A DNA stretch of 62,692 nt from contig CAKUED010000019.1 of NCBI GenBank assembly GCA_934646005.1, forward strand, positions 1 to 62,692. The letters are read 5' to 3'. The notes under the pieces were generated by a model. That model saw only the letters and a list, made by a program, of their open reading frames with translations. It was not told where the DNA came from and did not search any database. Positions 1-62,692 of this stretch are shown here, piece by piece (positions within the stretch are counted from its first letter, which is position 1; the number at the start of each line of letters is the position of its first letter). Source of the DNA: an uncultured Oscillospiraceae bacterium (lineage in GTDB: Bacteria; Bacillota; Clostridia; Oscillospirales; Oscillospiraceae). The translations under genes and the position numbers were made by a program.

Positions 1-85
1 CGGCATCTCGCGCTCGTACGTCTCGCGCATCGAAAAAAAGGCCCTCGCCGCCCTCCAGCAGGCGCTGGAGGCGCAGGAGGGATGA
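1..85 (+). CDS. sigK: C-terminal end of a SigK-type sporulation sigma factor (partial)
   Basis: Only the last 27 residues are in the window, ending at a TGA at 83-85. They contain GISRSYVSRIEKKAL, the second half of the sigma-70 region 4.2 helix-turn-helix that reads the -35 element, in the form typical of clostridial late mother-cell sigma factors. SigK is the best match from memory; SigE-type factors are close relatives, so the exact sigma is less certain than the family. A strong terminator follows 7 bases after the stop, so this is the end of its transcript. Confidence 0.75.
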   Translation, partial: GISRSYVSRIEKKALAALQQALEAQEG

Positions 86-91
86 GCAAAA

Positions 92-130
92 GCAGGCACA
101 TGGGCTTTCCCATGTGCCTGCCGCGTATTT
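92..130 (+). terminator. Rho-independent terminator of the sigma factor gene
   Basis: A perfect 13-bp stem (GCAGGCACATGGG at 92-104 with its complement at 109-121) with a CTTT loop is followed by a T-rich stretch. It separates the sigma gene from the converging DUF3786 gene. Confidence 0.85.
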
Positions 131-133
131 TGC

Positions 134-739
134 TTATTTCGCCCAGTGCTGCGCACCGGTGAGGGCGTCCAAAATCAGCGAGCCGACCGTGACGGCGTCC
201 TCGATCGTCAGGTAGTGCGGCGCGGCTTCGTCCAGCAGCAGCCGCCCGGAGGCGGCGAAGTCCTCATCCGCGAACCAGACCTTCAGCCAGACGGGGCAGC
301 GCGGCGCAAAGTCAAACCGCGCGCAGAAGTCCGCGTTGGACGGCAAAATTTCCGCGCCAAGCGCCCGGCATCGCCGCGCCAGCTCCTCCGGCGGCAGGAT
401 GCCGAAGTCGCGCCGGATGATGAGCTCCGCATTGCGGTCCAGACCGCCGCCGCGCGCCAAACCGTCCTTGTGCTGCGAAAATGTCATCGTCCGACCCGTC
501 AGCGGCGCGCCGTCCGCCAGATCCAGATAGTGCAGCAGCGTCAGCGCGTGCCACTGCGGGAGCGGCGGCTGGATCGCGCAGTCCGGCAGCCGGATCGTTA
601 CGTCCCGCCCCAGCGTTTTCAGGGAAATCAAGCCGTCCGCATACCGCGCGCCGGACTTTTCCGCGATCTCCTCCGGCGCGCGCCGCGCCAGCCGTGCCCG
701 CGCGGCGGCGAGCATATTCTCAAATTGCCGGTTTTCCAT
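134..739 (-). CDS. DUF3786 domain protein
   Basis: A 201-residue cytoplasmic protein of unknown function. Residues from about 60 carry the pattern I associate with DUF3786: LTLLHYLDLADG, then PLTGRTMTF, and near the end PVWLKVWFADEDF and LLLDEAAPHYLTIED. Some members are thought to bind metal or cofactor, but no ligand can be assigned here. The ATG at 737-739 is chosen because GAGGGTG lies just upstream; an upstream in-frame extension would run into the LysR gene. It starts 13 bp after the LysR stop, so the two are probably co-transcribed. Confidence 0.7.
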   Translation of the reverse strand: MENRQFENMLAAARARLARRAPEEIAEKSGARYADGLISLKTLGRDVTIRLPDCAIQPPLPQWHALTLLHYLDLADGAPLTGRTMTFSQHKDGLARGGGLDRNAELIIRRDFGILPPEELARRCRALGAEILPSNADFCARFDFAPRCPVWLKVWFADEDFAASGRLLLDEAAPHYLTIEDAVTVGSLILDALTGAQHWAK

Positions 740-752
740 ATCGTTTTCACCC

Positions 753-1685
753 TCAGCCCGTGGGGAAATGATAGGAGTGCCCCGGATCGTATGCCATGCG
801 GTTGCTTTCGGACACGAAGTCCATGAAGCGGTTGGCGGCGGAGGTGGGGCTGACGCCGCGGAGGGTGCACATGACGACGGCGCGCGGCGGGATCTCAAAG
901 TCCGTTTTGAGCGGCAGGATCACGCCCCGCCCCAGCCCGGACTGTGAAAATTCCTCCGTCACGCACGCGACGCCCAGCCCGATGCGCGCCAGCGACACGA
1001 GCAGGTTATGCGACCCCAGCTCGATCTCCGGGTGGATGCTCACGCCGCGCGAGAGAAAATACTGCTCCACATACACGCGCGAGCTTGCCTTGCGCTCGAG
1101 CAGGATCAGCGGGAACTGCGCGATCTCCGCCATGGAATAGCGCTTTCCAAAATCACACGGATAATCCGGCGCGGCAACGAACACGGTATGCGTATCCACG
1201 CAGTGGCGGATGTCGTAGACGCTGCTGTCCTGCATTTCGCTGGCAAAGGCGATGTCCACCTGCCCGCCGTGCAGATAATCGAGCACCATGCGGCTCGTGC
1301 CGTTGAGAATGCGGATGCGAATATCGGGGTATGCTTTATGAAACGCCTCCAGACGCGAGAGAAGGTACGTTTTCGTCACCGTGTCGCTCGCGCCGATGAT
1401 GAGCTCGCCCGTGAGAAGCTGGCGCGACTGGGCGAGCTTTTCCTCGCCGTTTCGCAGCAGCCCCAGCGCGTGCGTCACATATTCCAGCAGCGTCTGCCCC
1501 TCCGAGGTCAGGCGGACGCCCTTGGTGCTGCGCGAAAACAGCCGCACCTGAAGCTGCTCCTCAAGCTGCTTGATCGACTGGCTCACCGCCGACTGCGAAA
1601 TATACAGGTTCTGCGCCGCGGCGGAGATATTCCCCATCCGCGCGACCTCCTCAAACACCCGGTACAGCTCCAGCTTGACTGCCAC
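753..1685 (-). CDS. LysR family transcriptional regulator
   Basis: 310 residues, the usual LysR length. The N-terminus is the winged helix-turn-helix (residues 1-60: FEEVARMGNISAAAQNL, then ISQSAVSQSIKQLEEQL). Residues about 90-295 are the periplasmic-binding-protein-like effector domain, recognisable by GELIIGASDTV and GLGVACVTEE. The start is GTG at 1683-1685 with GAGGTG 7 bases upstream; the nearby ATG is out of frame. It is divergent from hpt and upstream of DUF3786, which may be its target. The inducer is unknown. Confidence 0.9.
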   Translation of the reverse strand: MAVKLELYRVFEEVARMGNISAAAQNLYISQSAVSQSIKQLEEQLQVRLFSRSTKGVRLTSEGQTLLEYVTHALGLLRNGEEKLAQSRQLLTGELIIGASDTVTKTYLLSRLEAFHKAYPDIRIRILNGTSRMVLDYLHGGQVDIAFASEMQDSSVYDIRHCVDTHTVFVAAPDYPCDFGKRYSMAEIAQFPLILLERKASSRVYVEQYFLSRGVSIHPEIELGSHNLLVSLARIGLGVACVTEEFSQSGLGRGVILPLKTDFEIPPRAVVMCTLRGVSPTSAANRFMDFVSESNRMAYDPGHSYHFPTG

Positions 1686-1758
1686 CCTGCATCACCTCAT
1701 TAGTCTGCTTTATGTTTCCGATTAGCTATATCTATTTTACTTATCCCTCAAACCTGAT

Positions 1759-1764
1759 TATACT
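1759..1764 (+). promoter_or_regulatory. Possible -10 box for hpt
   Basis: TATACT about 50 bases before the hpt start codon. The matching -35 (TTTACT at 1737-1742, 16-bp gap) is weak, so this assignment is tentative. The 130-bp LysR-hpt intergenic region is AT-rich and must hold both divergent promoters. Confidence 0.35.
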
Positions 1765-1815
1765 AAACGTTGGCTGGCTTGTCCAGCATTCTTTTGGAAT
1801 CTCAGGAGGTATCCC

Positions 1816-2367
1816 ATGCTCATCCGAACGCCGGAACAGGACATTGAACGCGTTTTATACACCGAAAAAGCCATTGCCGCGCGCGTAGAGCAGCTCGGCG
1901 CGGAGCTGACCGAAAAGCTCGGAACTGAGCGCCCGGTGCTGGTGTGCGTGCTCAAGGGCGCGTCGTTTTTCTATATCGACCTCTGCCGCTGCATGAACTG
2001 CCCGATCGACATGGACTTCATCGCCGTGTCCAGCTACGGCGCGGGCGCGCGCTCCACGGGCGTGGTGCGGCTCATCAAGGATCTTGACAACAACATCACC
2101 GGGCGGCACGTCATCATCGTGGAGGACATCATCGACTCGGGACTGACGATGCAGTACCTCAAGCAGCTCTTCGCCGCGCGCGGACCGGCATCCATCACCA
2201 CGGTGTCGTTCCTCGACAAGGCGGGCTGCCACGACGCGTCGCTCAAAACAGACCTCGTCGGCTTTGAGATCGGCAACGAGTTCGTGGTCGGCTACGGGCT
2301 GGACTACGCCAATTACTACCGCAATCTGCCCTATATCGGCGTGCTGCGCCCGGAGTGCTACAAATAA
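1816..2367 (+). CDS. hpt: Hypoxanthine phosphoribosyltransferase
   Basis: A 183-residue cytoplasmic purine salvage enzyme that joins hypoxanthine (often guanine too) to PRPP, giving IMP or GMP. Family motifs are in order: VLKGASFF (46-53), the PRPP loop EDIIDSGLT (103-111), and FVVGYGLDY near the C-terminus, which lies by the base-binding site. Length is normal for bacterial Hpt. AGGAGGT lies 6 bases before the ATG. It precedes xpt-guaA, so IMP/GMP salvage and XMP amination are grouped, but hpt lies upstream of the guanine riboswitch and is not controlled by it. Confidence 0.93.
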   Translation: MLIRTPEQDIERVLYTEKAIAARVEQLGAELTEKLGTERPVLVCVLKGASFFYIDLCRCMNCPIDMDFIAVSSYGAGARSTGVVRLIKDLDNNITGRHVIIVEDIIDSGLTMQYLKQLFAARGPASITTVSFLDKAGCHDASLKTDLVGFEIGNEFVVGYGLDYANYYRNLPYIGVLRPECYK

Positions 2368-2458
2368 TCTGTTCGTCTTTAAGGTAACCTAGCCAGACAA
2401 TTCCAACCTTCCCCAGAAAGCGTCGGAGAAAGCGCGCGAACTTTATCGAAAATGCCTA

Positions 2459-2487
2459 TTGACGGCGCTGTTTCTTTCCGTTAAACT
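2459..2487 (+). promoter_or_regulatory. Promoter of the xpt-guaA transcript
   Basis: TTGACG (2459-2464), a 17-bp gap and TAAACT (2482-2487) predict a start near 2494. A hairpin GACCCGTC/GACGGGTC at 2503-2529 lies in the early leader; it could instead be a weak terminator for hpt, though no clean T-run follows it. Confidence 0.6.
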
Positions 2488-2557
2488 ACCTGTAAAGACC
2501 ATGACCCGTCCGCGCACGGCAGACGGGTCAATACTATTTTTATAATTCCATAATGGT

Positions 2558-2697
2558 TGCCAATATAGGTTCGGATGTATGGCCCGAATGTCTCTACCGC
2601 AGCGCCGGGAAGCTGCGACTATTGGAAATGACTGCCTGCATGGCGGACGGTCTGCGTCAAATTTGGCAACAGGTGTAGTCTACCCTGTTGCCTTTTT
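2558..2697 (+). promoter_or_regulatory. Guanine-class purine riboswitch with terminator
   Basis: Aptamer at 2560-2626: closing P1 CCAATA/TATTGG, P2 TTCGG/CCGAA, P3 GCAGC/GCTGC and the conserved TCTCTACC core. The discriminating position is C (GACTAT before P1'), the guanine/hypoxanthine-type base; adenine riboswitches have T. The expression platform is the hairpin GGCAACAGG/CCTGTTGCC (2665-2692) followed by TTTTT. By analogy with B. subtilis xpt, bound guanine should favour termination and so lower xpt-guaA expression. Confidence 0.93.
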
Positions 2698-2729
2698 GTT
2701 ATTTTACAGGTGATCTGGAGGAGGAAATT

Positions 2730-3308
2730 ATGCAGGAGCTCAAAGAACGCATCCGCCGGGAGGGTAAGGTCCTGCCCGGCAACATCGTCAAGGTGGACGG
2801 GTTTCTCAACCATCGCGTGGACTGCCAGTTCATGGGGCGTATCGCCGATGAATTTGCCAAGCAGTTCGACGTCAGCAACATCGACATCGTGCTCACCGCA
2901 GAGGCAAGCGGCATCGCGCTCGCTGCGATCTGCGCGCTGAAGTACGGCGTGCCGATGATCTTTGCCAAAAAAGCGAAGAGCGACAACATTGAAGGCGGTC
3001 TTTATCAGAGCGAGATTTACTCCTATACCTATAAAAAGAAGGTCACGCAGCTGCTTTCCAAGGAGTGGCTGCCGGCGGGCAGCCGCGTGCTGATCCTCGA
3101 TGACTTCATGGCAAACGGCGAAGCGGTGCGCGGGCTGTGCGATCTGGTGCAGCAGGCGGGCGCAGAGCTCGTGGGCGTGGGCATCGCGGTGGAAAAGGGC
3201 TTCCAGGGCGGCGGCGACCGGCTGCGCGCCATGAACGTCAACTACCACGCGCTGGCGGTCATCGACCGTGCGGACGAGACCGGCATTTACTTCCGGGAGG
3301 ACGCATAA
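2730..3308 (+). CDS. xpt: Xanthine phosphoribosyltransferase
   Basis: A 192-residue cytoplasmic enzyme converting xanthine and PRPP to XMP, which the next gene product turns into GMP. It opens with MQELKERI and carries [11 protein letters not shown] (substrate region) and the PRPP loop [13 protein letters not shown] (about 120-132), both typical of Xpt. The ATG at 2730 has GGAGGAGG 6 bases upstream; the longer reading starts inside the riboswitch terminator and is rejected. One base separates its stop from guaA, so the two are translated from one message under the guanine riboswitch. Confidence 0.95.
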
Positions 3309-3309
3309 G

Positions 3310-4845
3310 ATGCAGAAGGTTCTGATCCTGGACTTTGGCGCGCAGTATTCCCAGCTCATCGCGCGGCGCGTGCGTGAGCAGAACGTTTACTGCGAGGTCA
3401 AGCCCTTTTCTATCACGGCGCAGCAGGTGCGCGACTTTGCCCCCATCGGCATCATCCTCTCCGGCGGCCCGCAGAGCGTGTACGCCGAGGGCTCGCCGCA
3501 GGTCGATCCCGACCTCTTTACGCTCGGCGTGCCGGTGCTGGGCATCTGCTACGGCTGCCAGCTTCTGGCGCATACGCTCGGCGGCGAGGTGACCGCCGCG
3601 CAGGACGACACCGCACGCGAATACGGCAAGACCCGCACGGTCTTTGACACGAGCTGCCGTCTGTTTGCCGGGCTGCGCGAGGAAAGCGTCACCTGGATGA
3701 GCCACGGCGACTATATGGCAAAAGTGCCCGCGGGCTTTACGCTCTCGGCGCATTCCGACGCCTGCCCGACCGTCGGCATCTGCGACGAGGCGCGCCGCTT
3801 CTACGGCGTGCAGTTCCACCCCGAGGTCAACCACACCGAGCAGGGCGCGGAAATTCTGCACAACTTCCTGTACGCGATCTGCGGCGCAACCGGCGACTGG
3901 ACGATGGCGGACTACCGTCAGACGGCGATCCGCTCCATCCGCGAGACGGTCGGCACGGGTCGGGCGCTGCTGGCGCTGTCGGGCGGCGTGGATTCCTCCG
4001 TCGCCGCCGCGCTCATGGCGGAGGCGATCGGCAGCCAGCTCACCTGCGTGTTCGTCGATCACGGACTCATGCGCAAGGACGAGGGCGACGAGGTCGAGGC
4101 GGCGTTTTCCAAATGGGACATCCGCTTTGTCCGTGTGAATGCTGAGGACCGCTTCCTCGGGAAGCTCGCGGGCGTGTCCGACCCCGAGACGAAGCGCAAG
4201 ATCATCGGCGAGGAATTTATTCGCGTGTTTGAAGCCGAGGCAAAGAAGATCGGCACGGTCGATTTTCTCGTGCAGGGCACGATCTACCCGGACGTCATCG
4301 AGTCGGGTCTCGGCAATTCCGCCGTTATCAAGAGTCACCACAACGTTGGCGGGCTGCCCGACTATGTGGACTTCAAGCAGATCATCGAGCCGCTGCGGAT
4401 GCTCTTTAAGGACGAGGTGCGCCAGCTCGGGCGTGAGCTGGGGCTGCCGGAATATCTGGTCATGCGCCAGCCGTTCCCCGGTCCGGGGCTTGCCATCCGC
4501 GTGATCGGTGACATCACGAAGGACAAGCTCGACACGCTGCGCGAGGCGGACTTCATCTTCCGCGACGAGGTGGCGAAGGCGGGCTATGACCGCCAGATGA
4601 ACCAGTATTTCGCGGTGCTCACGTCGATGCGCTCCGTGGGCGTGATGGGCGACGGGCGGACGTATGACTATACGCTGGCGCTGCGCGGCGTGACCACGAC
4701 GGACTTCATGACCGCCGACTGGGCGCGCGTTCCCTACGACCTGTTAGACCGCGTCTCCACCCGCATCGTAAACGAGGTCCGCGGCATCAATCGGATCGTC
4801 TATGATATAACCAGTAAACCCCCCGCGACCATTGAGTGGGAATAA
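3310..4845 (+). CDS. guaA: GMP synthase (glutamine-hydrolysing)
   Basis: 511 residues, full length. It aminates XMP to GMP using glutamine and ATP. N-terminal class I amidotransferase: GICYGCQ with nucleophile Cys80, and [10 protein letters not shown] with the catalytic His and Glu. The ATP pyrophosphatase domain has the P-loop SGGVDSS (224-230); the dimerisation domain has [10 protein letters not shown] and the C-terminus [14 protein letters not shown] lies inside the end of xpt. The last bases of the gene, TGGGAATAA, are repeated at 6307-6315 and mark the edge of an inserted relic; the reading frame is intact. No convincing terminator directly follows, consistent with its displacement. Confidence 0.97.
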
Positions 4846-4902
4846 TTCCGAAAACGCCGGAAACCTGCATGAATACAGGCTTTTTTCCCGTCAAAATGCT
4901 CA

Positions 4903-4920
4903 TGATACTGGATTGATACT
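4903..4920 (+). other. Left pair of TGATACT repeats (candidate integrase arm sites)
   Basis: TGATACT at 4903-4909 and 4914-4920, 11 bp apart start to start. The same pair with the same spacing and orientation occurs at the other end of the relic (6182-6199). Confidence 0.5.
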
Positions 4921-4961
4921 ATTTTTTCAAATCCGGCACTCCGAGAGAATGATTCCAAAAT

Positions 4962-5018
4962 GACAAGCAAAACCGTCCTGTTGAACGACAAATTCAGCAG
5001 GACGGTTTTTTGCTTGTC
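4962..5018. terminator. Long inverted repeat, probable terminator
   Basis: GACAAGCAAAA plus CCGTCCTG (4962-4980) pairs with CAGGACGG plus T-run plus TGCTTGTC (4998-5018), with TTGAA/TTCAG extending the inner stem. The T-run on the right arm gives terminator character on the plus strand. It stops anything reading out of guaA into the relic. Confidence 0.7.
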
Positions 5019-5324
5019 TTATTTCTTTTTCCAAGGAATATACTCCTTGCGGAACTTATTAAGGTGCTTGAAAACAAACTTACTGCAAGTGCCTTTGCAC
5101 AAGAACAGCGAACCCTGATGACAAAAAAGCTGCGTGAGTTTACCAAAAATCGCGACAATTTCACTTGCTGCCTTTGCGGAAACTCCACTCATGCTGAGCC
5201 CAATCTATTACTTGAGATAGATCACATTATCCCCGTGGCTAAAGGCGGCGAAACAGTGGAGGATAATCTCCAGACATTGTGCTGGAAATGCAATCGTGCA
5301 AAAAGCGATAAAATCATTGCCTGA
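5010..5324 (+). pseudogene. HNH endonuclease, truncated C-terminal remnant
   Basis: About 100 residues, of which the last 70 are a clean HNH nuclease/zinc domain: CCLCG and CWKCN supply four zinc-binding cysteines, and IDHIIPVAKGG with DNLQTLCWKCN forms the H-N-H core. The domain usually sits at the end of a longer protein preceded by a phrase like QRTLMTKKLRE, which is kept here (QEQRTLMTKKLREF). The only upstream start is TTG inside the terminator stem with no ribosome binding site, so the 5' part has probably been lost. Base composition is clearly lower in GC than guaA. Catalytic residues look intact, but expression is doubtful. Confidence 0.65.
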
Positions 5325-5356
5325 GTCTTAAAATGTGCTTTTCACTAAGCGTGAAC

Positions 5357-5399
5357 AAAAATCCCGGTTTCCACCCTTATGAGGGAAACCGGGATTTTT
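5357..5399. terminator. Bidirectional terminator between HNH remnant and PH-like gene
   Basis: A perfect 16-bp stem, AAAAATCCCGGTTTCC (5357-5372) with its complement at 5384-5399, gives a T-run on either strand. Confidence 0.92.
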
Positions 5400-5882
5400 C
5401 TACTTTTTATTACTTTTGCCTATGCCGTTTAAGATAGCACCTTTAACCCCATGTTCAAGCACGCCCCTGATTGTTCCTCTTGTATCTAACCCCAAGGTAT
5501 CATCAACTAAAGCAAATGCGTCTTTGATCATGTTTGACCCGCGCGTTGCCAGCGTCGTGCCTGTTACTGCGTTCACGATTTTTGCAGTAAACTTCCGTGC
5601 TTCAAGCATACCAGAAAATACGATCGTGATATTTTTCCCGACTGTCTGTACTTCGACATCTGCACCTTTTTGTTTGATCTGCGCAGCTTCATTATAAAGT
5701 TTCACACTTTCAAGTGGAATCACATCAACTAATTCGCGCTCTTTTTTGAACAACCCCTTTTCTTTTTCAAAGACTACTTTTTGCGAAGTCAACGTTAGCT
5801 GCAAATGCCCCTTGTAAGTCTTACAAGTTACGTTCCCCTCGTACAAAATCACTTCATCTGGCTGCAATTCATAGGTTGCCAT
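5400..5882 (-). CDS. Bacterial PH/GRAM-like domain protein (unknown function)
   Basis: 160 residues without signal peptide or membrane segment. Residues about 10-100 alternate short beta strands (EVILYEGNVTCKTYKG, LTLTSQKVVFEKEKG, VDVIPLESVKLYN, ITIVFSG), the look of a bacterial PH/GRAM-type barrel, ending in a helix (EARKFTAKIVNAVTG). A glycine-rich tail follows. The ATG at 5882 is preferred because GGAGAGG precedes it; a 28-residue upstream extension lacks one. It is low-GC cargo of the guaA relic. Role unknown; membrane or peptide binding would be a guess from the fold. Confidence 0.5.
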   Translation of the reverse strand: MATYELQPDEVILYEGNVTCKTYKGHLQLTLTSQKVVFEKEKGLFKKERELVDVIPLESVKLYNEAAQIKQKGADVEVQTVGKNITIVFSGMLEARKFTAKIVNAVTGTTLATRGSNMIKDAFALVDDTLGLDTRGTIRGVLEHGVKGAILNGIGKSNKK

Positions 5883-6048
5883 AGTAGTATCCTCTCCCTC
5901 TTTATGAATGGTCATAAGAGCAGTTGCGTATTTCGCGAGATCCACTGTATTATAAAATACTACCATAAAACATTCAGATTGTGAACGCCTTATTTTGTGC
6001 AGCCTTGAGCATATTCTGTGTTATTAAAAACTGCTCTCTTACTAAGGT

Positions 6049-6168
6049 GGGCAAGGCCAACGGCGCTTGCCCGCCTATATTGATCTTAAGAACGCGGGGC
6101 GTCCTGCCCCGGCATGGGAGCGCGCACGCTCCCATGCCGGATGATTGCAAGGCTGAAAGCCTTGCAAT
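6049..6168. repeat. Run of four adjacent hairpins
   Basis: Four inverted repeats within 120 bp: GGGCAAG/CTTGCCC (6049-6072), GGGGC/GCCCC (6095-6111), a perfect 14-bp stem beginning CCGGCATGGGAGCG (6109-6140), and an 11-bp stem ATTGCAAGGCT (6144-6168). None has a T-run. It fills most of the 545-bp stretch 5883-6427, which has no convincing gene. Confidence 0.8.
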
Positions 6169-6181
6169 TCCTCATATTCTG

Positions 6182-6199
6182 TGATACTATTTTGATACT
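6182..6199 (+). other. Right pair of TGATACT repeats (candidate integrase arm sites)
   Basis: TGATACT at 6182-6188 and 6193-6199, 11 bp apart, matching the pair at the left end of the relic. Confidence 0.5.
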
Positions 6200-6324
6200 A
6201 AAAATTGAAACAGCCGCAAATATAAGTGCAAATCATTAACATATTTGCGAATGTTTTGCTTGTGAAACCATTGAAAATAAGCACCCCTATACTTGAATTT
6301 GCCGAATGGGAATAAAGCAAAGCG

Positions 6325-6361
6325 CCCGGAAGGCTTGGATGGCAAGCCTTCCGGGTTTTTT
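6325..6361 (+). terminator. Terminator, probably the original one of guaA
   Basis: A 13-bp stem CCCGGAAGGCTTG/CAAGCCTTCCGGG followed by TTTTTT. It lies 9 bp beyond the right-hand TGGGAATAA copy, the usual distance from a stop codon to its terminator. Confidence 0.88.
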
Positions 6362-6427
6362 GGTGGGATTGACTTTGCAGGGCGGGTTTGGTATGCTGGG
6401 GGTAGACTTTTTTGAGAGGAGTCTGAC

Positions 6428-6853
6428 ATGAGTCACCGAAAAATTTTGGCGATTTTACTGGCGGCGGTTTTGGTTTGCGCGATGCTGGCAGGGTGCGCAG
6501 CGAAGGGTGCGCCTGCGGCGTGGGACGCTGCCGGGGTCGAGCCGAAATACTTAACGCAATTGCCGGACAACAAATTTACCGAAAAAATCGTCCCGCCGCA
6601 GGGCGGCACGCTGGAGTATGTGCTGGACTACGGAGATTCCGGCAGGTATGCGGTCTTTTTTCAGGACATTTCGTCGGAGGAATCGGCAGCATGTGTGGAC
6701 ACGTTGAAAGCCGCCGGTTACGCCGAAGCGCAGTCCGCCGCGAACGAGGTCTCCACCGGCACGGTGCTCGAGCGCGAGGATGCCTACCTGAGTATCTCCT
6801 ACGCCGACGGCGTGCTCGGCGTGCTCATCACGCTACGAAGCGGCGCAAAATAG
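6428..6853 (+). CDS. Small secreted lipoprotein, unknown function
   Basis: 141 residues with a lipoprotein signal peptide: basic start (MSHRK), hydrophobic stretch ILLAAVLVCAML and lipobox LAGC (Cys23). The mature part is a single small domain with ISSEESAACVDTLKAAGY and AYLSISYADGVLGVLI, an alpha/beta pattern, but I do not recognise a family. It should be lipid-anchored outside the cell membrane. GAGAGGAG lies upstream of the ATG. It stands alone between two strong terminators. Confidence 0.75.
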   Translation: MSHRKILAILLAAVLVCAMLAGCAAKGAPAAWDAAGVEPKYLTQLPDNKFTEKIVPPQGGTLEYVLDYGDSGRYAVFFQDISSEESAACVDTLKAAGYAEAQSAANEVSTGTVLEREDAYLSISYADGVLGVLITLRSGAK

Positions 6854-6884
6854 GCGCAGCAAGATCAATATGCTCAAAACCACC

Positions 6885-6919
6885 CCCCCGGATGTTCTGA
6901 GAACATCCGGGGGCGTTTT
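6885..6919. terminator. Bidirectional terminator, lipoprotein and MATE gene
   Basis: A 13-bp stem CCCCCGGATGTTC (6885-6897) and its complement (6901-6913), followed by GTTTTG on the plus strand. It separates two converging genes. Confidence 0.85.
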
Positions 6920-6921
6920 GT

Positions 6922-8310
6922 TTATTCGGCGCTGGGGTCTGTGTCTTTCCTTTGCAGCGCGGCGAAGCGTTTGGTGGGGCGGTAGATGAGGAGGGCGGCG
7001 GTCATGAGCAGCGCCGTGGTGGTCAGGCTGACGGGGTAGACCGTCATGAGCGTGCGGAACGTCGCGCTCTGCGGGAACACGAACTGCACCCACGCGATGC
7101 GGATGCCGCACACGCCGAGCATCGTCAGGATCGCCGGCACGAGCGAGATGCCAAACCCGCGCAGGTAGCCGCTGATGACATCATACGCCAGGCACATCCC
7201 GTGCGAGAGCATCACCATCATGAGCCGCAGATAGCCCGTCTCGATGACCTGCGGGTCGCGGTTAAAGATGGAGAGCAGCGGCTTTCCGAAAAACAGGATC
7301 GTGGACACGGCGACCGCCAGCACCGCGATGCCCTCGCCCAGGCAGAGCAGCAGCGTCCGGCGGCAGCGGCGCAGGTCGCCCGCGCCGAAATTCTGCCCGA
7401 CGAACGTCGTACACGCCTGCGAGAACGAGTTGAGGATGTAGAACGTCATGATCTCGATATTGAACGCCGCGCTGGACGCTGCCATCACGACCGTACCGAG
7501 GCTGTTGATGGCGGACTGGATGACGATGTTGGAGACGGAAAACACCGCGCTCTGCACGCCCGCGGGCAGACCGATCTGCAAAATGCGCTTTAAGATCGCG
7601 CCGTCGATGCGCAGCAGCTTCGGGTCGAGGTGAATTTCGCGCGTCGTTGTGCGCAGCTTGCGGTAGAGCAGCACAGAGCTGACGGCGTTGGAGATGACCG
7701 TCGCAATGGCGACGCCGTTGACCGTCATGTGCAGGACCGCGACGAAAAACAGGTTCAGGATCACGTTCAGAACGCCGGACGACGCCAGCGCGATGAGCGG
7801 CGTGCGCGTCTCGCCGATGCTGCGGAAGATCGCCGCCTCAAAATTATAGAGCAGGATCACCGGCATGCCCGCCAGGTAAATGCGCAGATACAGCAGCGCC
7901 TGCGGCAGCACGTCCTCCGGCACGTTGAGCATCCCCAGCACCGGCGCGGCGAGCAGCTCGCCCACGAGCGCCACCAGCACGCCGCCGATCAGAGCAAACA
8001 GCACGGACGTGTGCACCGCCTTTTGGACGTCCTGCCTGTTGCCGTGCCCGATGGCGTTGGCGATCACGACGTTCGTGCCCAGCGCGATGCCGATGAACAG
8101 ATTGACGATCAGCCCGATCAGCGCGCTGTTCGCGCCGACCGCCGCCACGGCGACGGTGCTGTCCGCGCCGGTAAAATTGCCGACGACCGCCACGTCCGAA
8201 GCGTTAAAAAGCTGCTCCAAGATCGCCGTCGCCGCCACCGGCAGCGCAAACTGCGGGATCTTGTTCCAGATCGACCCATGCAGCATATCCAGTTGCTTTT
8301 TCCCTGCCAT
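6922..8310 (-). CDS. MATE family multidrug/metabolite exporter
   Basis: 462 residues with about 12 membrane helices in two homologous halves, as in MATE transporters that export organic cations or metabolites using Na+ or H+ gradients. Typical MATE stretches are FALPVAATAILEQLFNASD near the start, GLPAGVQSAVFS opening the second half, and TFVGQNFGAGD. ATG at 8308-8310 follows GAGGTAGGG; upstream in-frame sequence runs into repeat DNA and is excluded. A promoter lies at 8342-8370. Substrate cannot be read from the sequence. It is one of four MATE genes in the window. Confidence 0.92.
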   Translation of the reverse strand: MAGKKQLDMLHGSIWNKIPQFALPVAATAILEQLFNASDVAVVGNFTGADSTVAVAAVGANSALIGLIVNLFIGIALGTNVVIANAIGHGNRQDVQKAVHTSVLFALIGGVLVALVGELLAAPVLGMLNVPEDVLPQALLYLRIYLAGMPVILLYNFEAAIFRSIGETRTPLIALASSGVLNVILNLFFVAVLHMTVNGVAIATVISNAVSSVLLYRKLRTTTREIHLDPKLLRIDGAILKRILQIGLPAGVQSAVFSVSNIVIQSAINSLGTVVMAASSAAFNIEIMTFYILNSFSQACTTFVGQNFGAGDLRRCRRTLLLCLGEGIAVLAVAVSTILFFGKPLLSIFNRDPQVIETGYLRLMMVMLSHGMCLAYDVISGYLRGFGISLVPAILTMLGVCGIRIAWVQFVFPQSATFRTLMTVYPVSLTTTALLMTAALLIYRPTKRFAALQRKDTDPSAE

Positions 8311-8341
8311 AACCCTACCTCTTTCCCCAAATTGCGACGCT

Positions 8342-8370
8342 AGTATACACCTATCAAGGGAAAAGCGCAA
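8342..8370 (-). promoter_or_regulatory. Promoter of the first MATE gene
   Basis: On the minus strand TTGCGC, 17 bp, TATACT. It lies between repeat cluster 1 and the start codon. Confidence 0.6.
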
Positions 8371-8389
8371 TACGGAAACGAATGCATCC

Positions 8390-8656
8390 GTAGGGGCGGA
8401 CGACTCTGTCCGCCCGGCGGGACGCACCCGCAAAAATGAATGCACCGATGCAAATACGCAATCCGTTTGTAGGGGTCGATGCCCACATCGACCCGTATGA
8501 CGCATGACCGTTTTTGCGATACGCAGCGGAAAATTTGCGGTTGCCCATCGGGCGGACAGAGGCGTCCGCCCCTACAGAACGTTTTACGTTGCCGCCGATG
8601 GTTTTTGCAACTTTGTGATTGCCCACCGCCGGGTCGATGTGGGCATCGACCCCTAC
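8390..8656. repeat. Mosaic palindrome cluster 1 (4 modules)
   Basis: Modules start at 8390 (type A, facing right), 8469 (B, right), 8549 (A, left) and 8630 (B, left), a period of 79-81 bp. Type A has the stem GGCGGAC/GTCCGCC; type B has GGGTCGATG/CATCGACCC. Right-facing copies begin GTAGGGG; left-facing copies end CCCCTAC. The last module abuts the alcohol dehydrogenase remnant. Confidence 0.92.
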
Positions 8657-9003
8657 GGACGTATTGCATTGGCGGCGGTGTAGATGGCGATCATGTCGGC
8701 GAGCGTCAGCTTTTTGGCGGAGCCGGTGTGGTCGCCGCAGGCGGCGAGGCAGCGGCGCGCCCAGCTCCCACACGTCGTGCTCCGGCTCTGCCAGACCGTA
8801 GGCGATGGCTTTGGCGGTGTCGATGACGCTGCCGCCGCCCACCGCCAGCAGAAAATCGACCCTCTCCGCCCTGCCGAGGCGGATGCCCTCATAGACCTTG
8901 CCGAGGTGCGGATTGGGCACGACGCCGCCGAGCTCGCAGACCGCCAGCCCTTCCCGCGCCAGCGACGCGCGGACGGTATCCAGCAGCCCCGAACGCCCGG
9001 CGC
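8653..9003 (-). pseudogene. Iron-containing alcohol dehydrogenase remnant
   Basis: Reading leftwards from 9003, one frame gives GRSGLLDTVRASL, LGGVVPNPHLGKVYEGI and LAVGGGSVIDTAKAIAYG, the NAD-binding half of butanol-dehydrogenase-type enzymes. After WELGA the frame shifts and only a C-terminal scrap remains (AKKLTLADMIAIYTAAN). The N-terminal ~35 residues, the iron-binding His region and most of the C-terminal domain are missing. The gene is inactive. Its 5' end is fused to a broken AraC gene facing the other way, and its 3' end touches repeat cluster 1. Confidence 0.8.
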
Positions 9004-9381
9004 TGGAGATCAATCACCTGTTCCACCCGGTCTTTTTAAGCGGGCACTTCAGAAGCCGGTTTGAGACAAAATACCTCCAGCCGATCCTCAAAAACCGGCA
9101 GATCGAGGTGTACGTCATCCGGCGCGGCACGCCGTCGGGCAGCGCCATTTTGCAGGATCTTGTGCGGCTGAAGGAATTGCAGGACAAGCCGGACACGGAA
9201 TTTCAGACACGGAATCTGCTCTCAGAGACGTGGCTTTTGCTGCGGGATGAGCTGCGGGAGAATTTTCACGCCGCCGCGCGGCCTGCGGAGCATGAGAGCC
9301 GCCTGCGGCGTCACGCCGATGGAGTACCGCAAAACGCGCTGTTCCGCCGCGCCTTGCAATTCTTCTTCCGTTGTGTTATGA
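8998..9381 (+). pseudogene. AraC family regulator remnant
   Basis: The frame from about 8998 reads INHLFHPVFLSGHF, FETKYLQPIL and TRNLLSETWLLLRDEL, the middle of an AraC-type regulator with a cupin sensor. Near 9280-9307 it jumps frame to GVTPMEYRKTR, the last helix of the AraC DNA-binding domain, ending at TGA 9379-9381. The sensor start and nearly all of the helix-turn-helix are deleted. It may once have controlled the neighbouring dehydrogenase, since the two lie head to head; that is inference. Confidence 0.75.
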
Positions 9382-9382
9382 T
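9354..9382 (+). promoter_or_regulatory. Promoter of the second MATE gene
   Basis: TTGCAA (9354-9359), 17 bp, TATGAT (9377-9382). It overlaps the decayed end of the AraC remnant. Confidence 0.55.
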
Positions 9383-9414
9383 TCTGTAGCATCTGCGCGA
9401 AAGGAGGGGTATTG

Positions 9415-10770
9415 ATGGCAAATGCTGCGACTTGCAACATGACCACGGGCGCACCGTGGCGGCGGATCACCGCCTTTGCCCTGCCCGTTCTGCTCAGTCA
9501 GGTGTTTCAGCAGCTCTACAACACCGTGGACGCGCTCATCGTCGGGCGCTTTCTCGGCGACGAGGCGCTGGCGGCGGTCACGTCGTCAGGTCCGCTCATC
9601 TTCCTGCTCGTCAGCTTTTTTGAGGGGCTGACGCTCGGCGCGGGCGTCGCCATCTCGCGCTATTTCGGCGCGAATGACCCCGCGCGTGTCGATCGCGCCA
9701 TCCATACGAACATTCTCGTGAGCGCCATCAGCGGGCTGCTGCTCACAGGGCTCGGCGTGTGGCTGACGCCGCACATCCTGCGCTGGATGGACACCGACCC
9801 CGAGGTGCTGCCCGACGCCATCGCCTATTTCCGCTATTATTTTACCGGCGTGCTGGCGGTGGTGCTCTATAACGCCTGCAAAAGCATCATGAACGCGCTG
9901 GGCGACAGCCGCCGCCCGCTGTATTATCTGCTGCTGTCCTCCGCCGTCAACGTGCTGCTGGACCTGCTGTTTATCGCCGGGCTCGGCTGGGGCGTGTGGT
10001 CGGCGGCGGTCGCCACGACGATCTCGCAGGCGGTCAGCATGGTGCTGTGCCTCATCCACCTGTCCGGCAGGCACGCGGCGTTCCGCCTGCAATGGAGCAA
10101 GCTCCGCGTGGACCGCGAGCTGTTCGGCGAGATCGTGCGCTACGGGCTGCCGTCAGGTATCCAAAACTGCATCGTCAGTCTGGCGAACGTCGTCGTGCAG
10201 GCAAACATCAACACATTCGGCAAGCTCGCCGTCGCCGGCTGCGGCACATACTCCAAGCTGGAGGGCTTCGCGTTTTTGCCCATCACGAGCTTCACGATGG
10301 CGCTGACCACCTACACGGGGCAGAATCTCGGCGCGCGCGAATATGACCGCGCCAAAAAGGGCGCACGCTTCGGCATTCTCTGCGCCATCACCGTGGCGGA
10401 GCTGATCGGTCTGGCGCTGTACATCCTCATGCCGCAGCTTGCACGGCTGTTTACGCAGACGCCGGAGGTCATCCAGATGGCGACGCGGCAGGCGCGGACC
10501 ATTGCGCCGTTTTTCTTCCTACTGGCGTATTCGCACGCCGTGGCGTCGGTCTGCCGCGGGGCGGGCAAGTCCATCGTGCCGATGGTCATCATGCTGGGCG
10601 TGTGGTGCGTGCTGCGCATCACCTACATCACGCTCATCATGCGCGTGTCGCACGAGCTGCTGTTCCTCTACCTCGCCTACCCCATCACCTGGTCCATCAG
10701 CTCCGTGATCTACTTCCTCTATTATCATTTTTCCGATTGGATCCACGGGTTTGAAAAATCCAAAACATAA
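9415..10770 (+). CDS. MATE family exporter
   Basis: 451 residues, about 12 membrane helices. MATE features: FALPVLLSQVFQQLYNTVD, VDALIVGRFLGD, GLPSGIQNCIVS at the start of the second half, and TYTGQNLGARE. ATG at 9415 has AGGAGG 7 bases upstream; the TTG three bases earlier is too close to it. It is more like the NorM/DinF-type group than the first MATE gene, judging by the N-terminal helices, but the substrate is unknown. A terminator follows within 4 bases. Confidence 0.92.
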   Translation: MANAATCNMTTGAPWRRITAFALPVLLSQVFQQLYNTVDALIVGRFLGDEALAAVTSSGPLIFLLVSFFEGLTLGAGVAISRYFGANDPARVDRAIHTNILVSAISGLLLTGLGVWLTPHILRWMDTDPEVLPDAIAYFRYYFTGVLAVVLYNACKSIMNALGDSRRPLYYLLLSSAVNVLLDLLFIAGLGWGVWSAAVATTISQAVSMVLCLIHLSGRHAAFRLQWSKLRVDRELFGEIVRYGLPSGIQNCIVSLANVVVQANINTFGKLAVAGCGTYSKLEGFAFLPITSFTMALTTYTGQNLGAREYDRAKKGARFGILCAITVAELIGLALYILMPQLARLFTQTPEVIQMATRQARTIAPFFFLLAYSHAVASVCRGAGKSIVPMVIMLGVWCVLRITYITLIMRVSHELLFLYLAYPITWSISSVIYFLYYHFSDWIHGFEKSKT

Positions 10771-10773
10771 AGA

Positions 10774-10813
10774 AACCCCGGAGCGTACCTGTGAACCGCT
10801 CCGGGGTTCTTTT
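10774..10813. terminator. Bidirectional terminator, MATE gene and trpZ
   Basis: A 12-bp stem AACCCCGGAGCG/CGCTCCGGGGTT (10774-10808) followed by CTTTTTG, between converging genes. Confidence 0.88.
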
Positions 10814-10816
10814 TGT

Positions 10817-11614
10817 TCAGTCAGCCAGCATCATTCTGTCGTTATCGAGCGCGTGACCAGTGCCCGCCTTGAATCGGGCGACGAGGTCGTCTACTGTCAT
10901 GCCGGCACGCTCCGCGCCTGCCACGTCCAGCACCACGCCGCCGTCCGCCATCATGAGCGTGCGGTCTCCGAGCGAAAGCGCCTGCGACATATTGTGCGTG
11001 ACCATCATGCAGGTGATCTTGTGCTCCTGCACGGCGCGCTGCGTCAGGCGCAGCACCTTTTCCGCCGCGCCGGGGTCGAGCGCCGCCGTGTGCTCGTCGA
11101 GCAGCAGCAGCTTCGGCGGCACGAGCGTCGCCATGAGCAGCGTCAGCGCCTGCCGCTGCCCGCCGGAAAGGAGTCCCACGGGCTGCTTCATGCGGTCCTC
11201 CAGACCCATGTCCAGCAGCGCGAGCTGCTCGCGGAACATCGCCTGTTCCTTGCGGTTAATGCGGCTGAACGGGTTGCCGTGCGACGCGCGCAGGTATGCA
11301 AGCGCGAGATTTTCTTCGATGGTCATATGCGGCGCTGTGCCGCGCAGGGGATCCTGGAAAAGGCGGCTGATCCTGCGGCTGCGGTCGTGCTCAGGCATGA
11401 AGGTGATGTCCTCGCCGTCCAGCCGGACCGCGCCGGTATCGACGAAAAAGCTGCCCGCGATGGCGTTAAAGAGCGTGGACTTGCCCGCGCCGTTCGAGCC
11501 GATGATCGTCACGAACTCACCCGCGTCCAGATGCAGCGACACGCCGCGCAGCGCCATACGCTCGTTGACCGTGCCGGGGTTGAAGGTCTTGGAAATATTC
11601 TGAATGTCCAGCAT
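10817..11614 (-). CDS. trpZ: Tryptophan ABC transporter ATPase
   Basis: 265 residues: the ATP-hydrolysing subunit on the cytoplasmic face of the importer. Walker A GSNGAGKST (about 39-47), Q-loop RLFQDP, signature LSGGQRQ, Walker B LLLLDEHTAALDP and switch His in VTHNM are all present, so it should be active. It begins 1 base after the permease stop and is the last gene of the trpX-trpY-trpZ operon. Tryptophan as substrate is inferred from the Trp T-box ahead of the operon and from the matching architecture of known TrpXYZ systems. Confidence 0.85.
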   Translation of the reverse strand: MLDIQNISKTFNPGTVNERMALRGVSLHLDAGEFVTIIGSNGAGKSTLFNAIAGSFFVDTGAVRLDGEDITFMPEHDRSRRISRLFQDPLRGTAPHMTIEENLALAYLRASHGNPFSRINRKEQAMFREQLALLDMGLEDRMKQPVGLLSGGQRQALTLLMATLVPPKLLLLDEHTAALDPGAAEKVLRLTQRAVQEHKITCMMVTHNMSQALSLGDRTLMMADGGVVLDVAGAERAGMTVDDLVARFKAGTGHALDNDRMMLAD

Positions 11615-11615
11615 T

Positions 11616-12521
11616 TCAGTCGCCCCCCTTTCCGGCGCGCGCCCTGCGCGCTTGCAGCGCCGCCCACTTTTTGATCGTCGGCGCGGCGATCGCCAGCCCC
11701 ACGATCACGGCGGTCAGGAGCTTGAGGCACTCGACCGGGACGATCTTGGTGTAAAACACGATGGCGTACAAAAAGCGGTAGATGATCGAGCCGAGGATGG
11801 CGGCGATGGCGCTCTTGGTGACGGAGCGTCTGCCGAGCACGGTCTCGCCGATGATGAGGCACGCAAGCCCGATGACCACGATGCCCGTGCCGGAGTTAAT
11901 ATCCACGGTCTTCTGATACTGCCCGACCATCGCGCCGGACAGCGCCGTCATCGCATTTGCCAGACACAGACCCACGGTGGTGGTAAAGGCGGGGTTCAGC
12001 GACGACGCGCGCACCATATCGGGGTTATCGCCCGTTGCGCGGATGGAAAGCCCCAGCCGCGTGCGCAGGAACAGCAGCAGCAGCGCGGCGACCAAGATCG
12101 TCACGAATGCCGCCAGCAGCAGCTCATACCAGTCGCCGCCGATGCCGGTATCGCGCAGGAGCGTAAACACGGTGTCAACGCCGAGCAGACTTTCGTTGGA
12201 CTTCCAGCCCATCGCCATAAGGTTGACGGTGTACAGCCCCGTGTTCGTGACGATGCCCGCCAGAATGGACGGCACGCCGAGCTTGGTCTGCAAAAACGCG
12301 GTGACAAAGCCCGCGCACGCGCCCGCGAGCATCGCGGCAAGCAGCGCCAGCACCGGGTGACCCGCCGCCGCGACCGTCACGGACACCGCCGCGCCGAGCA
12401 CAAAGCAGCCGTCGGTCGTCAGGTCGGCGACGTCCAGAATGCGGTAGCTCAAAAACAGAGCCATGGCGACCAGCGCATACAAAAAGCCCAGCTCCAGCGC
12501 GGTCTGTGTAATGATGAGCAT
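11616..12521 (-). CDS. trpY: Tryptophan ABC transporter permease
   Basis: 301 residues with 8-9 hydrophobic segments; BPD_transp_2-type permease (branched-chain amino acid/LivH-like fold). Useful stretches: LGFLYALVAMALFLSYRILDVADLTTDG at the N-terminus in abbreviated form (LDVADLTTDG), ILAGIVTNTGLY, and VVIGLACLIIGE. ATG at 12519-12521 follows GAGAGAGGG; the longer reading begins inside an intergenic hairpin. It forms the membrane channel for TrpX-delivered substrate. The 85-bp gap to trpX holds a GC-rich hairpin without T-run, so transcription should continue. Confidence 0.85.
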   Translation of the reverse strand: MLIITQTALELGFLYALVAMALFLSYRILDVADLTTDGCFVLGAAVSVTVAAAGHPVLALLAAMLAGACAGFVTAFLQTKLGVPSILAGIVTNTGLYTVNLMAMGWKSNESLLGVDTVFTLLRDTGIGGDWYELLLAAFVTILVAALLLLFLRTRLGLSIRATGDNPDMVRASSLNPAFTTTVGLCLANAMTALSGAMVGQYQKTVDINSGTGIVVIGLACLIIGETVLGRRSVTKSAIAAILGSIIYRFLYAIVFYTKIVPVECLKLLTAVIVGLAIAAPTIKKWAALQARRARAGKGGD

Positions 12522-12558
12522 GGAATCCCTCTCTCCCCTGTTGTTTTTTCGCGCCGCA

Positions 12559-12582
12559 GCCCCCGGCAAAGCTGCCGGGGGC
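12559..12582 (-). other. GC-rich intergenic hairpin between trpX and trpY
   Basis: Perfect stem GCCCCCGGCA/TGCCGGGGGC, 4-base loop, no T-run on the transcribed strand. Likely protects the trpX part of the message from 3' decay so the binding protein is made in excess; inference. Confidence 0.65.
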
Positions 12583-12606
12583 GCGGGCTATATTATAATG
12601 TAGGAC

Positions 12607-13695
12607 TTATTCTTTCGTCGTGCCGACCTCGACCAGCTCGCCCATGTCGGCGAACACAGCCGGGTCGATGCCGAGCGCGGCGGCGGTCTCGGTGTTGACG
12701 GTGATGATGCCGCCGTCCATCAGGTAGTAGTCGTCCAGACCGTCCATGCCCGCGGTGATTGCCTGATAGGCGAGGTCCGCGGTGCGCGCGCCGAGGCTGG
12801 TGTAGTTGACGCCGCAGGTGGCAAACGCGCCGTTGCGGACGAAGGAATCAGCGCCGGCGTAGTGCGGGATGCCCGCCTTGGCAAGGTCCTCGTAGATGGC
12901 AAGCTCGGCTGCCATGATGACGTTGTCGGTCGGGGTGAAGATGGCATCCACGCCGTCGGCGATGAGCGCTGCCGCTGCGGCGACGACCTCGTCGTTGGTG
13001 TTGGCGGTCTGCTCGGTGTAGGCGATGCCCTTTTCCTCAAGATACGCCTTGGCGTCGGCGATGGGGGTCGCGGAGTTCGGCTCGGACAGGGAGTACAGCA
13101 GACCCACCTTCGCGGTGTCGGGGTTCTGTTTCAGCATCATGTCGAGGATGAACGCGGTGTTCAGCGCGTCGCTCGTGCCGGTCACATAGTCGATGCCGGT
13201 GAGCTTAGCGGCGGCGGGGTCGGAGATGGCGGCATACACGACCGGGGTCTTGCTGTCCTCCGCGGAGAGGGCGGCGAGCTGCGCGGCGGTGGTGGCGATG
13301 GGGATGATGGCATTCACGCCATCGGCGATCGCCTGATCGGTGAGCTGCTTGAGGATGGTCTGGTCGTTCTGCCCGGAGGTGACGGTGTATTCGATCGTCA
13401 CGTTATTTTCTGCCGCGATCTCATCCAGCCGCGCGGAGATGGCGTTTGCGATCTCATCGAGCGAGGCGTGGTCGAGCTGCTTGACGATGGCGACCTTGTA
13501 GGACGCACCGCCGGCGGCGGGAGTTTCTTCGGCTGCGGGAGCTTCGGTTGCAGGGGTCTCAGTTGCGGGGGCATCCGTCTGCGCGGGGGTCTCGGCTGCG
13601 GGGGTGTTGGTCTTGCCGGCACACGCTGCCATTGTCAGCAGCATCACGATCGCCAGCATCACGGCACAGAGCTTTTTCAGGTTCATGGTTTTCAT
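12607..13695 (-). CDS. trpX: Tryptophan ABC transporter substrate-binding lipoprotein
   Basis: 362 residues. Lipoprotein signal (LAIVMLLTMAAC, Cys25) followed by a Thr/Pro/Ala/Glu-rich linker (about 28-62), then an ABC_sub_bind-type domain: YKVAIVKQLDHASLDEI, TSGQNDQTILKQL, IIPIATTAAQL, IDYVTGTSDA and IFTPTDNVIM. It should capture substrate outside the membrane and pass it to TrpY. GGAGGAAACC precedes the ATG. First gene of the operon and directly behind the Trp T-box, which sets expression by charging of tRNA-Trp. Confidence 0.9.
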   Translation of the reverse strand: MKTMNLKKLCAVMLAIVMLLTMAACAGKTNTPAAETPAQTDAPATETPATEAPAAEETPAAGGASYKVAIVKQLDHASLDEIANAISARLDEIAAENNVTIEYTVTSGQNDQTILKQLTDQAIADGVNAIIPIATTAAQLAALSAEDSKTPVVYAAISDPAAAKLTGIDYVTGTSDALNTAFILDMMLKQNPDTAKVGLLYSLSEPNSATPIADAKAYLEEKGIAYTEQTANTNDEVVAAAAALIADGVDAIFTPTDNVIMAAELAIYEDLAKAGIPHYAGADSFVRNGAFATCGVNYTSLGARTADLAYQAITAGMDGLDDYYLMDGGIITVNTETAAALGIDPAVFADMGELVEVGTTKE

Positions 13696-13766
13696 TTTGG
13701 TTTCCTCCAGAAAATTTGATTTTGAGCGGCAGATGACCGTCTGGCTGTGCCGGAGCGAAACGGAAT

Positions 13767-14049
13767 AAAAAAACAGCCTCTGTCCCTACCATGGGACAAA
13801 AGCCGCTGCTTCTGCGATACCACCCAAATTGACGTAAAACGTCCACTCGCTTACGCGCACCATCATACGCGCCCCGATGGATAACGGGTGGGAGCCCGTC
13901 GGTCTCTACTGGGCTTTCGCCGTTCGATCCGCCCTCAAAAGTCCATTCGCCAGCCGCGTGCCGCCCCGATCGCACCATCCGGGACTCTCTGATTGACCGT
14001 GTGTACTGGGTACTTCTCTTCCTCACAGGTTTGAGCTGTTCACTTGTTG
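13767..14049 (-). promoter_or_regulatory. Tryptophan T-box leader
   Basis: On the minus strand the leader shows AGTA and GAA of the specifier-loop bulge, AGAGAG and GGTGCGA in stem I, GACGGG/CCGTTATC, and the T-box GGGTGGTATCGC (13814-13825). The specifier after GAA is UGG (13943-13945), a Trp codon. The terminator is GCGGCTTTTGTCCC/GGGACAGAGGCTG plus seven Ts (13767-13800). Uncharged tRNA-Trp should favour the antiterminator and switch on trpXYZ. Confidence 0.93.
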
Positions 14050-14055
14050 TAACGC

Positions 14056-14084
14056 ATTATACGCGCGCACTATCCATCTGTCAA
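14056..14084 (-). promoter_or_regulatory. Consensus promoter of trpXYZ
   Basis: Perfect TTGACA (14079-14084), 17 bp, perfect TATAAT (14056-14061) on the minus strand; start near 14049. Such a strong promoter fits control by attenuation downstream. Confidence 0.92.
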
Positions 14085-14096
14085 GCAGAAATTTTT

Positions 14097-14368
14097 GCGT
14101 CAGTTGACAAGGGCACACGCGGTTTTTCGCGGGGCAAAACAGCGCCTGGCTGCGTTATCCTCGTTGGTGGGCGTCAGCCCACCTGCCTCGTCTGCCTTGC
14201 CAGCCGCCGTTTATCCTCCGCGAAAAACTCCGAAGGACTTGCCGGCACGGCTGGGGCGTTGCCTGCAAGGCAGAGGACGCAGGCTTGCTGGCGCAAGTCA
14301 AGGACGATAACGCCGCAGGCGGCGTTCCAGCCGCGCCCGCAAGCGCGCATGCCCTTGTCAACTGACGC
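14097..14368. repeat. 272-bp element with 19-bp terminal inverted repeats (MITE-like)
   Basis: GCGTCAGTTGACAAGGGCA (14097-14115) is exactly complementary to 14350-14368. Inside are nested repeats: GTTTTTCGCGG with CCGCGAAAAAC, GCGTTATC with GATAACGC, GTGGGCG/GCCCAC and others. No credible gene, no clear target duplication. It lies between the trpXYZ promoter and the end of the next operon. Confidence 0.85.
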
Positions 14369-14390
14369 TTGCTTCCCCGCAAAAAAATCC

Positions 14391-15434
14391 TCAGGCAAGC
14401 AAAGTATCCGCGATATTTTTTGCAAACACGTCCAGCTTCGTGCCGACGTTTTCCGCCTCGGCGGCAGCGCCGGGGTCGTTTGCCGTTTGCAGGAGGCAGA
14501 AGCGCGGCGGCAGGATCGCCGCCTTGTTGAGGCACATCGCGCCGAGCACCTGCCGCGCGACCAGGTCGCTCCCCGAAAAGCCGGACACGACGACCGCCCA
14601 GACATACTTATCCCACAGCTCACGCACGACGGCGAGATTCGTCAGGCGGTTAAAAAACGCGGTCATGTTGGCGCTCACGGCGTCGTTGTAGTTCGGGCAC
14701 AGCAGCAGCACCGCGTCCGCCTGCTGCACGGCGGGGAGCACCTGCTCCGTCACCGCGCCGCCGTAAAAGCAGCGCCCGCCCTCGGCAAAATGGCGGCAGG
14801 CTTCATACGAGCAGCCGCGGCAGTCCTGCACCGTGCCGTTTTGCAGCAGAATTTCGCGCGTCGAAATTGCCTCCGGCAGGCGCGCGAGCGTCTGCCTGCC
14901 CATCCAGACGGTATTTGAGCCGGGGTTGGACGAGGCGTGGAGCATGAGCAGCTTCGGCTGCGCAAATTTCGGCGGCGTAAAGTCCGCCACGCGCTCGCAA
15001 AGCTGCCGCGCGCGGGTAAAATACGCCTGCTCCAGCGAAAGATGCTGCGTGGCGGCGAAAATATGCTGGTTATAGAGCGACCCCGTGCCCTCCACGAGGG
15101 GCTTACCGGGAAACAGACACCCGGCGGAGTTTGCCGCGAACACGAGCGCCTGCGCCGCCGCCTTGCTGTAAAGCTCGCCGTCCGCGTCCACGATCACGCC
15201 GCCGGTGCAGCCGGAGAGGCAGCCCGGATGGCTGCGCAGCGCGCGCAGGAGCGTATGCAGCTCCGCCGGTGCGCCGAACGCGTCCACATGGACGGCAAAG
15301 ATCACCCGCGCACCGGCAAGATGCGCCGTATCCGCCGCGCCCGCGCGGCACACGCGCAGGTCGCCCGCCGCAAAGGTCAGCAGCCGCCCAAGGCGGTCGC
15401 TTTCGCCGATCTGGATGAGGGTCAGCTCGTTCAT
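14391..15434 (-). CDS. Flavodoxin-like NAD(P)H-dependent reductase, two-domain
   Basis: 347 residues, cytoplasmic. Residues about 165-340 look like the flavodoxin/NADPH-dependent FMN reductase fold: LLMLHASSNPGSNTVWMG (phosphate-binding turn), CRGCSYEACRHFAEGGRCFYGG (cysteine-rich substrate lid seen in iron-sulfur flavoprotein relatives) and ADAVLLLCPNYNDAVSANMTAFFNR. Residues 1-150 form an extra domain I cannot name, with two cysteines in HPGCLSGCTGG. The ATG overlaps the upstream stop (ATGA), so translation is coupled to the dehydrogenase-like gene. Last gene of a three-gene operon; partner reaction unknown. Confidence 0.65.
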   Translation of the reverse strand: MNELTLIQIGESDRLGRLLTFAAGDLRVCRAGAADTAHLAGARVIFAVHVDAFGAPAELHTLLRALRSHPGCLSGCTGGVIVDADGELYSKAAAQALVFAANSAGCLFPGKPLVEGTGSLYNQHIFAATQHLSLEQAYFTRARQLCERVADFTPPKFAQPKLLMLHASSNPGSNTVWMGRQTLARLPEAISTREILLQNGTVQDCRGCSYEACRHFAEGGRCFYGGAVTEQVLPAVQQADAVLLLCPNYNDAVSANMTAFFNRLTNLAVVRELWDKYVWAVVVSGFSGSDLVARQVLGAMCLNKAAILPPRFCLLQTANDPGAAAEAENVGTKLDVFAKNIADTLLA

Positions 15435-16672
15435 TCGTATCTCAGCTCCCTGAGTGCCGCGTAGCTTGCTTCCAGACGCGCAGCGAGCGCGGGAGCAAGC
15501 GCCTCGCGGTAAGTTTCCGCCGCCGCGCCGCAAAGCCGGCTGCGGCAGCCGAAATAGCAGCCGCCCAGCGCCACGGCGCTTTCAAACCAGTCGCCGCGCA
15601 GCATCCGCAGAATGGACACCGCCGCGGACGACAGCCCCGGCGCGATGTAGGGCTTGAAGCCCAGCTCGCGCACCTGTAGATTCAGCGTGCGCGCCAGCTC
15701 GGTGAGCCCTTCGGAAAGCGTCGCGTCATAGCCGTCATTCGGCGCGTTGCAAACGACCAAGCCCTCGCCGTGCGGACCGAACGCGCGCCCGCGTGTAAAG
15801 TCCGCGCCCAAGCGCTTTGCCGCATACGCCGCGCGCGCCTGCATCACGCCGAGCCCAAACCCGCGCACCTGCTCAGGAAGCAGCCCCGCAAAGTCATACT
15901 CACCGCTCTGCGCGCGGTTCGAGTCGAGAAACAGCGCCCGCGCCAGCGGATCGACGGGGTCGGACACCTGACAGAACAGCCCGCAGAAATTTTCTTCCCG
16001 CGCGCGGCGGGCATAGGTGCGGAGCATTTCGCGGTTTTTGGCAAACTGCGCCATGCGCACATCTTGTACCTTGCTGTCAAGCCCCGGCACGCCGCGCGAG
16101 GCAGTGAAGATGAGCACGTCGCAATGAAACAGGTCTTGTTCTCGGCAGACGGACACCTCCGGCATCGGCTCGCCATCGTGCAGCGGCAGCACCTGCCCCA
16201 GCTCCATCACATAGCGCGCCATCAGCGGCTCGTAAGGGTCAAAAATGCCGATCGTGTCAATGCAGCCGCCGCCGAGAAGCTTCAGCCCCGTCAGCACCGT
16301 GCCGCCCACGTCGCCCAGCCCCACGAGGTTCACGCGCAGCCCCGACTTTTTGCGTGCAAGCTGCGCGGAAAGTACGGAAAATGCCCGTGAAAACGCGGTA
16401 TTGAGCACGATCGCGCCGTCTTTTTCGATGAGCGCATTTACTTCCTGCGGCAGCACCGGCGCGTCCGCCCGGCAGGGCATGAGGCGTGCAAGCCCGTCCG
16501 GCTCGCCGAGCTCCCGCGCGCTGCGGATAAACCTCAAGCCGCCGCTGTCCTTCGCGGGGCGGTTTTCCAGAATGACCAGCGGCGAAAACGGCTGCGCCGC
16601 CTCGCGCGCGTCGGGCGGGAACTGTCCGCCGCAGGAAACCAGGCACGCCCCGTGCCACTCACGGTACATCAT
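15431..16672 (-). CDS. Lactate/malate-dehydrogenase-like NAD-binding protein
   Basis: 413 residues. A Rossmann nucleotide site NLVGLGDVGG lies near residue 115, and DVLIFTASRGVPG followed by VRMAQFAKNREML and VSDPVDPLARA mirrors the TAGVPR...N...SNPVD order of lactate/malate dehydrogenases. The family's catalytic His/Arg cannot be placed with confidence, and the N-terminal 110 and C-terminal 130 residues are extra, so the substrate is open. Its start overlaps the end of the giant gene by 14 bp, with AAAGGAG inside that gene; two adjacent ATGs are possible. Confidence 0.6.
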   Translation of the reverse strand: MMYREWHGACLVSCGGQFPPDAREAAQPFSPLVILENRPAKDSGGLRFIRSARELGEPDGLARLMPCRADAPVLPQEVNALIEKDGAIVLNTAFSRAFSVLSAQLARKKSGLRVNLVGLGDVGGTVLTGLKLLGGGCIDTIGIFDPYEPLMARYVMELGQVLPLHDGEPMPEVSVCREQDLFHCDVLIFTASRGVPGLDSKVQDVRMAQFAKNREMLRTYARRAREENFCGLFCQVSDPVDPLARALFLDSNRAQSGEYDFAGLLPEQVRGFGLGVMQARAAYAAKRLGADFTRGRAFGPHGEGLVVCNAPNDGYDATLSEGLTELARTLNLQVRELGFKPYIAPGLSSAAVSILRMLRGDWFESAVALGGCYFGCRSRLCGAAAETYREALAPALAARLEASYAALRELRYE

Positions 16673-19600
16673 GCGCGTAACGCTCCTTTCGTTCAATGCG
16701 CGAGAGCTGCTGTAAGCTGTCACGCAGGTAGTCGGACGCGGGCAGGCGCTCGTCGTGCATCATGCACACGCCCTGCTCCGGCAGGCGCGGCTGATACAGC
16801 GCCTCGCCCAGACGGCGGATGGTCAGATTCGCGGCGAACAGGTCCTGATTCGCGCGTTCGAGCGCGCTGAGGATTTCCAGCGCGTTTTCCAGCGCCGTGC
16901 GCGACAGGGCGTACACGTCCTCCGGCGCGGCGTCGCGGAAATAATTGGGGTAGTAATACGGCAGGATGAGGTTGATGGACGGCAGGCTTCGCTGCGCGCT
17001 GCGCGTGCCCTCCACGCTGTCGCCGCCGAGGAAGGGGTAAAACAGGCTCTCCGTCGCCCAATAGTGCAGGTTCGGGATAAAATATTCGCACTCCACCGTG
17101 CGCCCCTGCTGCTGCATGATGTCCCGCCCGCGCCCGGACAGGATGGCGACGACGATCTTTTCCGGCTCAAAGCCCTCGGCGCGGAACACCTTGTCGAGCT
17201 TTTCCAGCCGGTAGCCGTTGTGCAGCAGATCGTCCACCAGCAGCACCGGGCGCTCAAAGCTCTTGAGCATCCGCACCTGGCTGCGCAGCGGCGAATAGCC
17301 GGGGAACTCCACGATCTCAAAGTGCTGAAGATCGGCGCAAAAGCGCTTTTCCACATGGAGCGTTTTTGTGACCGTGTGCGGCACGACGACATCGGAGAGA
17401 ATTTTTCCGTATGGCACGCACATCCCAGCGCCCAGCCGCACGCCCTCGGGCAGGCGGTCGATGCCGTTTAATTTCTGCACGCGCTCCATGAGCGTCTGGT
17501 TGAGCTGCTCGGAGTCAAAGCACAGCAGCAGCGTCCCGGGGAACATCCGCCCCAGCGCCGCGCGCAGGCGCGGGCGCGTGCGGGCAACTGCGTCCTGCAC
17601 GAGCGCTTCTGAATGCAGCGGCTGCTTGACGGCAAGCAGCACGTCCTGCAGCAGCATGACCGGCGCGCGCATATCCACGCACCAGAGCGTATCCTGCGCG
17701 CCGAGGGGCAAAAAGCCGAGCTGCAAAAGCGCCTCGCGCAGCGCGCCGTCCTCCCGCTCACAACGGCAGACGGCATAGGTGTGATCGCCCTCCAGACTGC
17801 GCGCAAGCAGCTCGTTGAGCAGCATCCGGCAGCGCTCCGCGTCGGGTTCGCCTGCACAGCAGACGTCCCGCACCAGCAGCAGCCGCCCGGAGGCACGCGC
17901 GCGCACCTCGCTTGCCGCCGCGAGCGAGCCGAGCGCGCCGTACAGCTCGCCCACCTGCACCGTGTGCCCCACGCACCAGCCCGTGAGCTGCCCGTATTCG
18001 CACAGCGTCACGGCAAGCGGATGCGCCCGCGCGTCCATCGCCGCGCACATTGTCTGCGGCAGCTCCGGCGCTGCCTCGCGGTACAGGCGGTACTGCCGCT
18101 CCTGCCGGGACAGCTCGTTTTTCGTCTCCGGCTCGCGGATATACAGGCGGTTTTCGTAGATAAACGACTGCACCACGGGATCGACGAGCATGGAAATATC
18201 CAGCCCGCGATCGACATAGTCGCGGATGCGCGTGGAGCTGACGGTCTCGTAAAACGCCGGGAGTGACAGCACGCGCAGCTTTCCGCGGATGACGGACGAG
18301 AGCGCCTGCCGCGCCGCCTCCGTCTCTTCGCCGCGGCAGAAAATGATGTGGTTATACTCCGCCGCCGCGCCGGGCTCGTGGCTTCGGTAGGCAGACGCGC
18401 CGCGGATGACGTCGCTGCCCGCCACAAGATACAGCTCCCGCTCCGGCAGCAGACGCTTCAGCAGCGCCAGATCGCGCGGCATGGCGATGTTGATGGGAAT
18501 ATCGTCCGGGAACAAATAGGTATCCCACTGGTCGGCGGCGGAGATCATGGCGATCTGCCGCCGCAGGAGCTTGGCAAGCGTCTTTTTGCTCCACGAAAAT
18601 TCGTCGATCGCCAGATATACCTCAAAGCCCAGCGCGCGGATGTGCTCCACGATCTGCTTGTGCCCGGCGGAAAACGGGTCGAACGTGCCGGGGAAGAACG
18701 CCGCAGGCTTTTGCGGCGCAAACGGCAGCGCGCCGCACTCGATCTCATAGCGTACAAGAAAGCGGTAGAGATGGTTGAGCATCGCCGCGTCATGAAAGCG
18801 CACGGTCTGCCCCGCGCGCGGCTCGCACAGGAGCGTGAGCAGCTTTTTGTGCAGCCGCGCAAACAGCGCCCCGCGGAACGAGAGCGGCAGCGCGTCGCTC
18901 CCGAATAAGTCGCAGCAGAGCACCTGCATCGCCGTCTGGTGCACGTCCGCGTCATAGTGGCTTACGCCCGTCATCAAATTGCCGAGCAGGCGGCTGACGA
19001 TCTCACCGTGTGTCTGCCCCAGCGCGGCGATGACCGCGCCAATGGCGGCAAGCGCCACGCTCGCCGTGCGCGCGGACGCGCCGTGCGCCATTTTTTCGAG
19101 CGTATCGACCGCCTCCAGCAGCTCCTTTTCCGGAAGCAAGCAGATGAACTGCCCGATGTAGGGCGGGATGAAGCGCGTGATCTGCTCCTCGCCGGTCTCG
19201 AGCTCGCGCAGCAGGTCGCAGGCGATCTCGTTGATCTGGTCGGCGGGCAGGCGCGGCGCGATGAGCAGCAGATGCCGCCCCGCCGATTCGCGCACCGGCA
19301 GATGCTCGGACACGCAAAGTAAGTTGGAAAAATGCAGCGCCGTGTGGAACACGTCGTGCCCGCTCGCGAGCGCGTCGGCGCACAGCAGGTCAATCTGCGC
19401 GAGCTTGACCGTCCAGTGGACGGCGTTTTTGAGGTTGCTGAGATACAGCGCCGCGACCTCCTGCTCCCGCAGCGCCGCCGGGCGCACGCCGCAAAGCCCC
19501 GCGCGCAGATAGTCCGCCGCCGCTTCGCCGCTTTCGGGAATGCGCTGCGCCAGCGCGTGCACCGCCTCGCGGCACGATTCCTTCTGCCGCAGGTGCAGAA

Positions 19601-21284
19601 GAAGCTGCATCGCGATCAGGCGGCGGTGCGTCTCGCCCGACTGCACCATCGGGGCGAGCAGTTTGAAAAGCGCCTCGCACGCCTCGTCCGGCAGATACGC
19701 GCACGGCACATGGCACAGCGCGTCCGTGAGCGCAAAGCGCTGCGCGCCCTGCGCCGTTTGCAGCTGCGTCAGCAGCGGGGCGAGCAGCCCCGGCGCGGTT
19801 TCCGGCGCGGCGGCGGCAAACAGGCTTTGGCAGATGGTTTTGAGGGAATTGGCGATCCGCAGCGCATGGCGCGGGGAATATTTGCGGTCAGGATACAGGC
19901 AGGCGTCCAGATAAAACGCCCACAGCTCCGCCGCCTCATCGAGCAGCGGCGCGGTGGCAGGCGCGGCGGCAGCGCCGCTCTCGCCCTGCGGGCGCTCCTT
20001 GCGGTAGCTCGGGCCGCTGTTTGCCAGCACCTCGCCCATCGTCTGCCCCGCCATACGGCGCACGTCGCCGTCGGGGTGGGACAGGAGTTCGTATAAAAGC
20101 CGCAGCAGCTTTTTCTTGTTTGCCTTGGAAAGATAGGCGCTGTATTCGCGCAGCAGCGTCAGGTCGCTGCGGATGCGGCGCAGGTCCTTTTCGCTCTTCG
20201 CCTGCTCTAAAAGGCGCGAGAACGACGCCTCCACGCTGATCGTGCGCATGAGGCGCGTCGATCCCTCCAGCGTGCGGACGCGGATGCGCGCCAGCGCGTC
20301 CTGCGCGCTCAAAAGCGCCGCGTCGCGCGTATCGGGCGGCGTGAGCGTATTGTCCGATAGCTCCAGCGGCACGCCGTGCGCGCGCAGCAGCGCCTCAAAA
20401 TCGCAGAGCTTTGCGTAGACGCTGCGGTATTTTTTCTGTTTTTCCCCGGTCATATCCGCCAGCTTCGAAAAGACCATCGCATACGCGTCCGCCAGCGAGT
20501 AAACGCGCACCGTCTCGCGCCCCGCTTCGCGCGTGCCGCGCACGCGGAAGTCCGCCCAGATGAGCAGCAGCGCCTCGATGGGCAGGTTCTCGAACTCCAG
20601 ATCCCAGGTGGAGTGATTCGCGGCGACGTGCCCGATCTCCTCCATGCCGTTGCGGCTGAACCAGCGCCAGGTGTAGTAGTAGTGCAGATACGCCGTGCGC
20701 GCGGCATTTGCGCCGCGGCAGCCGAATTTGCCCACATCGTGCCCGAACGCCGCACCGCTGACCAGCGGCAGATCGACCGCCAGCCCCGCGCGGCGCGCGA
20801 GGATCGCGGTATGCAGCGCCAGATTGTGCACGCCGATGATGTGCGACGCGGGGTCGATCACGCCCGCCTCGCGCGTCAGGCGCAGGAGCGCCGGGATGTG
20901 ATCGCGCTGCACGCACGCGGTAAAGCGCGCGTACTCTGCTGCCACGCGGCTGCCCGCGCGCGCGTCCTCCGGCACGGGAATGAGGTCCGTCAGCGGGTCG
21001 GGCGCGCCGTCATAGCACGCGAACAGCGCTTCCAGCGCGGCAAGAAACTGTGTCTGTTCGGCATCCAGTTCACGCGCCGGGTGCGTCTCGTCGGGGTAGA
21101 GATTCGCGGCGAGCTGCGCCGTGAGCGCGGTCAAAAATGCTTCCGCGTCCGCCTGCGGCAGGAGCGCGCGCAGTGCGCGATGGGCAAGCTGCGCGTCGCG
21201 CCCGTCCAGCTCCATCAGCCCCGCCGGGACGTCGTCCGTCCCCAGCGCGGTAGCCAGCACGGCGCGTTTTTCTTCCTGCATCAT
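16659..21284 (-). CDS. Giant HD / helical-repeat / NMN-adenylyltransferase-like / phosphoribosyltransferase-like fusion
   Basis: 1541 residues, no membrane segment. Residues about 150-330: HD-type hydrolase (HNLALHTAIL, then FGHDVGK with H182-D183, later NHSTWD). About 390-850: leucine-rich helical HEAT/ARM-like repeats. About 860-1050: nucleotidyltransferase of NadD type, FFPGTFDPFSAGHK with the HxGH-like site, LVAGSDVI and SSTRIRDYV. About 1050-1290: a linker region with GNAT-like features. About 1290-1450: phosphoribosyltransferase-like, VLLVDDLLHNGYR at 1347-1360. The ATG at 21284 has AGGTGGGG upstream; GTG four codons earlier is less likely. First gene of a three-gene overlapping operon. 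A role in NAD or nucleotide metabolism is inference from the domain pair. Confidence 0.7.
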   Translation of the reverse strand: MMQEEKRAVLATALGTDDVPAGLMELDGRDAQLAHRALRALLPQADAEAFLTALTAQLAANLYPDETHPARELDAEQTQFLAALEALFACYDGAPDPLTDLIPVPEDARAGSRVAAEYARFTACVQRDHIPALLRLTREAGVIDPASHIIGVHNLALHTAILARRAGLAVDLPLVSGAAFGHDVGKFGCRGANAARTAYLHYYYTWRWFSRNGMEEIGHVAANHSTWDLEFENLPIEALLLIWADFRVRGTREAGRETVRVYSLADAYAMVFSKLADMTGEKQKKYRSVYAKLCDFEALLRAHGVPLELSDNTLTPPDTRDAALLSAQDALARIRVRTLEGSTRLMRTISVEASFSRLLEQAKSEKDLRRIRSDLTLLREYSAYLSKANKKKLLRLLYELLSHPDGDVRRMAGQTMGEVLANSGPSYRKERPQGESGAAAAPATAPLLDEAAELWAFYLDACLYPDRKYSPRHALRIANSLKTICQSLFAAAAPETAPGLLAPLLTQLQTAQGAQRFALTDALCHVPCAYLPDEACEALFKLLAPMVQSGETHRRLIAMQLLLHLRQKESCREAVHALAQRIPESGEAAADYLRAGLCGVRPAALREQEVAALYLSNLKNAVHWTVKLAQIDLLCADALASGHDVFHTALHFSNLLCVSEHLPVRESAGRHLLLIAPRLPADQINEIACDLLRELETGEEQITRFIPPYIGQFICLLPEKELLEAVDTLEKMAHGASARTASVALAAIGAVIAALGQTHGEIVSRLLGNLMTGVSHYDADVHQTAMQVLCCDLFGSDALPLSFRGALFARLHKKLLTLLCEPRAGQTVRFHDAAMLNHLYRFLVRYEIECGALPFAPQKPAAFFPGTFDPFSAGHKQIVEHIRALGFEVYLAIDEFSWSKKTLAKLLRRQIAMISAADQWDTYLFPDDIPINIAMPRDLALLKRLLPERELYLVAGSDVIRGASAYRSHEPGAAAEYNHIIFCRGEETEAARQALSSVIRGKLRVLSLPAFYETVSSTRIRDYVDRGLDISMLVDPVVQSFIYENRLYIREPETKNELSRQERQYRLYREAAPELPQTMCAAMDARAHPLAVTLCEYGQLTGWCVGHTVQVGELYGALGSLAAASEVRARASGRLLLVRDVCCAGEPDAERCRMLLNELLARSLEGDHTYAVCRCEREDGALREALLQLGFLPLGAQDTLWCVDMRAPVMLLQDVLLAVKQPLHSEALVQDAVARTRPRLRAALGRMFPGTLLLCFDSEQLNQTLMERVQKLNGIDRLPEGVRLGAGMCVPYGKILSDVVVPHTVTKTLHVEKRFCADLQHFEIVEFPGYSPLRSQVRMLKSFERPVLLVDDLLHNGYRLEKLDKVFRAEGFEPEKIVVAILSGRGRDIMQQQGRTVECEYFIPNLHYWATESLFYPFLGGDSVEGTRSAQRSLPSINLILPYYYPNYFRDAAPEDVYALSRTALENALEILSALERANQDLFAANLTIRRLGEALYQPRLPEQGVCMMHDERLPASDYLRDSLQQLSRIERKERYAHDVP

Positions 21285-21357
21285 AGCGTTCCCCACCTTC
21301 GGTACTAGTTTCTGCTATTTTACCACAGTATCACGGTCGTTTCCAATGTTTTTCTGA

Positions 21358-22944
21358 TTATTTACCACTTGCTCCGTAGTTCGAGAGTACGCGTGCCGAC
21401 GGGTCTTTCACGTCGCAGCCCTTCCATGCCTTGTTCGGCATCCAGAAGTCCTTGACCATCTTTGCCTGACCGGGGTAGTATTTCTCAAAGATCTCGCGGT
21501 ACAGCAGGCTCTCTTTTGTAAACGGCTGGGCAAAATCGTACTGCTTGCATTTTTCGGCAAATTCCTTGTCGGTGTAACGGCTCTCGGCGTATTCCTTGAG
21601 ATCGTCCACCATGGAGTGCCCCACCGCGTCGGAGAACGCCGCCTTCTGCCGCCAGAGGATGTCCTCGGGCAGGATGTGATCGCCCGCGAACGCTTTTCGC
21701 AGGAGGTATTTGCCCATGTCGTAGGTGTTGAGCTTCTTTTCCGGGTCGATGGACATCACATATTTCACAAAATCCAGGTCGCCGAACGGTACGCGCGCCT
21801 CCAGAGAGTTCACGCTGATGCAGCGGTCGGCGCGCAGCACGTCGTACATATACAGCTCGTCCACGCGCTTTTTTGCCTCCTGCTGGAACGCTTCGGCGGA
21901 GGGCGCGAAATCGGTGTATTTATAGCCGAACAGCTCGTCGGAAATTTCGCCCGTCATGAGCACGCGCACGTCCGTCTGCTCGTGGATGGCTTTGCAGCAC
22001 AGATACATCCCGATGCTCGCGCGGATGGTCGTGATGTCATACGTCCCGAGCAGGGCGATGACCGGCTCAAGCGCGTCCAGCACGTCCTGCTTTGTCATGC
22101 TGACCTCGGTATGCTCCGCGCCGATGAAATCCGCCACCTCGCGGGCGTATTTGAGGTCGATGGGGTCGAGGTCCATGCCGATGGCAAACGTCCGAATTTT
22201 CTTTCCCAGCAGCTTCGCCGAGATGGCGCACACAAGGCTGGAATCGAGCCCGCCGGAGAGCAGGAAGCCGAGCGGCGCGTCGGCGTCCAGTCGTTTTTCC
22301 ACGCCCGCGATCAGCTTTTCGCGGATGGTCTTGCAGACGGTGTCCAGGTCGTCCTCACAGTAGGCTTTGACCGTGGTGAGGTCGGCGTAGCGGACGAATT
22401 TGCCGTCCTTGTAGTAATGTCCCGGCGGGAAGGGGCAGACCTCTTTGCACAGCCCGATGAGGTTTTTCGCTTCGCTGGCAAAGACGATACCGCCGTCCGC
22501 GAGATACCCGTAGAACAGCGGGCGGATGCCGATGGGGTCGCGCGCGGCGACGAGCGAGTCCGACGCCGCGTCGTAAATGACCATGGCAAACTCCGCGTCG
22601 AGCTTCGCGAACATCTCCACACCGTATTCCTTCCACAGCGGCAGGATGATCTCGCAGTCGGAGTCGGAACGGAACGTATACCCCTTCGCTTCCAGTGCCT
22701 TTTTGACCGGGCGGAAGCCGTACAGCTCGCCGTTGCACACCGCCGCGTCGCCGCCGAGGTAAAACGGCTGCATCCCTTCCTCATGCAGCCCCATGATCGC
22801 CAGCCGGTGGAAACCCAGGCAGCTCGCCGAGCCGACGGCTTCCAGCCGCGTGGCGTCCGGCCCGCGGGAGACGGTGCGGTCAAAATAGGGGCGAACTTCG
22901 TCCGCCGTCAGAGTTTTCGACGTAAATCCAATAATTGCACACAT
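21358..22944 (-). CDS. asnB: Asparagine synthase (glutamine-hydrolysing)
   Basis: 528 residues. Makes asparagine from aspartate, glutamine and ATP in the cytoplasm. The start MCAIIGF puts the nucleophile at Cys2 after Met removal; CNGELYGF and the N-terminal Ntn amidotransferase span about 1-200. The synthetase domain has the P-loop LLSGGLDSSL near residue 230 and LMTGEISDELFGY. Compared with the long B. subtilis-type AsnB it is the shorter E. coli-type length. GGAGGTG precedes the ATG. Expression is governed by the Asn T-box immediately upstream; glnN, the glutamine source, is the next gene. Confidence 0.95.
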   Translation of the reverse strand: MCAIIGFTSKTLTADEVRPYFDRTVSRGPDATRLEAVGSASCLGFHRLAIMGLHEEGMQPFYLGGDAAVCNGELYGFRPVKKALEAKGYTFRSDSDCEIILPLWKEYGVEMFAKLDAEFAMVIYDAASDSLVAARDPIGIRPLFYGYLADGGIVFASEAKNLIGLCKEVCPFPPGHYYKDGKFVRYADLTTVKAYCEDDLDTVCKTIREKLIAGVEKRLDADAPLGFLLSGGLDSSLVCAISAKLLGKKIRTFAIGMDLDPIDLKYAREVADFIGAEHTEVSMTKQDVLDALEPVIALLGTYDITTIRASIGMYLCCKAIHEQTDVRVLMTGEISDELFGYKYTDFAPSAEAFQQEAKKRVDELYMYDVLRADRCISVNSLEARVPFGDLDFVKYVMSIDPEKKLNTYDMGKYLLRKAFAGDHILPEDILWRQKAAFSDAVGHSMVDDLKEYAESRYTDKEFAEKCKQYDFAQPFTKESLLYREIFEKYYPGQAKMVKDFWMPNKAWKGCDVKDPSARVLSNYGASGK

Positions 22945-22961
22945 AAAAAAGCACCTCCGGA

Positions 22962-23265
22962 TAAAATAAGCGGCAGTATCTCCTGAATTTCAGGACGAAT
23001 ACTGCCGATCCGCGGTGCCACCTGCATTGCTGTTTTCACAGCCCCTTGACGAGCTCTGTTAAGCCCGTGCGCCTTAACGCCGCGCATTGCGTCTTTCCTA
23101 CTGAGGATGGCTTCCCGTTCAGTCCGCTGCTCCGAAGTGTTCGTTCCGCAAGGGCTGCTGCCGGGCTCTCACCTGTCCCCGGCTCTCTGGGAGCGCGTGC
23201 TCGCGTACTTTTCTTCATCATAGCATTTTGCCATATACTTTGCCGCTTTGCACGGCAAAATTTAT
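22962..23265 (-). promoter_or_regulatory. Asparagine T-box leader
   Basis: Minus-strand leader with AGTA, AGAGAGCC and GGTGAGAGCC in stem I, T-box AGGTGGCACCGCGGAT (23008-23023), and terminator CGGCAGTAT/ATACTGCCG (22971-23007) before a T-rich run. Aligned with the Trp T-box of this window by the downstream CTTNNGAG, the specifier is AAC (23139-23141), an Asn codon; a one-base shift would give CAC (His), but asnB downstream favours Asn. Confidence 0.88.
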
Positions 23266-23271
23266 GTTCCG

Positions 23272-23300
23272 ATCATACTCCCATCGCCGCCATTCGTCAA
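23272..23300 (-). promoter_or_regulatory. Promoter of the asnB leader
   Basis: TTGACG (23295-23300), 17 bp, TATGAT (23272-23277) on the minus strand; start near 23265, which matches the beginning of the T-box. Confidence 0.8.
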
Positions 23301-23395
23301 CTGCGCATTTTTTATGAACTTGCGCGTGCGATTCTCTTCCTTTTTATGCAAAAAAGCGATGCGCAGCACTATGTCCACCAAAGAGCCTCGCAGAG

Positions 23396-23710
23396 TTTCG
23401 CCGCCGCAGCGGCGAAAGTGATTCAGATCATTTTTGCCGGCGGCGTGTACGTCGGCAAAAATTCTACTCACGGAGCGGAGTTAAGTGAGACCCCAAGAGC
23501 GCAAGCTCTGCGCTGCGCGATTGGCTAAGTCGAACTTATGCAGAGCGAAGCGTCGAAGTAGAATTTTTGCGCCTGCGCAAAAATAATGCGCGCAGCGCAG
23601 TGTGAGCCTTTTCAAACGAAAATCCAGCGAAGCGGTTTTCGTTTGAGCGTTTTTCAAAAATTCATTTTTGAAAAACGCAAAAGCGCCGCAGCCCGTAGGG
23701 GCTGCGGCGC
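23396..23710. repeat. Hairpin-dense intergenic repeat region
   Basis: Between asnB's promoter and the end of glnN, with no credible gene. Inverted repeats: TTTCGCCGC/GCGGCGAAA (23396-23417), TTTTTGCCG/CGGCAAAAA (23431-23461), a 14-bp pair GCAAAAATTCTACT enclosing 23455-23570, TCAAACGAAAA/TTTTCGTTTGA (23612-23646), TTTTTCAAAAA/TTTTTGAAAAA (23650-23675) and GCGCCGCAGCCC/GGGCTGCGGCGC (23683-23710). One of the last three may end glnN. Confidence 0.75.
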
Positions 23711-23814
23711 GAAAGCTCCTCTCCCAGCAGGAAATCCGTTTGGAGAACAGACAGGGAAACATCGGGAAAATACAGGTGATTCAGAGGAGGACCGGGAGCG
23801 GAGTTTTTTGAGAA

Positions 23815-25923
23815 TTACACCGAGAACAGCAGATCGGTATACGTCGGGAACGGCCAGTCGTGCTTGTCAACGAGCTGCTCGAGCTGGTCGATGATCTCGC
23901 GCACCAAGCCCATTTTTTCAAATACGACGTCGTGATAGTAGCCGATCAGCTCCTCCAGCGGCAGCTTCGGCTCGTTTTGCAGCGCGGTTTTGAGGTCGAG
24001 CGTGCGCTCCATGAGCGTATCGCAGAGGTTGCTGATCGTGCCCGCCAGCGCCGTCTCGGTGCGGCAGGAGACGCCGGGCAGCGCCGCCTTTTTCTGCGTG
24101 ATGGTCTTGCAGAGCTTGCCCGCGTAGGCGCTCGCCGCGCCGAGGATGCTGTGCTGCACCATGTCAACAAGCGTTGCGGCCTCGATGCCCACAACCTTGC
24201 AGTATTTTTCCATATGCACCTCATGGCGCGCCATGATCTCCGCCTCGGAGTAGACATGGTGGCGCGTGAGCAGCGCAATGTTCTTGGGCAGGATGTACGT
24301 CGGCAGCGCGGCGGCGGTGCTCGTCAGGTTGGCAAGACCGCGCTTCTTTGCCTCTTCGATCCAGCTCTGCTCATAGCCGTTGCCGCTGAAGAGGATGCGG
24401 CGGTGCTCGGTAAAGGCGCGGCGGATGAGGTCGTGGAGCGCCGCGTGGAAATCCTGCGCGCCCTCCAGCTCGTCGGCAAACTGCCGCAGCTCCTCCGCCA
24501 TGATGGCGTTGAGGATGGTATTGGGGCCCGCGATCGACTGGCTCGAGCCGGGCATACGGAACTCAAACTTGTTGCCGGTAAAGGCGACGGGCGAGGTACG
24601 GTTGCGGTCGGTGGTGTCCTTGGGGATGGCGGGCAGCACGTCCACGCCGATGCGCAGGCTGTTGCGCGCGCGGTCGGTATAGTCATGCCCCGTCACGATG
24701 CTGTCCACGATCGCCTCCAGCTCTTCGCCGAGGAAGATGGAGATGATCGCCGGGGGCGCTTCCTGCGCGCCGAGACGGTGGTCGTTGCCGGCAAAGGAGA
24801 CCGTGCAGCGCAGCAGCTCCTGATACTCGTCCACGCCCTGGATGAACGCCGCGAGGAACAGCAGGAAGCGCGCGTTCTGGCTGGGCGTTTTGCCTGGGGA
24901 GAACAGATTGTCGCCGGTATCGGTGGCGAGCGACCAGTTGTTGTGCTTGCCGCTGCCGTTCACGCCCGCAAAGGGCTTTTCATGCAGCAGGCAGATGAGC
25001 CCGTGCTTTTCCGCGACCTTTTTCATGATCTCCATCGTGAGCTGATTCTGGTCGCTGGCGGAGTTCGCGTCGGTGTAGATCGGCGCCATCTCATGCTGCG
25101 CCGGGGCGACCTCGTTGTGCTTGGTCTTGGACAGGACGCCGAGCTTCCACAGCTCCTCGTCCAAATCGCGCATATACGCCGCCACACGCGGGCGGATCGT
25201 GCCGAAATAGTGGTCGTCCAGCTCCTGCCCCTTGGGCGGCTTCGCGCCGAAGAGGGTTCTGCCGCACAGACGCAGGTCCTCGCGCTGCATATAAAGCGCC
25301 TTGTCGATCAGGAAATACTCCTGCTCCGGGCCGACCTGCGCGAGCACGCGCTGCGATTTTTCGTCGCCGAACAGGCGCAGGATGCGGATCGCCTGCCGGG
25401 AGACCGCATCAATGGAGCGCAGCAGCGGCGTTTTCTTATCCAGCGCCTCGCCGGAGTAGGAACAGAACACCGTGGGGATGCAGAGGCTGCCGTCTTTAAT
25501 AAACGCGAACGCCGTCGGGTCCCACGCGCTGTAGCCGCGCGCCTCGAAGGTGGCGCGCAGACCGCCGGAGGGGAACGAGGACGCGTCCGGCTCGCCGCGG
25601 ACGAGCTCCTTGCCGGAGAAGTCCATGATGACCTTGCCGCCGCCCACAGGGTGGATGAAGCTGTCGTGCTTTTCGGCGGTCACGCCGGTCAGCGGCTGAA
25701 ACCAGTGGGTATAGTGCGTCGCGCCGTGCTCCAGCGCCCAGATCTTCATGCCGTCGGCGATGTCATTGGCAACGTCGAGCGGCAGCGTGCTGCCGTTTGC
25801 CAGACAGTTTTTCCACGTCTGGAACGCAGAGCCGGACACATACTGCTGCATCGCCGCCTCATTAAAAACATTGCTTCCGAACAGCTCGGGAATTTTTTCT
25901 TTCGACTGCGTAACCGACTGCAT
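23815..25923 (-). CDS. glnN: Glutamine synthetase type III
   Basis: 702 residues, the length of GSIII (about 700, against 450 for GSI). Condenses ammonia with glutamate using ATP; cytoplasmic oligomer. Diagnostic stretches: VGPEQEYFLID (metal-binding glutamates), NEVAPAQHEMAPIY, GVNGSGKHNNWSL, FAGNDHRLGAQEAPPAI and NRTSPVAFTGNKFEFRMPGSSQS. AAGGAGG lies upstream of the ATG. It has its own promoter and no recognisable attenuator. Adjacent to asnB, forming a nitrogen-assimilation block, but the two are separated by 870 bp with separate promoters. Confidence 0.96.
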   Translation of the reverse strand: MQSVTQSKEKIPELFGSNVFNEAAMQQYVSGSAFQTWKNCLANGSTLPLDVANDIADGMKIWALEHGATHYTHWFQPLTGVTAEKHDSFIHPVGGGKVIMDFSGKELVRGEPDASSFPSGGLRATFEARGYSAWDPTAFAFIKDGSLCIPTVFCSYSGEALDKKTPLLRSIDAVSRQAIRILRLFGDEKSQRVLAQVGPEQEYFLIDKALYMQREDLRLCGRTLFGAKPPKGQELDDHYFGTIRPRVAAYMRDLDEELWKLGVLSKTKHNEVAPAQHEMAPIYTDANSASDQNQLTMEIMKKVAEKHGLICLLHEKPFAGVNGSGKHNNWSLATDTGDNLFSPGKTPSQNARFLLFLAAFIQGVDEYQELLRCTVSFAGNDHRLGAQEAPPAIISIFLGEELEAIVDSIVTGHDYTDRARNSLRIGVDVLPAIPKDTTDRNRTSPVAFTGNKFEFRMPGSSQSIAGPNTILNAIMAEELRQFADELEGAQDFHAALHDLIRRAFTEHRRILFSGNGYEQSWIEEAKKRGLANLTSTAAALPTYILPKNIALLTRHHVYSEAEIMARHEVHMEKYCKVVGIEAATLVDMVQHSILGAASAYAGKLCKTITQKKAALPGVSCRTETALAGTISNLCDTLMERTLDLKTALQNEPKLPLEELIGYYHDVVFEKMGLVREIIDQLEQLVDKHDWPFPTYTDLLFSV

Positions 25924-25980
25924 GACGATTCCTCCTTATTTTGATTACGGCTCTTGCCGGAAAAATTAAACGATGGACAA

Positions 25981-26009
25981 ATTTTACCTGCAAAGCCGCC
26001 GCGCGTCAA
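25981..26009 (-). promoter_or_regulatory. Promoter of glnN
   Basis: TTGACG (26004-26009), 17 bp, TAAAAT (25981-25986) on the minus strand; start near 25974, about 50 bases before the ATG. Confidence 0.75.
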
Positions 26010-26094
26010 GAGCGCATTTTTACCGAATAATCCGAAACATGGCAAAACCGTGCGACTAAAATCCACAAAATTTCAGAAAACCGCGAAAAAATCC

Positions 26095-26123
26095 TTGCAT
26101 TTCGGTGCTTTTGGGCGTATAGT
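26095..26123 (+). promoter_or_regulatory. Promoter of candidate small RNA
   Basis: TTGCAT, 17 bp, TATAGT on the plus strand, divergent from glnN and not followed by any reading frame before a terminator. Confidence 0.6.
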
Positions 26124-26129
26124 CAGTTT

Positions 26130-26240
26130 GTACCCGCTCCGGCGGACGCAGTCTGCGTTCGTGCCGGGGCGGGCGCTTTGTACTGGTCGTACCAAGGTGC
26201 AAAAATCGCGGCAGGCGAACGCCTGCCGCGATTCTTTTTT
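26130..26240 (+). ncRNA. Candidate small RNA of about 110 nt
   Basis: Own promoter, then a long imperfect hairpin (CCCGC and CCGGC at 26133-26143 pairing with GCCGG and GCGGG at 26163-26173, plus an inner GACGCA/TGCGTTC), a short GTAC/GTAC hairpin, and a perfect 14-bp terminator AATCGCGGCAGGCG/CGCCTGCCGCGATT followed by CTTTTTT. No known family recognised; 6S RNA and SRP RNA motifs are absent. Confidence 0.5.
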
Positions 26241-26250
26241 CACTTATACT

Positions 26251-26392
26251 GATTCTTGATTAAAATATTTAATCAAGAATCCCGTGTGCTACGCACACTC
26301 GCATCGTGCGAATGCACGCTGCGCCGTCTCATGCAGAATCTGACGCGCCGTTGGCGCTATAAAAAGCTCTTCAAGCTTTTTAACAGATTCTA
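26251..26392. repeat. Palindrome-rich stretch after the candidate sRNA
   Basis: A near-perfect palindrome GATTCTTGATTAAA...ATCAAGAATC (26251-26281), then GTGTGC/GCACAC, GCGCC/GGCGC and AAAAGCT/AGCTTTTT, with AGAATCTG and CAGATTCT around the last part. The AAGCTTTTT arm may terminate the small membrane protein gene from the other side. Confidence 0.6.
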
Positions 26393-26395
26393 GTA

Positions 26396-26572
26396 TTAAT
26401 CGACGTAATCTTCAAATTCGATGCGTTTCGCTCTGCGGCGGCACGCCGGGCAGTTTTCCTTGACGAAGCCTACGATCAGCTCCCAGTTCCGATAGATCAC
26501 ATACGCCGCAGCCGCCAGTGCCGCCAGCGCCGCTACGACCGCCGCGATCTGTGCAAGACATTTTTTCTTCAT
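26396..26572 (-). CDS. Small single-span membrane protein
   Basis: 58 residues: MKKKCLAQ, one hydrophobic helix (about 9-31, rich in Ala), then a short tail with CPACRRRAKR and acidic end FEDYVD. The CxxC pair could bind zinc or be redox active, but this is only suggested. GGAGG lies 8 bases before the chosen ATG; the upstream ATG overlaps that site and is rejected. It lies 64 bp after the nitroreductase stop and may share its transcript. No family recognised. Confidence 0.65.
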   Translation of the reverse strand: MKKKCLAQIAAVVAALAALAAAAYVIYRNWELIVGFVKENCPACRRRAKRIEFEDYVD

Positions 26573-26636
26573 CGGTGCTACCTCCATTTTTAGTCTTTTT
26601 CTTAGTATATCCGATTTTTAAAGCTTTTGCAAGTGC

Positions 26637-27161
26637 TTATACGCGCACGATGTTGCCGTCTTTACGCGCAGCGGCGTTCCCTTCCGCGCCGCCGGCGTAG
26701 CCGAGGATGCAGTGCCCCACGCCGAGCCAGTCGCCCGCAACGCCCCACTTTTTGAGCAGCGCTTTGCCCTGCGCGGACGCAAATTCCTCCCGCGCGCGGT
26801 GGATCCAGCACGAGCCCACGCCCACGCTGTGCGCCGCGAGCATCAGGTTGCCGAGCGCAAGGCTGCCGTCCTCCACGGCGGTGGGGACGCTCGCGTCCGC
26901 CAGCACGACCACGACGGTCGGCGCGCCGTAAAATGGCTTTGTCCCCGGCGTTCCGAGCACGGCGGCATTCATCGCCTCCAGCTCCGCCACGTCCTCCGGC
27001 CTTTGCAGGACGACAAATTTGACCGGCTGCCGCCCCATGCCGCTGGCGGCATACGTCCCGGCGCGCAGGATGGCGTCCAGCTCCTCGTCCTTGATCTGCT
27101 CCGGGCGGTAGCGGCGGACGCTCCGCCGCGTTTCGATGCACTTTAATACTTCATTCGTCAT
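26637..27161 (-). CDS. Nitroreductase family FMN enzyme
   Basis: 174 residues, a short member of the FMN-dependent nitroreductase family, which reduces nitro compounds or other electron acceptors with NAD(P)H. The family start TRRSVRRYRPEQI holds the FMN-phosphate arginines; GTYAASGMGRQPVKF and LGNLMLAAHSVGVGSCWIHR follow in the expected order. No ferredoxin-type cysteine cluster. AAAGGAG precedes the ATG. It starts 20 bp after birA and is probably in the BirA-regulated transcript, though a functional link to biotin is not evident. Confidence 0.88.
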   Translation of the reverse strand: MTNEVLKCIETRRSVRRYRPEQIKDEELDAILRAGTYAASGMGRQPVKFVVLQRPEDVAELEAMNAAVLGTPGTKPFYGAPTVVVVLADASVPTAVEDGSLALGNLMLAAHSVGVGSCWIHRAREEFASAQGKALLKKWGVAGDWLGVGHCILGYAGGAEGNAAARKDGNIVRV

Positions 27162-27181
27162 AAATTTATGCTCCTTTCGCG

Positions 27182-28168
27182 TTAAACGTACCCGTAAAGT
27201 CCTCGCACGGATACCTCGCCGGAGGCGATGTGCTCCTGCATGCCGTCGTCATAGCGCACGATGAGCGCGCCGTCGGGCGCGACATCCTCGGCGAACGCCT
27301 CGCGCGAAGAATCGCCGCGCAGGATGGTCACGCGCCTTCCGAGCGTGACGCACCCGGCGCGAAAGCGCGCCATATCCTCGGCGCACTCTCCGGGGAGCTG
27401 CGCGTCCAGCCGTGCAAAGGCGCGCAGCAACGCCGCGGCAAGGCGGGCTCTTGCGATGCGCCGCCCGGTCGTGAGCACGATCGACGTCGCCACGTCCCGG
27501 ATGTCCTCCGGGAACTGCGTCTGCATACAGTTGACGCCGATGCCGACCACGACGTACTCCACCTCGCGCGTCTCGGCGATGACCGAGAGTTCCGTGAGGA
27601 TGCCCGCGAGCTTTTTTGTGCCGAACACGAGGTCGTTCGTCCACTTGATGCCCGGGCGCTCGCCGCAGACGGACTCCACCGCATCGCACGCGCCCACGGC
27701 GACGAGCGCCGTGAGGTTCATAATTTCCTCCGGCAGCGCGCGCGGGCGCAGCACCACGCTCATATATAACCCTTCGCCGGGGGGCGAATAAAAGCTCCGC
27801 CCGCGCCTGCCGCGCCCGGCGGTCTGGCGGTCGGCGATGACGCACGTCCCCGACGGCGCGCCCTGTGCCGCCATCTGCCGCGCCATGCGGTTGGTGGAGT
27901 CCACGCTCTGGCAGACCGTCACGCGCTGCGCCCACGGATGCCCGGCAAGCTGCTGCGCCACCGCCTCGCGCGTGAGCACGTCCGGCTGCGAGAGCAAACG
28001 GTAGCCGCGGTTCGTCCCGGCGGCGATGTCATAGCCCTCGGCGCGCAGCGCGCGCACCGCCTTCCACACCGCCGCTCGCGAAAGCCCGAGCTGCTGGCTG
28101 AGCTGCTCGCCGGACAGGTCGCCCTGCGCGCGCTGCAAAAGCTGTAATACTGCTTCCTTCGTGCTCAT
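27182..28168 (-). CDS. birA: Biotin-protein ligase / biotin repressor
   Basis: 328 residues, bifunctional class II BirA. Residues 1-65: winged helix-turn-helix (LSGEQLSQQLGLSRAAVWKAV). Catalytic domain: DSTNRMARQMA, the biotinyl-AMP loop GRGRRGRSFYSPPGEG, and KWTNDLVFGTKKLAGILTE with the catalytic lysine; a C-terminal SH3-like part follows. It attaches biotin to carboxylases and, as biotinyl-AMP-bound dimer, represses the divergent promoter pair. Its own -35 box lies inside the operator, implying autoregulation. Confidence 0.95.
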   Translation of the reverse strand: MSTKEAVLQLLQRAQGDLSGEQLSQQLGLSRAAVWKAVRALRAEGYDIAAGTNRGYRLLSQPDVLTREAVAQQLAGHPWAQRVTVCQSVDSTNRMARQMAAQGAPSGTCVIADRQTAGRGRRGRSFYSPPGEGLYMSVVLRPRALPEEIMNLTALVAVGACDAVESVCGERPGIKWTNDLVFGTKKLAGILTELSVIAETREVEYVVVGIGVNCMQTQFPEDIRDVATSIVLTTGRRIARARLAAALLRAFARLDAQLPGECAEDMARFRAGCVTLGRRVTILRGDSSREAFAEDVAPDGALIVRYDDGMQEHIASGEVSVRGLYGYV

Positions 28169-28189
28169 ATCCGTCTCCGAAATTTCATC

Positions 28190-28218
28190 TTGATATTCCT
28201 ATTATACTCTGCTATACT
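28190..28218 (+). promoter_or_regulatory. Promoter of bioY
   Basis: TTGATA (28190-28195), 17 bp, TATACT (28213-28218); start near 28225 falls inside the BirA operator. Confidence 0.75.
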
Positions 28219-28229
28219 CTCGATTGTAA
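28201..28229 (-). promoter_or_regulatory. Promoter of birA
   Basis: On the minus strand TTACAA (28224-28229), 17 bp, TATAAT (28201-28206). The -35 is part of the left operator arm. Confidence 0.7.
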
Positions 28230-28260
28230 ACCCTATACAAAATTTTTAGGTTTACAATCG
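28221..28260. promoter_or_regulatory. BirA operator
   Basis: CGATTGTAAACC (28221-28232), 16-bp gap, GGTTTACAATCG (28249-28260): a perfect inverted repeat matching the Firmicutes BirA site TTGTAAACC-N15/16-GGTTTACAA. It lies over the bioY start and the birA -35. Confidence 0.93.
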
Positions 28261-28269
28261 GAGGCTATC

Positions 28270-28803
28270 ATGAAAACACGCTCGCTCATCCTGACCGCTC
28301 TGTTCGCCGCGCTGACTGCCGTTGGCGCATTTCTGAAAATTCCGTTCCCGCTGTCGGCGATCACGCTGCAATTTTTCTTTACCGCCATGGCGGGCACGCT
28401 GCTGGGGAAGAAATACGGCGCGCTGTCGCAGGCGGTGTATGTGCTGCTGGGGCTGGTCGGCGTGCCGATCTTTGCGCTCGGCGGCGGGTTTTCGTATGTT
28501 TTTCAGCCGACGTTCGGCTTTCTGCTGGGGCTGATCCCGTCGGCATGGGTCATCGGCAGCTTGGCACGCCGCCCGCTGACGTTCTGGCGGTCGGTCACGG
28601 CGATGCTGGCGGGGCTTGCGGTGCTGTACGCCATCGGCGTGCCGTACATGGCGCTGATCGCAAACGCGTACCTCGGCAAGGGGCTGACGTTCTGGCAGGT
28701 GCTCAAAAACGGGATGCTCATCTATCTCCCCGGCGATATGCTCAAGATCGCGGCGGGCAGCGCCCTGAGCTGCGCGGTCACGCGCCGCGTGCCAAATCTT
28801 TAA
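28270..28803 (+). CDS. bioY: Biotin transporter BioY (ECF S-component)
   Basis: 177 residues with six membrane helices. Biotin-binding membrane subunit of an energy-coupling-factor importer; typical features are LTAVGAFLKIPFP, LLGKKYGALSQAVYVLLGLVGVPIFA and PTFGFLLGLIPSAWVIG. No EcfA/EcfT genes nearby, so it should share a group II ECF module encoded elsewhere. GGAGG sits right after the BirA operator, 6 bases before the ATG. Confidence 0.95.
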   Translation: MKTRSLILTALFAALTAVGAFLKIPFPLSAITLQFFFTAMAGTLLGKKYGALSQAVYVLLGLVGVPIFALGGGFSYVFQPTFGFLLGLIPSAWVIGSLARRPLTFWRSVTAMLAGLAVLYAIGVPYMALIANAYLGKGLTFWQVLKNGMLIYLPGDMLKIAAGSALSCAVTRRVPNL

Positions 28804-28875
28804 GAATTTTTAAGCACTTCCCGTCTGCTTTCACAATTTCGGCGACGGTATAACGTGCAGATTGCACAATTTTGC

Positions 28876-28904
28876 TTGACACGCTCCCTTGGAAACAGTA
28901 CAAT
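28876..28904 (+). promoter_or_regulatory. Promoter of rny
   Basis: TTGACA (28876-28881), 17 bp, TACAAT (28899-28904); start near 28911. The roughly 105-base leader contains GGGGACGCCCG-type short pairing only; no known riboswitch recognised. Confidence 0.8.
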
Positions 28905-29015
28905 GTAGGGTAGGATTTGTATGGTCGCAGGCAGGCTATGGGGACGCCCGCCGCGGCTTGACTGATTCAAACCCGCAACCCAAATACGAAAGAAAGGGAG
29001 GTGTGTCCGCAGTTT

Positions 29016-30572
29016 ATGGAATTTAATATGCTCACGCTCATCCTGTGCATCGCCGGATTCGTGCTGGGCGGGCTGATCTTCTTCTTTGCCGGCAAGGCGT
29101 ATCGCAAGAGTGTCGCCGAAAAAGAGATCGGCAGCGCCGAGGAAGAAGCGCGCCGTATTATCAACGAAGCCATCAAGGGCGGCGAAAATAAGAAGCGCGA
29201 AATGCTGGTCGAGGCAAAGGAAGAGATCCATAAAACGCGTACCGAAAACGAACGGGAGCTGAAAGACCGCCGCACCGAGGTCCAGAAACAGGAACGGCGC
29301 TTACAGCAGAAGGAAGAAACACTCGATAAAAAGCTCGACGCACACGAAAAGAAAGAAGAGGAACTCACCCGCCGCGTTGCCGCCGTGCAGAAGCAGGAGG
29401 AGGAAGTTGCCTCCATCAAGCGCGGTCAGCTCGAAATGCTGGAAAAGATCTCGGGCCTGACGCAGGAAGAGGCGAAAACGCAGCTTCTCAAGGACGTAGA
29501 GTCCGAGATCCGGCACGAGACCGCCATGAAGATCAAGGAGGTCGAAACGCAGCTCAAGGAGGAATCCGACCAGCGCGCAAGAGAAATTCTCGCCACCGCC
29601 ATCCAGCGCTGCGCAGCCGATCACGCTGCCGAGACCACCGTTTCCGTCGTGGCGCTGCCCAACGATGAGATGAAGGGACGCATCATCGGTCGGGAAGGCC
29701 GCAACATCCGCACGCTCGAGACCATCACGGGCGTCGATCTCATCATCGACGACACGCCCGAGGCGATCACCGTGTCGTCCTTTGACCCCGTCCGCCGCGA
29801 GATCGCGCGGCTGGCGCTGGAAAAGCTCATCGCCGATGGGCGCATCCACCCCACGCGCATCGAGGACATGGTCGAAAAAGCCCGCCGCGAGGTTGAGCAC
29901 ACCATCAAGGCGGAAGGCGAACGCGCCACGTTCGAGGTCGGCATCCACAACCTGCACCCGGAGCTGGTGAAGCTGCTGGGTCGTCAGAAGTACCGCACGT
30001 CCTACGGTCAGAACGTGCTCAACCACTCGATCGAGGTCGCCCACATCGCGGGGCTGCTCGCCGCCGAGCTGGGCGAGGACGTCGCGCTTGCCAAGCGCGC
30101 GGGTCTGCTGCATGACCTCGGCAAATCCGTGGACCACGAGATGGAGGGCAGCCACATCCAGCTTGGTGTGGAGCTTGCCCGCAAGTACAAGGAAAACCCT
30201 GTCGTCATCAACGCCATCGAGGCGCACCATGGCGACGTCGAACCGCAGACCGTCATCGCCTGCCTCGTGCAGGCTGCCGACGCCGTTTCTGCCGCACGCC
30301 CCGGTGCGCGGCGCGAGAATGTGGAAAACTACATCCGCCGTTTGCAGAAACTCGAAGAGCTGACCAGCTCCTTCCCCGGCGTCGAGAAGTCCTACGCCAT
30401 CCAGGCGGGCCGCGAGGTGCGCATCATGGTGAAGCCCGAGGAGGTCAGCGAGGACAGCATGATCCTGCTGGCGCACGATCTTGCCAAAAAGATCGAATCC
30501 GAGCTGGAATACCCCGGTCAGATCAAGGTCAACGTCATCCGCGAGACCAAAGCGGTCGAATACGCGAAATAA
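29016..30572 (+). CDS. rny: Ribonuclease Y
   Basis: 518 residues, membrane-anchored endoribonuclease that starts mRNA decay. One N-terminal membrane helix (about 5-27), a long charged coiled coil (about 35-190), KH domain [12 protein letters not shown] (about 222-233), and HD hydrolase domain with [14 protein letters not shown] near residue 364 plus [19 protein letters not shown] lies 12-14 bases before the ATG at 29016, rather far; GTG at 29001 overlaps the ribosome site, and ATG at 29028 is further away. Monocistronic, with own promoter and terminator. Confidence 0.96.
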
Positions 30573-30582
30573 AAAGAAGAGT

Positions 30583-30616
30583 CAGCAGCCCGCCAAACGG
30601 CGGGCTGCTGGTTTTT
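30583..30616 (+). terminator. Terminator of rny
   Basis: A 12-bp stem CAGCAGCCCGCC/GGCGGGCTGCTG followed by GTTTTT, just before repeat cluster 2. Confidence 0.92.
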
Positions 30617-30672
30617 GTGCGCAGAATGTACCGGCAAATTTGTACGACGGATGGCGGCAACGCAAAATCCCC

Positions 30673-31357
30673 GTAGGGGTCGATGCCCACATCGACCCGG
30701 CAGAATGCAATTGCAAAATTGCAAACACCTTCGGCGACAACGTAAAAGGTCCTGTATGGGCGGACGCCTCTGTCCGCCCGTGCGGCATTTGCGGGTTTGC
30801 CGCGACATATCGTAAAAAACGTAACATTCCCCGACACGCCGTAGGGGAGGGGTTCTACCCCTCCCGCGCAGGATGCAATCGCAAACCCGCACATTCTATC
30901 GGCGAAATCGTAAAATTCCCTGTAGGGGCGGACGCCTCTGTCCGCCCGTTGGGCAATTGCGAATTTGCCGATGGGTTTCAAAAAAACGGACGTGCCTACC
31001 GCCGGGCGGACAGGGTCGTCCGCCCCTACGGGTGCGTGCGTGTTTGCATTGGTGCGGTCAAATTTGCAGCATCGTACCGCCGGGAGGGGTAGAACCTCTC
31101 CCCTACGCAAATTTGGCGGTGTTTGCAATTTATCGCAAATTGTGCGATTTTGCGGGTGCATCGTGGCGGGTCGATGTGGGCATCGACCCCTACAAACATT
31201 TTACGGTTTTGCATTGGTGCATCCGTTTTTGCGGGTGCGTCCTGCCGGGCGGACAGGGACGTCCGCCCCTACGGGTGCATACCATTTCGCATTGGCGCAT
31301 TCAATTTTTCAACGTCGTACTGCGCGGGCGGGGCAAGCCCCGCCCCTACGTTACGAC
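30673..31357. repeat. Mosaic palindrome cluster 2 (9 modules)
   Basis: Starts at 30673 (B), 30754 (A), 30841 (C), 30922 (A), all right-facing; then 31003 (A), 31081 (C), 31167 (B), 31246 (A), 31325 (C), all left-facing. Steps are 78-87 bp. Type C has the stem GGGAGGGG/CCCCTCCC or GGGCGGGG/CCCCGCCC. The right end is CCCCTACGTTACGAC; the left end lacks its counterpart. The whole 30617-31372 stretch is this array. Confidence 0.93.
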
Positions 31358-31382
31358 TAAGAACGCTGCTGCGCAAAAAAAA

Positions 31383-31413
31383 ACAGGGAGGAACGAACGT
31401 TCCTCCCTGTTTT
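31383..31413. terminator. Terminator of the antiporter gene
   Basis: Stem ACAGGGAGGAACG/CGTTCCTCCCTGT with nine Ts on the minus strand (A-run from 31373) and TTTT on the plus strand. Confidence 0.85.
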
Positions 31414-31420
31414 ACTCTAT

Positions 31421-32395
31421 TTATCTTGTGCACGTCAGCACGACATAGCCCGCGTAAACCGCCAGCAGGACCACGCCCTGCCAGCGGGCGAAGCGCTTGC
31501 TCACGAGCGCCGGAATGGTGGCGATGAAGCCTACGAGCAGGCACGCCGGCAGGTCGATCGCCGCCATGGTCGCGGAGACCGGCAGGGGCTTGCCCGAGAT
31601 GAGCGACGAGAGCGGCATGATGAGCGTCAGATCCAGAATATTCGCGCCCAGAATGTTGCCCACCGACAGCTCCGACTGCTTTTTGGAGATGGCAGTGATG
31701 GTGGTGATCAGCTCCGGCAGCGACGTGCCGATGGCGACGAGCGTCACGCCGATCACGCGCTCGGAAATGCCCGCCAGCCGCGCGAGCGTGCTGCCGTTAT
31801 TGACCAGAAGCTGCGCGCCGATCACGATCGCCGCCGCGCCGCCGATAAACTTGACCACGTTCAGCAGCACGGTCTTTTGTCCCGCTGCTTCGGCGGCGGC
31901 GCCCTCCGCGTCTGGCTGATGACCGTTCAGGCGGACGGTATGGCACGCCTCACGCACGTTTTCCCACAGATACACCGCGAAAATGACCAGCAGCACCACG
32001 CACATCGCCACGCTCACGCTGCCGCGCAGACCACAGACGACGATGATGGCGGACGCAAGGAGCATGAGAATGGATTTGAGCAGATAATCCTTACGCCGGA
32101 TGACGCCGGGCATGAAAATGACCGCCAGCGCCATGATGAGACCCAGATTCGCCGTGACGCTGCCCACGGCATTGCCGATGGACATATCGACCTTGCCCTG
32201 CACCGCCGCCATGACGGACACGAGCATCTCCGGCAGCGTGGTGGCGAGGCTCACGATCGTCGCGCCGATGATGAGCTTGGGGATGCCGCTGCGTTCGGCG
32301 ATCCAGCTCGCCGCGTCCACAAAAAAGTCGCCGCCCTTGATCGTGAGCACCATGCCCACCAGAAACAGAATGATCGTCAGCGCCAGGTTGTTCAT
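31421..32395 (-). CDS. Calcium/sodium-type cation antiporter, probably Mn2+ exporter
   Basis: 324 residues, about 10 membrane helices in two inverted repeats, each with the alpha-motif: ATTLPEMLVSV...SIGNAVGSV and GTSLPELITTI...SVGNILGAN. This is the K+-independent Na/Ca exchanger (YrbG-like) family. ATG at 32393-32395 follows GGGAGG; the longer frame reads back through the riboswitch. Because the leader is a yybP-ykoY Mn2+ riboswitch, manganese export is the likely job, though calcium is the family's classical ion. Monocistronic. Confidence 0.88.
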   Translation of the reverse strand: MNNLALTIILFLVGMVLTIKGGDFFVDAASWIAERSGIPKLIIGATIVSLATTLPEMLVSVMAAVQGKVDMSIGNAVGSVTANLGLIMALAVIFMPGVIRRKDYLLKSILMLLASAIIVVCGLRGSVSVAMCVVLLVIFAVYLWENVREACHTVRLNGHQPDAEGAAAEAAGQKTVLLNVVKFIGGAAAIVIGAQLLVNNGSTLARLAGISERVIGVTLVAIGTSLPELITTITAISKKQSELSVGNILGANILDLTLIMPLSSLISGKPLPVSATMAAIDLPACLLVGFIATIPALVSKRFARWQGVVLLAVYAGYVVLTCTR

Positions 32396-32421
32396 TTGTC
32401 TTTCCTCCCAAAATTCATAGC

Positions 32422-32597
32422 AAAAGACCCAGGTACGGCCGTGCCGCACCCGGGTCGTAGATCCTGAGAGTCCGCCCATGCGCCGCCGAAGCCACACATG
32501 AGTCTCGCAATCCGAAGCAAGCCAGACCGCAAAGCGGTCGGGACTGTTGACTTGCTGCGCAAACGCGCCTGCTACTCCCTCACGGGTATTTTGTTTA
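32422..32597 (-). promoter_or_regulatory. yybP-ykoY (Mn2+) riboswitch with terminator
   Basis: Minus-strand leader reads GAGGGAGTAGC, then AGTCAACAGTCCC, and GCGAGACTCA at 32501-32508, the conserved pieces of the yybP-ykoY aptamer. A terminator GACCCGGGT/ACCTGGGTC plus TTTT follows at 32422-32456. Mn2+ binding is expected to turn the antiporter gene on. Confidence 0.88.
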
Positions 32598-32603
32598 AAC
32601 GTC

Positions 32604-32632
32604 ATTAAAGCACACTTTTCCAGAAATGTCAA
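32604..32632 (-). promoter_or_regulatory. Promoter of the Mn riboswitch-antiporter transcript
   Basis: TTGACA (32627-32632), 17 bp, TTTAAT (32604-32609) on the minus strand, just after the stop codon of the nucleoside kinase gene. Confidence 0.8.
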
Positions 32633-32659
32633 GGAAAAGCCAAAAAATAAAGACCTCAC

Positions 32660-33586
32660 TTAATACTCAAAGCAGCTTCCGCCCACGAACTCGCGCACGA
32701 TGGAGTCACGCGGGACATACGGCACGCTCAGCGGCGGGAGCTGGCGCACGACGCGCATGAGCACGTCCAGCCCGTGCGCCTGCAAAAACGCTTCATCCAG
32801 CTCCTGCGCCTCGGGCGGGTACTCGCGGAGCGTCCTTGCCAGAATGCACAGCTCGTAGTCGTGGAACGTGTCAATGTGGATGGAGGCGTTGGGCTTGTTC
32901 GGCGCGATATACTGCTGCTCGCCGCGATCGACCTCCTGCGAGCGCTCGATCGTCTCGCGCAGGCTCTTGCCGCGCCCGCGCCGGTCGCGCACCATGCGGC
33001 GCGCCACGCGGATCTGCTCCGGGTGGATGATCTTATCGTCGTCCGTGATGATGCGCGTGCGCGGGGCGACGTAAACGCCGGTGGCGCGGGCGCGCAGATC
33101 GTCAAAAATGAGCGGGTTCAGCATATGGATGCCCTCGGCGATGACGATGCAGTCGCGGCTTCCCTGCATGGGCTTGCAGCCGCCGGTGGTGTTGCGGACG
33201 AAATCATACCACGGCACGTTCGCCGTCTGCCCGCACAAAAGCTGCTCAATGACCTCGCGGAGCTGTTCGCGGTCCACGCAGTAGGGTGATTCCCAGTCCT
33301 CCGCCTCGGGCGGGCGCTTGTCGAGCGGGAGGAAAAAGTTGTCCATACTGAGCAAGCACACCGGCACACCCAGATTTTCCAGATACGCCTTCAGGCGCAG
33401 CGCCGTGGTGGTCTTGCCCGAGCCGGACGGACCGGTCAGCGCGACGATACGCTTCTGCGGCAGCGCCGAGAGGATCGCCCCGCACGCGGCGGAGCACTTG
33501 TCGTGAAAGACCTCCTCACAGCGCAGAACAAACTGCGTCTCGTTGCGCATGGCGTCCATAATATTTTCGGTGTCAATAACGCGCAT
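32660..33586 (-). CDS. Uridine kinase-like nucleoside/nucleotide kinase
   Basis: 308 residues. P-loop LTGPSGSGKTT (50-60), LLSMDNFFLPLDKRP with the usual Asp, IVIAEGIHMLNP, and the arginine-rich lid RRMVRDRRGRGKSLRETIER belong to the uridine kinase/phosphoribulokinase family. Udk is about 210 residues, so the ~35-residue N-terminal and ~60-residue C-terminal extensions set it apart; the substrate is therefore not fixed. AAAGGAAG lies upstream. Follows a MATE gene by 21 bp in a probable rluA-like, MATE, kinase operon. Confidence 0.82.
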   Translation of the reverse strand: MRVIDTENIMDAMRNETQFVLRCEEVFHDKCSAACGAILSALPQKRIVALTGPSGSGKTTTALRLKAYLENLGVPVCLLSMDNFFLPLDKRPPEAEDWESPYCVDREQLREVIEQLLCGQTANVPWYDFVRNTTGGCKPMQGSRDCIVIAEGIHMLNPLIFDDLRARATGVYVAPRTRIITDDDKIIHPEQIRVARRMVRDRRGRGKSLRETIERSQEVDRGEQQYIAPNKPNASIHIDTFHDYELCILARTLREYPPEAQELDEAFLQAHGLDVLMRVVRQLPPLSVPYVPRDSIVREFVGGSCFEY

Positions 33587-33607
33587 GATGGTACTTCCTT
33601 TCCAGAT

Positions 33608-34987
33608 TTATTGCGCATTCGGCATCTGCCTGCGGATGCGGCGGAAAATCAGGATATAGCAGACGTGGTGCGCCAGCGACGTGAGCACCCAGCTCACAGG
33701 GTAGGAGACGTACAGGCACGGCAGCGTGGGGTCGGCGGCGAAGAGGGTCTTGATCCAGACGATGCGCAGCAGACACGACCCGACGGCGCTGACGAACATC
33801 GGCAGCCACGCTCTGCCCAGCCCGCGCACCATGCCGCAGCAGGTCTCCATAATACCGCACAAAAAATACGGCGCGACGACCCACCACAGGCGCACCATGC
33901 CGGTCTCGATGATCTGGGTATAATCGGGGTCGGTGCGGGCGATGTACACACTCAGGAGTGGTCTGCCGAACAAGACGCTGCCCGCGCACATCGGCACGCC
34001 GATGAGCAGCACCGCCGCGATGCCGCCGAGGTAGATTTTTCCGATGCGCGAGAGCCTGCCCGCGCCGAGGTTCTGGCTCGTAAACGTCACGACGGCGTTA
34101 AACACCGCGTTCATGGCGGTATAGGTAAAGTTTCCGAGGTTCGCGGCGGCGGTATTCGCGGCGATGACGACCGAGCCGAAGGAATTGACCGCCTGCTGGA
34201 TCATGACGTTGGAAATATTGAAGATCACGCTTTGCAGCCCCGCCGGCAGCCCGATCTGGACCATGCGCAGCGCCTCGCGCCAGTCCATGCGGAGCTTTTT
34301 GAGCTCCACGCGGCACCAGCCATCTTCCTTAAACAGGCTGCGCAGCAGCATCGCCACCGCCACATACTGTGACACCGTGGTCGCAATGGCGACGCCCGCC
34401 ACATCCAGTCGGAACACGATCACGAGCACAAGATTGAGAATGACGTTCACAACGCCCGAAACAGACAGGAAGATCAGCGGGCGCTTGGTATCGCCGTCGG
34501 CGCGCAAAATCGCCGCGCCGAAGTTATACAGCACGCTCCCCGGCATCCCCAAAAAGTAAATGCGCAGATACAGCGCCGAGAGCGGCAGAATTTCATCCGG
34601 CGTATCCATCATACGCAGCATGGGCTCTGAAAATACAAGCCCCAGCGCCGTCACGATCGCGCCGAGCAGCAGGCTCAGCACCAGCGAGGTATGCACCGCC
34701 GTTTCGGTCTTTTCGCGCTGGCGGCTGCCGATATAGCGGGCGATGAGGATATTCGAGCCGATGGAAATACCGATGAACGCGCCGATGAGCAGATTGATGA
34801 GCGACCCCGTCGCGCCCACGGCGGCAAGAGAATTGCTGCCGGAAAATTTGCCGACGACAATGGTGTCGGCGGCATTGAATAAAAGCTGCAAAACGCCCGT
34901 CGCCGCCAGCGGCAGCGAAAAGCGCACGATCTGCCCGAACGGCGCGCCCTCCAGAAAGTCGATCTTTCGGTCAGCCTGACGGTTCAT
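33608..34987 (-). CDS. MATE family exporter
   Basis: 459 residues, about 12 membrane helices. MATE marks: FSLPLAATGVLQLLFNAAD, VGKFSGSNSLAAVGATG, GLPAGLQSVIFNISNV and TFTSQNLGAG. Similar N-terminal pattern to the gene at 6922-8310, so these two are probably paralogues. Its ATG overlaps the stop of the pseudouridine synthase gene (ATGA), showing coupled translation, with GGAGG inside the upstream gene. Substrate unknown. Confidence 0.92.
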   Translation of the reverse strand: MNRQADRKIDFLEGAPFGQIVRFSLPLAATGVLQLLFNAADTIVVGKFSGSNSLAAVGATGSLINLLIGAFIGISIGSNILIARYIGSRQREKTETAVHTSLVLSLLLGAIVTALGLVFSEPMLRMMDTPDEILPLSALYLRIYFLGMPGSVLYNFGAAILRADGDTKRPLIFLSVSGVVNVILNLVLVIVFRLDVAGVAIATTVSQYVAVAMLLRSLFKEDGWCRVELKKLRMDWREALRMVQIGLPAGLQSVIFNISNVMIQQAVNSFGSVVIAANTAAANLGNFTYTAMNAVFNAVVTFTSQNLGAGRLSRIGKIYLGGIAAVLLIGVPMCAGSVLFGRPLLSVYIARTDPDYTQIIETGMVRLWWVVAPYFLCGIMETCCGMVRGLGRAWLPMFVSAVGSCLLRIVWIKTLFAADPTLPCLYVSYPVSWVLTSLAHHVCYILIFRRIRRQMPNAQ

Positions 34988-35688
34988 TGCTTCTCATCCT
35001 CCGTTTTGATCTCAGTCCAGCCCGGCGCGGAAAATCCCGCCGGAAAAGAAAAATTCGTCCACGGCGCGCAGTCCGGCGGCAGCAGGGAAAATTCCAGCGG
35101 CGCGTCCGTCTGCGGGTGGAAAAAGCGCAGGCGGTACGACCACAGCGCAATGGCGCAGCCGTCGTCATCGCCCCTGCCGTATTTGCGGTCGCCCACGAGC
35201 GGCAGTCCGCGCGAGGAAAACTGGACGCGGATCTGATGCGTCCTGCCGGTCAGCAGCCGCACCTGCACGAGGCTCATGCCGCCATTTTGCGCCAGCACGC
35301 GGTAGAAAAGCCGCGCGCGCTTCGCGTCCTTTCGCGGCTCGGTAACGACCACCGTTTTGCGCGTGGAGCGGTTGCGCCACAGAAGGTCCTGAAGCTCGCC
35401 CTCTAATGCCTCCGGCGCGCCGTGCACCACGGCGAGGTATTCCTTCTGGAATTTTCCGTCCCGAATTTGCTCCGACAGCAGCGACGCCGCCATCTGCGAG
35501 CGCGCGTAGACCATCACGCCCGACACGGCGGCGTCCAGCCGGTGGACGGTGCGGATGCAGGCGTGCTCGTCCCCGAGCTGCGCGCGCAGCACGCCCGGCA
35601 GCCCGTTTTCATCGTCCGTTGACAGCAGCCCCGCGGGCTTGCAGCAGACGAGAATGCGTTCATCCTGATAGAGAATCTCCACGCTCAC
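34984..35688 (-). CDS. RluA family pseudouridine synthase
   Basis: 234 residues. Isomerises uridines in rRNA or tRNA. Catalytic motif VHRLDAAVSG with the essential Asp (the usual Thr before Ser is Val here), RKTVVV, and the C-terminal LLTGRTHQIRVQFSSRGLPLVGDRKYG of the family. No S4 RNA-binding domain, so it is a compact, TruC/RluA-like form. Start is GTG at 35686-35688 after AAAGGGGGG; the longer frame would start within the promoter. Heads a three-gene operon with MATE and kinase genes. Confidence 0.9.
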   Translation of the reverse strand: MSVEILYQDERILVCCKPAGLLSTDDENGLPGVLRAQLGDEHACIRTVHRLDAAVSGVMVYARSQMAASLLSEQIRDGKFQKEYLAVVHGAPEALEGELQDLLWRNRSTRKTVVVTEPRKDAKRARLFYRVLAQNGGMSLVQVRLLTGRTHQIRVQFSSRGLPLVGDRKYGRGDDDGCAIALWSYRLRFFHPQTDAPLEFSLLPPDCAPWTNFSFPAGFSAPGWTEIKTEDEKQ

Positions 35689-35724
35689 CGCGCCGCGCCC
35701 CCCTTTGCGATAGGTTGTCCGTAG

Positions 35725-35754
35725 ATTATAGCACTTTCTCCTGCGTCTGTTCAA
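35725..35754 (-). promoter_or_regulatory. Promoter of the pseudouridine synthase operon
   Basis: TTGAAC (35749-35754), 18 bp, TATAAT (35725-35730) on the minus strand; start near 35718. Confidence 0.75.
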
Positions 35755-35802
35755 CCCCGACCCTTAATATTTCTTAAAATCCGGCGCTTTGCGGGAATTT
35801 TA

Positions 35803-35811
35803 TGATACAAT
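35803..35811 (+). promoter_or_regulatory. Extended -10 promoter of the two-component operon
   Basis: TG-N-TACAAT 30 bases before the response regulator start. No good -35 at the right distance, so activation by a regulator, possibly the encoded one, is plausible. Confidence 0.45.
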
Positions 35812-35842
35812 GGCATCAACTTACGAGGACAGGAGTTTTGGT

Positions 35843-36535
35843 ATGGAGCAGACAGTCCGCATTCTGGTCGTGGACGACGAGCCGGATATTCGCAACATCC
35901 TGCGCATTTTGCTCGAGGCAAAGGGCTACGCCGTGCTGGAGGCGAACAATGGGCGCGCGGCGGTGCAGCTCGTGCGGCGGCAGCCGGAGCTGGACCTCAT
36001 TATTATGGATATTATGATGCCGGAGCTGTCGGGTCTGGACGCGAGCGACAAGATCCGCGCGCTCACGGCGGCGCCCATTTTGTTTCTCACCGCGCGCACG
36101 CAGGAGCGCGACCGCTACGAAGCCTATGCCTCCGGCGGGGACGATTACCTGCCGAAGCCGTTTTCGCAGACGGAGCTGATGATCCGCGTGGAGGCGCTGC
36201 TGCGGCGCTACCGCGTATACAAGGGCAAGAGCACCGAGCAGCAGCTCCGCCCGGGTCTTGCGCTGGACGAAGCCGGGCGGCGCGTTCTGTGCGAGGGCGT
36301 GCCGGTGGAGCTGACGGAGACGGAATTTGAAATTTTGCAGTTCCTCGCGCACCACCGCGGGCAGGTCGTGTCCGTGGAGCAGATCTATAACGGCGTGTGG
36401 AACGAAAAATATATGCCCTCCTCCACCAACACCGTGATGGTGCACATCGTGAATCTGCGCAAGAAGCTGGAGCGCGACCCGTCTAACCCGCGCCTCATCC
36501 GCACCGTATGGGGAAAGGGGTATCAGCTTGACTGA
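35843..36535 (+). CDS. OmpR/PhoB family response regulator
   Basis: 230 residues. Receiver domain 1-120 with acidic pocket VVDDEPD, phospho-acceptor Asp56 (IIMDIMMP), and KPF lysine near 105. C-terminal winged helix DNA-binding domain (about 130-230: LTETEFEILQFLAHHRGQVVS and RTVWGKGYQLD). ATG at 35843 has AGGAG 7 bases upstream. Its stop overlaps the histidine kinase start, so it is paired with that kinase and likely controls this seven-gene operon. Confidence 0.94.
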   Translation: MEQTVRILVVDDEPDIRNILRILLEAKGYAVLEANNGRAAVQLVRRQPELDLIIMDIMMPELSGLDASDKIRALTAAPILFLTARTQERDRYEAYASGGDDYLPKPFSQTELMIRVEALLRRYRVYKGKSTEQQLRPGLALDEAGRRVLCEGVPVELTETEFEILQFLAHHRGQVVSVEQIYNGVWNEKYMPSSTNTVMVHIVNLRKKLERDPSNPRLIRTVWGKGYQLD

Positions 36536-37880
36536 GAAAAAACGCTTTATCCCCCTGCGCCTGCGGCTGCTGGCGGTCATGCTGGCGGGGCTGCTGCTGG
36601 CGGCGGGGACGTATCTGCTGTGCAACGCCGTCACGGACGAGATCATCGTCCGCACCTACATGAGCGAGAGCGCCGTGCGCGCGCGCAACACCAGGACCAT
36701 GGAGCGTTTTCAGCGCTATATTCAGGAAAATCACCTCTCCTCGCGCGACACCGAAGCCATCGCCCGCTGGACGATGGCGGAAAAGGACATCTACATCCTC
36801 TTTTACCAGAACGAGCGGCTGGCGCTGGAGGCGGGCTGGTGGGGCATCGACATGAGTGGCGGCGACGATACCGCGACGCTCCCCGCGTCGATGGAGCTCT
36901 ACCCCGTGAGCTTTCTGGACGGCGTGTTTCAGGCGGTCGTGTACGATTTTTCCGAGCAGACGCTCTACACCCTCGCCACGATCGGCTCGCTGGTGCTGGG
37001 CTGCGCGGTGTTCGCGCTGGTGATGTTACTATATAACGAGCGCATCACCCACTCCATCATCGCCCTCGCTCATCAGGTCGAGCGCATCGGGCAGGGCGAT
37101 CTGGAGCACGCGATGCAAAGTAGCCGCCGCGACGAGCTGGGCGGACTGGTGCGCAGCGTGGACGCCATGCGCTGCTCCATTTTGGACAAAACGCAGGAGG
37201 AGGTGCTGGCGCGCCAGAAAAACAGCGAGCTCATCACCGCCATGTCGCACGATCTGCGCAATCCCCTCACCGCGCTCATGGGCTATCTGGAGCTGGCGCG
37301 CAGCGGGCAGTACCGCTCGGAGGACGAGCTGCGCCAGTATATTTCCGCCAGCTACGAAAAGGCTGCGCAGCTCCGCCAGCTCACCGACCGGCTGTTCCGC
37401 TACACCACGCTCTACGGCGCTGACGATGTGACCGCCGATCTGCAATATTACGACGCGCACATCCTGGTCGGGCAGCTCACGGGCGAGGTCACGGCGCTGC
37501 TGGAGCAGTACGGCTTTACCGTGCGCGCCGCCATCGCGCCGCTTTCGTGCAGCGTGTGTCTGGATATGCTGCTTTTAAAGCGCGTGACCGACAATCTGCT
37601 CGACAATGTCCGCAAATACGCCGACCCCGCGCAGCCGGTGCACATCGCCGTGCAGCAGGACGGCGCGTGGCTGTCGATGTGCATGGACAACGCCATCCGC
37701 CGCGACCCCGACCGCACGCAGAGCAACCGCATCGGTCTGCGCGCGTGCCGCAAGCTGCTGGAGCAGATGCACGGGCAGTTCGTCACCCATGAAGAAAACG
37801 GGCGCTTCTGCGCCGAGCTGCTCCTTCCTGCAGGAAGCGCGGCAGTGACAGAGGAACGACCGCAACCCCCCACGGAATAA
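36528..37880 (+). CDS. Membrane sensor histidine kinase
   Basis: 450 residues. Two membrane helices (about 10-32 and 147-170) bracket a ~115-residue extracellular sensor region; HAMP (about 172-225); dimerisation helix with MSHDLRNPLTALMGYLELA (phospho-acceptor His near 241); ATPase domain with VTDNLLDNVRKYA (N box) and RIGLRACRKLLEQMHG. The G1 box is poorly conserved (LSMCMDNAI). Start is TTG at 36528, overlapping the regulator stop, with GGGGAAAGGGG upstream. Its signal is unknown; the downstream binding-protein system suggests an extracellular solute. Confidence 0.92.
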   Translation: MTEKKRFIPLRLRLLAVMLAGLLLAAGTYLLCNAVTDEIIVRTYMSESAVRARNTRTMERFQRYIQENHLSSRDTEAIARWTMAEKDIYILFYQNERLALEAGWWGIDMSGGDDTATLPASMELYPVSFLDGVFQAVVYDFSEQTLYTLATIGSLVLGCAVFALVMLLYNERITHSIIALAHQVERIGQGDLEHAMQSSRRDELGGLVRSVDAMRCSILDKTQEEVLARQKNSELITAMSHDLRNPLTALMGYLELARSGQYRSEDELRQYISASYEKAAQLRQLTDRLFRYTTLYGADDVTADLQYYDAHILVGQLTGEVTALLEQYGFTVRAAIAPLSCSVCLDMLLLKRVTDNLLDNVRKYADPAQPVHIAVQQDGAWLSMCMDNAIRRDPDRTQSNRIGLRACRKLLEQMHGQFVTHEENGRFCAELLLPAGSAAVTEERPQPPTE

Positions 37881-37891
37881 GGAGGACCGCT

Positions 37892-40414
37892 ATGAAAAGA
37901 AACACACCCATCCGCCTGCTGGCGCTCGTTCTGGCGCTGGCGATGCTGCTGTGCGGCTGCGCCGCGAGCGGCAAGCAGGATACGGCTTCGCCCGACGCGA
38001 GCGGCAGCCAGAAAACAAACGGCAGCGCGGCGGCAAGCGAGCTTGCCAGCAAGTACACCTACACCGCCAAGTATTTTAACGCCCCCAGCGCCGCGCAGTA
38101 TGTGAGCGCGAGCTGCATGGCGGACGGCGCGCTCTACCTCGCCGCAGCGCAGGATGGCGAGATGCGCACCTACACCGACGAGGCAAGCGGCGAAAGCTAC
38201 CAGTATAACGAGACCGGCTATCAGGTCTACAAAATGGACCTTGCGACCGGCGAGTCCACGCCCATCGGCGCGCTCATCACCGATCCGCGGGAGGCGGACG
38301 CCGAGGGCTGGACCAATTCGCAGAGCCTGTTTGACCTTCAGCCGGGCAAGGACGGCTCGCTGTGGCTGTTTTTGAACGTCAACCGCTCGCGCTATGATCT
38401 GCCGGAGAGCTTTGACCCGGAGACCGATCAGCGGTATAATTATTATGTGGACGGCGGCAACGTCATCCGCGCCGTGCAGTACGCAGCGGACGGCAGCATC
38501 CAGCAGGATCTGATGCTCGACCCCGGCGAGACGGCAAAACCGCAGGCGGGCGACTACGTCTCCTTCTATCCGCAGCGCGTGCTCCTCACGAGCGACGGCT
38601 CGTTTGCCGCCACGTCCGACCGATACGCATACCTGTGGAGCGCTGACGGCACGCTCACCGCAGCGCTCGACAATGAGAGCTACGCCGACCTGAAGCGCCT
38701 GAACGCCGACACCATCGGCGTCACGAGCTATACGGGCGACAGCATGAAGTTCCAGGCGCTCGACACCGCGTCGAAGAGCTGGGGCGAGACCATCACACTG
38801 CCGGACAGAGCGTGGAATCCTCTGCCCGGAAACAGCCAGTACGACTTCTTCTACAACAACGGCACTGCCCTGTATGGCTATAAGACCGACAGCGGCAAGG
38901 AAGAAAAGCTCGTGGACTGGCTCGCCTGCGACGTGAACAGCGACTCCCTCAACGGCGTCTATGTGGACGATTCCGGCAAGGTCTGCGCCATTCTGCGCGA
39001 CTCGACCGGCAGCTACGGCTACTACATCGGCGGCATGAGCGTCTCCACCGCGACGAATGACGCTCCCGGCTCTCCGGGCGCGAGCGCGTCCGGCTGGCAG
39101 GTCGCCGTGCTCACGCCGACCGACGCGGCGGCGGTGACGGAAAAGCAGGAGCTGACGCTCGCGTGCCTGTATCTGCCCTCGACGCTGCGCGCCCAGGTTC
39201 TCGCCTTTAACCGCGCGAGCGACAAATACAGGATTGTCGTGCGCGATTATTCGGAGTATAATACGGACGAGGATTACACCGCGGGTCTGACCAAGCTCAA
39301 CACCGAGATCCTCTCCGGCAATGTCCCCGATATGATCTGCACCAACCAGCTTCCCGTTGCGCAGTACGCCGCCAAGGGCGTGCTGGAGGAGCTGTGGCAG
39401 TACATCGACGCTGACCCCGAGCTCTCCCGCGACCAGCTTCTTACGCAGCCGCTGGAGGCGATGCAGACCGGGGACGGGCTGTATCAGATCACCGATTCGT
39501 TTGCCATCTCCACGGCGGTGGCGCTCGGCAAGGTCGTGGACGGCTACGACAAGTGGACGGTGGAGGCGGCAAAGGACGCGCTGACAAAGCTCCAGCCCGA
39601 CGCGACGTACTTTAACGTCACCTACGCCAAGCCGGATGTGCTGAGCCAGTGCGTGTCGCGCACGGCAGGCGACTTTGTGGACTGGCAGACGGGCAAGTGC
39701 TCGTTCGACACCCCGGAGTTCGCCGCCCTGCTGGAGTTTGCCAACAGCTTCCAGGATACGTTTGATTACGAGCACTTTGACTGGAGCGACTATACGGACG
39801 ACAGCCTGCGCATCGCAAACGGCGAGCAGCTCGTCGCCCCGGCGTATATCTCGTCGTTTGACGACCTGCGCTATTACGACGGCGTGCTCAAGGGCGACAC
39901 CCGCTACATCGGCTGGCCCACCGGCAGCGGCGAGGGCGGCACGGTGTTTGAGCCGGGCACGTCCCTGGCCATGACCACCCGCTGCGCCGACAAGGACGCC
40001 GCGTGGCAGTTCATGCGGGTGCTGCTGGACGATACGCTGAGCGACATCTGGACGTTCCCCGTGAACCGCACGCTGTTTGAAAAAGCGGCGAAGATCGCCA
40101 TGACGCCCGAGTATGAGACCGATGAAAACGGCAACTACGTTCTGGACGAAAACGGCAACAAGATCGAGACCAGCCAGGGCGGCATGAGCATGGGCGGCGG
40201 CGAAATGGTGGAGTTCTATGCCATGACGCAGGCGCAGTACGATCAGCTCCTCGCGCTGATCGACTCCGCCAGCGGCACCACAAGCTATGATATGAACATC
40301 AACAACATCATCACCGAGGAGGCCGGCGCGTATTTTGCCGGCGAAAAGAGCGTGCAGGACACCGCCGCCGCGATCAACAACCGCGTGGGTCTGTACGTCG
40401 CGGAGCAGCGATAA
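37892..40414 (+). CDS. Large lipoprotein: propeller-like N-terminus fused to an extracellular solute-binding domain
   Basis: 840 residues, twice the size of a sugar-binding protein. Signal with lipobox LLCGC (Cys23) and a Ser/Ala/Thr linker. Residues about 60-400 hold repeated short beta elements (PGKDGSLWLFL, SDGSFAATS, DDSGKVCAILRD), reading like a beta-propeller. Residues about 415-840 are a family 1 solute-binding domain: LTLACLYLPSTLRAQVLAFNR, LNTEILSGNVPDMI, WQFMRVLLDD and NIITEEAGAYFAG. AAGGAGG precedes the ATG. It should deliver ligand to the two permeases behind it. The propeller call is by eye. Confidence 0.75.
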   Translation: MKRNTPIRLLALVLALAMLLCGCAASGKQDTASPDASGSQKTNGSAAASELASKYTYTAKYFNAPSAAQYVSASCMADGALYLAAAQDGEMRTYTDEASGESYQYNETGYQVYKMDLATGESTPIGALITDPREADAEGWTNSQSLFDLQPGKDGSLWLFLNVNRSRYDLPESFDPETDQRYNYYVDGGNVIRAVQYAADGSIQQDLMLDPGETAKPQAGDYVSFYPQRVLLTSDGSFAATSDRYAYLWSADGTLTAALDNESYADLKRLNADTIGVTSYTGDSMKFQALDTASKSWGETITLPDRAWNPLPGNSQYDFFYNNGTALYGYKTDSGKEEKLVDWLACDVNSDSLNGVYVDDSGKVCAILRDSTGSYGYYIGGMSVSTATNDAPGSPGASASGWQVAVLTPTDAAAVTEKQELTLACLYLPSTLRAQVLAFNRASDKYRIVVRDYSEYNTDEDYTAGLTKLNTEILSGNVPDMICTNQLPVAQYAAKGVLEELWQYIDADPELSRDQLLTQPLEAMQTGDGLYQITDSFAISTAVALGKVVDGYDKWTVEAAKDALTKLQPDATYFNVTYAKPDVLSQCVSRTAGDFVDWQTGKCSFDTPEFAALLEFANSFQDTFDYEHFDWSDYTDDSLRIANGEQLVAPAYISSFDDLRYYDGVLKGDTRYIGWPTGSGEGGTVFEPGTSLAMTTRCADKDAAWQFMRVLLDDTLSDIWTFPVNRTLFEKAAKIAMTPEYETDENGNYVLDENGNKIETSQGGMSMGGGEMVEFYAMTQAQYDQLLALIDSASGTTSYDMNINNIITEEAGAYFAGEKSVQDTAAAINNRVGLYVAEQR

Positions 40415-40428
40415 CTTTTTTATAAGCC

Positions 40429-40454
40429 CCCGGAGCAGCCCTTGCTGCTCCGGG
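40429..40454 (+). other. Intergenic hairpin after the binding-protein gene
   Basis: Perfect 11-bp stem CCCGGAGCAGC/GCTGCTCCGGG, 4-base loop and no T-run. Probably stabilises the upstream message or tunes expression of the permeases, not a full terminator. Confidence 0.6.
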
Positions 40455-40481
40455 CATACGCAATCCTAAGGAGGGACGCCC

Positions 40482-41369
40482 ATGCGCCCGAAGCTCAAGA
40501 AACTCAACAACAGGCTGCGCGATTTTCTGCACTCGATGTATTTTTCAGGACCGAGCTTTCTGGGAATGCTGGTGTTTTTCATCGTGCCGTTCGGCGTGGT
40601 CGTGTACTACTCGTTCATCACCGGCGCGATGGACAGCAGCTTCGCGGGGCTGAAAAACTACATAAACGTCCTGAATAACGAAGCGTTCAAGATCGCGGTG
40701 CGCAATACGGCGGTCTTTTCCGCGCTGGCGGTGCCGCTGGCTGTCATTTTATCGCTGGCGCTGGCGCTGATGCTCGAAGCGCGCATCCCGATGAAAAGCG
40801 AGCTGCGCACATTTTTCCTGAGCCCGATGATGGTGCCCATCGCGTCCATCATTCTGGTGTGGCAGGTGCTGTTCCACTACAACGGCGTGATGAACGAGTT
40901 CATCGCCATCTTTGGCGCGGACAAGATCGACTGGTTAAAATCCGACTACTGTTTGCTTGTCATCGTGCTGCTGTTTTTGTGGAAAAACCTCGGCTACAAC
41001 ATGATCTTATTTATGGCGGCGCTCAACAACATCCCGAAAGAAATGCTGGAGGCGGCGGAGCTGGACGGCGCGTCGGGCTGGTATCAGCTCATCCACATCA
41101 AGCTGCGGTTTTTGTCGCCCACGGTGCTGTTTGTGACGATTTTGTCCATCATCAACTCGTTCAAGGTGTTCCGCGAAATTTACCTGCTGACGGGCGACTA
41201 CCCGTATACAGGGCTTTACATGATGCAGCATTTCATGAACAATATGTTCAACAACCTCGATTATCAGAAGCTCTCGGCGGCGGCGGTGCTGCTGGCGCTG
41301 GTCATCATCGTGCTCGTCGCCATCCTCTTCGCGGTGGAGAACTACTTCGGAAAGGATGTGGAAGGATGA
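40482..41369 (+). CDS. Sugar-type ABC transporter permease (MalF-like)
   Basis: 295 residues, six membrane helices. The cytoplasmic EAA loop reads AALNNIPKEMLEAAELDGASGWYQ, the docking site for an MsmX/MalK-type ATPase. FLSPMMVPIASIILVWQVLFHYNG is typical of carbohydrate importers. AAGGAGGG lies before the ATG. No ATPase is encoded in the operon, so it likely uses a shared ATPase from elsewhere in the genome, as many Firmicutes sugar importers do. Confidence 0.92.
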   Translation: MRPKLKKLNNRLRDFLHSMYFSGPSFLGMLVFFIVPFGVVVYYSFITGAMDSSFAGLKNYINVLNNEAFKIAVRNTAVFSALAVPLAVILSLALALMLEARIPMKSELRTFFLSPMMVPIASIILVWQVLFHYNGVMNEFIAIFGADKIDWLKSDYCLLVIVLLFLWKNLGYNMILFMAALNNIPKEMLEAAELDGASGWYQLIHIKLRFLSPTVLFVTILSIINSFKVFREIYLLTGDYPYTGLYMMQHFMNNMFNNLDYQKLSAAAVLLALVIIVLVAILFAVENYFGKDVEG

Positions 41370-42250
41370 AGAAAAAACGCTATTTTTCGCGCGGCGTGCT
41401 GACGCTGCTGGCATTTTTATTCGCGGTGCTGTTCCTGCTTCCCACGGTGCTCACGATCACGAACTCGTTCATGACGCAGAGCGAGATCACCGCCAACTAC
41501 GGGCAAATTTTCCAGAACGCGTCCTCCGGCGCGAAGAGCTTCATCGCCAAGACCATCAACCTGAAATTCATCCCCGACAAGGTCAGCTTCAGCCAGTATT
41601 TTACGGTGCTGCTGAAAAGCCCGGACTATCTGCTGAAATTCTGGAACTCGGTGATCCTGGTCGTGCCGATCGTGCTGGCGCAGCTCATGGTCGCGTCCAT
41701 CGCCGCCTACGGCTTTACGCGCTGGCGCGGCAGGGTGCGCGACGGCATCTTCTTTGCGTATGTGATCCTGATGCTCATGCCGTATCAGGTCACGCTCGTG
41801 CCGAACTATCTCGTGAGCGACTGGCTCGGCATCCTCAACACCCGCTGGGCGATCATTCTGCCGGGCGCGTTCGCGCCGTTTTCGGTGTTTCTGCTCACAA
41901 AATTCATGCGCCGCATCCCCAAGTCGCTCATTGAGTCGGCAAAGCTGGACGGCGCGGGCGAATGGCAGATCTTCTGGAACATTTGCCTGCCGCAGTGCCG
42001 CAGCGCGCTGTATTCCATCGCCATTCTGGTGTTCATCGACTACTGGAACATGGTGGAGCAGCCGCTCATTCTCCTGCCGAACGCGGATATGCAGCCGCTG
42101 TCGGTGTATCTTTCCAAAATCAACGCCGGTGAGATCGGCGTGGCATTCGCCGTGGCAGTCATTTACATGATCCCCGGACTGCTGCTGTTTTTACACGGCG
42201 AGGCGTATCTGGTGGAGGGCATTGCCTACTCCGGCTCGGTGAAAGGATAA
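41366..42250 (+). CDS. Sugar-type ABC transporter permease (MalG-like)
   Basis: 294 residues, six membrane helices, with EAA loop KSLIESAKLDGAGEWQIFWNI. The ATG overlaps the stop of the first permease (ATGA), so a 1:1 heterodimer is expected. The roughly 60-residue loop after the first helix (ITANYGQIFQN to LLKFWN) is longer than in MalG and may contact the large binding protein. The long upstream frame overlapping the first permease is a shadow. Substrate could be a sugar or something else; not readable. Confidence 0.92.
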   Translation: MKKKRYFSRGVLTLLAFLFAVLFLLPTVLTITNSFMTQSEITANYGQIFQNASSGAKSFIAKTINLKFIPDKVSFSQYFTVLLKSPDYLLKFWNSVILVVPIVLAQLMVASIAAYGFTRWRGRVRDGIFFAYVILMLMPYQVTLVPNYLVSDWLGILNTRWAIILPGAFAPFSVFLLTKFMRRIPKSLIESAKLDGAGEWQIFWNICLPQCRSALYSIAILVFIDYWNMVEQPLILLPNADMQPLSVYLSKINAGEIGVAFAVAVIYMIPGLLLFLHGEAYLVEGIAYSGSVKG

Positions 42251-42265
42251 TAAGAGGTGCAAGCT

Positions 42266-44221
42266 ATGGAAATGAAAGTCAAACGCAGAGAATGGGTCAA
42301 GACCGCCGCCATCATCTTTCTGGCGGTCCTACTGGTGCTGACGTTTTTCTCGAACACGATCATGAACTACTCCCTGCCGGAGGTGGCGACGCAGAGCGTC
42401 GAGTCCGGCACCATCAACGCAAAAATTCGCGGCACGGGCACGGTGGCGGCGAACGAGTCGTACGAGGTGACGGTCGAGCAGTCGCATAAGGTCGCCAGCG
42501 TCCTCGTCAAGGAGGGGCAGGAGGTCAAGGTGGACGACGTGCTCTTCCGCTTTGAGGGCGGCGAGAGCGACGAGCTGAAAGCCGCGCAGGACGCGCTGGA
42601 TCAGGCGGAGCAGGGCTACGAAAAGAGCCTGATCGAGGCGGGCAACGCCGCCGCCAAGGAAAACCGCGAAATTCAGAAGGCGCGCGACGCGTATAATGAG
42701 GCATTGGCGGTGTATCAGCAGTACAGCACGATGAGCGCCTCGCAGATCGCCACCAAGCTGGCAGAGGCGGAGATCAAGCTGAAGGATTTGCAGACGGAGA
42801 GTTCACAGGCGGACACGGATTATACGAATCTGAGCACGTCCACAGAATACACCGAAGCTAAGAGCAATCTGAACTCCTTGCAGGCGGATGTGGATTCGCT
42901 CACTGCCAAGGTGGAAGAGTATCAGGCACAGCTTGATAAGCTCCAACAGGGCGAAAATGTGCAGAATCAGATCGCGCAGAAAAAAAGCGAGTTGGCTTCC
43001 GCACAAAGCGAACTGGACGCAGCTCTGAAAAACTCTACATATCAGGCACTTTCTGATCTGGCTGGCGGCAAGGATTCTTACATGAGCATCTACGTTTCCA
43101 ATCACGAGCAGCTCAAAGCGCGCATTATGGAAGAAGATCTTGCTGAAACGGACGCTGAGGCGCAGTCGCTTGCCGAAGAAATGACAGCAGCGTACAGCAC
43201 CGCGCAGGAAAAGCGACAGGCTGTGGACACGCTTTCGCAGGACCTTTCCGAATTACAGCAGTCGCAGAGCAATTATGATTCTTATGATGCTATCAATAGT
43301 AAGCTCACTTCCGCACAGCGTGACCTGCGCGACGCAGAATCCGACCTGAGCAGTGCACAGCGCACCATCCGCCGCTACGACAAGGATCTGGAAGCGCTGA
43401 AGGACACCAAGGACACGCTTGCCCAGCAGGTCACCGACCAGCAGGCGGAATACGACAAGCTCTCCAAGGCCTCGTCTGCCGCCGCCACGATGAAGTCCGC
43501 AAAGGATACGCTTGAAAACCTCGTGTTTGAGCAAAATCTTGCCGATTCGGCGAGCGTGGACATGAAGGCGGCGAAGGAATCCATCGAAAAGCAGCGCAAG
43601 ACCGTCGAAAAGCTCCAGAAGGAGTCGGAGGGCGGCGAGGTCAAGTCGCCGGTGAACGGCACGATCTCCTCCCTGTCCGTCTCCGCCGGGCAGACGGCAA
43701 ACGCCGGCACGGCGCTTGCCAAGATCGACGTGATCGACCGCGGCTACACGCTCAAGATCGGCGTGACGAACGAGCAGGCGAAAAAGGTCACCATCGGTGA
43801 GAAGGCGGAGCTGGTCAACTACTGGTGGGGTAATGACGACATCACCGCCACGCTGGAATCCGTCGGCACCGACCCGTCCAACCCCGGCAAGGGCAAGCTG
43901 CTCACGTTCCGGCTGAACGGCACAGTCGAGCCGGGGCAGAGCATCACGCTGTCCATCGGGCAGAAGAGCGCGAATTATGACTGCCTTGTGCCCAATTCCG
44001 CCGTGCGCAGCGACAATAACGGCTCGTTCGTGCTGCTCGTCACGTCCAAGAGCAGCCCCCTCGGCAACCGCTACACCGCCACGCGCGTCTCGGTGAACGT
44101 GCTCGCCTCCGACGATACGAGTACCGCCGTGACGGGTCTGTCCGCGGGCGATTTCGTGCTGACCACGTCCAGCAAGCCCGTGTCCTCCGGGATGCAGGTG
44201 CGGCTGGCGGATGAGAACTGA
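42266..44221 (+). CDS. HlyD/MacA-type adaptor with long coiled coil
   Basis: 651 residues. One N-terminal membrane anchor (about 13-33), then a lipoyl-like half (GTINAKIRGTGTV, VLVKEGQEVKVDDVLFRFEGG), a very long coiled coil (about 100-465), the second lipoyl half (SPVNGTISSLSVSAGQTANAG) and beta-barrel domains (CLVPNSAVRSDNNGSFVLLV). Such adaptors link an inner-membrane ABC protein to extracellular steps of export. ATG at 42266 has AGAGGTG 6 bases upstream. The middle of the coiled coil is visibly lower in GC than either end. Confidence 0.88.
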   Translation: MEMKVKRREWVKTAAIIFLAVLLVLTFFSNTIMNYSLPEVATQSVESGTINAKIRGTGTVAANESYEVTVEQSHKVASVLVKEGQEVKVDDVLFRFEGGESDELKAAQDALDQAEQGYEKSLIEAGNAAAKENREIQKARDAYNEALAVYQQYSTMSASQIATKLAEAEIKLKDLQTESSQADTDYTNLSTSTEYTEAKSNLNSLQADVDSLTAKVEEYQAQLDKLQQGENVQNQIAQKKSELASAQSELDAALKNSTYQALSDLAGGKDSYMSIYVSNHEQLKARIMEEDLAETDAEAQSLAEEMTAAYSTAQEKRQAVDTLSQDLSELQQSQSNYDSYDAINSKLTSAQRDLRDAESDLSSAQRTIRRYDKDLEALKDTKDTLAQQVTDQQAEYDKLSKASSAAATMKSAKDTLENLVFEQNLADSASVDMKAAKESIEKQRKTVEKLQKESEGGEVKSPVNGTISSLSVSAGQTANAGTALAKIDVIDRGYTLKIGVTNEQAKKVTIGEKAELVNYWWGNDDITATLESVGTDPSNPGKGKLLTFRLNGTVEPGQSITLSIGQKSANYDCLVPNSAVRSDNNGSFVLLVTSKSSPLGNRYTATRVSVNVLASDDTSTAVTGLSAGDFVLTTSSKPVSSGMQVRLADEN

Positions 44222-45308
44222 GATGGGCGGCGGCAAATTTCTGCGCGGCAAAGAAAGGCCGCGCCTGAGCACAAGGCAGCTCGTGCTGCTGATCCTTGCG
44301 GTCGTTTTGCTCGTGCTGGCGCTTTTGTGCGCCCTGGGGCTGCACCGCGTGCGAAACACCCTCCTCACGCAGTCGGCGGCGAAGGCGTGGCGCGGCGAGA
44401 GCGAGATGCGCTTCGCACAGCTTTCCGTCTTCCTGCCGAACGATAATCTCGCCACGGAGGATGATGTGCGCACGTTCCGGCAGGCGCTCGATTCCGCGCT
44501 CGTCACCGCGTCGCTCGAAGCGCCGGAGGGCGGCAGCCTCTACGACGACGCGTATTCCGGCACGGCGAGCCTGACCGTGGAAAACGGCACAAAATCGGTC
44601 AGCGTCAAGACCATCGGCGTGGGCGGGGACTTTTTCCTGTTCCACCCGCTGCGGCTCATCTCCGGCAGCTACCTGACGGCGGACGATTTCATGCGCGACC
44701 GCGTCGTGCTCGACGAAAACCTCGCCTGGGCGCTGTTCGGCAGCAGCGATGTGGCGGGCATGAGCGTGACCATCAACGGTCTGCAATACCCCATCGCGGG
44801 CGTGGTGGCGCGCGAGGACGATTTTGCCACCAAAAAGGCGTACACCGACGACGTGGGAATGTTCATGTGCATTGAGGCGATGAACGCCATTTCCGAGACA
44901 AAGCTCTCGTGCTACGAGCTGGTCGCGCCGAATATGGTGTCCGGCTTTGCCTACAACATCGTGCAGGAGAAATTCAAGCCCGACGGCGGCGTGATCGTGG
45001 AGAACAGCAAGCGCTTTTCCACGTTCAGCCTGCTGGACATCGTGCGGAATTTCGGCACGCGGTCGATGAACGAAAAGGGCATCCTGTATCCCTATTGGGA
45101 GAACGCCGCGCGGATGTGCGAGGACTACGCCGCGCTATACCTGCTGGGGCTGGTGCTGTTTTTGATCTACCCCATCGTGCTGGCGATCGTCTGGCTGGTG
45201 AAGCTGATCCGCAACACCGCCGAGCGCGTCGGCGAAGAGGTCGCCGAGACCGTGGAGCAGAAGATCGAAGAAAATAAGGAAAAGCACTATACAAGGACCG
45301 GGATATGA
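44211..45308 (+). CDS. MacB-core-type membrane protein without FtsX permease helices
   Basis: 365 residues. One membrane helix near 23-45, an extracellular domain (about 50-300) resembling the MacB periplasmic core (FAQLSVFLPNDN, VKTIGVGGDFFLFHPLRLISGSYLTADD, VVLDENLAWALFGSSDVAGMSVTINGLQYPIAGVV), a second helix near 310-335, then a charged tail. Normal MacB permeases have four helices and an ATPase; the final FtsX helices are missing. It overlaps the adaptor gene by 11 bp (an ATG at 44223 is a second possible start) and ends the operon. Function as partner of the adaptor is inferred. Confidence 0.7.
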   Translation: MRTEMGGGKFLRGKERPRLSTRQLVLLILAVVLLVLALLCALGLHRVRNTLLTQSAAKAWRGESEMRFAQLSVFLPNDNLATEDDVRTFRQALDSALVTASLEAPEGGSLYDDAYSGTASLTVENGTKSVSVKTIGVGGDFFLFHPLRLISGSYLTADDFMRDRVVLDENLAWALFGSSDVAGMSVTINGLQYPIAGVVAREDDFATKKAYTDDVGMFMCIEAMNAISETKLSCYELVAPNMVSGFAYNIVQEKFKPDGGVIVENSKRFSTFSLLDIVRNFGTRSMNEKGILYPYWENAARMCEDYAALYLLGLVLFLIYPIVLAIVWLVKLIRNTAERVGEEVAETVEQKIEENKEKHYTRTGI

Positions 45309-45310
45309 GG

Positions 45311-45350
45311 AATGCGCCCCTGCCGCCAAGCGGCAGGGGCGCATTTTTAG
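45311..45350 (+). terminator. Terminator of the seven-gene operon
   Basis: A perfect 15-bp stem AATGCGCCCCTGCCG/CGGCAGGGGCGCATT followed by TTTAG. Confidence 0.9.
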
Positions 45351-45976
45351 TCATAACGTAGGGGCGGGGTCCTACCCCGCCCGCGCAGGACGCAATTGCA
45401 AACCCGCACAATGAACGGCGGCAACGTAAAATGTCCGTAGGGGTCGATGCCCACATCGACCCGGCAGAGCGCAATTGCAGAATTGCACGATGTTCGGCGA
45501 AACCGTAAAACGCCCTGTAGGGGCGGACGCCTCTGTCCGCCCATTGGGCAATGACGGGTTTGTCGCAGGGTGTCGGCAAAACGTAACATTTCCCGACGTG
45601 CCGTAGGGGCGGGGTTCTACCCCGCCCGCGCAGGACGCATCATCATAATTGCATAACAAACGGCGACCACGCAACACGTCCCGTTTCGCATTGGTATGCC
45701 CCAATTACGACATTGTGCCGCCGGGAGGGGTAGAACCCCTCCCCTACGCAAATTTGGCGGCAATGGCAAATTTACCGCAACATATCATAAAAACGGTCGT
45801 GCATCCGTGCGGGGCGATGCGACGCCCGCAGGCTAGTTTCGAGGCGCAACCGCGCGCAGCGCGGCTCTTAGCGCCGAAGATGGGCATCGCCCCCTACAAA
45901 CGTGGTGCGGGTTCGCATTGGTACATTCAATTTTGCGGGTGCGTCCTGCCGGGCGGACAGGGTCGTCCGCCCCTAC
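45350..45976. repeat. Mosaic palindrome cluster 3 (7 modules, one with an insertion)
   Basis: Right-facing modules at 45358 (C), 45437 (B), 45517 (A), 45603 (C); left-facing at 45722 (C), 45811-45897 (B split by about 60 bp in its loop) and 45950 (A). Left end reads TCATAACGTAGGGG. In the split module the stem is GGGGCGATG/CATCGCCCC, a compensatory change from GGGTCGATG/CATCGACCC. With the next repeat it fills 45350-46110. Confidence 0.92.
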
Positions 45977-46040
45977 GAGTGCATACCATTTCGCATTGGT
46001 GCACTCCGATTTGCAGAGCTGTACCGCACAATCCTTCCGT

Positions 46041-46079
46041 CACGGCTTCGCCGTGCCACCTCCCTTTACACAAGGGAGG
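46041..46079. repeat. Double-hairpin repeat next to cluster 3
   Basis: CACGG/CCGTG (46041-46055) followed by CCTCCCTT/AAGGGAGG (46059-46079). A related pair lies at 60347-60381. It stands where the last left-facing module of cluster 3 would be expected. Confidence 0.65.
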
Positions 46080-46112
46080 CTTTGGTGCGCCCAAAATCCC
46101 CCTAAAACCACA

Positions 46113-46133
46113 AAAACGCCCCGCGGGGCGTTT
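46113..46133 (-). terminator. Terminator of the kinase-like gene
   Basis: Palindrome AAACGCCCC-GC-GGGGCGTTT with TTTTTG following on the minus strand. Confidence 0.7.
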
Positions 46134-46159
46134 ATCCTTTCTATTTTATTGATTTCCGT

Positions 46160-47251
46160 TTAATTCACATTGATCGAATCGAACACTTCCAGCGGCAGCA
46201 CATCGGCAAGCTCGGTCAGCTCGTGGGAATAGCCGCCGGTGTAGTCGGCTGCGGCGACCGGGCTCTTGAACACACGCGCCTGCACATCCGGCGTGCGCAG
46301 CGAAATGGAGAGGCATACGCACGCCCCCTGATCCGACTCCGACTGCACCACGAGATTGCCCCCGTGAAGCTGCGCAATGCTGCGCGCGAGCGGCAGACCT
46401 GCGCCAACGCCCCAGCGCGGGTCGCCCAGCTCCACCGCGCGCGCATAGCGCGTGAACGCCGAGGCGATCAGCGACGGTGCAAAGCCCTCACCGCTGTCCT
46501 GTACGCGAATGAGCGCACTTGTCTCCCCGCGCTCCAGGCGCACGGAGATCGTCCCGCCGGCGGGCGTGAATTTGATGGCATTGCTGAGAAGATTCAAGAT
46601 CGCGCGCTCGAGCCGCTGCCGGTCGATCCACGCATAGAAGGTCTGCGGCGGAATGCTGCATTCGAGCCGGATGCCGCGCGTGCGGCAAAGCGGTGCGGTG
46701 CGCTCGAAAATGCCGTAGATGTAGCTGGTCATCTCCGTCTTTTCCAGATTCAGCTTCATCTCGCCGTCCAGCGCGGCGCGCAGATCGGTCAGGTTGCACG
46801 TCGTGCGCAGGAGCTGATAGAACGCGTGGTTCAGCGATGCCATGCTGCGCTGGATCGCCGGGTCTTCCAGCTCCTCCAGCCGCGGGAAGAGCGCCGCCGC
46901 CGCGCCAAACAGATTCGACAGCGGCACGCGCAGCGCCTGCGCGGCAAAAAACGCCATGTCGGGCGCAGGCTGCTCTGCCTTCGCCTGAATGACAAAGATC
47001 TGCCACCCATCCAGCGGGTACACTGCCGCCTCCGCCGGTCCGCCCGGCAGGCTGAGCGGCAGATTCACCGAACCCGTCCAGTCGGCACGGTACATCGCCT
47101 CGTCCGTCAGGGCGAGGATCTGCGTATTTTCATGAACGTCCAGCGCCTGCGCCGCGCGGTTACAGTACGAGACTGCGCCGTCCTTCACCGCAAACACCGG
47201 CTGTGCGATCCCATCAAGCAGCTCGGTCAGCTGCCGAATTTCCAAACTCAA
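46160..47251 (-). CDS. Histidine-kinase-like protein lacking the phospho-acceptor His
   Basis: 363 residues, no membrane segment. Residues about 1-60 are PAS-like (LLDGIAQPVFAVKDGAVSYCNRAA). In the dimerisation helix the usual SHELRTPL reads AQALRVPL, so Gln replaces the His that is phosphorylated. The ATPase domain keeps its N box (ILNLLSNAIKFTPAGG), G1 (VQDSGEGFAP) and G2 (VGAGLPLARSIAQLHGG). Start chosen as TTG at 47249-47251 because AAGGAGG lies 8 bases before it; ATGs further up have no such site. No regulator gene adjoins. May be an ATP-binding regulator, not a kinase. Confidence 0.75.
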   Translation of the reverse strand: MSLEIRQLTELLDGIAQPVFAVKDGAVSYCNRAAQALDVHENTQILALTDEAMYRADWTGSVNLPLSLPGGPAEAAVYPLDGWQIFVIQAKAEQPAPDMAFFAAQALRVPLSNLFGAAAALFPRLEELEDPAIQRSMASLNHAFYQLLRTTCNLTDLRAALDGEMKLNLEKTEMTSYIYGIFERTAPLCRTRGIRLECSIPPQTFYAWIDRQRLERAILNLLSNAIKFTPAGGTISVRLERGETSALIRVQDSGEGFAPSLIASAFTRYARAVELGDPRWGVGAGLPLARSIAQLHGGNLVVQSESDQGACVCLSISLRTPDVQARVFKSPVAAADYTGGYSHELTELADVLPLEVFDSINVN

Positions 47252-47354
47252 ATCTGCCGCCTCCTTACCCCGATCCCGGGGCATCTCGCTCTCATCATCA
47301 TTGTTTGAGTATTTCAAACCCTTATCACAGGAAAATATTTCTTGTCGTCCTGCT

Positions 47355-47383
47355 ATCATAGCAGACTAAGACAAAAAATGCAA
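47355..47383 (-). promoter_or_regulatory. Promoter of the kinase-like gene
   Basis: TTGCAT (47378-47383), 17 bp, TATGAT (47355-47360) on the minus strand; start near 47348, inside the upstream frame extension, which supports the later start codon. Confidence 0.65.
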
Positions 47384-47435
47384 TCTTTTTAAAGAAAAAG
47401 GCAAAAAGTAGCAAATTCCCACCCTTTTCGTTCAC

Positions 47436-47464
47436 TTGCACGCACTTTGTTCTGGTGATATAAT
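47436..47464 (+). promoter_or_regulatory. Promoter of the beta-CASP gene
   Basis: TTGCAC (47436-47441), 17 bp, TATAAT (47459-47464); start near 47471. Confidence 0.75.
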
Positions 47465-47497
47465 AGAAAAATACCACATCAAACGGGGGTCGATCGT

Positions 47498-49090
47498 ATG
47501 AAACTCACCTTCCTCGGCGCGGCGCACGAGGTCACCGGGAGCTGCACGCTGCTGGAGACCGGCGGGCGGTATTTTCTTGTCGATCACGGCATGGAACAGG
47601 GCGTGAACGTGTTTGAAAACGCACCGCTGCCCGTTGCGCCGGGCGAGATCGACGCGGTGTTCCTCACGCACGCACACATCGACCACGCGGGGCTGCTGCC
47701 CAAGCTCTGCAAGGACGGCTTCCACGGCAAAATTTACGCCACGGAAGCCACCGACGCGCTGTGCCGCATCATGCTCATGGACTCCGCCAACATCCAGATG
47801 TCCGACGCGCAGTGGCAGACGCGCAAAGCCGAGCGCGCGGGCAAGCTCGCCGTTGAGCCGCTCTACACCACCGACGATGCCGCCGCCGCGCTGGCGCTGC
47901 TGCGTCCGTGCGCCTACGGCAAAACGGTACGGGCGGCGGAGGGCGTGCGTCTGCGCTTTACGGACGTGGGGCATCTGCTCGGCTCGGCGTGCGTGGAGCT
48001 GTGGCTGACGGAGGACGGCGTTGAGAAAAAGGTCGTCTTTTCCGGCGACGTCGGCAACACCGGCAAGCCCATCCTGCGCGACCCGCAGACCGTGGACACG
48101 GCGGACGTGCTCATCGTGGAGTCCACCTACGGCGGACGGCTGCACGGGCGCACCGGCGACGCCGTCTCCGCGCTGGCGGGGTACATCCAGCGCACGTTTG
48201 ACCGCGGCGGCAGCGTCATCATCCCTGCCTTTGCCGTGGGACGGACGCAGGAGCTGCTGTACGCCATCCGCGAGATCAAGCAGAAAAAGCTCGTGCGCGG
48301 GCACGACGGCTTCCCCGTCTACCTCGACAGCCCGCTCGCCGAGGAGGCGACGGCGGTCTTTTTGCAGTGCGACTCCGACTTTTTTGACGAGCCGACGCGC
48401 GAGCTGCTGCGTCAGGGCGTGAACCCGATCTGGTTTCCGAACCTGCATCTCGCCCCGGCGGTGGAGCAGTCGCGCGCCATCAACGACGATCCGCGCCCCA
48501 AGATCATCCTCTCCGCCAGCGGGATGTGCGACGCGGGACGTATCCGCCACCACCTCAAACACAACCTCTGGAAGCCCGAAAATCTCGTCCTGCTGGCGGG
48601 CTATCAGGCAAACGGGACGCTCGGCAGGAGCTTGCAGGAGGGTGTCAAGACCGTGCGCCTGTTCGGCGAAGAGGTCGCCGTGCGCGCCGAGATCGCCATG
48701 CTGCAAGGCGCGAGCGGTCACGCCGATCAGGCGGGGCTGCTGCGCTGGGTCGGGGCGATCGCACCGAAGCCGCAGTTCGTGTTCGTGAACCACGGCGACG
48801 AGGAAAACTGCGAAGCCTTCCGCGACCTGCTCACCAAGGAGGGCTACACCGCCTTTGCACCCTACAGCGGCACGGTGTTTGACGTCGCCGCCGGGCGGCT
48901 GGACTATGTTGCCGAGCCGAGGCGCATCGAAAAGACCGGCTCTGCGCGCAAAAAAGAGGTGTATACCCTGCTCGTCGAGACCGCGCGCCGCCTGCTGGCA
49001 CTTGCCGTCGCCTTCCGCGAGCAGTCCAATCAGCGTGTGCGCAAATTCACCGCCGATATTCAATCGCTGCTCGATAAATGGAGCGCATAA
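47498..49090 (+). CDS. Metallo-beta-lactamase/beta-CASP RNA-processing protein
   Basis: 530 residues. Zinc motif THAHIDHAGLLPKL (around 57-70), GHLLGSA, and FSGDVGNTGKPIL in the metallo-beta-lactamase part; the beta-CASP part has STYGGRLHG, VIIPAFAVGRTQELL, LDSPLAEEAT, ILSASGMCDAGRIRHHL and ASGHADQAGLLRWV. This is the CPSF73/YSH1-like bacterial group, probable RNA endonuclease or exonuclease, distinct from RNase J. GGGGG precedes the ATG. Divergent from the kinase-like gene. Confidence 0.9.
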   Translation: MKLTFLGAAHEVTGSCTLLETGGRYFLVDHGMEQGVNVFENAPLPVAPGEIDAVFLTHAHIDHAGLLPKLCKDGFHGKIYATEATDALCRIMLMDSANIQMSDAQWQTRKAERAGKLAVEPLYTTDDAAAALALLRPCAYGKTVRAAEGVRLRFTDVGHLLGSACVELWLTEDGVEKKVVFSGDVGNTGKPILRDPQTVDTADVLIVESTYGGRLHGRTGDAVSALAGYIQRTFDRGGSVIIPAFAVGRTQELLYAIREIKQKKLVRGHDGFPVYLDSPLAEEATAVFLQCDSDFFDEPTRELLRQGVNPIWFPNLHLAPAVEQSRAINDDPRPKIILSASGMCDAGRIRHHLKHNLWKPENLVLLAGYQANGTLGRSLQEGVKTVRLFGEEVAVRAEIAMLQGASGHADQAGLLRWVGAIAPKPQFVFVNHGDEENCEAFRDLLTKEGYTAFAPYSGTVFDVAAGRLDYVAEPRRIEKTGSARKKEVYTLLVETARRLLALAVAFREQSNQRVRKFTADIQSLLDKWSA

Positions 49091-49100
49091 ATGCAGACCA

Positions 49101-49152
49101 CAGCCCCGCCCCGAAGCCGTCAGCTTCGCGGCGGGGCTGCGTTCTGTTTTTT
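49101..49152 (+). terminator. Terminator of the beta-CASP gene
   Basis: Stem CAGCCCCGCC-CGAAGC/GCTTCG-GGCGGGGCTG (49101-49139) followed by a T-rich run with TTTTTT. Confidence 0.8.
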
Positions 49153-49162
49153 GCGCAAAAAA

Positions 49163-49188
49163 CAAGCACCCACGTTCGTGAGTGCTTG
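49163..49188 (-). terminator. Terminator of rplM-rpsI
   Basis: Stem CAAGCACTCACG/CGTGGGTGCTTG (one G-T pair) followed by TTTTTT on the minus strand. Confidence 0.85.
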
Positions 49189-49201
49189 CATTCTGATAAA
49201 C

Positions 49202-49606
49202 TCAGCGCTTGGAGAACTGCGGTGCGCGACGGGCTGCCTTGAGACCGTACTTTTTGCGCTCCTTCATTCTCGGATCGCGGGTGAGGAAGCCGGCTGCCTT
49301 GAGGGCGGCGCGGAACTCGGGGTTGACGCCCAGCAGAGCGCGGGCGACGCCGTGACGGATCGCGCCAGCCTGACCGGAGACGCCGCCGCCTTCGACGGTG
49401 CAGACGATGTCAACCTTGCCGACCATGTCCACGGTGTTCAGCGGCTGACGGACGACCATCTTCAGGGTATCCAGACCGAAGTACTCGTCGATGTCACGAC
49501 CGTTGATGGTGATCGAGCCGGTGCCTTCCGGGAACAGACGCACACGCGCGATGGAGGATTTACGGCGACCCGTGCCGTACTGATACTGTCTTTTGCTCTC
49601 GTACAT
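49202..49606 (-). CDS. rpsI: Ribosomal protein S9 (uS9)
   Basis: 134 residues. Start [19 protein letters not shown] and the basic C-terminal tail ending QFSKR, which reaches into the ribosomal P site and touches tRNA, are diagnostic. [17 protein letters not shown] stretch appears as [18 protein letters not shown]. Second gene of the conserved rplM-rpsI operon, 17 bp behind rplM, with AGGAGG in the gap. Length and key tail residues normal. Confidence 0.98.
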
Positions 49607-49623
49607 AGTTCGTTACCTCCTGA

Positions 49624-50052
49624 TTAGTCCAAAGTCCAGGCTTCGGGCTTCTGCGCGGCGTTCTCGTGCTCAGCGCCCTTGTAGATGTGCAGGCGGGTGA
49701 GCGCGGTGCGACCGATGCTGTTCTTCGGCAGCATACCCTTGACGGCGAGCTCCATCGCGAACTCGGGACGCTCTGCCATGAGCTTGCTGTACTTGACCTC
49801 TTTGAGGTTGCCGATCCAGCCGGTGTGATGATAATAGGTCTTCTGCTCGAGCTTCTTGCCCGTGAGAACCGCCTTGTCTGCGTTGACGATGATGACGAAA
49901 TCGCCGCAGTCAACGTTCGGGGTGAAGTCGGTCTTATGCTTGCCGCGCAGCAGCTTGGCAGCGGTCACAGCGGTACGGCCCAGGGGCTTGCCGGCTGCGT
50001 CGAGAACGTACCATTTTCTCTGGACGGTCTCCTTCTTAGCCATAGTGGTCAT
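49624..50052 (-). CDS. rplM: Ribosomal protein L13 (uL13)
   Basis: 142 residues. WYVLDAAGKPLGRTAVTAAKLLRGKHK, GDFVIIVNADKAVLTGKK and KTYYHHTGWIGNLKE identify L13, an early-assembling 50S protein. GGAGG lies 8 bases before the ATG at 50052; a second ATG three codons on (MAKKE) is the alternative. First gene of the operon with S9 and behind a structured leader. Confidence 0.98.
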   Translation of the reverse strand: MTTMAKKETVQRKWYVLDAAGKPLGRTAVTAAKLLRGKHKTDFTPNVDCGDFVIIVNADKAVLTGKKLEQKTYYHHTGWIGNLKEVKYSKLMAERPEFAMELAVKGMLPKNSIGRTALTRLHIYKGAEHENAAQKPEAWTLD

Positions 50053-50138
50053 TGTGTTTCCTCCGTTTGAAGGTCGAAACCTTCTATAAAAATTTTTGAC
50101 AAATGTTGAGCGCGCGTATAAAATATCTCCAAACGCGC
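50053..50138 (-). promoter_or_regulatory. Structured leader of rplM (L13-leader candidate)
   Basis: The predicted 5' UTR forms GCGCGT/ACGCGC near its start and the hairpin GAAGGT-TTCG-ACCTTC just before the ribosome binding site. L13 operons of Firmicutes often carry an autoregulatory L13 leader; the match here is by position and shape, not by conserved bases I can verify. Confidence 0.45.
50096..50124 (+). promoter_or_regulatory. Promoter of ttcA
   Basis: TTGACA (50096-50101), 17 bp, TAAAAT (50119-50124) on the plus strand, inside the rplM leader; start near 50131. Confidence 0.65.
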
Positions 50139-50144
50139 CCTATT

Positions 50145-50173
50145 TTTATACCACACGGCGCGGCGCGTGTCAA
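50145..50173 (-). promoter_or_regulatory. Promoter of rplM-rpsI
   Basis: TTGACA (50168-50173), 17 bp, TATAAA (50145-50150) on the minus strand; start near 50138. Confidence 0.85.
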
Positions 50174-50284
50174 TGAATTTTTCGTGCAAAATCAAAAATT
50201 CAGCGGGTGTCCTCCCGAAATCTCCGTTTTTCTCGTGGATACTCGCAAATGCTCAAAACGCATTTCACATTTTGGAGGCAGATC

Positions 50285-51001
50285 ATGCAGAAAATGATGG
50301 GGCTGATGCGCCGGTGCATCGACGATTACCATATGATCGAGGCGGGCGACCGCATTGCCGTGGGCGTGTCGGGCGGCAAGGATTCGCTCACGCTGCTCAC
50401 CGTTCTCGCGGCGCTGCGCGCCTACTATCCCAAGCCGTTTGAGCTGGAGGCGCTGAGCATCGACATGGGGCTGGGCGGCATGGATTTTGTGCCCGTGGAA
50501 GCGCTGTGCCGCAAGCTGGACGTGCCGTTCACGCTCCGCCACACCGAGATCGGCAAGATCATTTTTGACTACCGCAAGGAGAAAAATCCGTGCTCCATGT
50601 GCGCAAAAATGCGCCGCGGCGCGCTGAACGACCTCATTCTGGAGCACGGCTTTAACAAGGTGGCGCTGGGGCATCATTTTGACGACGCGGTGGAGACGAT
50701 GCTCATGAGCCTGCTCTACGAAGGGCGCATCGGCTGCTTTGAGCCGGTGACGTACCTCAGCCGCACGGGTGTGACGCAGATCCGCCCGATGCTGTATGTG
50801 GGCGAGCAGGCGATCGAGCATTTTGCCGCGCGGATGCACCTGCCGGTGGTGCACAACACCTGCCCCGCCGACAAGCACACCAAGCGGCAGGAGGTCAAGG
50901 AGCTGATCGTCACGCTGCAAGCGCAGTACCCCGACCTCAAAACGAAAATTTTCGGCGCAATGCAGCGCCTGCCGCTGCCCAAATGGGGCGTGGAGAGCTG
51001 A
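50285..51001 (+). CDS. ttcA: TtcA-like tRNA 2-thiolation protein
   Basis: 238 residues. PP-loop ATPase with VGVSGGKDSL (27-35). Cys pair NPCSMCAKMRRGAL near 103-106 and a later Cys in NTCPADKHTKRQE match the three cysteines that hold the iron-sulfur cluster of TtcA, which thiolates C32 of tRNA. GHHFDDAVETMLMSLLYEG is the family's HxxDD motif. ATG at 50285 follows GGAGG; the longer frame is upstream noise. Firmicutes paralogues may act on other bases, so the exact nucleotide is not certain. Confidence 0.82.
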   Translation: MQKMMGLMRRCIDDYHMIEAGDRIAVGVSGGKDSLTLLTVLAALRAYYPKPFELEALSIDMGLGGMDFVPVEALCRKLDVPFTLRHTEIGKIIFDYRKEKNPCSMCAKMRRGALNDLILEHGFNKVALGHHFDDAVETMLMSLLYEGRIGCFEPVTYLSRTGVTQIRPMLYVGEQAIEHFAARMHLPVVHNTCPADKHTKRQEVKELIVTLQAQYPDLKTKIFGAMQRLPLPKWGVES

Positions 51002-51022
51002 GGCTTTTCGCCGCCGCGTTTT

Positions 51023-51298
51023 GTCGTAACGTAGGGGAGGGGCTCTGCCCCTCCCGCGCAGAATGCACCCACAAACCCGCATAACGTGCGGCAACAACGT
51101 AATATGTCTGTAGGGGTCGATGCCCACATCGACCCGACAGGACGCAATCGCAAAATTGCACGCATTTTCGGCGACCTCGCACAATGTCCTGTAGGGGCGG
51201 ACGACCCTGTCCGCCCGGCAGAACGCGCCGCCGTTTTTATGAAACGTTGCGGCGAAATCGTAATTGCCAATCGGGCGGACAGAGGCGTCCGCCCCTAC
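51023..51298. repeat. Mosaic palindrome cluster 4 (4 modules)
   Basis: Modules at 51031 (C), 51110 (B), 51191 (A), all right-facing, and 51272 (A) left-facing; steps 79-81 bp. Left end TGTCGTAACGTAGGGG is kept; the right half is truncated and followed by ATTCATT-type micro-repeats (51307-51342). Confidence 0.92.
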
Positions 51299-51348
51299 AC
51301 AAAATTATTCATTTTTCATTATTCATCATTCATTATTCATTAACAAAG

Positions 51349-51381
51349 AATCGCCCCGTTCCGGGTTGGAACGGGGCGATT
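51349..51381 (-). terminator. Terminator of putP
   Basis: Stem AATCGCCCCGTTCC/GGAACGGGGCGATT (51349-51381) followed by TTTG on the minus strand. Confidence 0.8.
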
Positions 51382-51392
51382 CCTTATTATAC

Positions 51393-52955
51393 TTAATCAA
51401 TAGTCTTGGCGCGCTCGAACTCTTCCTGAATTTCGGCGGAGGGCGCTTTGGTGAGCAGCGAGACCACCACGATCAGGATGCAGGAGAAGAGGAACGCGGG
51501 CAGCAGCTCGTAGATGCCGAGCAGTCCGCCGAGGGGCTTGATGACGAGCTTCCAGAAGAACACCATGCCGCCGCCGCCGACCATACCGGCGATCGCACCG
51601 GCGCGGGTGGTGCGCTTCCAGAACAGGGAGAAGAGCACCAGCGGACCGAACGTCGCGCCGAAGCCCGCCCACGCGAACGAGACGATGGTAAAGATGACGC
51701 TGTTTTCGTCCAGCGCGATGATCATGCCGATGATGGCGACCGCCAGCAGCGCGATACGCGAGACGGTCATGACCTGCTTATCCGATGCGTCCTTCTTGAA
51801 AACGCCCTGATAGAGGTTCTTGGAGAAGGCGCTGGCGGCGATGAGCAGGTAGGAGTCGGACGAGCTGATCGTCGCGGCGAGGATGCCCGCCATGACAAGA
51901 CCGGCGAACAGCGGATGCAGGAGCATCTGCGAGAGCACGACGAATACATTTTCCGCCTGCGAGGCGGTATCCAGCGCGGTGGGCAGGAGCACGCGCCCCA
52001 TCGTGCCGATGAACACGGCGGCGGTCAGCGAAATGAGCACCCAGACCGTGGCGATGCGGCGCGACTGCGTCAGCTCGCTCGTGCGGCGGATGGCGATGAA
52101 GCGGAGCAGGACCTGCGGCATCCCGAAATAGCCCAGACCCCACGCGATCTCGGAGAGGACGGAGAGCAGCGGGTAGGACTCGGCGCTGCCGAACAGCGGC
52201 TGCCCGGCGGCGGAGAGCTGCTGCACGCCGTTTGCGTCCACCTGCGGGGTCGCCTTAAAGAAGAAGTCAAAGAAGCCGGGGATGGACTTGGCGTTTTCCA
52301 CCACAGCGGAAAAGCCGCCCGCAGCCGAGACGCCCAGCACCAGCACCGTGACGAGCGCGAAGATCATCACGACCGCCTGCATGAAGTCGGACGCGGACTC
52401 GGCAAGGAAGCCGCCGAGGAACGTATACAGCAGCACGAACAGCGCGCCCACGACCATCATGAGCTGATAGCTCTGCCCGAACAGCTTGGAAAACAGCTTG
52501 CCGCAGGTGACAAAGCAGCTCCCGGCGTACACGGCGAAGAACACCAGAATGAACACTGAGGCGATGGTCATGATGACCTTTTTCTTCTCACGGAAGCGGT
52601 TGGACAAAAAGTCCGGCACGGTGATGGCGTTGCCCGCCACGAGCGAATAGCGGCGCAGGGGCTTGGCGACGATCAGCCAGTTGAGATAGGTGCCCACGGC
52701 AAGACCGATGGCGGTCCACACCGCGCCGCTGATGCCGCACCAGTAGGCAACGCCGGGCAGCCCCATCAGAAGCCACCCGCTCATGTCCGATGCCTCGGCG
52801 CTCATCGCCGCGACCCACGGACCGAGCGTCCTGCCGCCGATAAAATAGTTTTCCGAGTTCTGATTGGCGCGCTTTGCAAACGCCACACCGATCCCGATGA
52901 CAACGACCATGTAGCAGACCATGGCGATCAGGATCTGTACGGAATCTCCAGTCAT
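51393..52955 (-). CDS. putP: Sodium/proline symporter
   Basis: 520 residues, about 13 membrane helices, SSS family. Strong PutP features: SENYFIGGRTLGPWVAAMSAEASDMSGWLLMGLPG, shortened here to GGRTLGPWVAAMSAEASDMS, the Na+-site region GMPQVLLRF and AATISSSDSYLLIAASAFS. Imports proline with Na+, for nutrition or osmoprotection. AGAGGAGAG precedes the ATG at 52955. Monocistronic with its own promoter and terminator. Confidence 0.95.
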   Translation of the reverse strand: MTGDSVQILIAMVCYMVVVIGIGVAFAKRANQNSENYFIGGRTLGPWVAAMSAEASDMSGWLLMGLPGVAYWCGISGAVWTAIGLAVGTYLNWLIVAKPLRRYSLVAGNAITVPDFLSNRFREKKKVIMTIASVFILVFFAVYAGSCFVTCGKLFSKLFGQSYQLMMVVGALFVLLYTFLGGFLAESASDFMQAVVMIFALVTVLVLGVSAAGGFSAVVENAKSIPGFFDFFFKATPQVDANGVQQLSAAGQPLFGSAESYPLLSVLSEIAWGLGYFGMPQVLLRFIAIRRTSELTQSRRIATVWVLISLTAAVFIGTMGRVLLPTALDTASQAENVFVVLSQMLLHPLFAGLVMAGILAATISSSDSYLLIAASAFSKNLYQGVFKKDASDKQVMTVSRIALLAVAIIGMIIALDENSVIFTIVSFAWAGFGATFGPLVLFSLFWKRTTRAGAIAGMVGGGGMVFFWKLVIKPLGGLLGIYELLPAFLFSCILIVVVSLLTKAPSAEIQEEFERAKTID

Positions 52956-53079
52956 AGCTTTTCTCTCCTCTTAAAAAACGTTGCCGCCATTTGCAGCACG
53001 GGCGGGCGCGGGCTGCAAAACACGCAGCCGAACGTCCCAAGTTCCCGGTATAGACCGCAAACAGCAGCACTTTAATGTG

Positions 53080-53108
53080 ATTATAGCACAGCGCTTTACT
53101 GAGGACAA
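53080..53108 (-). promoter_or_regulatory. Promoter of putP
   Basis: TTGTCC (53103-53108), 17 bp, TATAAT (53080-53085) on the minus strand; start near 53073, leaving a 118-base leader with no riboswitch recognised. Confidence 0.7.
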
Positions 53109-53157
53109 GTCAAAATTTCGCAATTTCCCGCTTTTTCTCGCGGAATGAAATATTCAG

Positions 53158-53186
53158 TTGAAAGATGGAGGATTTGGAGATATACT
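53158..53186 (+). promoter_or_regulatory. Promoter of wecC-wecB-rhaB
   Basis: TTGAAA (53158-53163), 17 bp, TATACT (53181-53186); start near 53193. Confidence 0.7.
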
Positions 53187-53240
53187 ATACCTAATATAAT
53201 TGCCCGCAGTATGCGCGGGCGAAAAACAGAGGAGAACACA

Positions 53241-54449
53241 ATGGTCAATGTCATTGGTCTTGGCTATATCGGGCTGCCCACGGCGCTGATGCTCGCGTCG
53301 CACGGCGTGGAGGTCGTGGGCACGGATTATAACGAGGCGCTGGTCAAAACGCTGCGCGCCGGAAAAACGACGTTTCAGGAAAAGGGGCTGGACGAGCTGT
53401 TTGCAAGCGCGCTCGCGGCGGGCATCGCGTTTACGGACGCGTATCAGGTCACGGATACCTACATCGTCTCCGTCCCCACGCCCTACGACCCGTTCAGCAA
53501 AAAGGTGGACGCCAAGTTCGTGTGCGCGGCGGTGCGGGAGGTACTGAACGTGTGCCCTGAGGGCGCGTGCGTGGTGATCGAATCGACGATCTCCCCCGGC
53601 ACGATCGACCGCTTTGTCCGCCCGCTCATCGAAAGATCGCACAAAACCGTCTCGCTCGTGCACGCGCCGGAGCGCATCATCCCCGGCAACATGGTCTATG
53701 AGCTGCTGCACAACAACCGCACCATCGGCGCGGACGATCCGGCGGTGGGCGAAAAGATCAAAGCCATCTACGCCTCGTTCTGTCAGGGGCAGATCGTGGT
53801 GACGGACATCCGCACGGCGGAGATGACGAAGGTCGTGGAAAATACGTTCCGCGCCGTCAACATCGCCTTTGCCAACGAGCTTGCGCAGATCTGCCGACAC
53901 GACGGCATGGACGTGCAGGAGATCATCCGCATCTGCAATATGCACCCGCGCGTGAATATTTTGCAGCCCGGCCCGGGCGTGGGCGGGCACTGCATCTCGG
54001 TCGATCCGTGGTTTCTGGTCGGCGACTACCCCGCCCTCACCGCCGTCACGGGCGCTGCCATGCGCGTCAACGCCGCCATGCCGGAGTATGTGCTCGGGCG
54101 CATCCGCGACATCATGGACGAGACCGGCATCACCGACCCCGCGCGCGTGGGTCTGTACGGACTGACGTACAAGGAAAATGTGGACGACTGCCGCGAATCG
54201 CCCACGCTCCAGCTTTTGGAGTGTCAGAAGCGCCACCTCGCCGCGCCGCTCAAGGTCTATGACCCGATGGTCGCGCGCGATCTGGTCGAAAATCAGTACC
54301 ACGAGCTGGACGCGTTTTTGCGGGACGTTGATCTCGTCGTCATCATGGTCGGGCACAACGAGCTCAAGGAACACATGGAAAAGCTCGCCGGAAAGACCGT
54401 GCTCGACACGCGCATGGTCTGCACGCTGCCGGGCGTTTACCGGCTGTAA
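53241..54449 (+). CDS. wecC: UDP-N-acetylmannosamine dehydrogenase
   Basis: 402 residues of the UDP-glucose/GDP-mannose dehydrogenase family. NAD site NVIGLGYIGLP at the start; ESTISPGTI and the catalytic Cys in GPGVGGHCISVDPWF (about 250) are present. It oxidises UDP-ManNAc to UDP-ManNAcA, and the epimerase directly downstream that makes UDP-ManNAc supports this over UDP-glucose. AGAGGAG precedes the ATG at 53241. Product feeds a surface polysaccharide whose assembly genes are not in this window. Confidence 0.88.
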   Translation: MVNVIGLGYIGLPTALMLASHGVEVVGTDYNEALVKTLRAGKTTFQEKGLDELFASALAAGIAFTDAYQVTDTYIVSVPTPYDPFSKKVDAKFVCAAVREVLNVCPEGACVVIESTISPGTIDRFVRPLIERSHKTVSLVHAPERIIPGNMVYELLHNNRTIGADDPAVGEKIKAIYASFCQGQIVVTDIRTAEMTKVVENTFRAVNIAFANELAQICRHDGMDVQEIIRICNMHPRVNILQPGPGVGGHCISVDPWFLVGDYPALTAVTGAAMRVNAAMPEYVLGRIRDIMDETGITDPARVGLYGLTYKENVDDCRESPTLQLLECQKRHLAAPLKVYDPMVARDLVENQYHELDAFLRDVDLVVIMVGHNELKEHMEKLAGKTVLDTRMVCTLPGVYRL

Positions 54450-54460
54450 GGAGACGCAAC

Positions 54461-55570
54461 ATGAAAACTGTCATGCTGGTATTCGGCACGCGCCCCGAGG
54501 CGATCAAAATGTGCCCGCTGGTGAACGAGCTCAAAACGCGCAAGGGTCTGAGGACCGTCGTCTGCGTCACGGGGCAGCACCGGCAGATGCTCGATCAGGT
54601 GCTCGCCGCGTTCGGCGTTGAGCCGGACTACGACCTTTCCATCATGAAGGACAAGCAGACGCTGTTTGACATCACCACGAATATCCTGAACCGCATCCGG
54701 GCGGTGCTGGAGGCGGTGCGCCCCGACGTTGTGCTCGTGCACGGCGACACGTCCACCACGTTCGTCACCGCGCTCGCGTGCTTCTATCTGCAAATTCCCG
54801 TGGGGCATGTGGAGGCGGGGCTGCGCACCTACAATATTTATTCGCCGTATCCCGAGGAATTTAACCGGCAGGCGGTCAGTATTATTTCGCAGTACAACTT
54901 CGCGCCCACGGCGCGCGCGCGGGACAATCTCCTGCACGAGGGCAAGCGCGCGGAGACGATCTTCGTCACCGGCAACACCGCCATCGACGCGCTGCAAACG
55001 ACCGTGCGCGAGGATTACACGCACCCGGAGCTGACCTGGGCACAGGGCAGCCGCCTCATCGTCATCACGGCGCACCGGCGCGAGAATCTCGGCGAGCCGA
55101 TGCACCATATGTTCCGCGCCATCCGCCGCATTATGGACGAGCACCCGGACGTGAAGGCCATCTACCCCATCCACATGAACCCCGTGGTGCGGCAGGCGGC
55201 GGACGAAGAGCTGCGCGGCTGTGACCGCATCCACATCATCGAGCCGCTGGAGGTGCTGGACTTCCACAATCTGCTCGCCCGCAGCTATCTGATCCTGACG
55301 GACAGCGGCGGCATTCAGGAGGAAGCGCCGTCGCTCGGCAAGCCCGTGCTCGTCATGCGTGACACGACTGAGCGTCCCGAGGGCATCGACGCCGGGACGC
55401 TGCGGCTGGTGGGCACAAATGAGGACGTTATCTACCGCAATTTTAAGCAGCTTTTGGAGGACGCGGATGCCTATCAGGCGATGGCGCACGCCAGCAACCC
55501 CTATGGCGACGGGCGCGCCTGCCGCCGCATCGCGGACATTCTGGAAGTCGGACACGTCACATTCGAGTGA
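54461..55570 (+). CDS. wecB: UDP-N-acetylglucosamine 2-epimerase
   Basis: 369 residues, non-hydrolysing epimerase turning UDP-GlcNAc into UDP-ManNAc. GTRPEAIKM (N-terminus), VHGDTSTTF, HVEAGLRTYN, YPEEFNRQ, TAHRRENLG and TDSGGIQEEAP give a complete active-site set. It lies 11 bp after wecC with GGAG in the gap. Together the pair supplies UDP-ManNAcA for wall or capsule polymers. Confidence 0.95.
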   Translation: MKTVMLVFGTRPEAIKMCPLVNELKTRKGLRTVVCVTGQHRQMLDQVLAAFGVEPDYDLSIMKDKQTLFDITTNILNRIRAVLEAVRPDVVLVHGDTSTTFVTALACFYLQIPVGHVEAGLRTYNIYSPYPEEFNRQAVSIISQYNFAPTARARDNLLHEGKRAETIFVTGNTAIDALQTTVREDYTHPELTWAQGSRLIVITAHRRENLGEPMHHMFRAIRRIMDEHPDVKAIYPIHMNPVVRQAADEELRGCDRIHIIEPLEVLDFHNLLARSYLILTDSGGIQEEAPSLGKPVLVMRDTTERPEGIDAGTLRLVGTNEDVIYRNFKQLLEDADAYQAMAHASNPYGDGRACRRIADILEVGHVTFE

Positions 55571-55591
55571 TAGAACATAAAGGAGGTATCC

Positions 55592-57061
55592 ATGCGCAAT
55601 CTACTGGCATTCGACCTCGGCGCGTCAAACGGACGCGCGATTTTGGGGCAGTTTGACGGCGAGAGGATCGTCATGCGTGAGCTGCACCGCTTTGAAAACA
55701 ACTACGTGGAGATGAACGGCGTGTTCTACTGGGATCTGCCGTATCTCTACAGCCAGCTCAAGCAGGGGCTGCTTGCGTTCAAGCAGGCAAACGTCGGTGA
55801 GCTGGACTGCTTCGGCATCGACACCTGGGGCGTGGATTACGGTCTGCTCGACCGCAACGACCATCTCCTTTCCAACCCCCGCGCCTACCGCTATGCGGTG
55901 GACGACGACTTCCGCGAGACGTGGAAGGTCGTGGACTTCCCCACGCTTTTTGCCCGCACGGGCATCGCCAACGAGAACTTCAACACGCTCTATCAGCTCT
56001 ACCGCCGCAAGCGCGAGGGCGACGTGGCGCTGGAAAACGCCGAGACGCTGCTGTTTATGCCCGACCTGCTCGGCTTTTTGCTCACGGGCGAAAAGAAGTC
56101 GGAGTACACCGAGGTCACGACCGGCATGATCTATGACCCCACCGCGAAGGACTACGACTGGCAGACGATCGACGCGCTGGGGCTGCCGCGCAAGATCTTC
56201 ACGCCCATGGACCGCGCCGGTCAGCTCCGCGGGCGGCTGCGGGCGGAGCTTGCCGAGGAGCTCGGCATCAACCGCGCGCACTTTGCCGCCGTGGGCACGC
56301 ACGACACCGCGTCCGCCGTGGCGGCGATCCCCGGCGAGGGGAGCTTTGCGTTCTTGTCGAGCGGCACATGGTCGCTGTTCGGCACGGAGACGGACGCGCC
56401 GCTGCTCACCGACGCCGTGCGCGAGGCGAATTTCTCCAATGAAGGCACGATCCAGGGCGGCTTCTGCCCGCTCAAGAACATCATGGGCTTGTGGCTCATT
56501 CAGGAGTGCCGCCGCGACTGGCAGAGGGCGGGGCAGCATCTGAGCTGGGACGACATCGTAAAGCAGGCGGAGCAGGCTGAGCCGATGCGCACCGTCATCG
56601 ACACCGACTGCGGCGACTTTTATGCCGGTGGGCGGATGGTCGAAAAAATTCAGGCGTTCGCCCGCCGCACAAATCAGCCCGTGCCCGAGACCGTCGGGCA
56701 GGTCGCGCGCTGTATCTATGAGTCGCTGGCGCTCAAGTACCGCTGGGCGCTGGAGCGGCTGGAGGAGATCAAGGGGCAGCGCATCGGGCAGCTCAACATC
56801 GTCGGCGGCGGCATCCAGAATCGGATGCTCGACCAGCTCGTCGCCGACTCCATCGACCGCCCCGTCATCACGGGTCCCATCGAGGGCGCGGCGATCGGCA
56901 ACCTGCTGGCGCAGGCGATGGCGCTGGGCGACATTCAGGACGTTTCCGAGCTGCGCGAAGTCGTGCGCCGCTCCGAGCCCGTCGAGCGCTGGACGCCGAA
57001 CCACACCGCGCTTTGGGAAGACGGCTATAAGCGCCTGCTTGCGATCCTCGAAAATGCGTAA
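55592..57061 (+). CDS. rhaB: Rhamnulokinase
   Basis: 489 residues, FGGY sugar kinase phosphorylating L-rhamnulose. ATP-binding start AFDLGASNGRAILG, DTWGVDYGLLD, GTHDTASAVAAIP and FLSSGTWSLFG are the rhamnulokinase-type motifs; FGGY signature region follows with LNIVGGGIQNRMLDQL. AAAGGAGG lies before the ATG. It is 21 bp behind wecB in the same transcript, yet no rhamnose isomerase, aldolase or regulator is present, so a related deoxy-sugar kinase role is possible. Confidence 0.9.
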   Translation: MRNLLAFDLGASNGRAILGQFDGERIVMRELHRFENNYVEMNGVFYWDLPYLYSQLKQGLLAFKQANVGELDCFGIDTWGVDYGLLDRNDHLLSNPRAYRYAVDDDFRETWKVVDFPTLFARTGIANENFNTLYQLYRRKREGDVALENAETLLFMPDLLGFLLTGEKKSEYTEVTTGMIYDPTAKDYDWQTIDALGLPRKIFTPMDRAGQLRGRLRAELAEELGINRAHFAAVGTHDTASAVAAIPGEGSFAFLSSGTWSLFGTETDAPLLTDAVREANFSNEGTIQGGFCPLKNIMGLWLIQECRRDWQRAGQHLSWDDIVKQAEQAEPMRTVIDTDCGDFYAGGRMVEKIQAFARRTNQPVPETVGQVARCIYESLALKYRWALERLEEIKGQRIGQLNIVGGGIQNRMLDQLVADSIDRPVITGPIEGAAIGNLLAQAMALGDIQDVSELREVVRRSEPVERWTPNHTALWEDGYKRLLAILENA

Positions 57062-57068
57062 ATGAGGC

Positions 57069-57097
57069 TTGAGTCCACGCAAAAAACGTTGTATACT
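57069..57097 (+). promoter_or_regulatory. Promoter of pta
   Basis: TTGAGT (57069-57074), 17 bp, TATACT (57092-57097); start near 57104. No terminator separates rhaB from pta, so some read-through is likely. Confidence 0.65.
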
Positions 57098-57141
57098 GTA
57101 AGAAAGAATTGCGCGTAAACGCAAAATTGGAGGTACATAGT

Positions 57142-58158
57142 ATGTTCACCAAACTGATCGACGCACTCAAAGCCACCCGCCGCACCATCGTCTTTACCGA
57201 AGGTCCTGACGCCCGTATCCTCGAGGCTGCCAGCCGCCTGCTGAAAGAGGACCTGATGGATGTCATCCTGATCGGGAGCGAGTCCGAAGTCAAGGCTGCC
57301 GCGGAAAAGGGCAATTTCTGCATCTGCAAGGCGACCATCATCGATCCCGCCACCTATGACGGCATGGACGAGATGGTTGCGAAAATGGTCGAGCTGCGCA
57401 AGGGCAAGATGTCCGAAGAGGACTGCCGCGCCGCGCTCGCCAAGGGCAACTATTTCGGCACGATGCTCGTAAAGCTGGGCAAAGCCGACGCGCTGCTCGG
57501 CGGCGCGACCTACTCCACCGCCGATACCGTTCGTCCGGCGCTCCAGCTCGTCAAGACCCGCAAGGGCGCGCACCTCGTCTCTTCCTGCTTCATCCTCTGC
57601 CGCGAGGGCAAAGACGGCGCGCAGGAAAAGTACTGCATGGGCGACTGCGCCATCAACATCGACTATCCCGACACGCTGGATAAGGCCACCGGCGAGGTCA
57701 CGTTCTCCGGCGCGCAGAAGCTGGCGGAGGTCGCCATCGAGTCCGCGCGCACCGCGCAGTTCTTCGGCATCGACCCCAAGGTCGCCATGCTGAGCTTCTC
57801 TACCAAGGGCAGCGGCAAGGGCGGCACGGTCGCGCTGTCCGCCGAGGCAACCAAAATTGCCAAGGAGCTCGCGCCCGAGCTTGCCATCGACGGCGAAATG
57901 CAGTTTGACGCGGCGGTCTCCCCGGTCGTCGGTCAGCTCAAGTTCCCCGGCTCGAAGGTCGCGGGCTACGCCAACACGTTCATCTTCCCGTGCATCGAAG
58001 CCGGCAACATCGGCTACAAGATCGCGCAGCGTCTGGGCGGCTTTGAGGCCTACGGTCCGATCCTGCAGGGTCTGAACGCGCCCATCAACGACCTGTCCCG
58101 CGGCTGCAACGCCGACGAGGTCTACAAGATGGCGATCATCACCGCAGGCATGGCATAA
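57142..58158 (+). CDS. pta: Phosphate acetyltransferase
   Basis: 338 residues, the short form without the N-terminal DRTGG domain. Interconverts acetyl-CoA and acetyl phosphate, the first step of acetate formation. Start TRRTIVFTEGPDARILEAA, GNYFGTMLVKLGKADALLGGATYSTADTVRPAL in abbreviated form (GGATYSTADTVRPALQ), LSFSTKGSGKG and QFDAAVSP are typical. GGAGG lies 10 bases before the ATG at 57142. The partner ackA is not adjacent. Confidence 0.95.
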   Translation: MFTKLIDALKATRRTIVFTEGPDARILEAASRLLKEDLMDVILIGSESEVKAAAEKGNFCICKATIIDPATYDGMDEMVAKMVELRKGKMSEEDCRAALAKGNYFGTMLVKLGKADALLGGATYSTADTVRPALQLVKTRKGAHLVSSCFILCREGKDGAQEKYCMGDCAINIDYPDTLDKATGEVTFSGAQKLAEVAIESARTAQFFGIDPKVAMLSFSTKGSGKGGTVALSAEATKIAKELAPELAIDGEMQFDAAVSPVVGQLKFPGSKVAGYANTFIFPCIEAGNIGYKIAQRLGGFEAYGPILQGLNAPINDLSRGCNADEVYKMAIITAGMA

Positions 58159-58201
58159 GGGTTTCGAACAAAGCGGAAATCAACTCAATACGTAATGAAA
58201 A

Positions 58202-58342
58202 ATTCCGGGCGAACCCAGCGTAGCGGTTCGACCGGAAAAAGGAAGAAGGAAGCCGACAGGAAAAGCAGCCTTGCTTTGCAAGGATGCGTTCTGAAAGGGT
58301 TTCTTCTGACGTGGTCCCTCACGCGACCTTACCAAAAACTTC
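58202..58342 (+). ncRNA. Possible structured element between pta and MATE gene
   Basis: TTCCGG with an inner CGAACC/GGTTCG and closing CCGGAA (58202-58236), then CCTTG-CTTT-GCAAGG, and a GGTCC/GCGACC-rich stretch, ending at the terminator at 58343. No reading frame with a ribosome site. I cannot place it in a known RNA family; it may simply be a pta 3' UTR. Confidence 0.3.
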
Positions 58343-58377
58343 GTGGGAATGCTGCTTGCAGCATTCCCACATTTTTG
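58343..58377 (+). terminator. Terminator before the fourth MATE gene
   Basis: Perfect 13-bp stem GTGGGAATGCTGC/GCAGCATTCCCAC with a 2-base loop, then ATTTTTG. Confidence 0.88.
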
Positions 58378-58392
58378 ACTTCGGAGAATTTT

Positions 58393-59808
58393 ATGAAACT
58401 GACAAACTATCTGGGCGACAAGCCCTTCTGGCGCGTGGCGCTGCGGCTGGCGCTGCCGGTGTCCATCCAGAATGTGCTGTCCAGCTCCTTCCAGCTCGTC
58501 GATACGATGATGGTCTCGCGGCTGGGCGACGTGGTGCTCTCGTCCGTCGGCATGGCGGCGCAGTGGGGCTGGCTGTGTATGCTGCTGGGCTTCGGGCTGT
58601 GCTCCGGCATGAGCGTGTTCGTCTCACAGTATTGGGGCGTCAAGGATCTCAAGGGCATCCGCCGCGTGCTCGGCATGGGGCTTTTGAGCAGTCTGGTCGT
58701 GTCGTTTTTGTTCATGGGCGTGGCGCTCGCCGCGCCGCGCTGGGTCATTGGGCTATTCAACAAAGACCCCGCCGTCATCGAGGCGGGCTGCCGGTATCTG
58801 ACCATCGTCTGCTTCTCGTACCCGGCGGTGGCGCTGATGAATGTGCTCTCTGCGGTCCTGCGCAACACCGAGCGCGTGAAGCTGCCGATGTACGTCGCCG
58901 CCATCACCACGGTCGTAAACGCGTTTGTGGACTACGGTCTCATCAACGGCGCGTTCGGAATGCCGCGCATGGGCGTTGCGGGCGCGGCGCTGGCGACGTG
59001 CATCTCCTCGTGGCTCGGTCCGATTTTGGTGCTGATCTTCTCGCTGGTCGAGAAAAACATCCTCACAGGACCGATCCGGGAGCTGACGCGCTTCGGACTC
59101 AAAAACTTCGGCGCGTTCTGCGCCCGCGCGCTGCCCGTTATGTGCAACGAGGGGCTCTGGGCGATGGGCATTCTGGTGCTCAACATGGTGTATTCCAACA
59201 TGGGCTATGAATATTACGCCGGAATGACCATTTTCAAGACGTTTTCCGAGCTTGCCTTCGCGTTTTATGTCGGCATGGGCAACGCCTGCGTCATCATGGT
59301 CGGCAAGTCCATCGGCAGCGGAAAAATTCAGCGCGGCGTGGAGGATGCACGGCGGTTTTCCGTGCTCGTGCCGCTGCTGGGCGTGGTCATCGGCGGGCTT
59401 ATGATCCTGCTGCGGCATCCGCTGGTGTCGATCTTCTCCACGGGCGAGACGCTCTCGGCGCTGACGCTGGAGACGGCGCTTGCCGTGACGGTGTTCTGTT
59501 CGCTGGAGGTCGGCTTCCGCAACATCAGCTATGTGCAGGTCGTGGGTGTGTTCCGCTCCGGCGGCGATACGCTCACGGGAATGTTCTTTGATCTCGGCGC
59601 GCTGTGGCTCATCTCCATCCCGCTGACGCTGCTGGCGGCAAATGTGCTGCATCTGCCGTTTTTGGGCGTGGTCATGTGCGCGTATCTGGGCGAGGATATT
59701 CCCAAGAGCCTGCTCAGCATCCGCCATTTCCGCTCCATGAAATGGCTGCGCCCCGTCACCCCGGAGGGGCAGGCAGGCTTGGCGCGCTGGCGCGAGGAGA
59801 AAAAATAA
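58393..59808 (+). CDS. MATE family exporter
   Basis: 471 residues, about 12 membrane helices. LALPVSIQNVLSSSFQLVDTMMVSRLG and AAQWGWLCMLLGFGLCSGMSVFVSQYWG are shortened here to VSRLGDVVLSSVGMAAQ, a MATE pattern with a different N-terminus from the other three. Second half starts ALPVMCNEGLWAMG. GGAG lies 7 bases before ATG 58393; the longer frame crosses a terminator. Its only visible promoter would be upstream of that terminator, so the terminator may act as an attenuator. Confidence 0.9.
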   Translation: MKLTNYLGDKPFWRVALRLALPVSIQNVLSSSFQLVDTMMVSRLGDVVLSSVGMAAQWGWLCMLLGFGLCSGMSVFVSQYWGVKDLKGIRRVLGMGLLSSLVVSFLFMGVALAAPRWVIGLFNKDPAVIEAGCRYLTIVCFSYPAVALMNVLSAVLRNTERVKLPMYVAAITTVVNAFVDYGLINGAFGMPRMGVAGAALATCISSWLGPILVLIFSLVEKNILTGPIRELTRFGLKNFGAFCARALPVMCNEGLWAMGILVLNMVYSNMGYEYYAGMTIFKTFSELAFAFYVGMGNACVIMVGKSIGSGKIQRGVEDARRFSVLVPLLGVVIGGLMILLRHPLVSIFSTGETLSALTLETALAVTVFCSLEVGFRNISYVQVVGVFRSGGDTLTGMFFDLGALWLISIPLTLLAANVLHLPFLGVVMCAYLGEDIPKSLLSIRHFRSMKWLRPVTPEGQAGLARWREEKK

Positions 59809-59813
59809 GCAAA

Positions 59814-59840
59814 GCCCGGCGGCAACCCCGCCGGGCGTTT
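59814..59840 (+). terminator. Terminator of the fourth MATE gene
   Basis: Stem GCCCGGCGG/CCGCCGGGC (59814-59836) followed by GTTTTG. Confidence 0.85.
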
Positions 59841-59866
59841 TGTTGTAGCAACGAAGTCTGTTCTTA

Positions 59867-60303
59867 GTCGTAACGTAGGGGCAGGGCTCGCCCGCCCGCG
59901 CGGTACAACGCTGCGGATTTGGATGCACCAATGCAAACACGCACGCACCCGTAGGGGCGGACGACCCTGTCCGCCCGGCAGGACGCACCTGCAAAAACGA
60001 ACGCACCGATGCGAATCCTGAAAACGTTTGTAGGGGTCGATGCCCACATCGACCCGTATGACGAACGACCGTTTTTACGAAACATTGTGGCAAATTCGCT
60101 GCTGCCTCACGGGCGGACAGAGGCGTCCGCCCCTACAGGACGTTTTGCGTTTTCGCCGATGGTGTTTGCAATTTTGCGATTGCACACCGCCGGGTCGATG
60201 TGGGCATCGACCCCTACGGAAATTTCGCGTGGTCGCCGTGCGTTGTGCGATTTTGTGACTGCATTCTGCGCGGGAGGGGCAAGCCCCGCCCCTACGTTAC
60301 GAC
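59867..60303. repeat. Mosaic palindrome cluster 5 (6 modules, both ends intact)
   Basis: Right-facing at 59875 (C), 59951 (A), 60030 (B); left-facing at 60110 (A), 60191 (B), 60271 (C). Steps 76-81 bp. The outer ends form a perfect 16-bp terminal inverted repeat, GTCGTAACGTAGGGGC (59867-59882) and its complement (60288-60303). The most complete copy in the window. Confidence 0.95.
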
Positions 60304-60346
60304 GAAACGCGCTATAGCTCAAAAACAAGAACCCTTCTCCTCATCA

Positions 60347-60381
60347 GTCACCTTCGGTGACAGCTTCCCCACACGGGGAAG
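60347..60381. repeat. Double-hairpin repeat next to cluster 5
   Basis: TCACC/GGTGA (60347-60360) followed by CTTCCCC/GGGGAAG (60364-60381), related in layout to 46041-46079. Confidence 0.6.
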
Positions 60382-60418
60382 CCATAGGGACTTCTGCAAA
60401 CCACCGCTGCTGCAAAAA

Positions 60419-60441
60419 ACGGGAGGGGTTTTCCCTCCCGT
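60419..60441 (-). terminator. Terminator of the Na/Pi transporter gene
   Basis: Stem ACGGGAGGG/CCCTCCCGT followed by TTTTTTG on the minus strand. Confidence 0.85.
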
Positions 60442-60455
60442 GCTTGCGAGTTTAT

Positions 60456-62201
60456 TTACGGTAGCTTATATTCCATCGCATAATTATGCATCGCGCGGCG
60501 GAAGCCTTCGTCGCCGAGCTTTACCGCTTGCAGCGTTTCGTGGAGGTTCAGGTTGTGCTGCGCGGTGTCGATGGTGCAGCCGGCGATGTTCGAGCAGTGG
60601 TCAGACGTGCGTTCGAGGTCGGTCAGAAGATCCGACCACACAAAGCCCGTCTCGATGCCGCAGGCGCCCTGCTGCATCCGCAGGATGTGGCGCGTGCGCA
60701 TCTGCTCCTTGAGAAGGTCGATGACCTGCTCCAGCGGCTCGACCTGCGCCGCCTTGGCAACGTCGGAGGCTTCAAACGACTCCTCCGTCAGCGTCAAAAT
60801 TTTCCGCACCGCCGCCGCGAGGACCGCCAGCTCCGCCTGCGCCGCCGGGCTGAACGAGAGCTTTTTCTGCCGCAGCTCCTCCGCCGACTCCAGTACGTTC
60901 ACGGCGTGGTCGGAGATACGCTCCAGATCGCCGATGGACTTGAGCAGCCCCGCGGCTTCCTCGCTCTGCGCCGGACCGAGCTTACACGCGCTGAGCTTGA
61001 CCAGATATGTGCCGAGAATATCCTCGTCGTGGTCGCAGAGCGTTTCATCCTCCCGAATTTGCGCCGCCAGCTCCGGCGTATACGCCGTCAGGCTGTCCAG
61101 CGCGCCGCAAAGCGCTGCCACCGCGCGCCGCGCCATCTGCGAGGCGACCGCGCGGCTCTGCTGCAGCGCCAGCGACGGCGTTGCGAGCAGACGCTCGTCC
61201 AGTTCCGAGAGCTTTTCCTTCTGCGCGCCGTCCGGCACAAGGCGGATCGCCAGCCGTTCCAGCAGCCCGCCCGCGGGCAGGAGCATCGCCGTGCAGAGGA
61301 TGTTGAACATCGAGTGGCAGACGGCGATGCCGCTCATCGTCGCGCCCTCGTCCAAAATCGCCGGGTGCGCGATGGCGCGGACGGCGGAAAAGACCGTCAG
61401 CAGCACGACCACGCCGATGATGTTGAACATCAGATGCACCACCGCCGCGCGGCGGGCGTTTTTGTTCGTGCCGACGGACGCGATCATCGCCGTCACGCAG
61501 GTGCCGATATTCTGCCCCATGATGATGGGGATGGCAGCGGCGTAGCTGACCGCACCGGTCGTCGCCAGCGCCTGCAAAATGCCGACGGAGGCGGAGCTGG
61601 ACTGGATCACGCCCGTGAGCAGCGCGCCCGCGAGCACGCCGAGGATGGGATTTTTGAAGGCGACGAACAGCTTCGTAAATGCCGGCACATCCTTCAGCCC
61701 TGACACCGCGCCGCTCATCGTCTCCATGCCGAACATGAGCGTGGCAAAGCTGAGCAGGATCAGCCCCGTGTCCTTCTTGCGCGCGTTCTTGCAGAACATG
61801 AAATACACCGTGCCGATCAGCGCCAGCACCGGCGTAAAGGAGCTTGGCTTTAAGAGCTGCACGAAGAAATTATCCGCCTGAATGCCGCCGAGGCTCAGCA
61901 GCCACGCCGTGACCGTCGTGCCGACGTTCGCGCCCATAATGACGTTGATCGCCTGTCGCAGGGTCATAAGCCCCGAGTTCACAAAGCCGACGACCATGAC
62001 CGTGGTCGCGGACGACGACTGGATGATCGCCGTCACGCCCAGACCCGTCAGAAAGCCCGTCAGCGCGCGGTCGGTGAGCTTGCCGAGCAGGGTGCGCAGA
62101 CTGCCGCCCGCGCGGCGCTCCAGCCCCTGCCCCATCAGGTTCATGCCAAATAAAAACAGGCACAGCCCGCCGATCATTTTCAGAAGATCAAAAAAATCCA
62201 T
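60456..62201 (-). CDS. Na+/phosphate cotransporter with PhoU-like domain
   Basis: 581 residues. Two Na/Pi-cotransporter repeats, each with a QSSSA motif: IIQSSSATTVM (about 60) and GVIQSSSASVGIL (about 200), within 8-9 membrane helices (to about 320). The last 220 residues are helical and PhoU-like (LGTYLVKLSACKL, SIGDLERISDHAVNV, LTDLERTSDHCSNIA), likely sensing phosphate or metals. This is the NptA/YjbB group, which can import or export phosphate. Start 62201 gives the typical N-terminus MDFFDLLKMIGGLCLFLFGM, with AGAGG close by. Confidence 0.92.
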   Translation of the reverse strand: MDFFDLLKMIGGLCLFLFGMNLMGQGLERRAGGSLRTLLGKLTDRALTGFLTGLGVTAIIQSSSATTVMVVGFVNSGLMTLRQAINVIMGANVGTTVTAWLLSLGGIQADNFFVQLLKPSSFTPVLALIGTVYFMFCKNARKKDTGLILLSFATLMFGMETMSGAVSGLKDVPAFTKLFVAFKNPILGVLAGALLTGVIQSSSASVGILQALATTGAVSYAAAIPIIMGQNIGTCVTAMIASVGTNKNARRAAVVHLMFNIIGVVVLLTVFSAVRAIAHPAILDEGATMSGIAVCHSMFNILCTAMLLPAGGLLERLAIRLVPDGAQKEKLSELDERLLATPSLALQQSRAVASQMARRAVAALCGALDSLTAYTPELAAQIREDETLCDHDEDILGTYLVKLSACKLGPAQSEEAAGLLKSIGDLERISDHAVNVLESAEELRQKKLSFSPAAQAELAVLAAAVRKILTLTEESFEASDVAKAAQVEPLEQVIDLLKEQMRTRHILRMQQGACGIETGFVWSDLLTDLERTSDHCSNIAGCTIDTAQHNLNLHETLQAVKLGDEGFRRAMHNYAMEYKLP

Positions 62202-62238
62202 ATTCCTCTTGGTCCCTCCACAGCTTTTGTCGGGTAAG

Positions 62239-62244
62239 AGTATA
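62239..62244 (-). promoter_or_regulatory. Possible -10 box of the Na/Pi transporter
   Basis: TATACT on the minus strand about 40 bases before the start; the best -35 (TTGCAT) is 15 bp away, so the call is weak. Confidence 0.35.
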
Positions 62245-62324
62245 AAGGACGCAGGTCAAATGCAAGGTCAGCTTTGTGTAAAATCTGTGTAAAATTTTGC
62301 GAACGGTGCATTGTCCGAAATGCC

Positions 62325-62590
62325 GTAGGGGTCGATGCCGCGCTCTCCCCGGCGGTGTGCAATCACGAACTTGTACGCACCATCGGCAAAACCGCACAAC
62401 GTCCTGTAGGGGCGGACGCCTCTGTCCGCCCGTTGGGCAACGGCAAATTTGCCGCAGCGTATCGTAAAATTGGTCGTGCCCCGTGCGGGGAGAGCGCGGC
62501 ATCGACCCCTACAAACATGGTACGGGTTTGCATCGGTGCATCCGTTTTTGCGGGTGTATCCCGCCGGGCGGACAGAGGCGTCCGCCCCTA
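62325..62590. repeat. Mosaic palindrome cluster 6 (4 modules)
   Basis: Modules at 62325 (variant D, right-facing), 62406 (A, right), 62487 (D, left), 62564 (A, left), steps 77-81 bp. D keeps the GTAGGGGTCGATG start of type B but lacks its own second arm; the two D copies are exact reverse complements over 26 bp (62325-62350 and 62487-62512). Confidence 0.9.
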
Positions 62591-62621
62591 CAGGTGCACT
62601 CGGATTTGCAAGCACAAAAAG

Positions 62622-62647
62622 GAACCCCCCGGTAAAACCGGGGGTTC
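62622..62647 (-). terminator. Terminator at the window's right edge
   Basis: Stem GAACCCCCGG/CCGGGGGGTTC with TTTTTG following on the minus strand, so it should end a minus-strand gene lying beyond base 62692. The last 45 bases cannot be assigned to a product. Confidence 0.75.
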
Positions 62648-62692
62648 TTCATATGCGGGCATAGCCCTATGTTCCTCGCGTGACGCGTCAAA

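Follow-up and report, generated by a model that had tools for sequence, protein, structure and literature searches.

A giant HD and NMNAT-like protein encoded with two redox proteins in Clostridia: a possible system for making, checking or sensing an NAD-like dinucleotide

The closest described counterpart of the locus reported here is the NadD-YqeK pair, an NMN/NaMN adenylyltransferase with an HD diphosphatase, which are fused in mycoplasmas and clustered in Gram-positive bacteria. In the published account, nucleotidyltransferase and HD protein together provide synthesis and proofreading (PMC9426524). We analysed a window of 62,692 nucleotides, the whole of the presented stretch of an Oscillospiraceae contig, in which a giant protein, like the NadD-YqeK fusion, joins a NadD-fold adenylyltransferase to an HD phosphohydrolase within a single chain. 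Unlike that fusion, the giant has its HD domain at the N terminus, about 560 residues ahead of the NMNAT part, carries a GNAT-like and a PRTase-like domain besides, is accompanied by two redox partners, and occurs in genomes that also carry an ordinary NadD (10 of 10 tested). The literature that we searched, mostly without subscription papers, yielded no paper on this architecture, in agreement with the first-pass annotation, which knew of no described pathway with these genes.

As that annotation had read, three overlapping genes in one direction fill positions 14391-21284 of the window, on the minus strand. Gene 1 (16659..21284, minus strand), defined by its ORF, homologue searches, alignment and AlphaFold2, encodes 1541 residues from an ATG at 21284 to its end at 16659; a Shine-Dalgarno-like GAAGGTGGGG stands ahead of the ATG. 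The mechanical ORF begins at a GTG four codons earlier, so that ORF numbering equals ATG-based numbering plus 4. Gene 2 (15431..16672, minus strand), with a start at 16672 predicted from relatives and a stop ending at 15431, shares about 14 nt with gene 1; gene 3 (14391..15434, minus strand) runs from an ATG at 15434 to 14391 and shares 4 nt with gene 2.

Gene 1 is no chance reading frame: when 7992 candidates were scored, 736 proteins matched gene 1 at E <= 0.001; the best 120 of the 736 are all 1502-1609 aa long, and the remainder may include ordinary NadD-type proteins. The databases name the giant as hypothetical, 'cytidyltransferase' or NaMN adenylyltransferase. AlphaFold and profiles together suggest five domains in the order HD, ARM/HEAT-like solenoid, NMNAT-like, GNAT-like and PRTase-like, the PRTase-like domain being the least certain; the first reading had listed four of these and missed the GNAT-like domain that separates the NMNAT-like from the PRTase-like part. 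In a 22-member alignment, the HD ligand-type residues and the main NMNAT motif residues are invariant. The HD segment (20382..20969, minus strand), found by alignment, Pfam and NCBIfam, carries the ligand-type set H152, H186-D187, H205, H228 and D249 in ORF numbering, which includes the previously noticed H182-D183 of the ATG numbering, and all 45 aligned copies have the full superfamily set H...HD...H...H...D. Pfam HD matched 11 of 22 members (best 3.6e-4), the HDIG model TIGR00277 13 of 43 and TIGR00295 30 of 43. By profile, the domain is not YqeK-like: no YqeK model was among the 13 families listed as matches of 43 giant members at E <= 0.1, and hhalign against 7 YqeKs, chosen by motif beside nadD, gave 6.7% over 41 columns round the HD motif (controls <= 0.16%). 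The helical-repeat segment that follows (18735..20306, minus strand; about 520 residues) was modelled by AlphaFold2 as an all-helical ARM/HEAT-like solenoid, as anticipated, in a model of the N half with a pLDDT of 87.4 and a pTM of 0.86; its Foldseek matches were importin, designed armadillo, Kap121 and PP2A-A chains, at E 1e-6 to 6e-5 with low TM-scores.

The NMNAT/NadD-fold nucleotidyltransferase domain (18132..18707, minus strand) was identified by AlphaFold, fold searches and motif alignment. The NadD-like FFPGTFDPF and SSTRIRD are present, and both the predicted structure and the fold searches revealed an NMNAT-type fold. Of 45 aligned copies, 41 retain the core transfer motifs FDP..H, GxD with an aromatic residue at +8, and SS[TS]xIR, the others being three decayed paralogues and one copy cut by a contig end. 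A NadD fold by itself proves no function, and several features separate the giants from ordinary NadDs. The +8 aromatic is Tyr in the giants (Phe in one) versus Trp in 8 aligned NadDs; the window giant scores 37.1 bits on TIGR00482, and the giants of 10 other genomes score at most 56 bits, against an equivalog cut-off of 112.45. When 11 giants were aligned with 8 ordinary NadDs, the giants showed neither PHK nor YTxxT, two motifs that ordinary NadDs use on the nicotinate side, but SWSK and, in most copies, NIAxPxD at these positions. Because each of the 10 tested carriers has a further NadD that passes the TIGR00482 cut-off, a role of the giant as the housekeeping NadD is ruled out; the giant is a second NMNAT-plus-HD machine alongside it.

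In the C half of the giant, the Foldseek-PDB and VIA rows were all taken up by the NMNAT domain and are therefore uninformative on the two domains that follow. Between the NMNAT-like and PRTase-like parts, the strand and helix order of the predicted structure resembles GNAT, and Foldseek, Pfam and alignment were also consulted for this GNAT-like domain without a conserved acetyl-CoA loop (17646..18101, minus strand). The viral-library GNAT and PRTase rows for the C half all have E above 0.001; those named GNAT or N-acyltransferase, which we infer to lie on this segment, show TMt 0.49-0.65 at E 3.4e-3 to 1.2e-2, and include the GNAT A0A3G4ZNH2 (E 4.9e-3, prob 1.00, TMt 0.65). Acetyltransf_1 matched 3 of 33 members, the best at only 0.019 and the window member not at all; hhalign against the GNAT comparators (16 of 30 loci after filters) gave 15%, and by eye no conserved instance of the acetyl-CoA loop Q/R-x-x-G-x-G/A was found in the 33-member alignment. 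The PRTase-like domain (16974..17606, minus strand), proposed from PF00156, PDB profile matches and hhalign, resembles type I phosphoribosyltransferases in a weak profile match centred on its PRPP-type loop VLLVDDLLHNGYR (DDxxxxGxR). PF00156 matched 25 of 34 members (best 3.4e-5) and not the window member, and in 6 carriers a genome scan with PF00156 listed nothing at the position of the giant. Eight of 10 weak PDB matches (E 0.11-1.5) were PRTases or PRPP synthetase, hhalign gave 36% to 21 PRTases (of 30 loci, after filters) and 56% and 10% to two subgroups, with controls at <= 1.5%, and a viral Hpt matched by Foldseek at E 6.3e-3, prob 0.99 and TMt 0.43. Where the first-pass annotation had seen a PRPP-like loop, D1355, D1356 and R1363 (ORF numbering) are indeed invariant in 22 aligned members, with the glycine in 21 of 22 (Ala in one), and the first D, the G and the R occur in 44 of 44 copies reaching the loop; however, the canonical ending [ST]-[GA]-x-[ST] of most comparator type I PRTases is absent, and the fold check that placed the nucleotidyltransferase in the NMNAT fold left this segment with weak PRTase scores. 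The candidate GNAT and PRTase assignments both have weak scores, with the window's own segments, taken alone, matching neither family. We judged 97 GNAT-PRTase matches, from their listing, to be pieces of the giant; some are on long contigs, and stand-alone GNAT-PRTase proteins may be among them.

The gene 2 protein belongs to the LDH/MDH superfamily by profile match, Ldh_1_N and residue pattern. Its NAD-binding Rossmann part matched 9dq7 (E 2.9e-8), and Ldh_1_N was found in 32 of 35 members, with none in the window member alone. In the dinucleotide loop, the second and third Gly are kept in 35 of 35 members and the first in 24 (Ala in the rest), and the D53 equivalent is kept in 32 of 35. Like L-lactate/malate dehydrogenases, all 35 members keep the residues aligned with LDH R109, N115, R171 and H195; unlike them, they have about 100 extra N-terminal residues and D, M and P at the N140, D168 and E194 positions. 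These three changes make LDH-type catalysis doubtful; H195 and D168, the catalytic His-Asp pair, are represented by His and Met in 35 of 35. Two of four LDH comparators served for aligning the residues (L108 and L109 were left out). The earlier description as an MDH-like Rossmann protein is upheld for the superfamily, with a mostly kept dinucleotide site. Gene 3, previously called a flavodoxin-like reductase, encodes an FMN_red flavoprotein and, like NADPH-dependent FMN reductases, exceeds the Pfam gathering cut-off of PF03358 (52.8 versus 24 bits); its profile gave no PDB match at E <= 0.1. The FMN-site residues and the cysteines C204, C207, C212 and C221 are kept in 36 of 36 members. This compact four-cysteine motif resembles those of iron-sulfur flavoproteins, but the spacing C-x2-C-x4-C-x8-C and an extra N-terminal domain set the protein apart from the FMN reductase and iron-sulfur flavoprotein type.

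The giant was found in 32 of 391 sampled genomes of the class (about 1 in 12), including gut-derived ones (L003). Of these 32 genomes, 31 also carry gene 2 and 30 carry gene 3, and neither partner gene occurred without the giant in the 391 genomes at E <= 1e-10. Checked at all 46 loci, the trio forms a tight unit at 35, so the three genes do stand together elsewhere, as had been proposed. Protein distances correlated at 0.86 (genes 1 and 2), 0.92 (1 and 3) and 0.84 (2 and 3) over 36 loci (0 of 999 permutations each), values as high as expected for any genes inherited together. That the giant nearly always accompanies the same two redox proteins suggests an undescribed system making, checking or sensing an NAD-like molecule. 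The NMNAT fold, the domain make-up, the intact HD and nucleotidyltransferase motifs and the near-perfect co-occurrence were computed, and the best explanation, a tentative one, is that the three genes work together as a single unit, in which the giant would make and check a redox dinucleotide beside the housekeeping NadD. The enzymatic steps are what we infer: the NMNAT-like domain would transfer AMP from ATP to a mononucleotide, giving an NAD-like dinucleotide whose non-adenosine part would be unlike that of ordinary NaAD/NAD; the PRTase-like domain might build, bind or dismantle that mononucleotide; and the HD domain would hydrolyse wrong, surplus or damaged dinucleotide, as YqeK does for NadD. 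The solenoid could dock partner proteins, perhaps the products of genes 2 and 3, of which the former would bind the product or NAD(H) and perform or check hydride transfer and the latter would give or take electrons. The fuller version, in which the unit builds, proofreads and uses a new NAD-like redox cofactor in anaerobic Clostridia, with the mononucleotide made by the PRTase-like domain and adenylylated by the altered-pocket NMNAT-like domain, HD editing and the redox pair serving as dedicated users, is rather unlikely. Should the unit make or edit a dinucleotide, it would stand for a branch of redox-cofactor metabolism not yet described, and should it sense one, for a new type of metabolic control. 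Fold, motifs and co-occurrence favour the making-and-checking reading; the non-canonical PRTase-like loop, the missing CoA loop and the doubtful LDH-type catalysis speak against it. The annotation's idea of cofactor assembly, repair or recycling is supported in part.

A serious rival to dinucleotide making is that the unit senses or regulates, which we regard as possible, if doubtful. The NMNAT-, GNAT- and PRTase-like domains would bind NAD(H), ATP, PRPP or CoA-type ligands but not turn them over; the solenoid would relay the signal to partners, HD alone would be catalytic, and the products of genes 2 and 3 would be redox-sensing partners. Since the PRPP-type loop lacks Ser/Thr and the GNAT-like part lacks a CoA loop, either domain may be non-catalytic, and the long solenoid, the changed gene 2 active site and the ordinary NadD in the genome also suit a sensor. 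The three paralogues whose NMNAT site has decayed are a natural control for the role of each part. They keep HD and the PRPP-type loop, as a sensor might, which indicates that the remainder of the giant is useful without adenylyl transfer; an APH-type kinase gene adjoins them, and neither gene 2 nor gene 3 lies within 5.4-8.0 kb downstream, so that an intact transfer site accompanies the redox partners. Conservation of the NMNAT motifs in most copies, beyond the need of simple binding, and of the cysteines and FMN-site residues of gene 3 in every member argues against a pure sensor.

A making-and-checking unit must also be weighed against repair or salvage of damaged ordinary NAD(H), in which HD and the PRTase-like domain would dismantle damaged NAD(P)(H), re-adenylylation would fall to the NMNAT-like domain, and gene 2 and the flavoprotein would detect or oxidise abnormal reduced forms. 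In 30-31 of 32 genomes the redox proteins accompany the giant, which is consistent with this, but two ordinary-NadD motifs are replaced, and so patchy an occurrence, with 8 of 398 genomes of the phylum having gene 2, is odd for the repair of a universal cofactor. The known forms of NAD repair rely on other protein families. A precedent does exist in NAD synthesis for proofreading by HD plus nucleotidyltransferase (PMC9426524); overall, we consider repair quite unlikely. Nicotinate salvage was rejected as a link, as the NAPRTase (nicotinate phosphoribosyltransferase) model, mostly with weak matches, was about as frequent in non-carriers (17 of 31) as in carriers (15 of 31, leaving out G182 with its partial giant).

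Neighbour layouts were read at 16 of 45 loci and 11 further loci; the widest cluster beyond the trio covers 7 loci, and gene context beyond the trio points to no pathway. No widely recurring neighbour is thus available as the target of a macromolecule modification, in which AMP from the nucleotidyltransferase or a ribosyl group from the PRTase-like domain would be placed on a solenoid-held protein or RNA, with HD as the eraser. GNAT-like domains often act on proteins, and the predicted one here, together with a long solenoid adjoining the nucleotidyltransferase, would fit such a role; the NMNAT motifs, however, suit small-nucleotide acceptors, and we think this reading very improbable. A phage, plasmid or defence origin was also rejected: the C-terminal 704 residues of the giant had no phage match and a sole 'plasmid' match, to a 2.63-Mb Acetoanaerobium record, and none of the three proteins matched PADLOC or PHROG at E <= 0.01.

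A promoter-like site, TTGGAA-18-TAAAAT with TG (21317..21346, minus strand), lies between asnB and gene 1 by consensus match only. Dedicated riboswitch control of gene 1 was set aside, since no Rfam match was found between gene 1 and the preceding gene in 11 sources (the window and 10 loci). Rfam revealed a T-box leading asnB, directly upstream of gene 1 on the same strand in the window, and at another locus (L088) an FMN riboswitch leading a gene that is ribU-like by inspection in the same position and strand; shared transcripts with gene 1 are therefore possible.

Every motif named in the first-pass annotation, which had read an HD site, a NadD-like site and a PRPP-type loop in one giant protein, was found in the window sequence. 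The giant is encoded by gene 1 (21284-16659, minus strand, 1541 aa), which is overlapped by about 14 nt by gene 2 (about 16672-15431, minus), which in turn is overlapped by 4 nt by gene 3 (15434-14391, minus). Searches with gene 1 returned 736 protein matches at E <= 0.001 (7992 candidates scored); the best 120 were all 1502-1609 aa long, and the remainder may be ordinary NadD-type proteins. The 21 family members compared showed 50-73% identity to the window giant and aligned end to end, with a mean column identity of 66%. Gene 1 is thus a member of a real protein family.

To describe the distribution of the three genes, we used a partial sample of 391 genomes from the class of G001, a genome chosen as the centre because it carries the giant. 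Gene 1 was matched in 115 of these genomes and the giant in 32 (only partial in G182), while the other 83 had NadD-sized matches only, between residues 839 and 1083. Gene 2 was found in 31 and gene 3 in 30 of the 391 genomes (E <= 1e-10), all among the 32 giant carriers; thus, no genome of this sample had a partner gene but no giant. G182 lacked both partners, and G244 lacked gene 3, its gene 2 match reaching the contig end. At the family level of G001, gene 1 was matched in 27 of 200 genomes, two with NadD-sized matches only; the giant was present in 25, including the previously known carriers G001 and G004, and was in pieces in three. In a partial phylum sample, gene 2 was found in 8 of 398 genomes, including the previously known G001 and G068.

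Gene order was compared across 46 loci (the window, L001-L004 and L066-L106). In 35 of them the trio is co-directional and the two gaps measure less than 700 and 500 nt. Among the 11 others, three (L077, L081, L085) are cut by contig ends, gene 3 was not found within 5 kb in L071, gene 2 lies elsewhere in the genome of L070, a PhzF-family gene (12555-13415) separates the giant from gene 2 in L067 alone, and three are the paralogues described below. In the remaining two (L088, 7918-13236; L089, 12561-17764), gene 2 is set apart from the giant by an ammonium transporter gene and three glutamate-synthase-type genes, those of L088 being identified by a Pfam run. The window trio is itself adjoined by a type III glutamine synthetase gene and by the asparagine synthase gene asnB (21358-22944, minus), which ends 73 nt upstream of the giant; together with these inserts, this may reflect a link to nitrogen metabolism, or chance. 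Beyond the trio, no neighbour cluster was common to many loci; the next widest, at 7 of 45, resembles a MATE transporter as read from the sequence. For the three proteins, pairwise distances were correlated (0.86, 0.92 and 0.84; 36 loci) and the trees, built without support values, had 22-23 of 33 splits in common, as expected of genes inherited together. That the three genes form a working unit is shown by their co-occurrence and order, which say nothing about its chemistry.

The NMNAT part of the giants was compared with eight ordinary NadDs, all from carrier genomes. The adenylyl-transfer motifs are conserved in the giants, whereas the PHK and YTxxT motifs of the NadDs, which we take to face the nicotinate side, are replaced there by SWSK and mostly NIAxPxD. 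Ordinary NadD was also present in 10 of 10 tested carriers, and a YqeK, picked by motif, in 7 of 11 fetched NadD loci; the giant is thus an extra system, whose acceptor may differ from NaMN. All 44 copies keep the first D, the G and the R of the PRPP-type loop, DDxxxxGxR, and 40 of them keep the second D as well.

Three genomes (G159, G203 and G314) contain a second giant whose NMNAT site has decayed to varying degree (L087, 7986-12881; L100, 7518-12434; L082, 5378-10093). Neither gene 2 nor gene 3 was found near any of the three; as far as these few cases (n = 3) go, the redox partners thus accompany an intact NMNAT site. The HD set and the PRPP-type loop are still intact in these paralogues, which argues that the other domains are useful without the NMNAT site. 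Each copy adjoins an APH-family kinase gene on the opposite strand, and these paralogues may put the shared scaffold to another, separate use.

Profile matches place gene 2 in the LDH/MDH superfamily; the window sequence alone gave no Pfam match and a weak NCBIfam LDH match. In an alignment with two true LDHs, positions matching R109, N115, R171 and H195 were invariant in 35 of 35 proteins, whereas those matching N140, D168 and E194 were D, M and P in all 35. Gene 3 encodes an FMN_red protein; four cysteines are invariant and FMN-site residues conserved in 36 of 36 copies, and the cysteine spacing suggests an iron-sulfur cluster.

The nearest understood system is NadD-YqeK, in which the HD domain fused to NadD is a diphosphatase able to remove wrong dinucleotides (PMC9426524). 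We tentatively propose, as a possibility short of even odds, that the giant works by the same logic on another or modified dinucleotide. We infer each chemical step: the PRTase-like domain would act first, the NMNAT-like and HD domains would then make and check the dinucleotide in parallel to NadD-YqeK, and the redox proteins would act afterwards. The main rival, in which the trio is a sensor or regulatory hub, is a serious one that we rate as only somewhat less probable. Every part of the unit can be placed in a known fold, the GNAT-like and PRTase-like parts of the giant only tentatively. No system matching the five-domain giant with two partners was found in the searched literature, which most subscription papers lie outside; PADLOC and PHROG gave no match for the three proteins at E <= 0.01.

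Several features accompany these loci. The gap between asnB and gene 1 holds a promoter-like site (consensus match only), and a T-box leader (22988-23230, minus; RF00230, 102 bits) lies upstream of asnB. Downstream of the trio is an ABC-transporter substrate-binding gene (12607-13695), adjoined by apparent permease and ATPase genes as read from the sequence and preceded by a perfect TTGACA-17-TATAAT promoter-like site (14056-14084, minus). A purine riboswitch lies at 2541-2641 (plus; RF00167, 53 bits). In L088 (1867-7714), an FMN riboswitch (RF00050, 109.9 bits) and a gene that we read as ribU-like directly precede the giant on the same strand, and a relative of this gene is also upstream of the giant in L089. 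The trio is present in the named isolate Acetoanaerobium noterae; the 2.63-Mb record of this species (L106, NZ_CP154629.1), labelled plasmid pTPELB2 in PLSDB, looks chromosomal by size and gene content.
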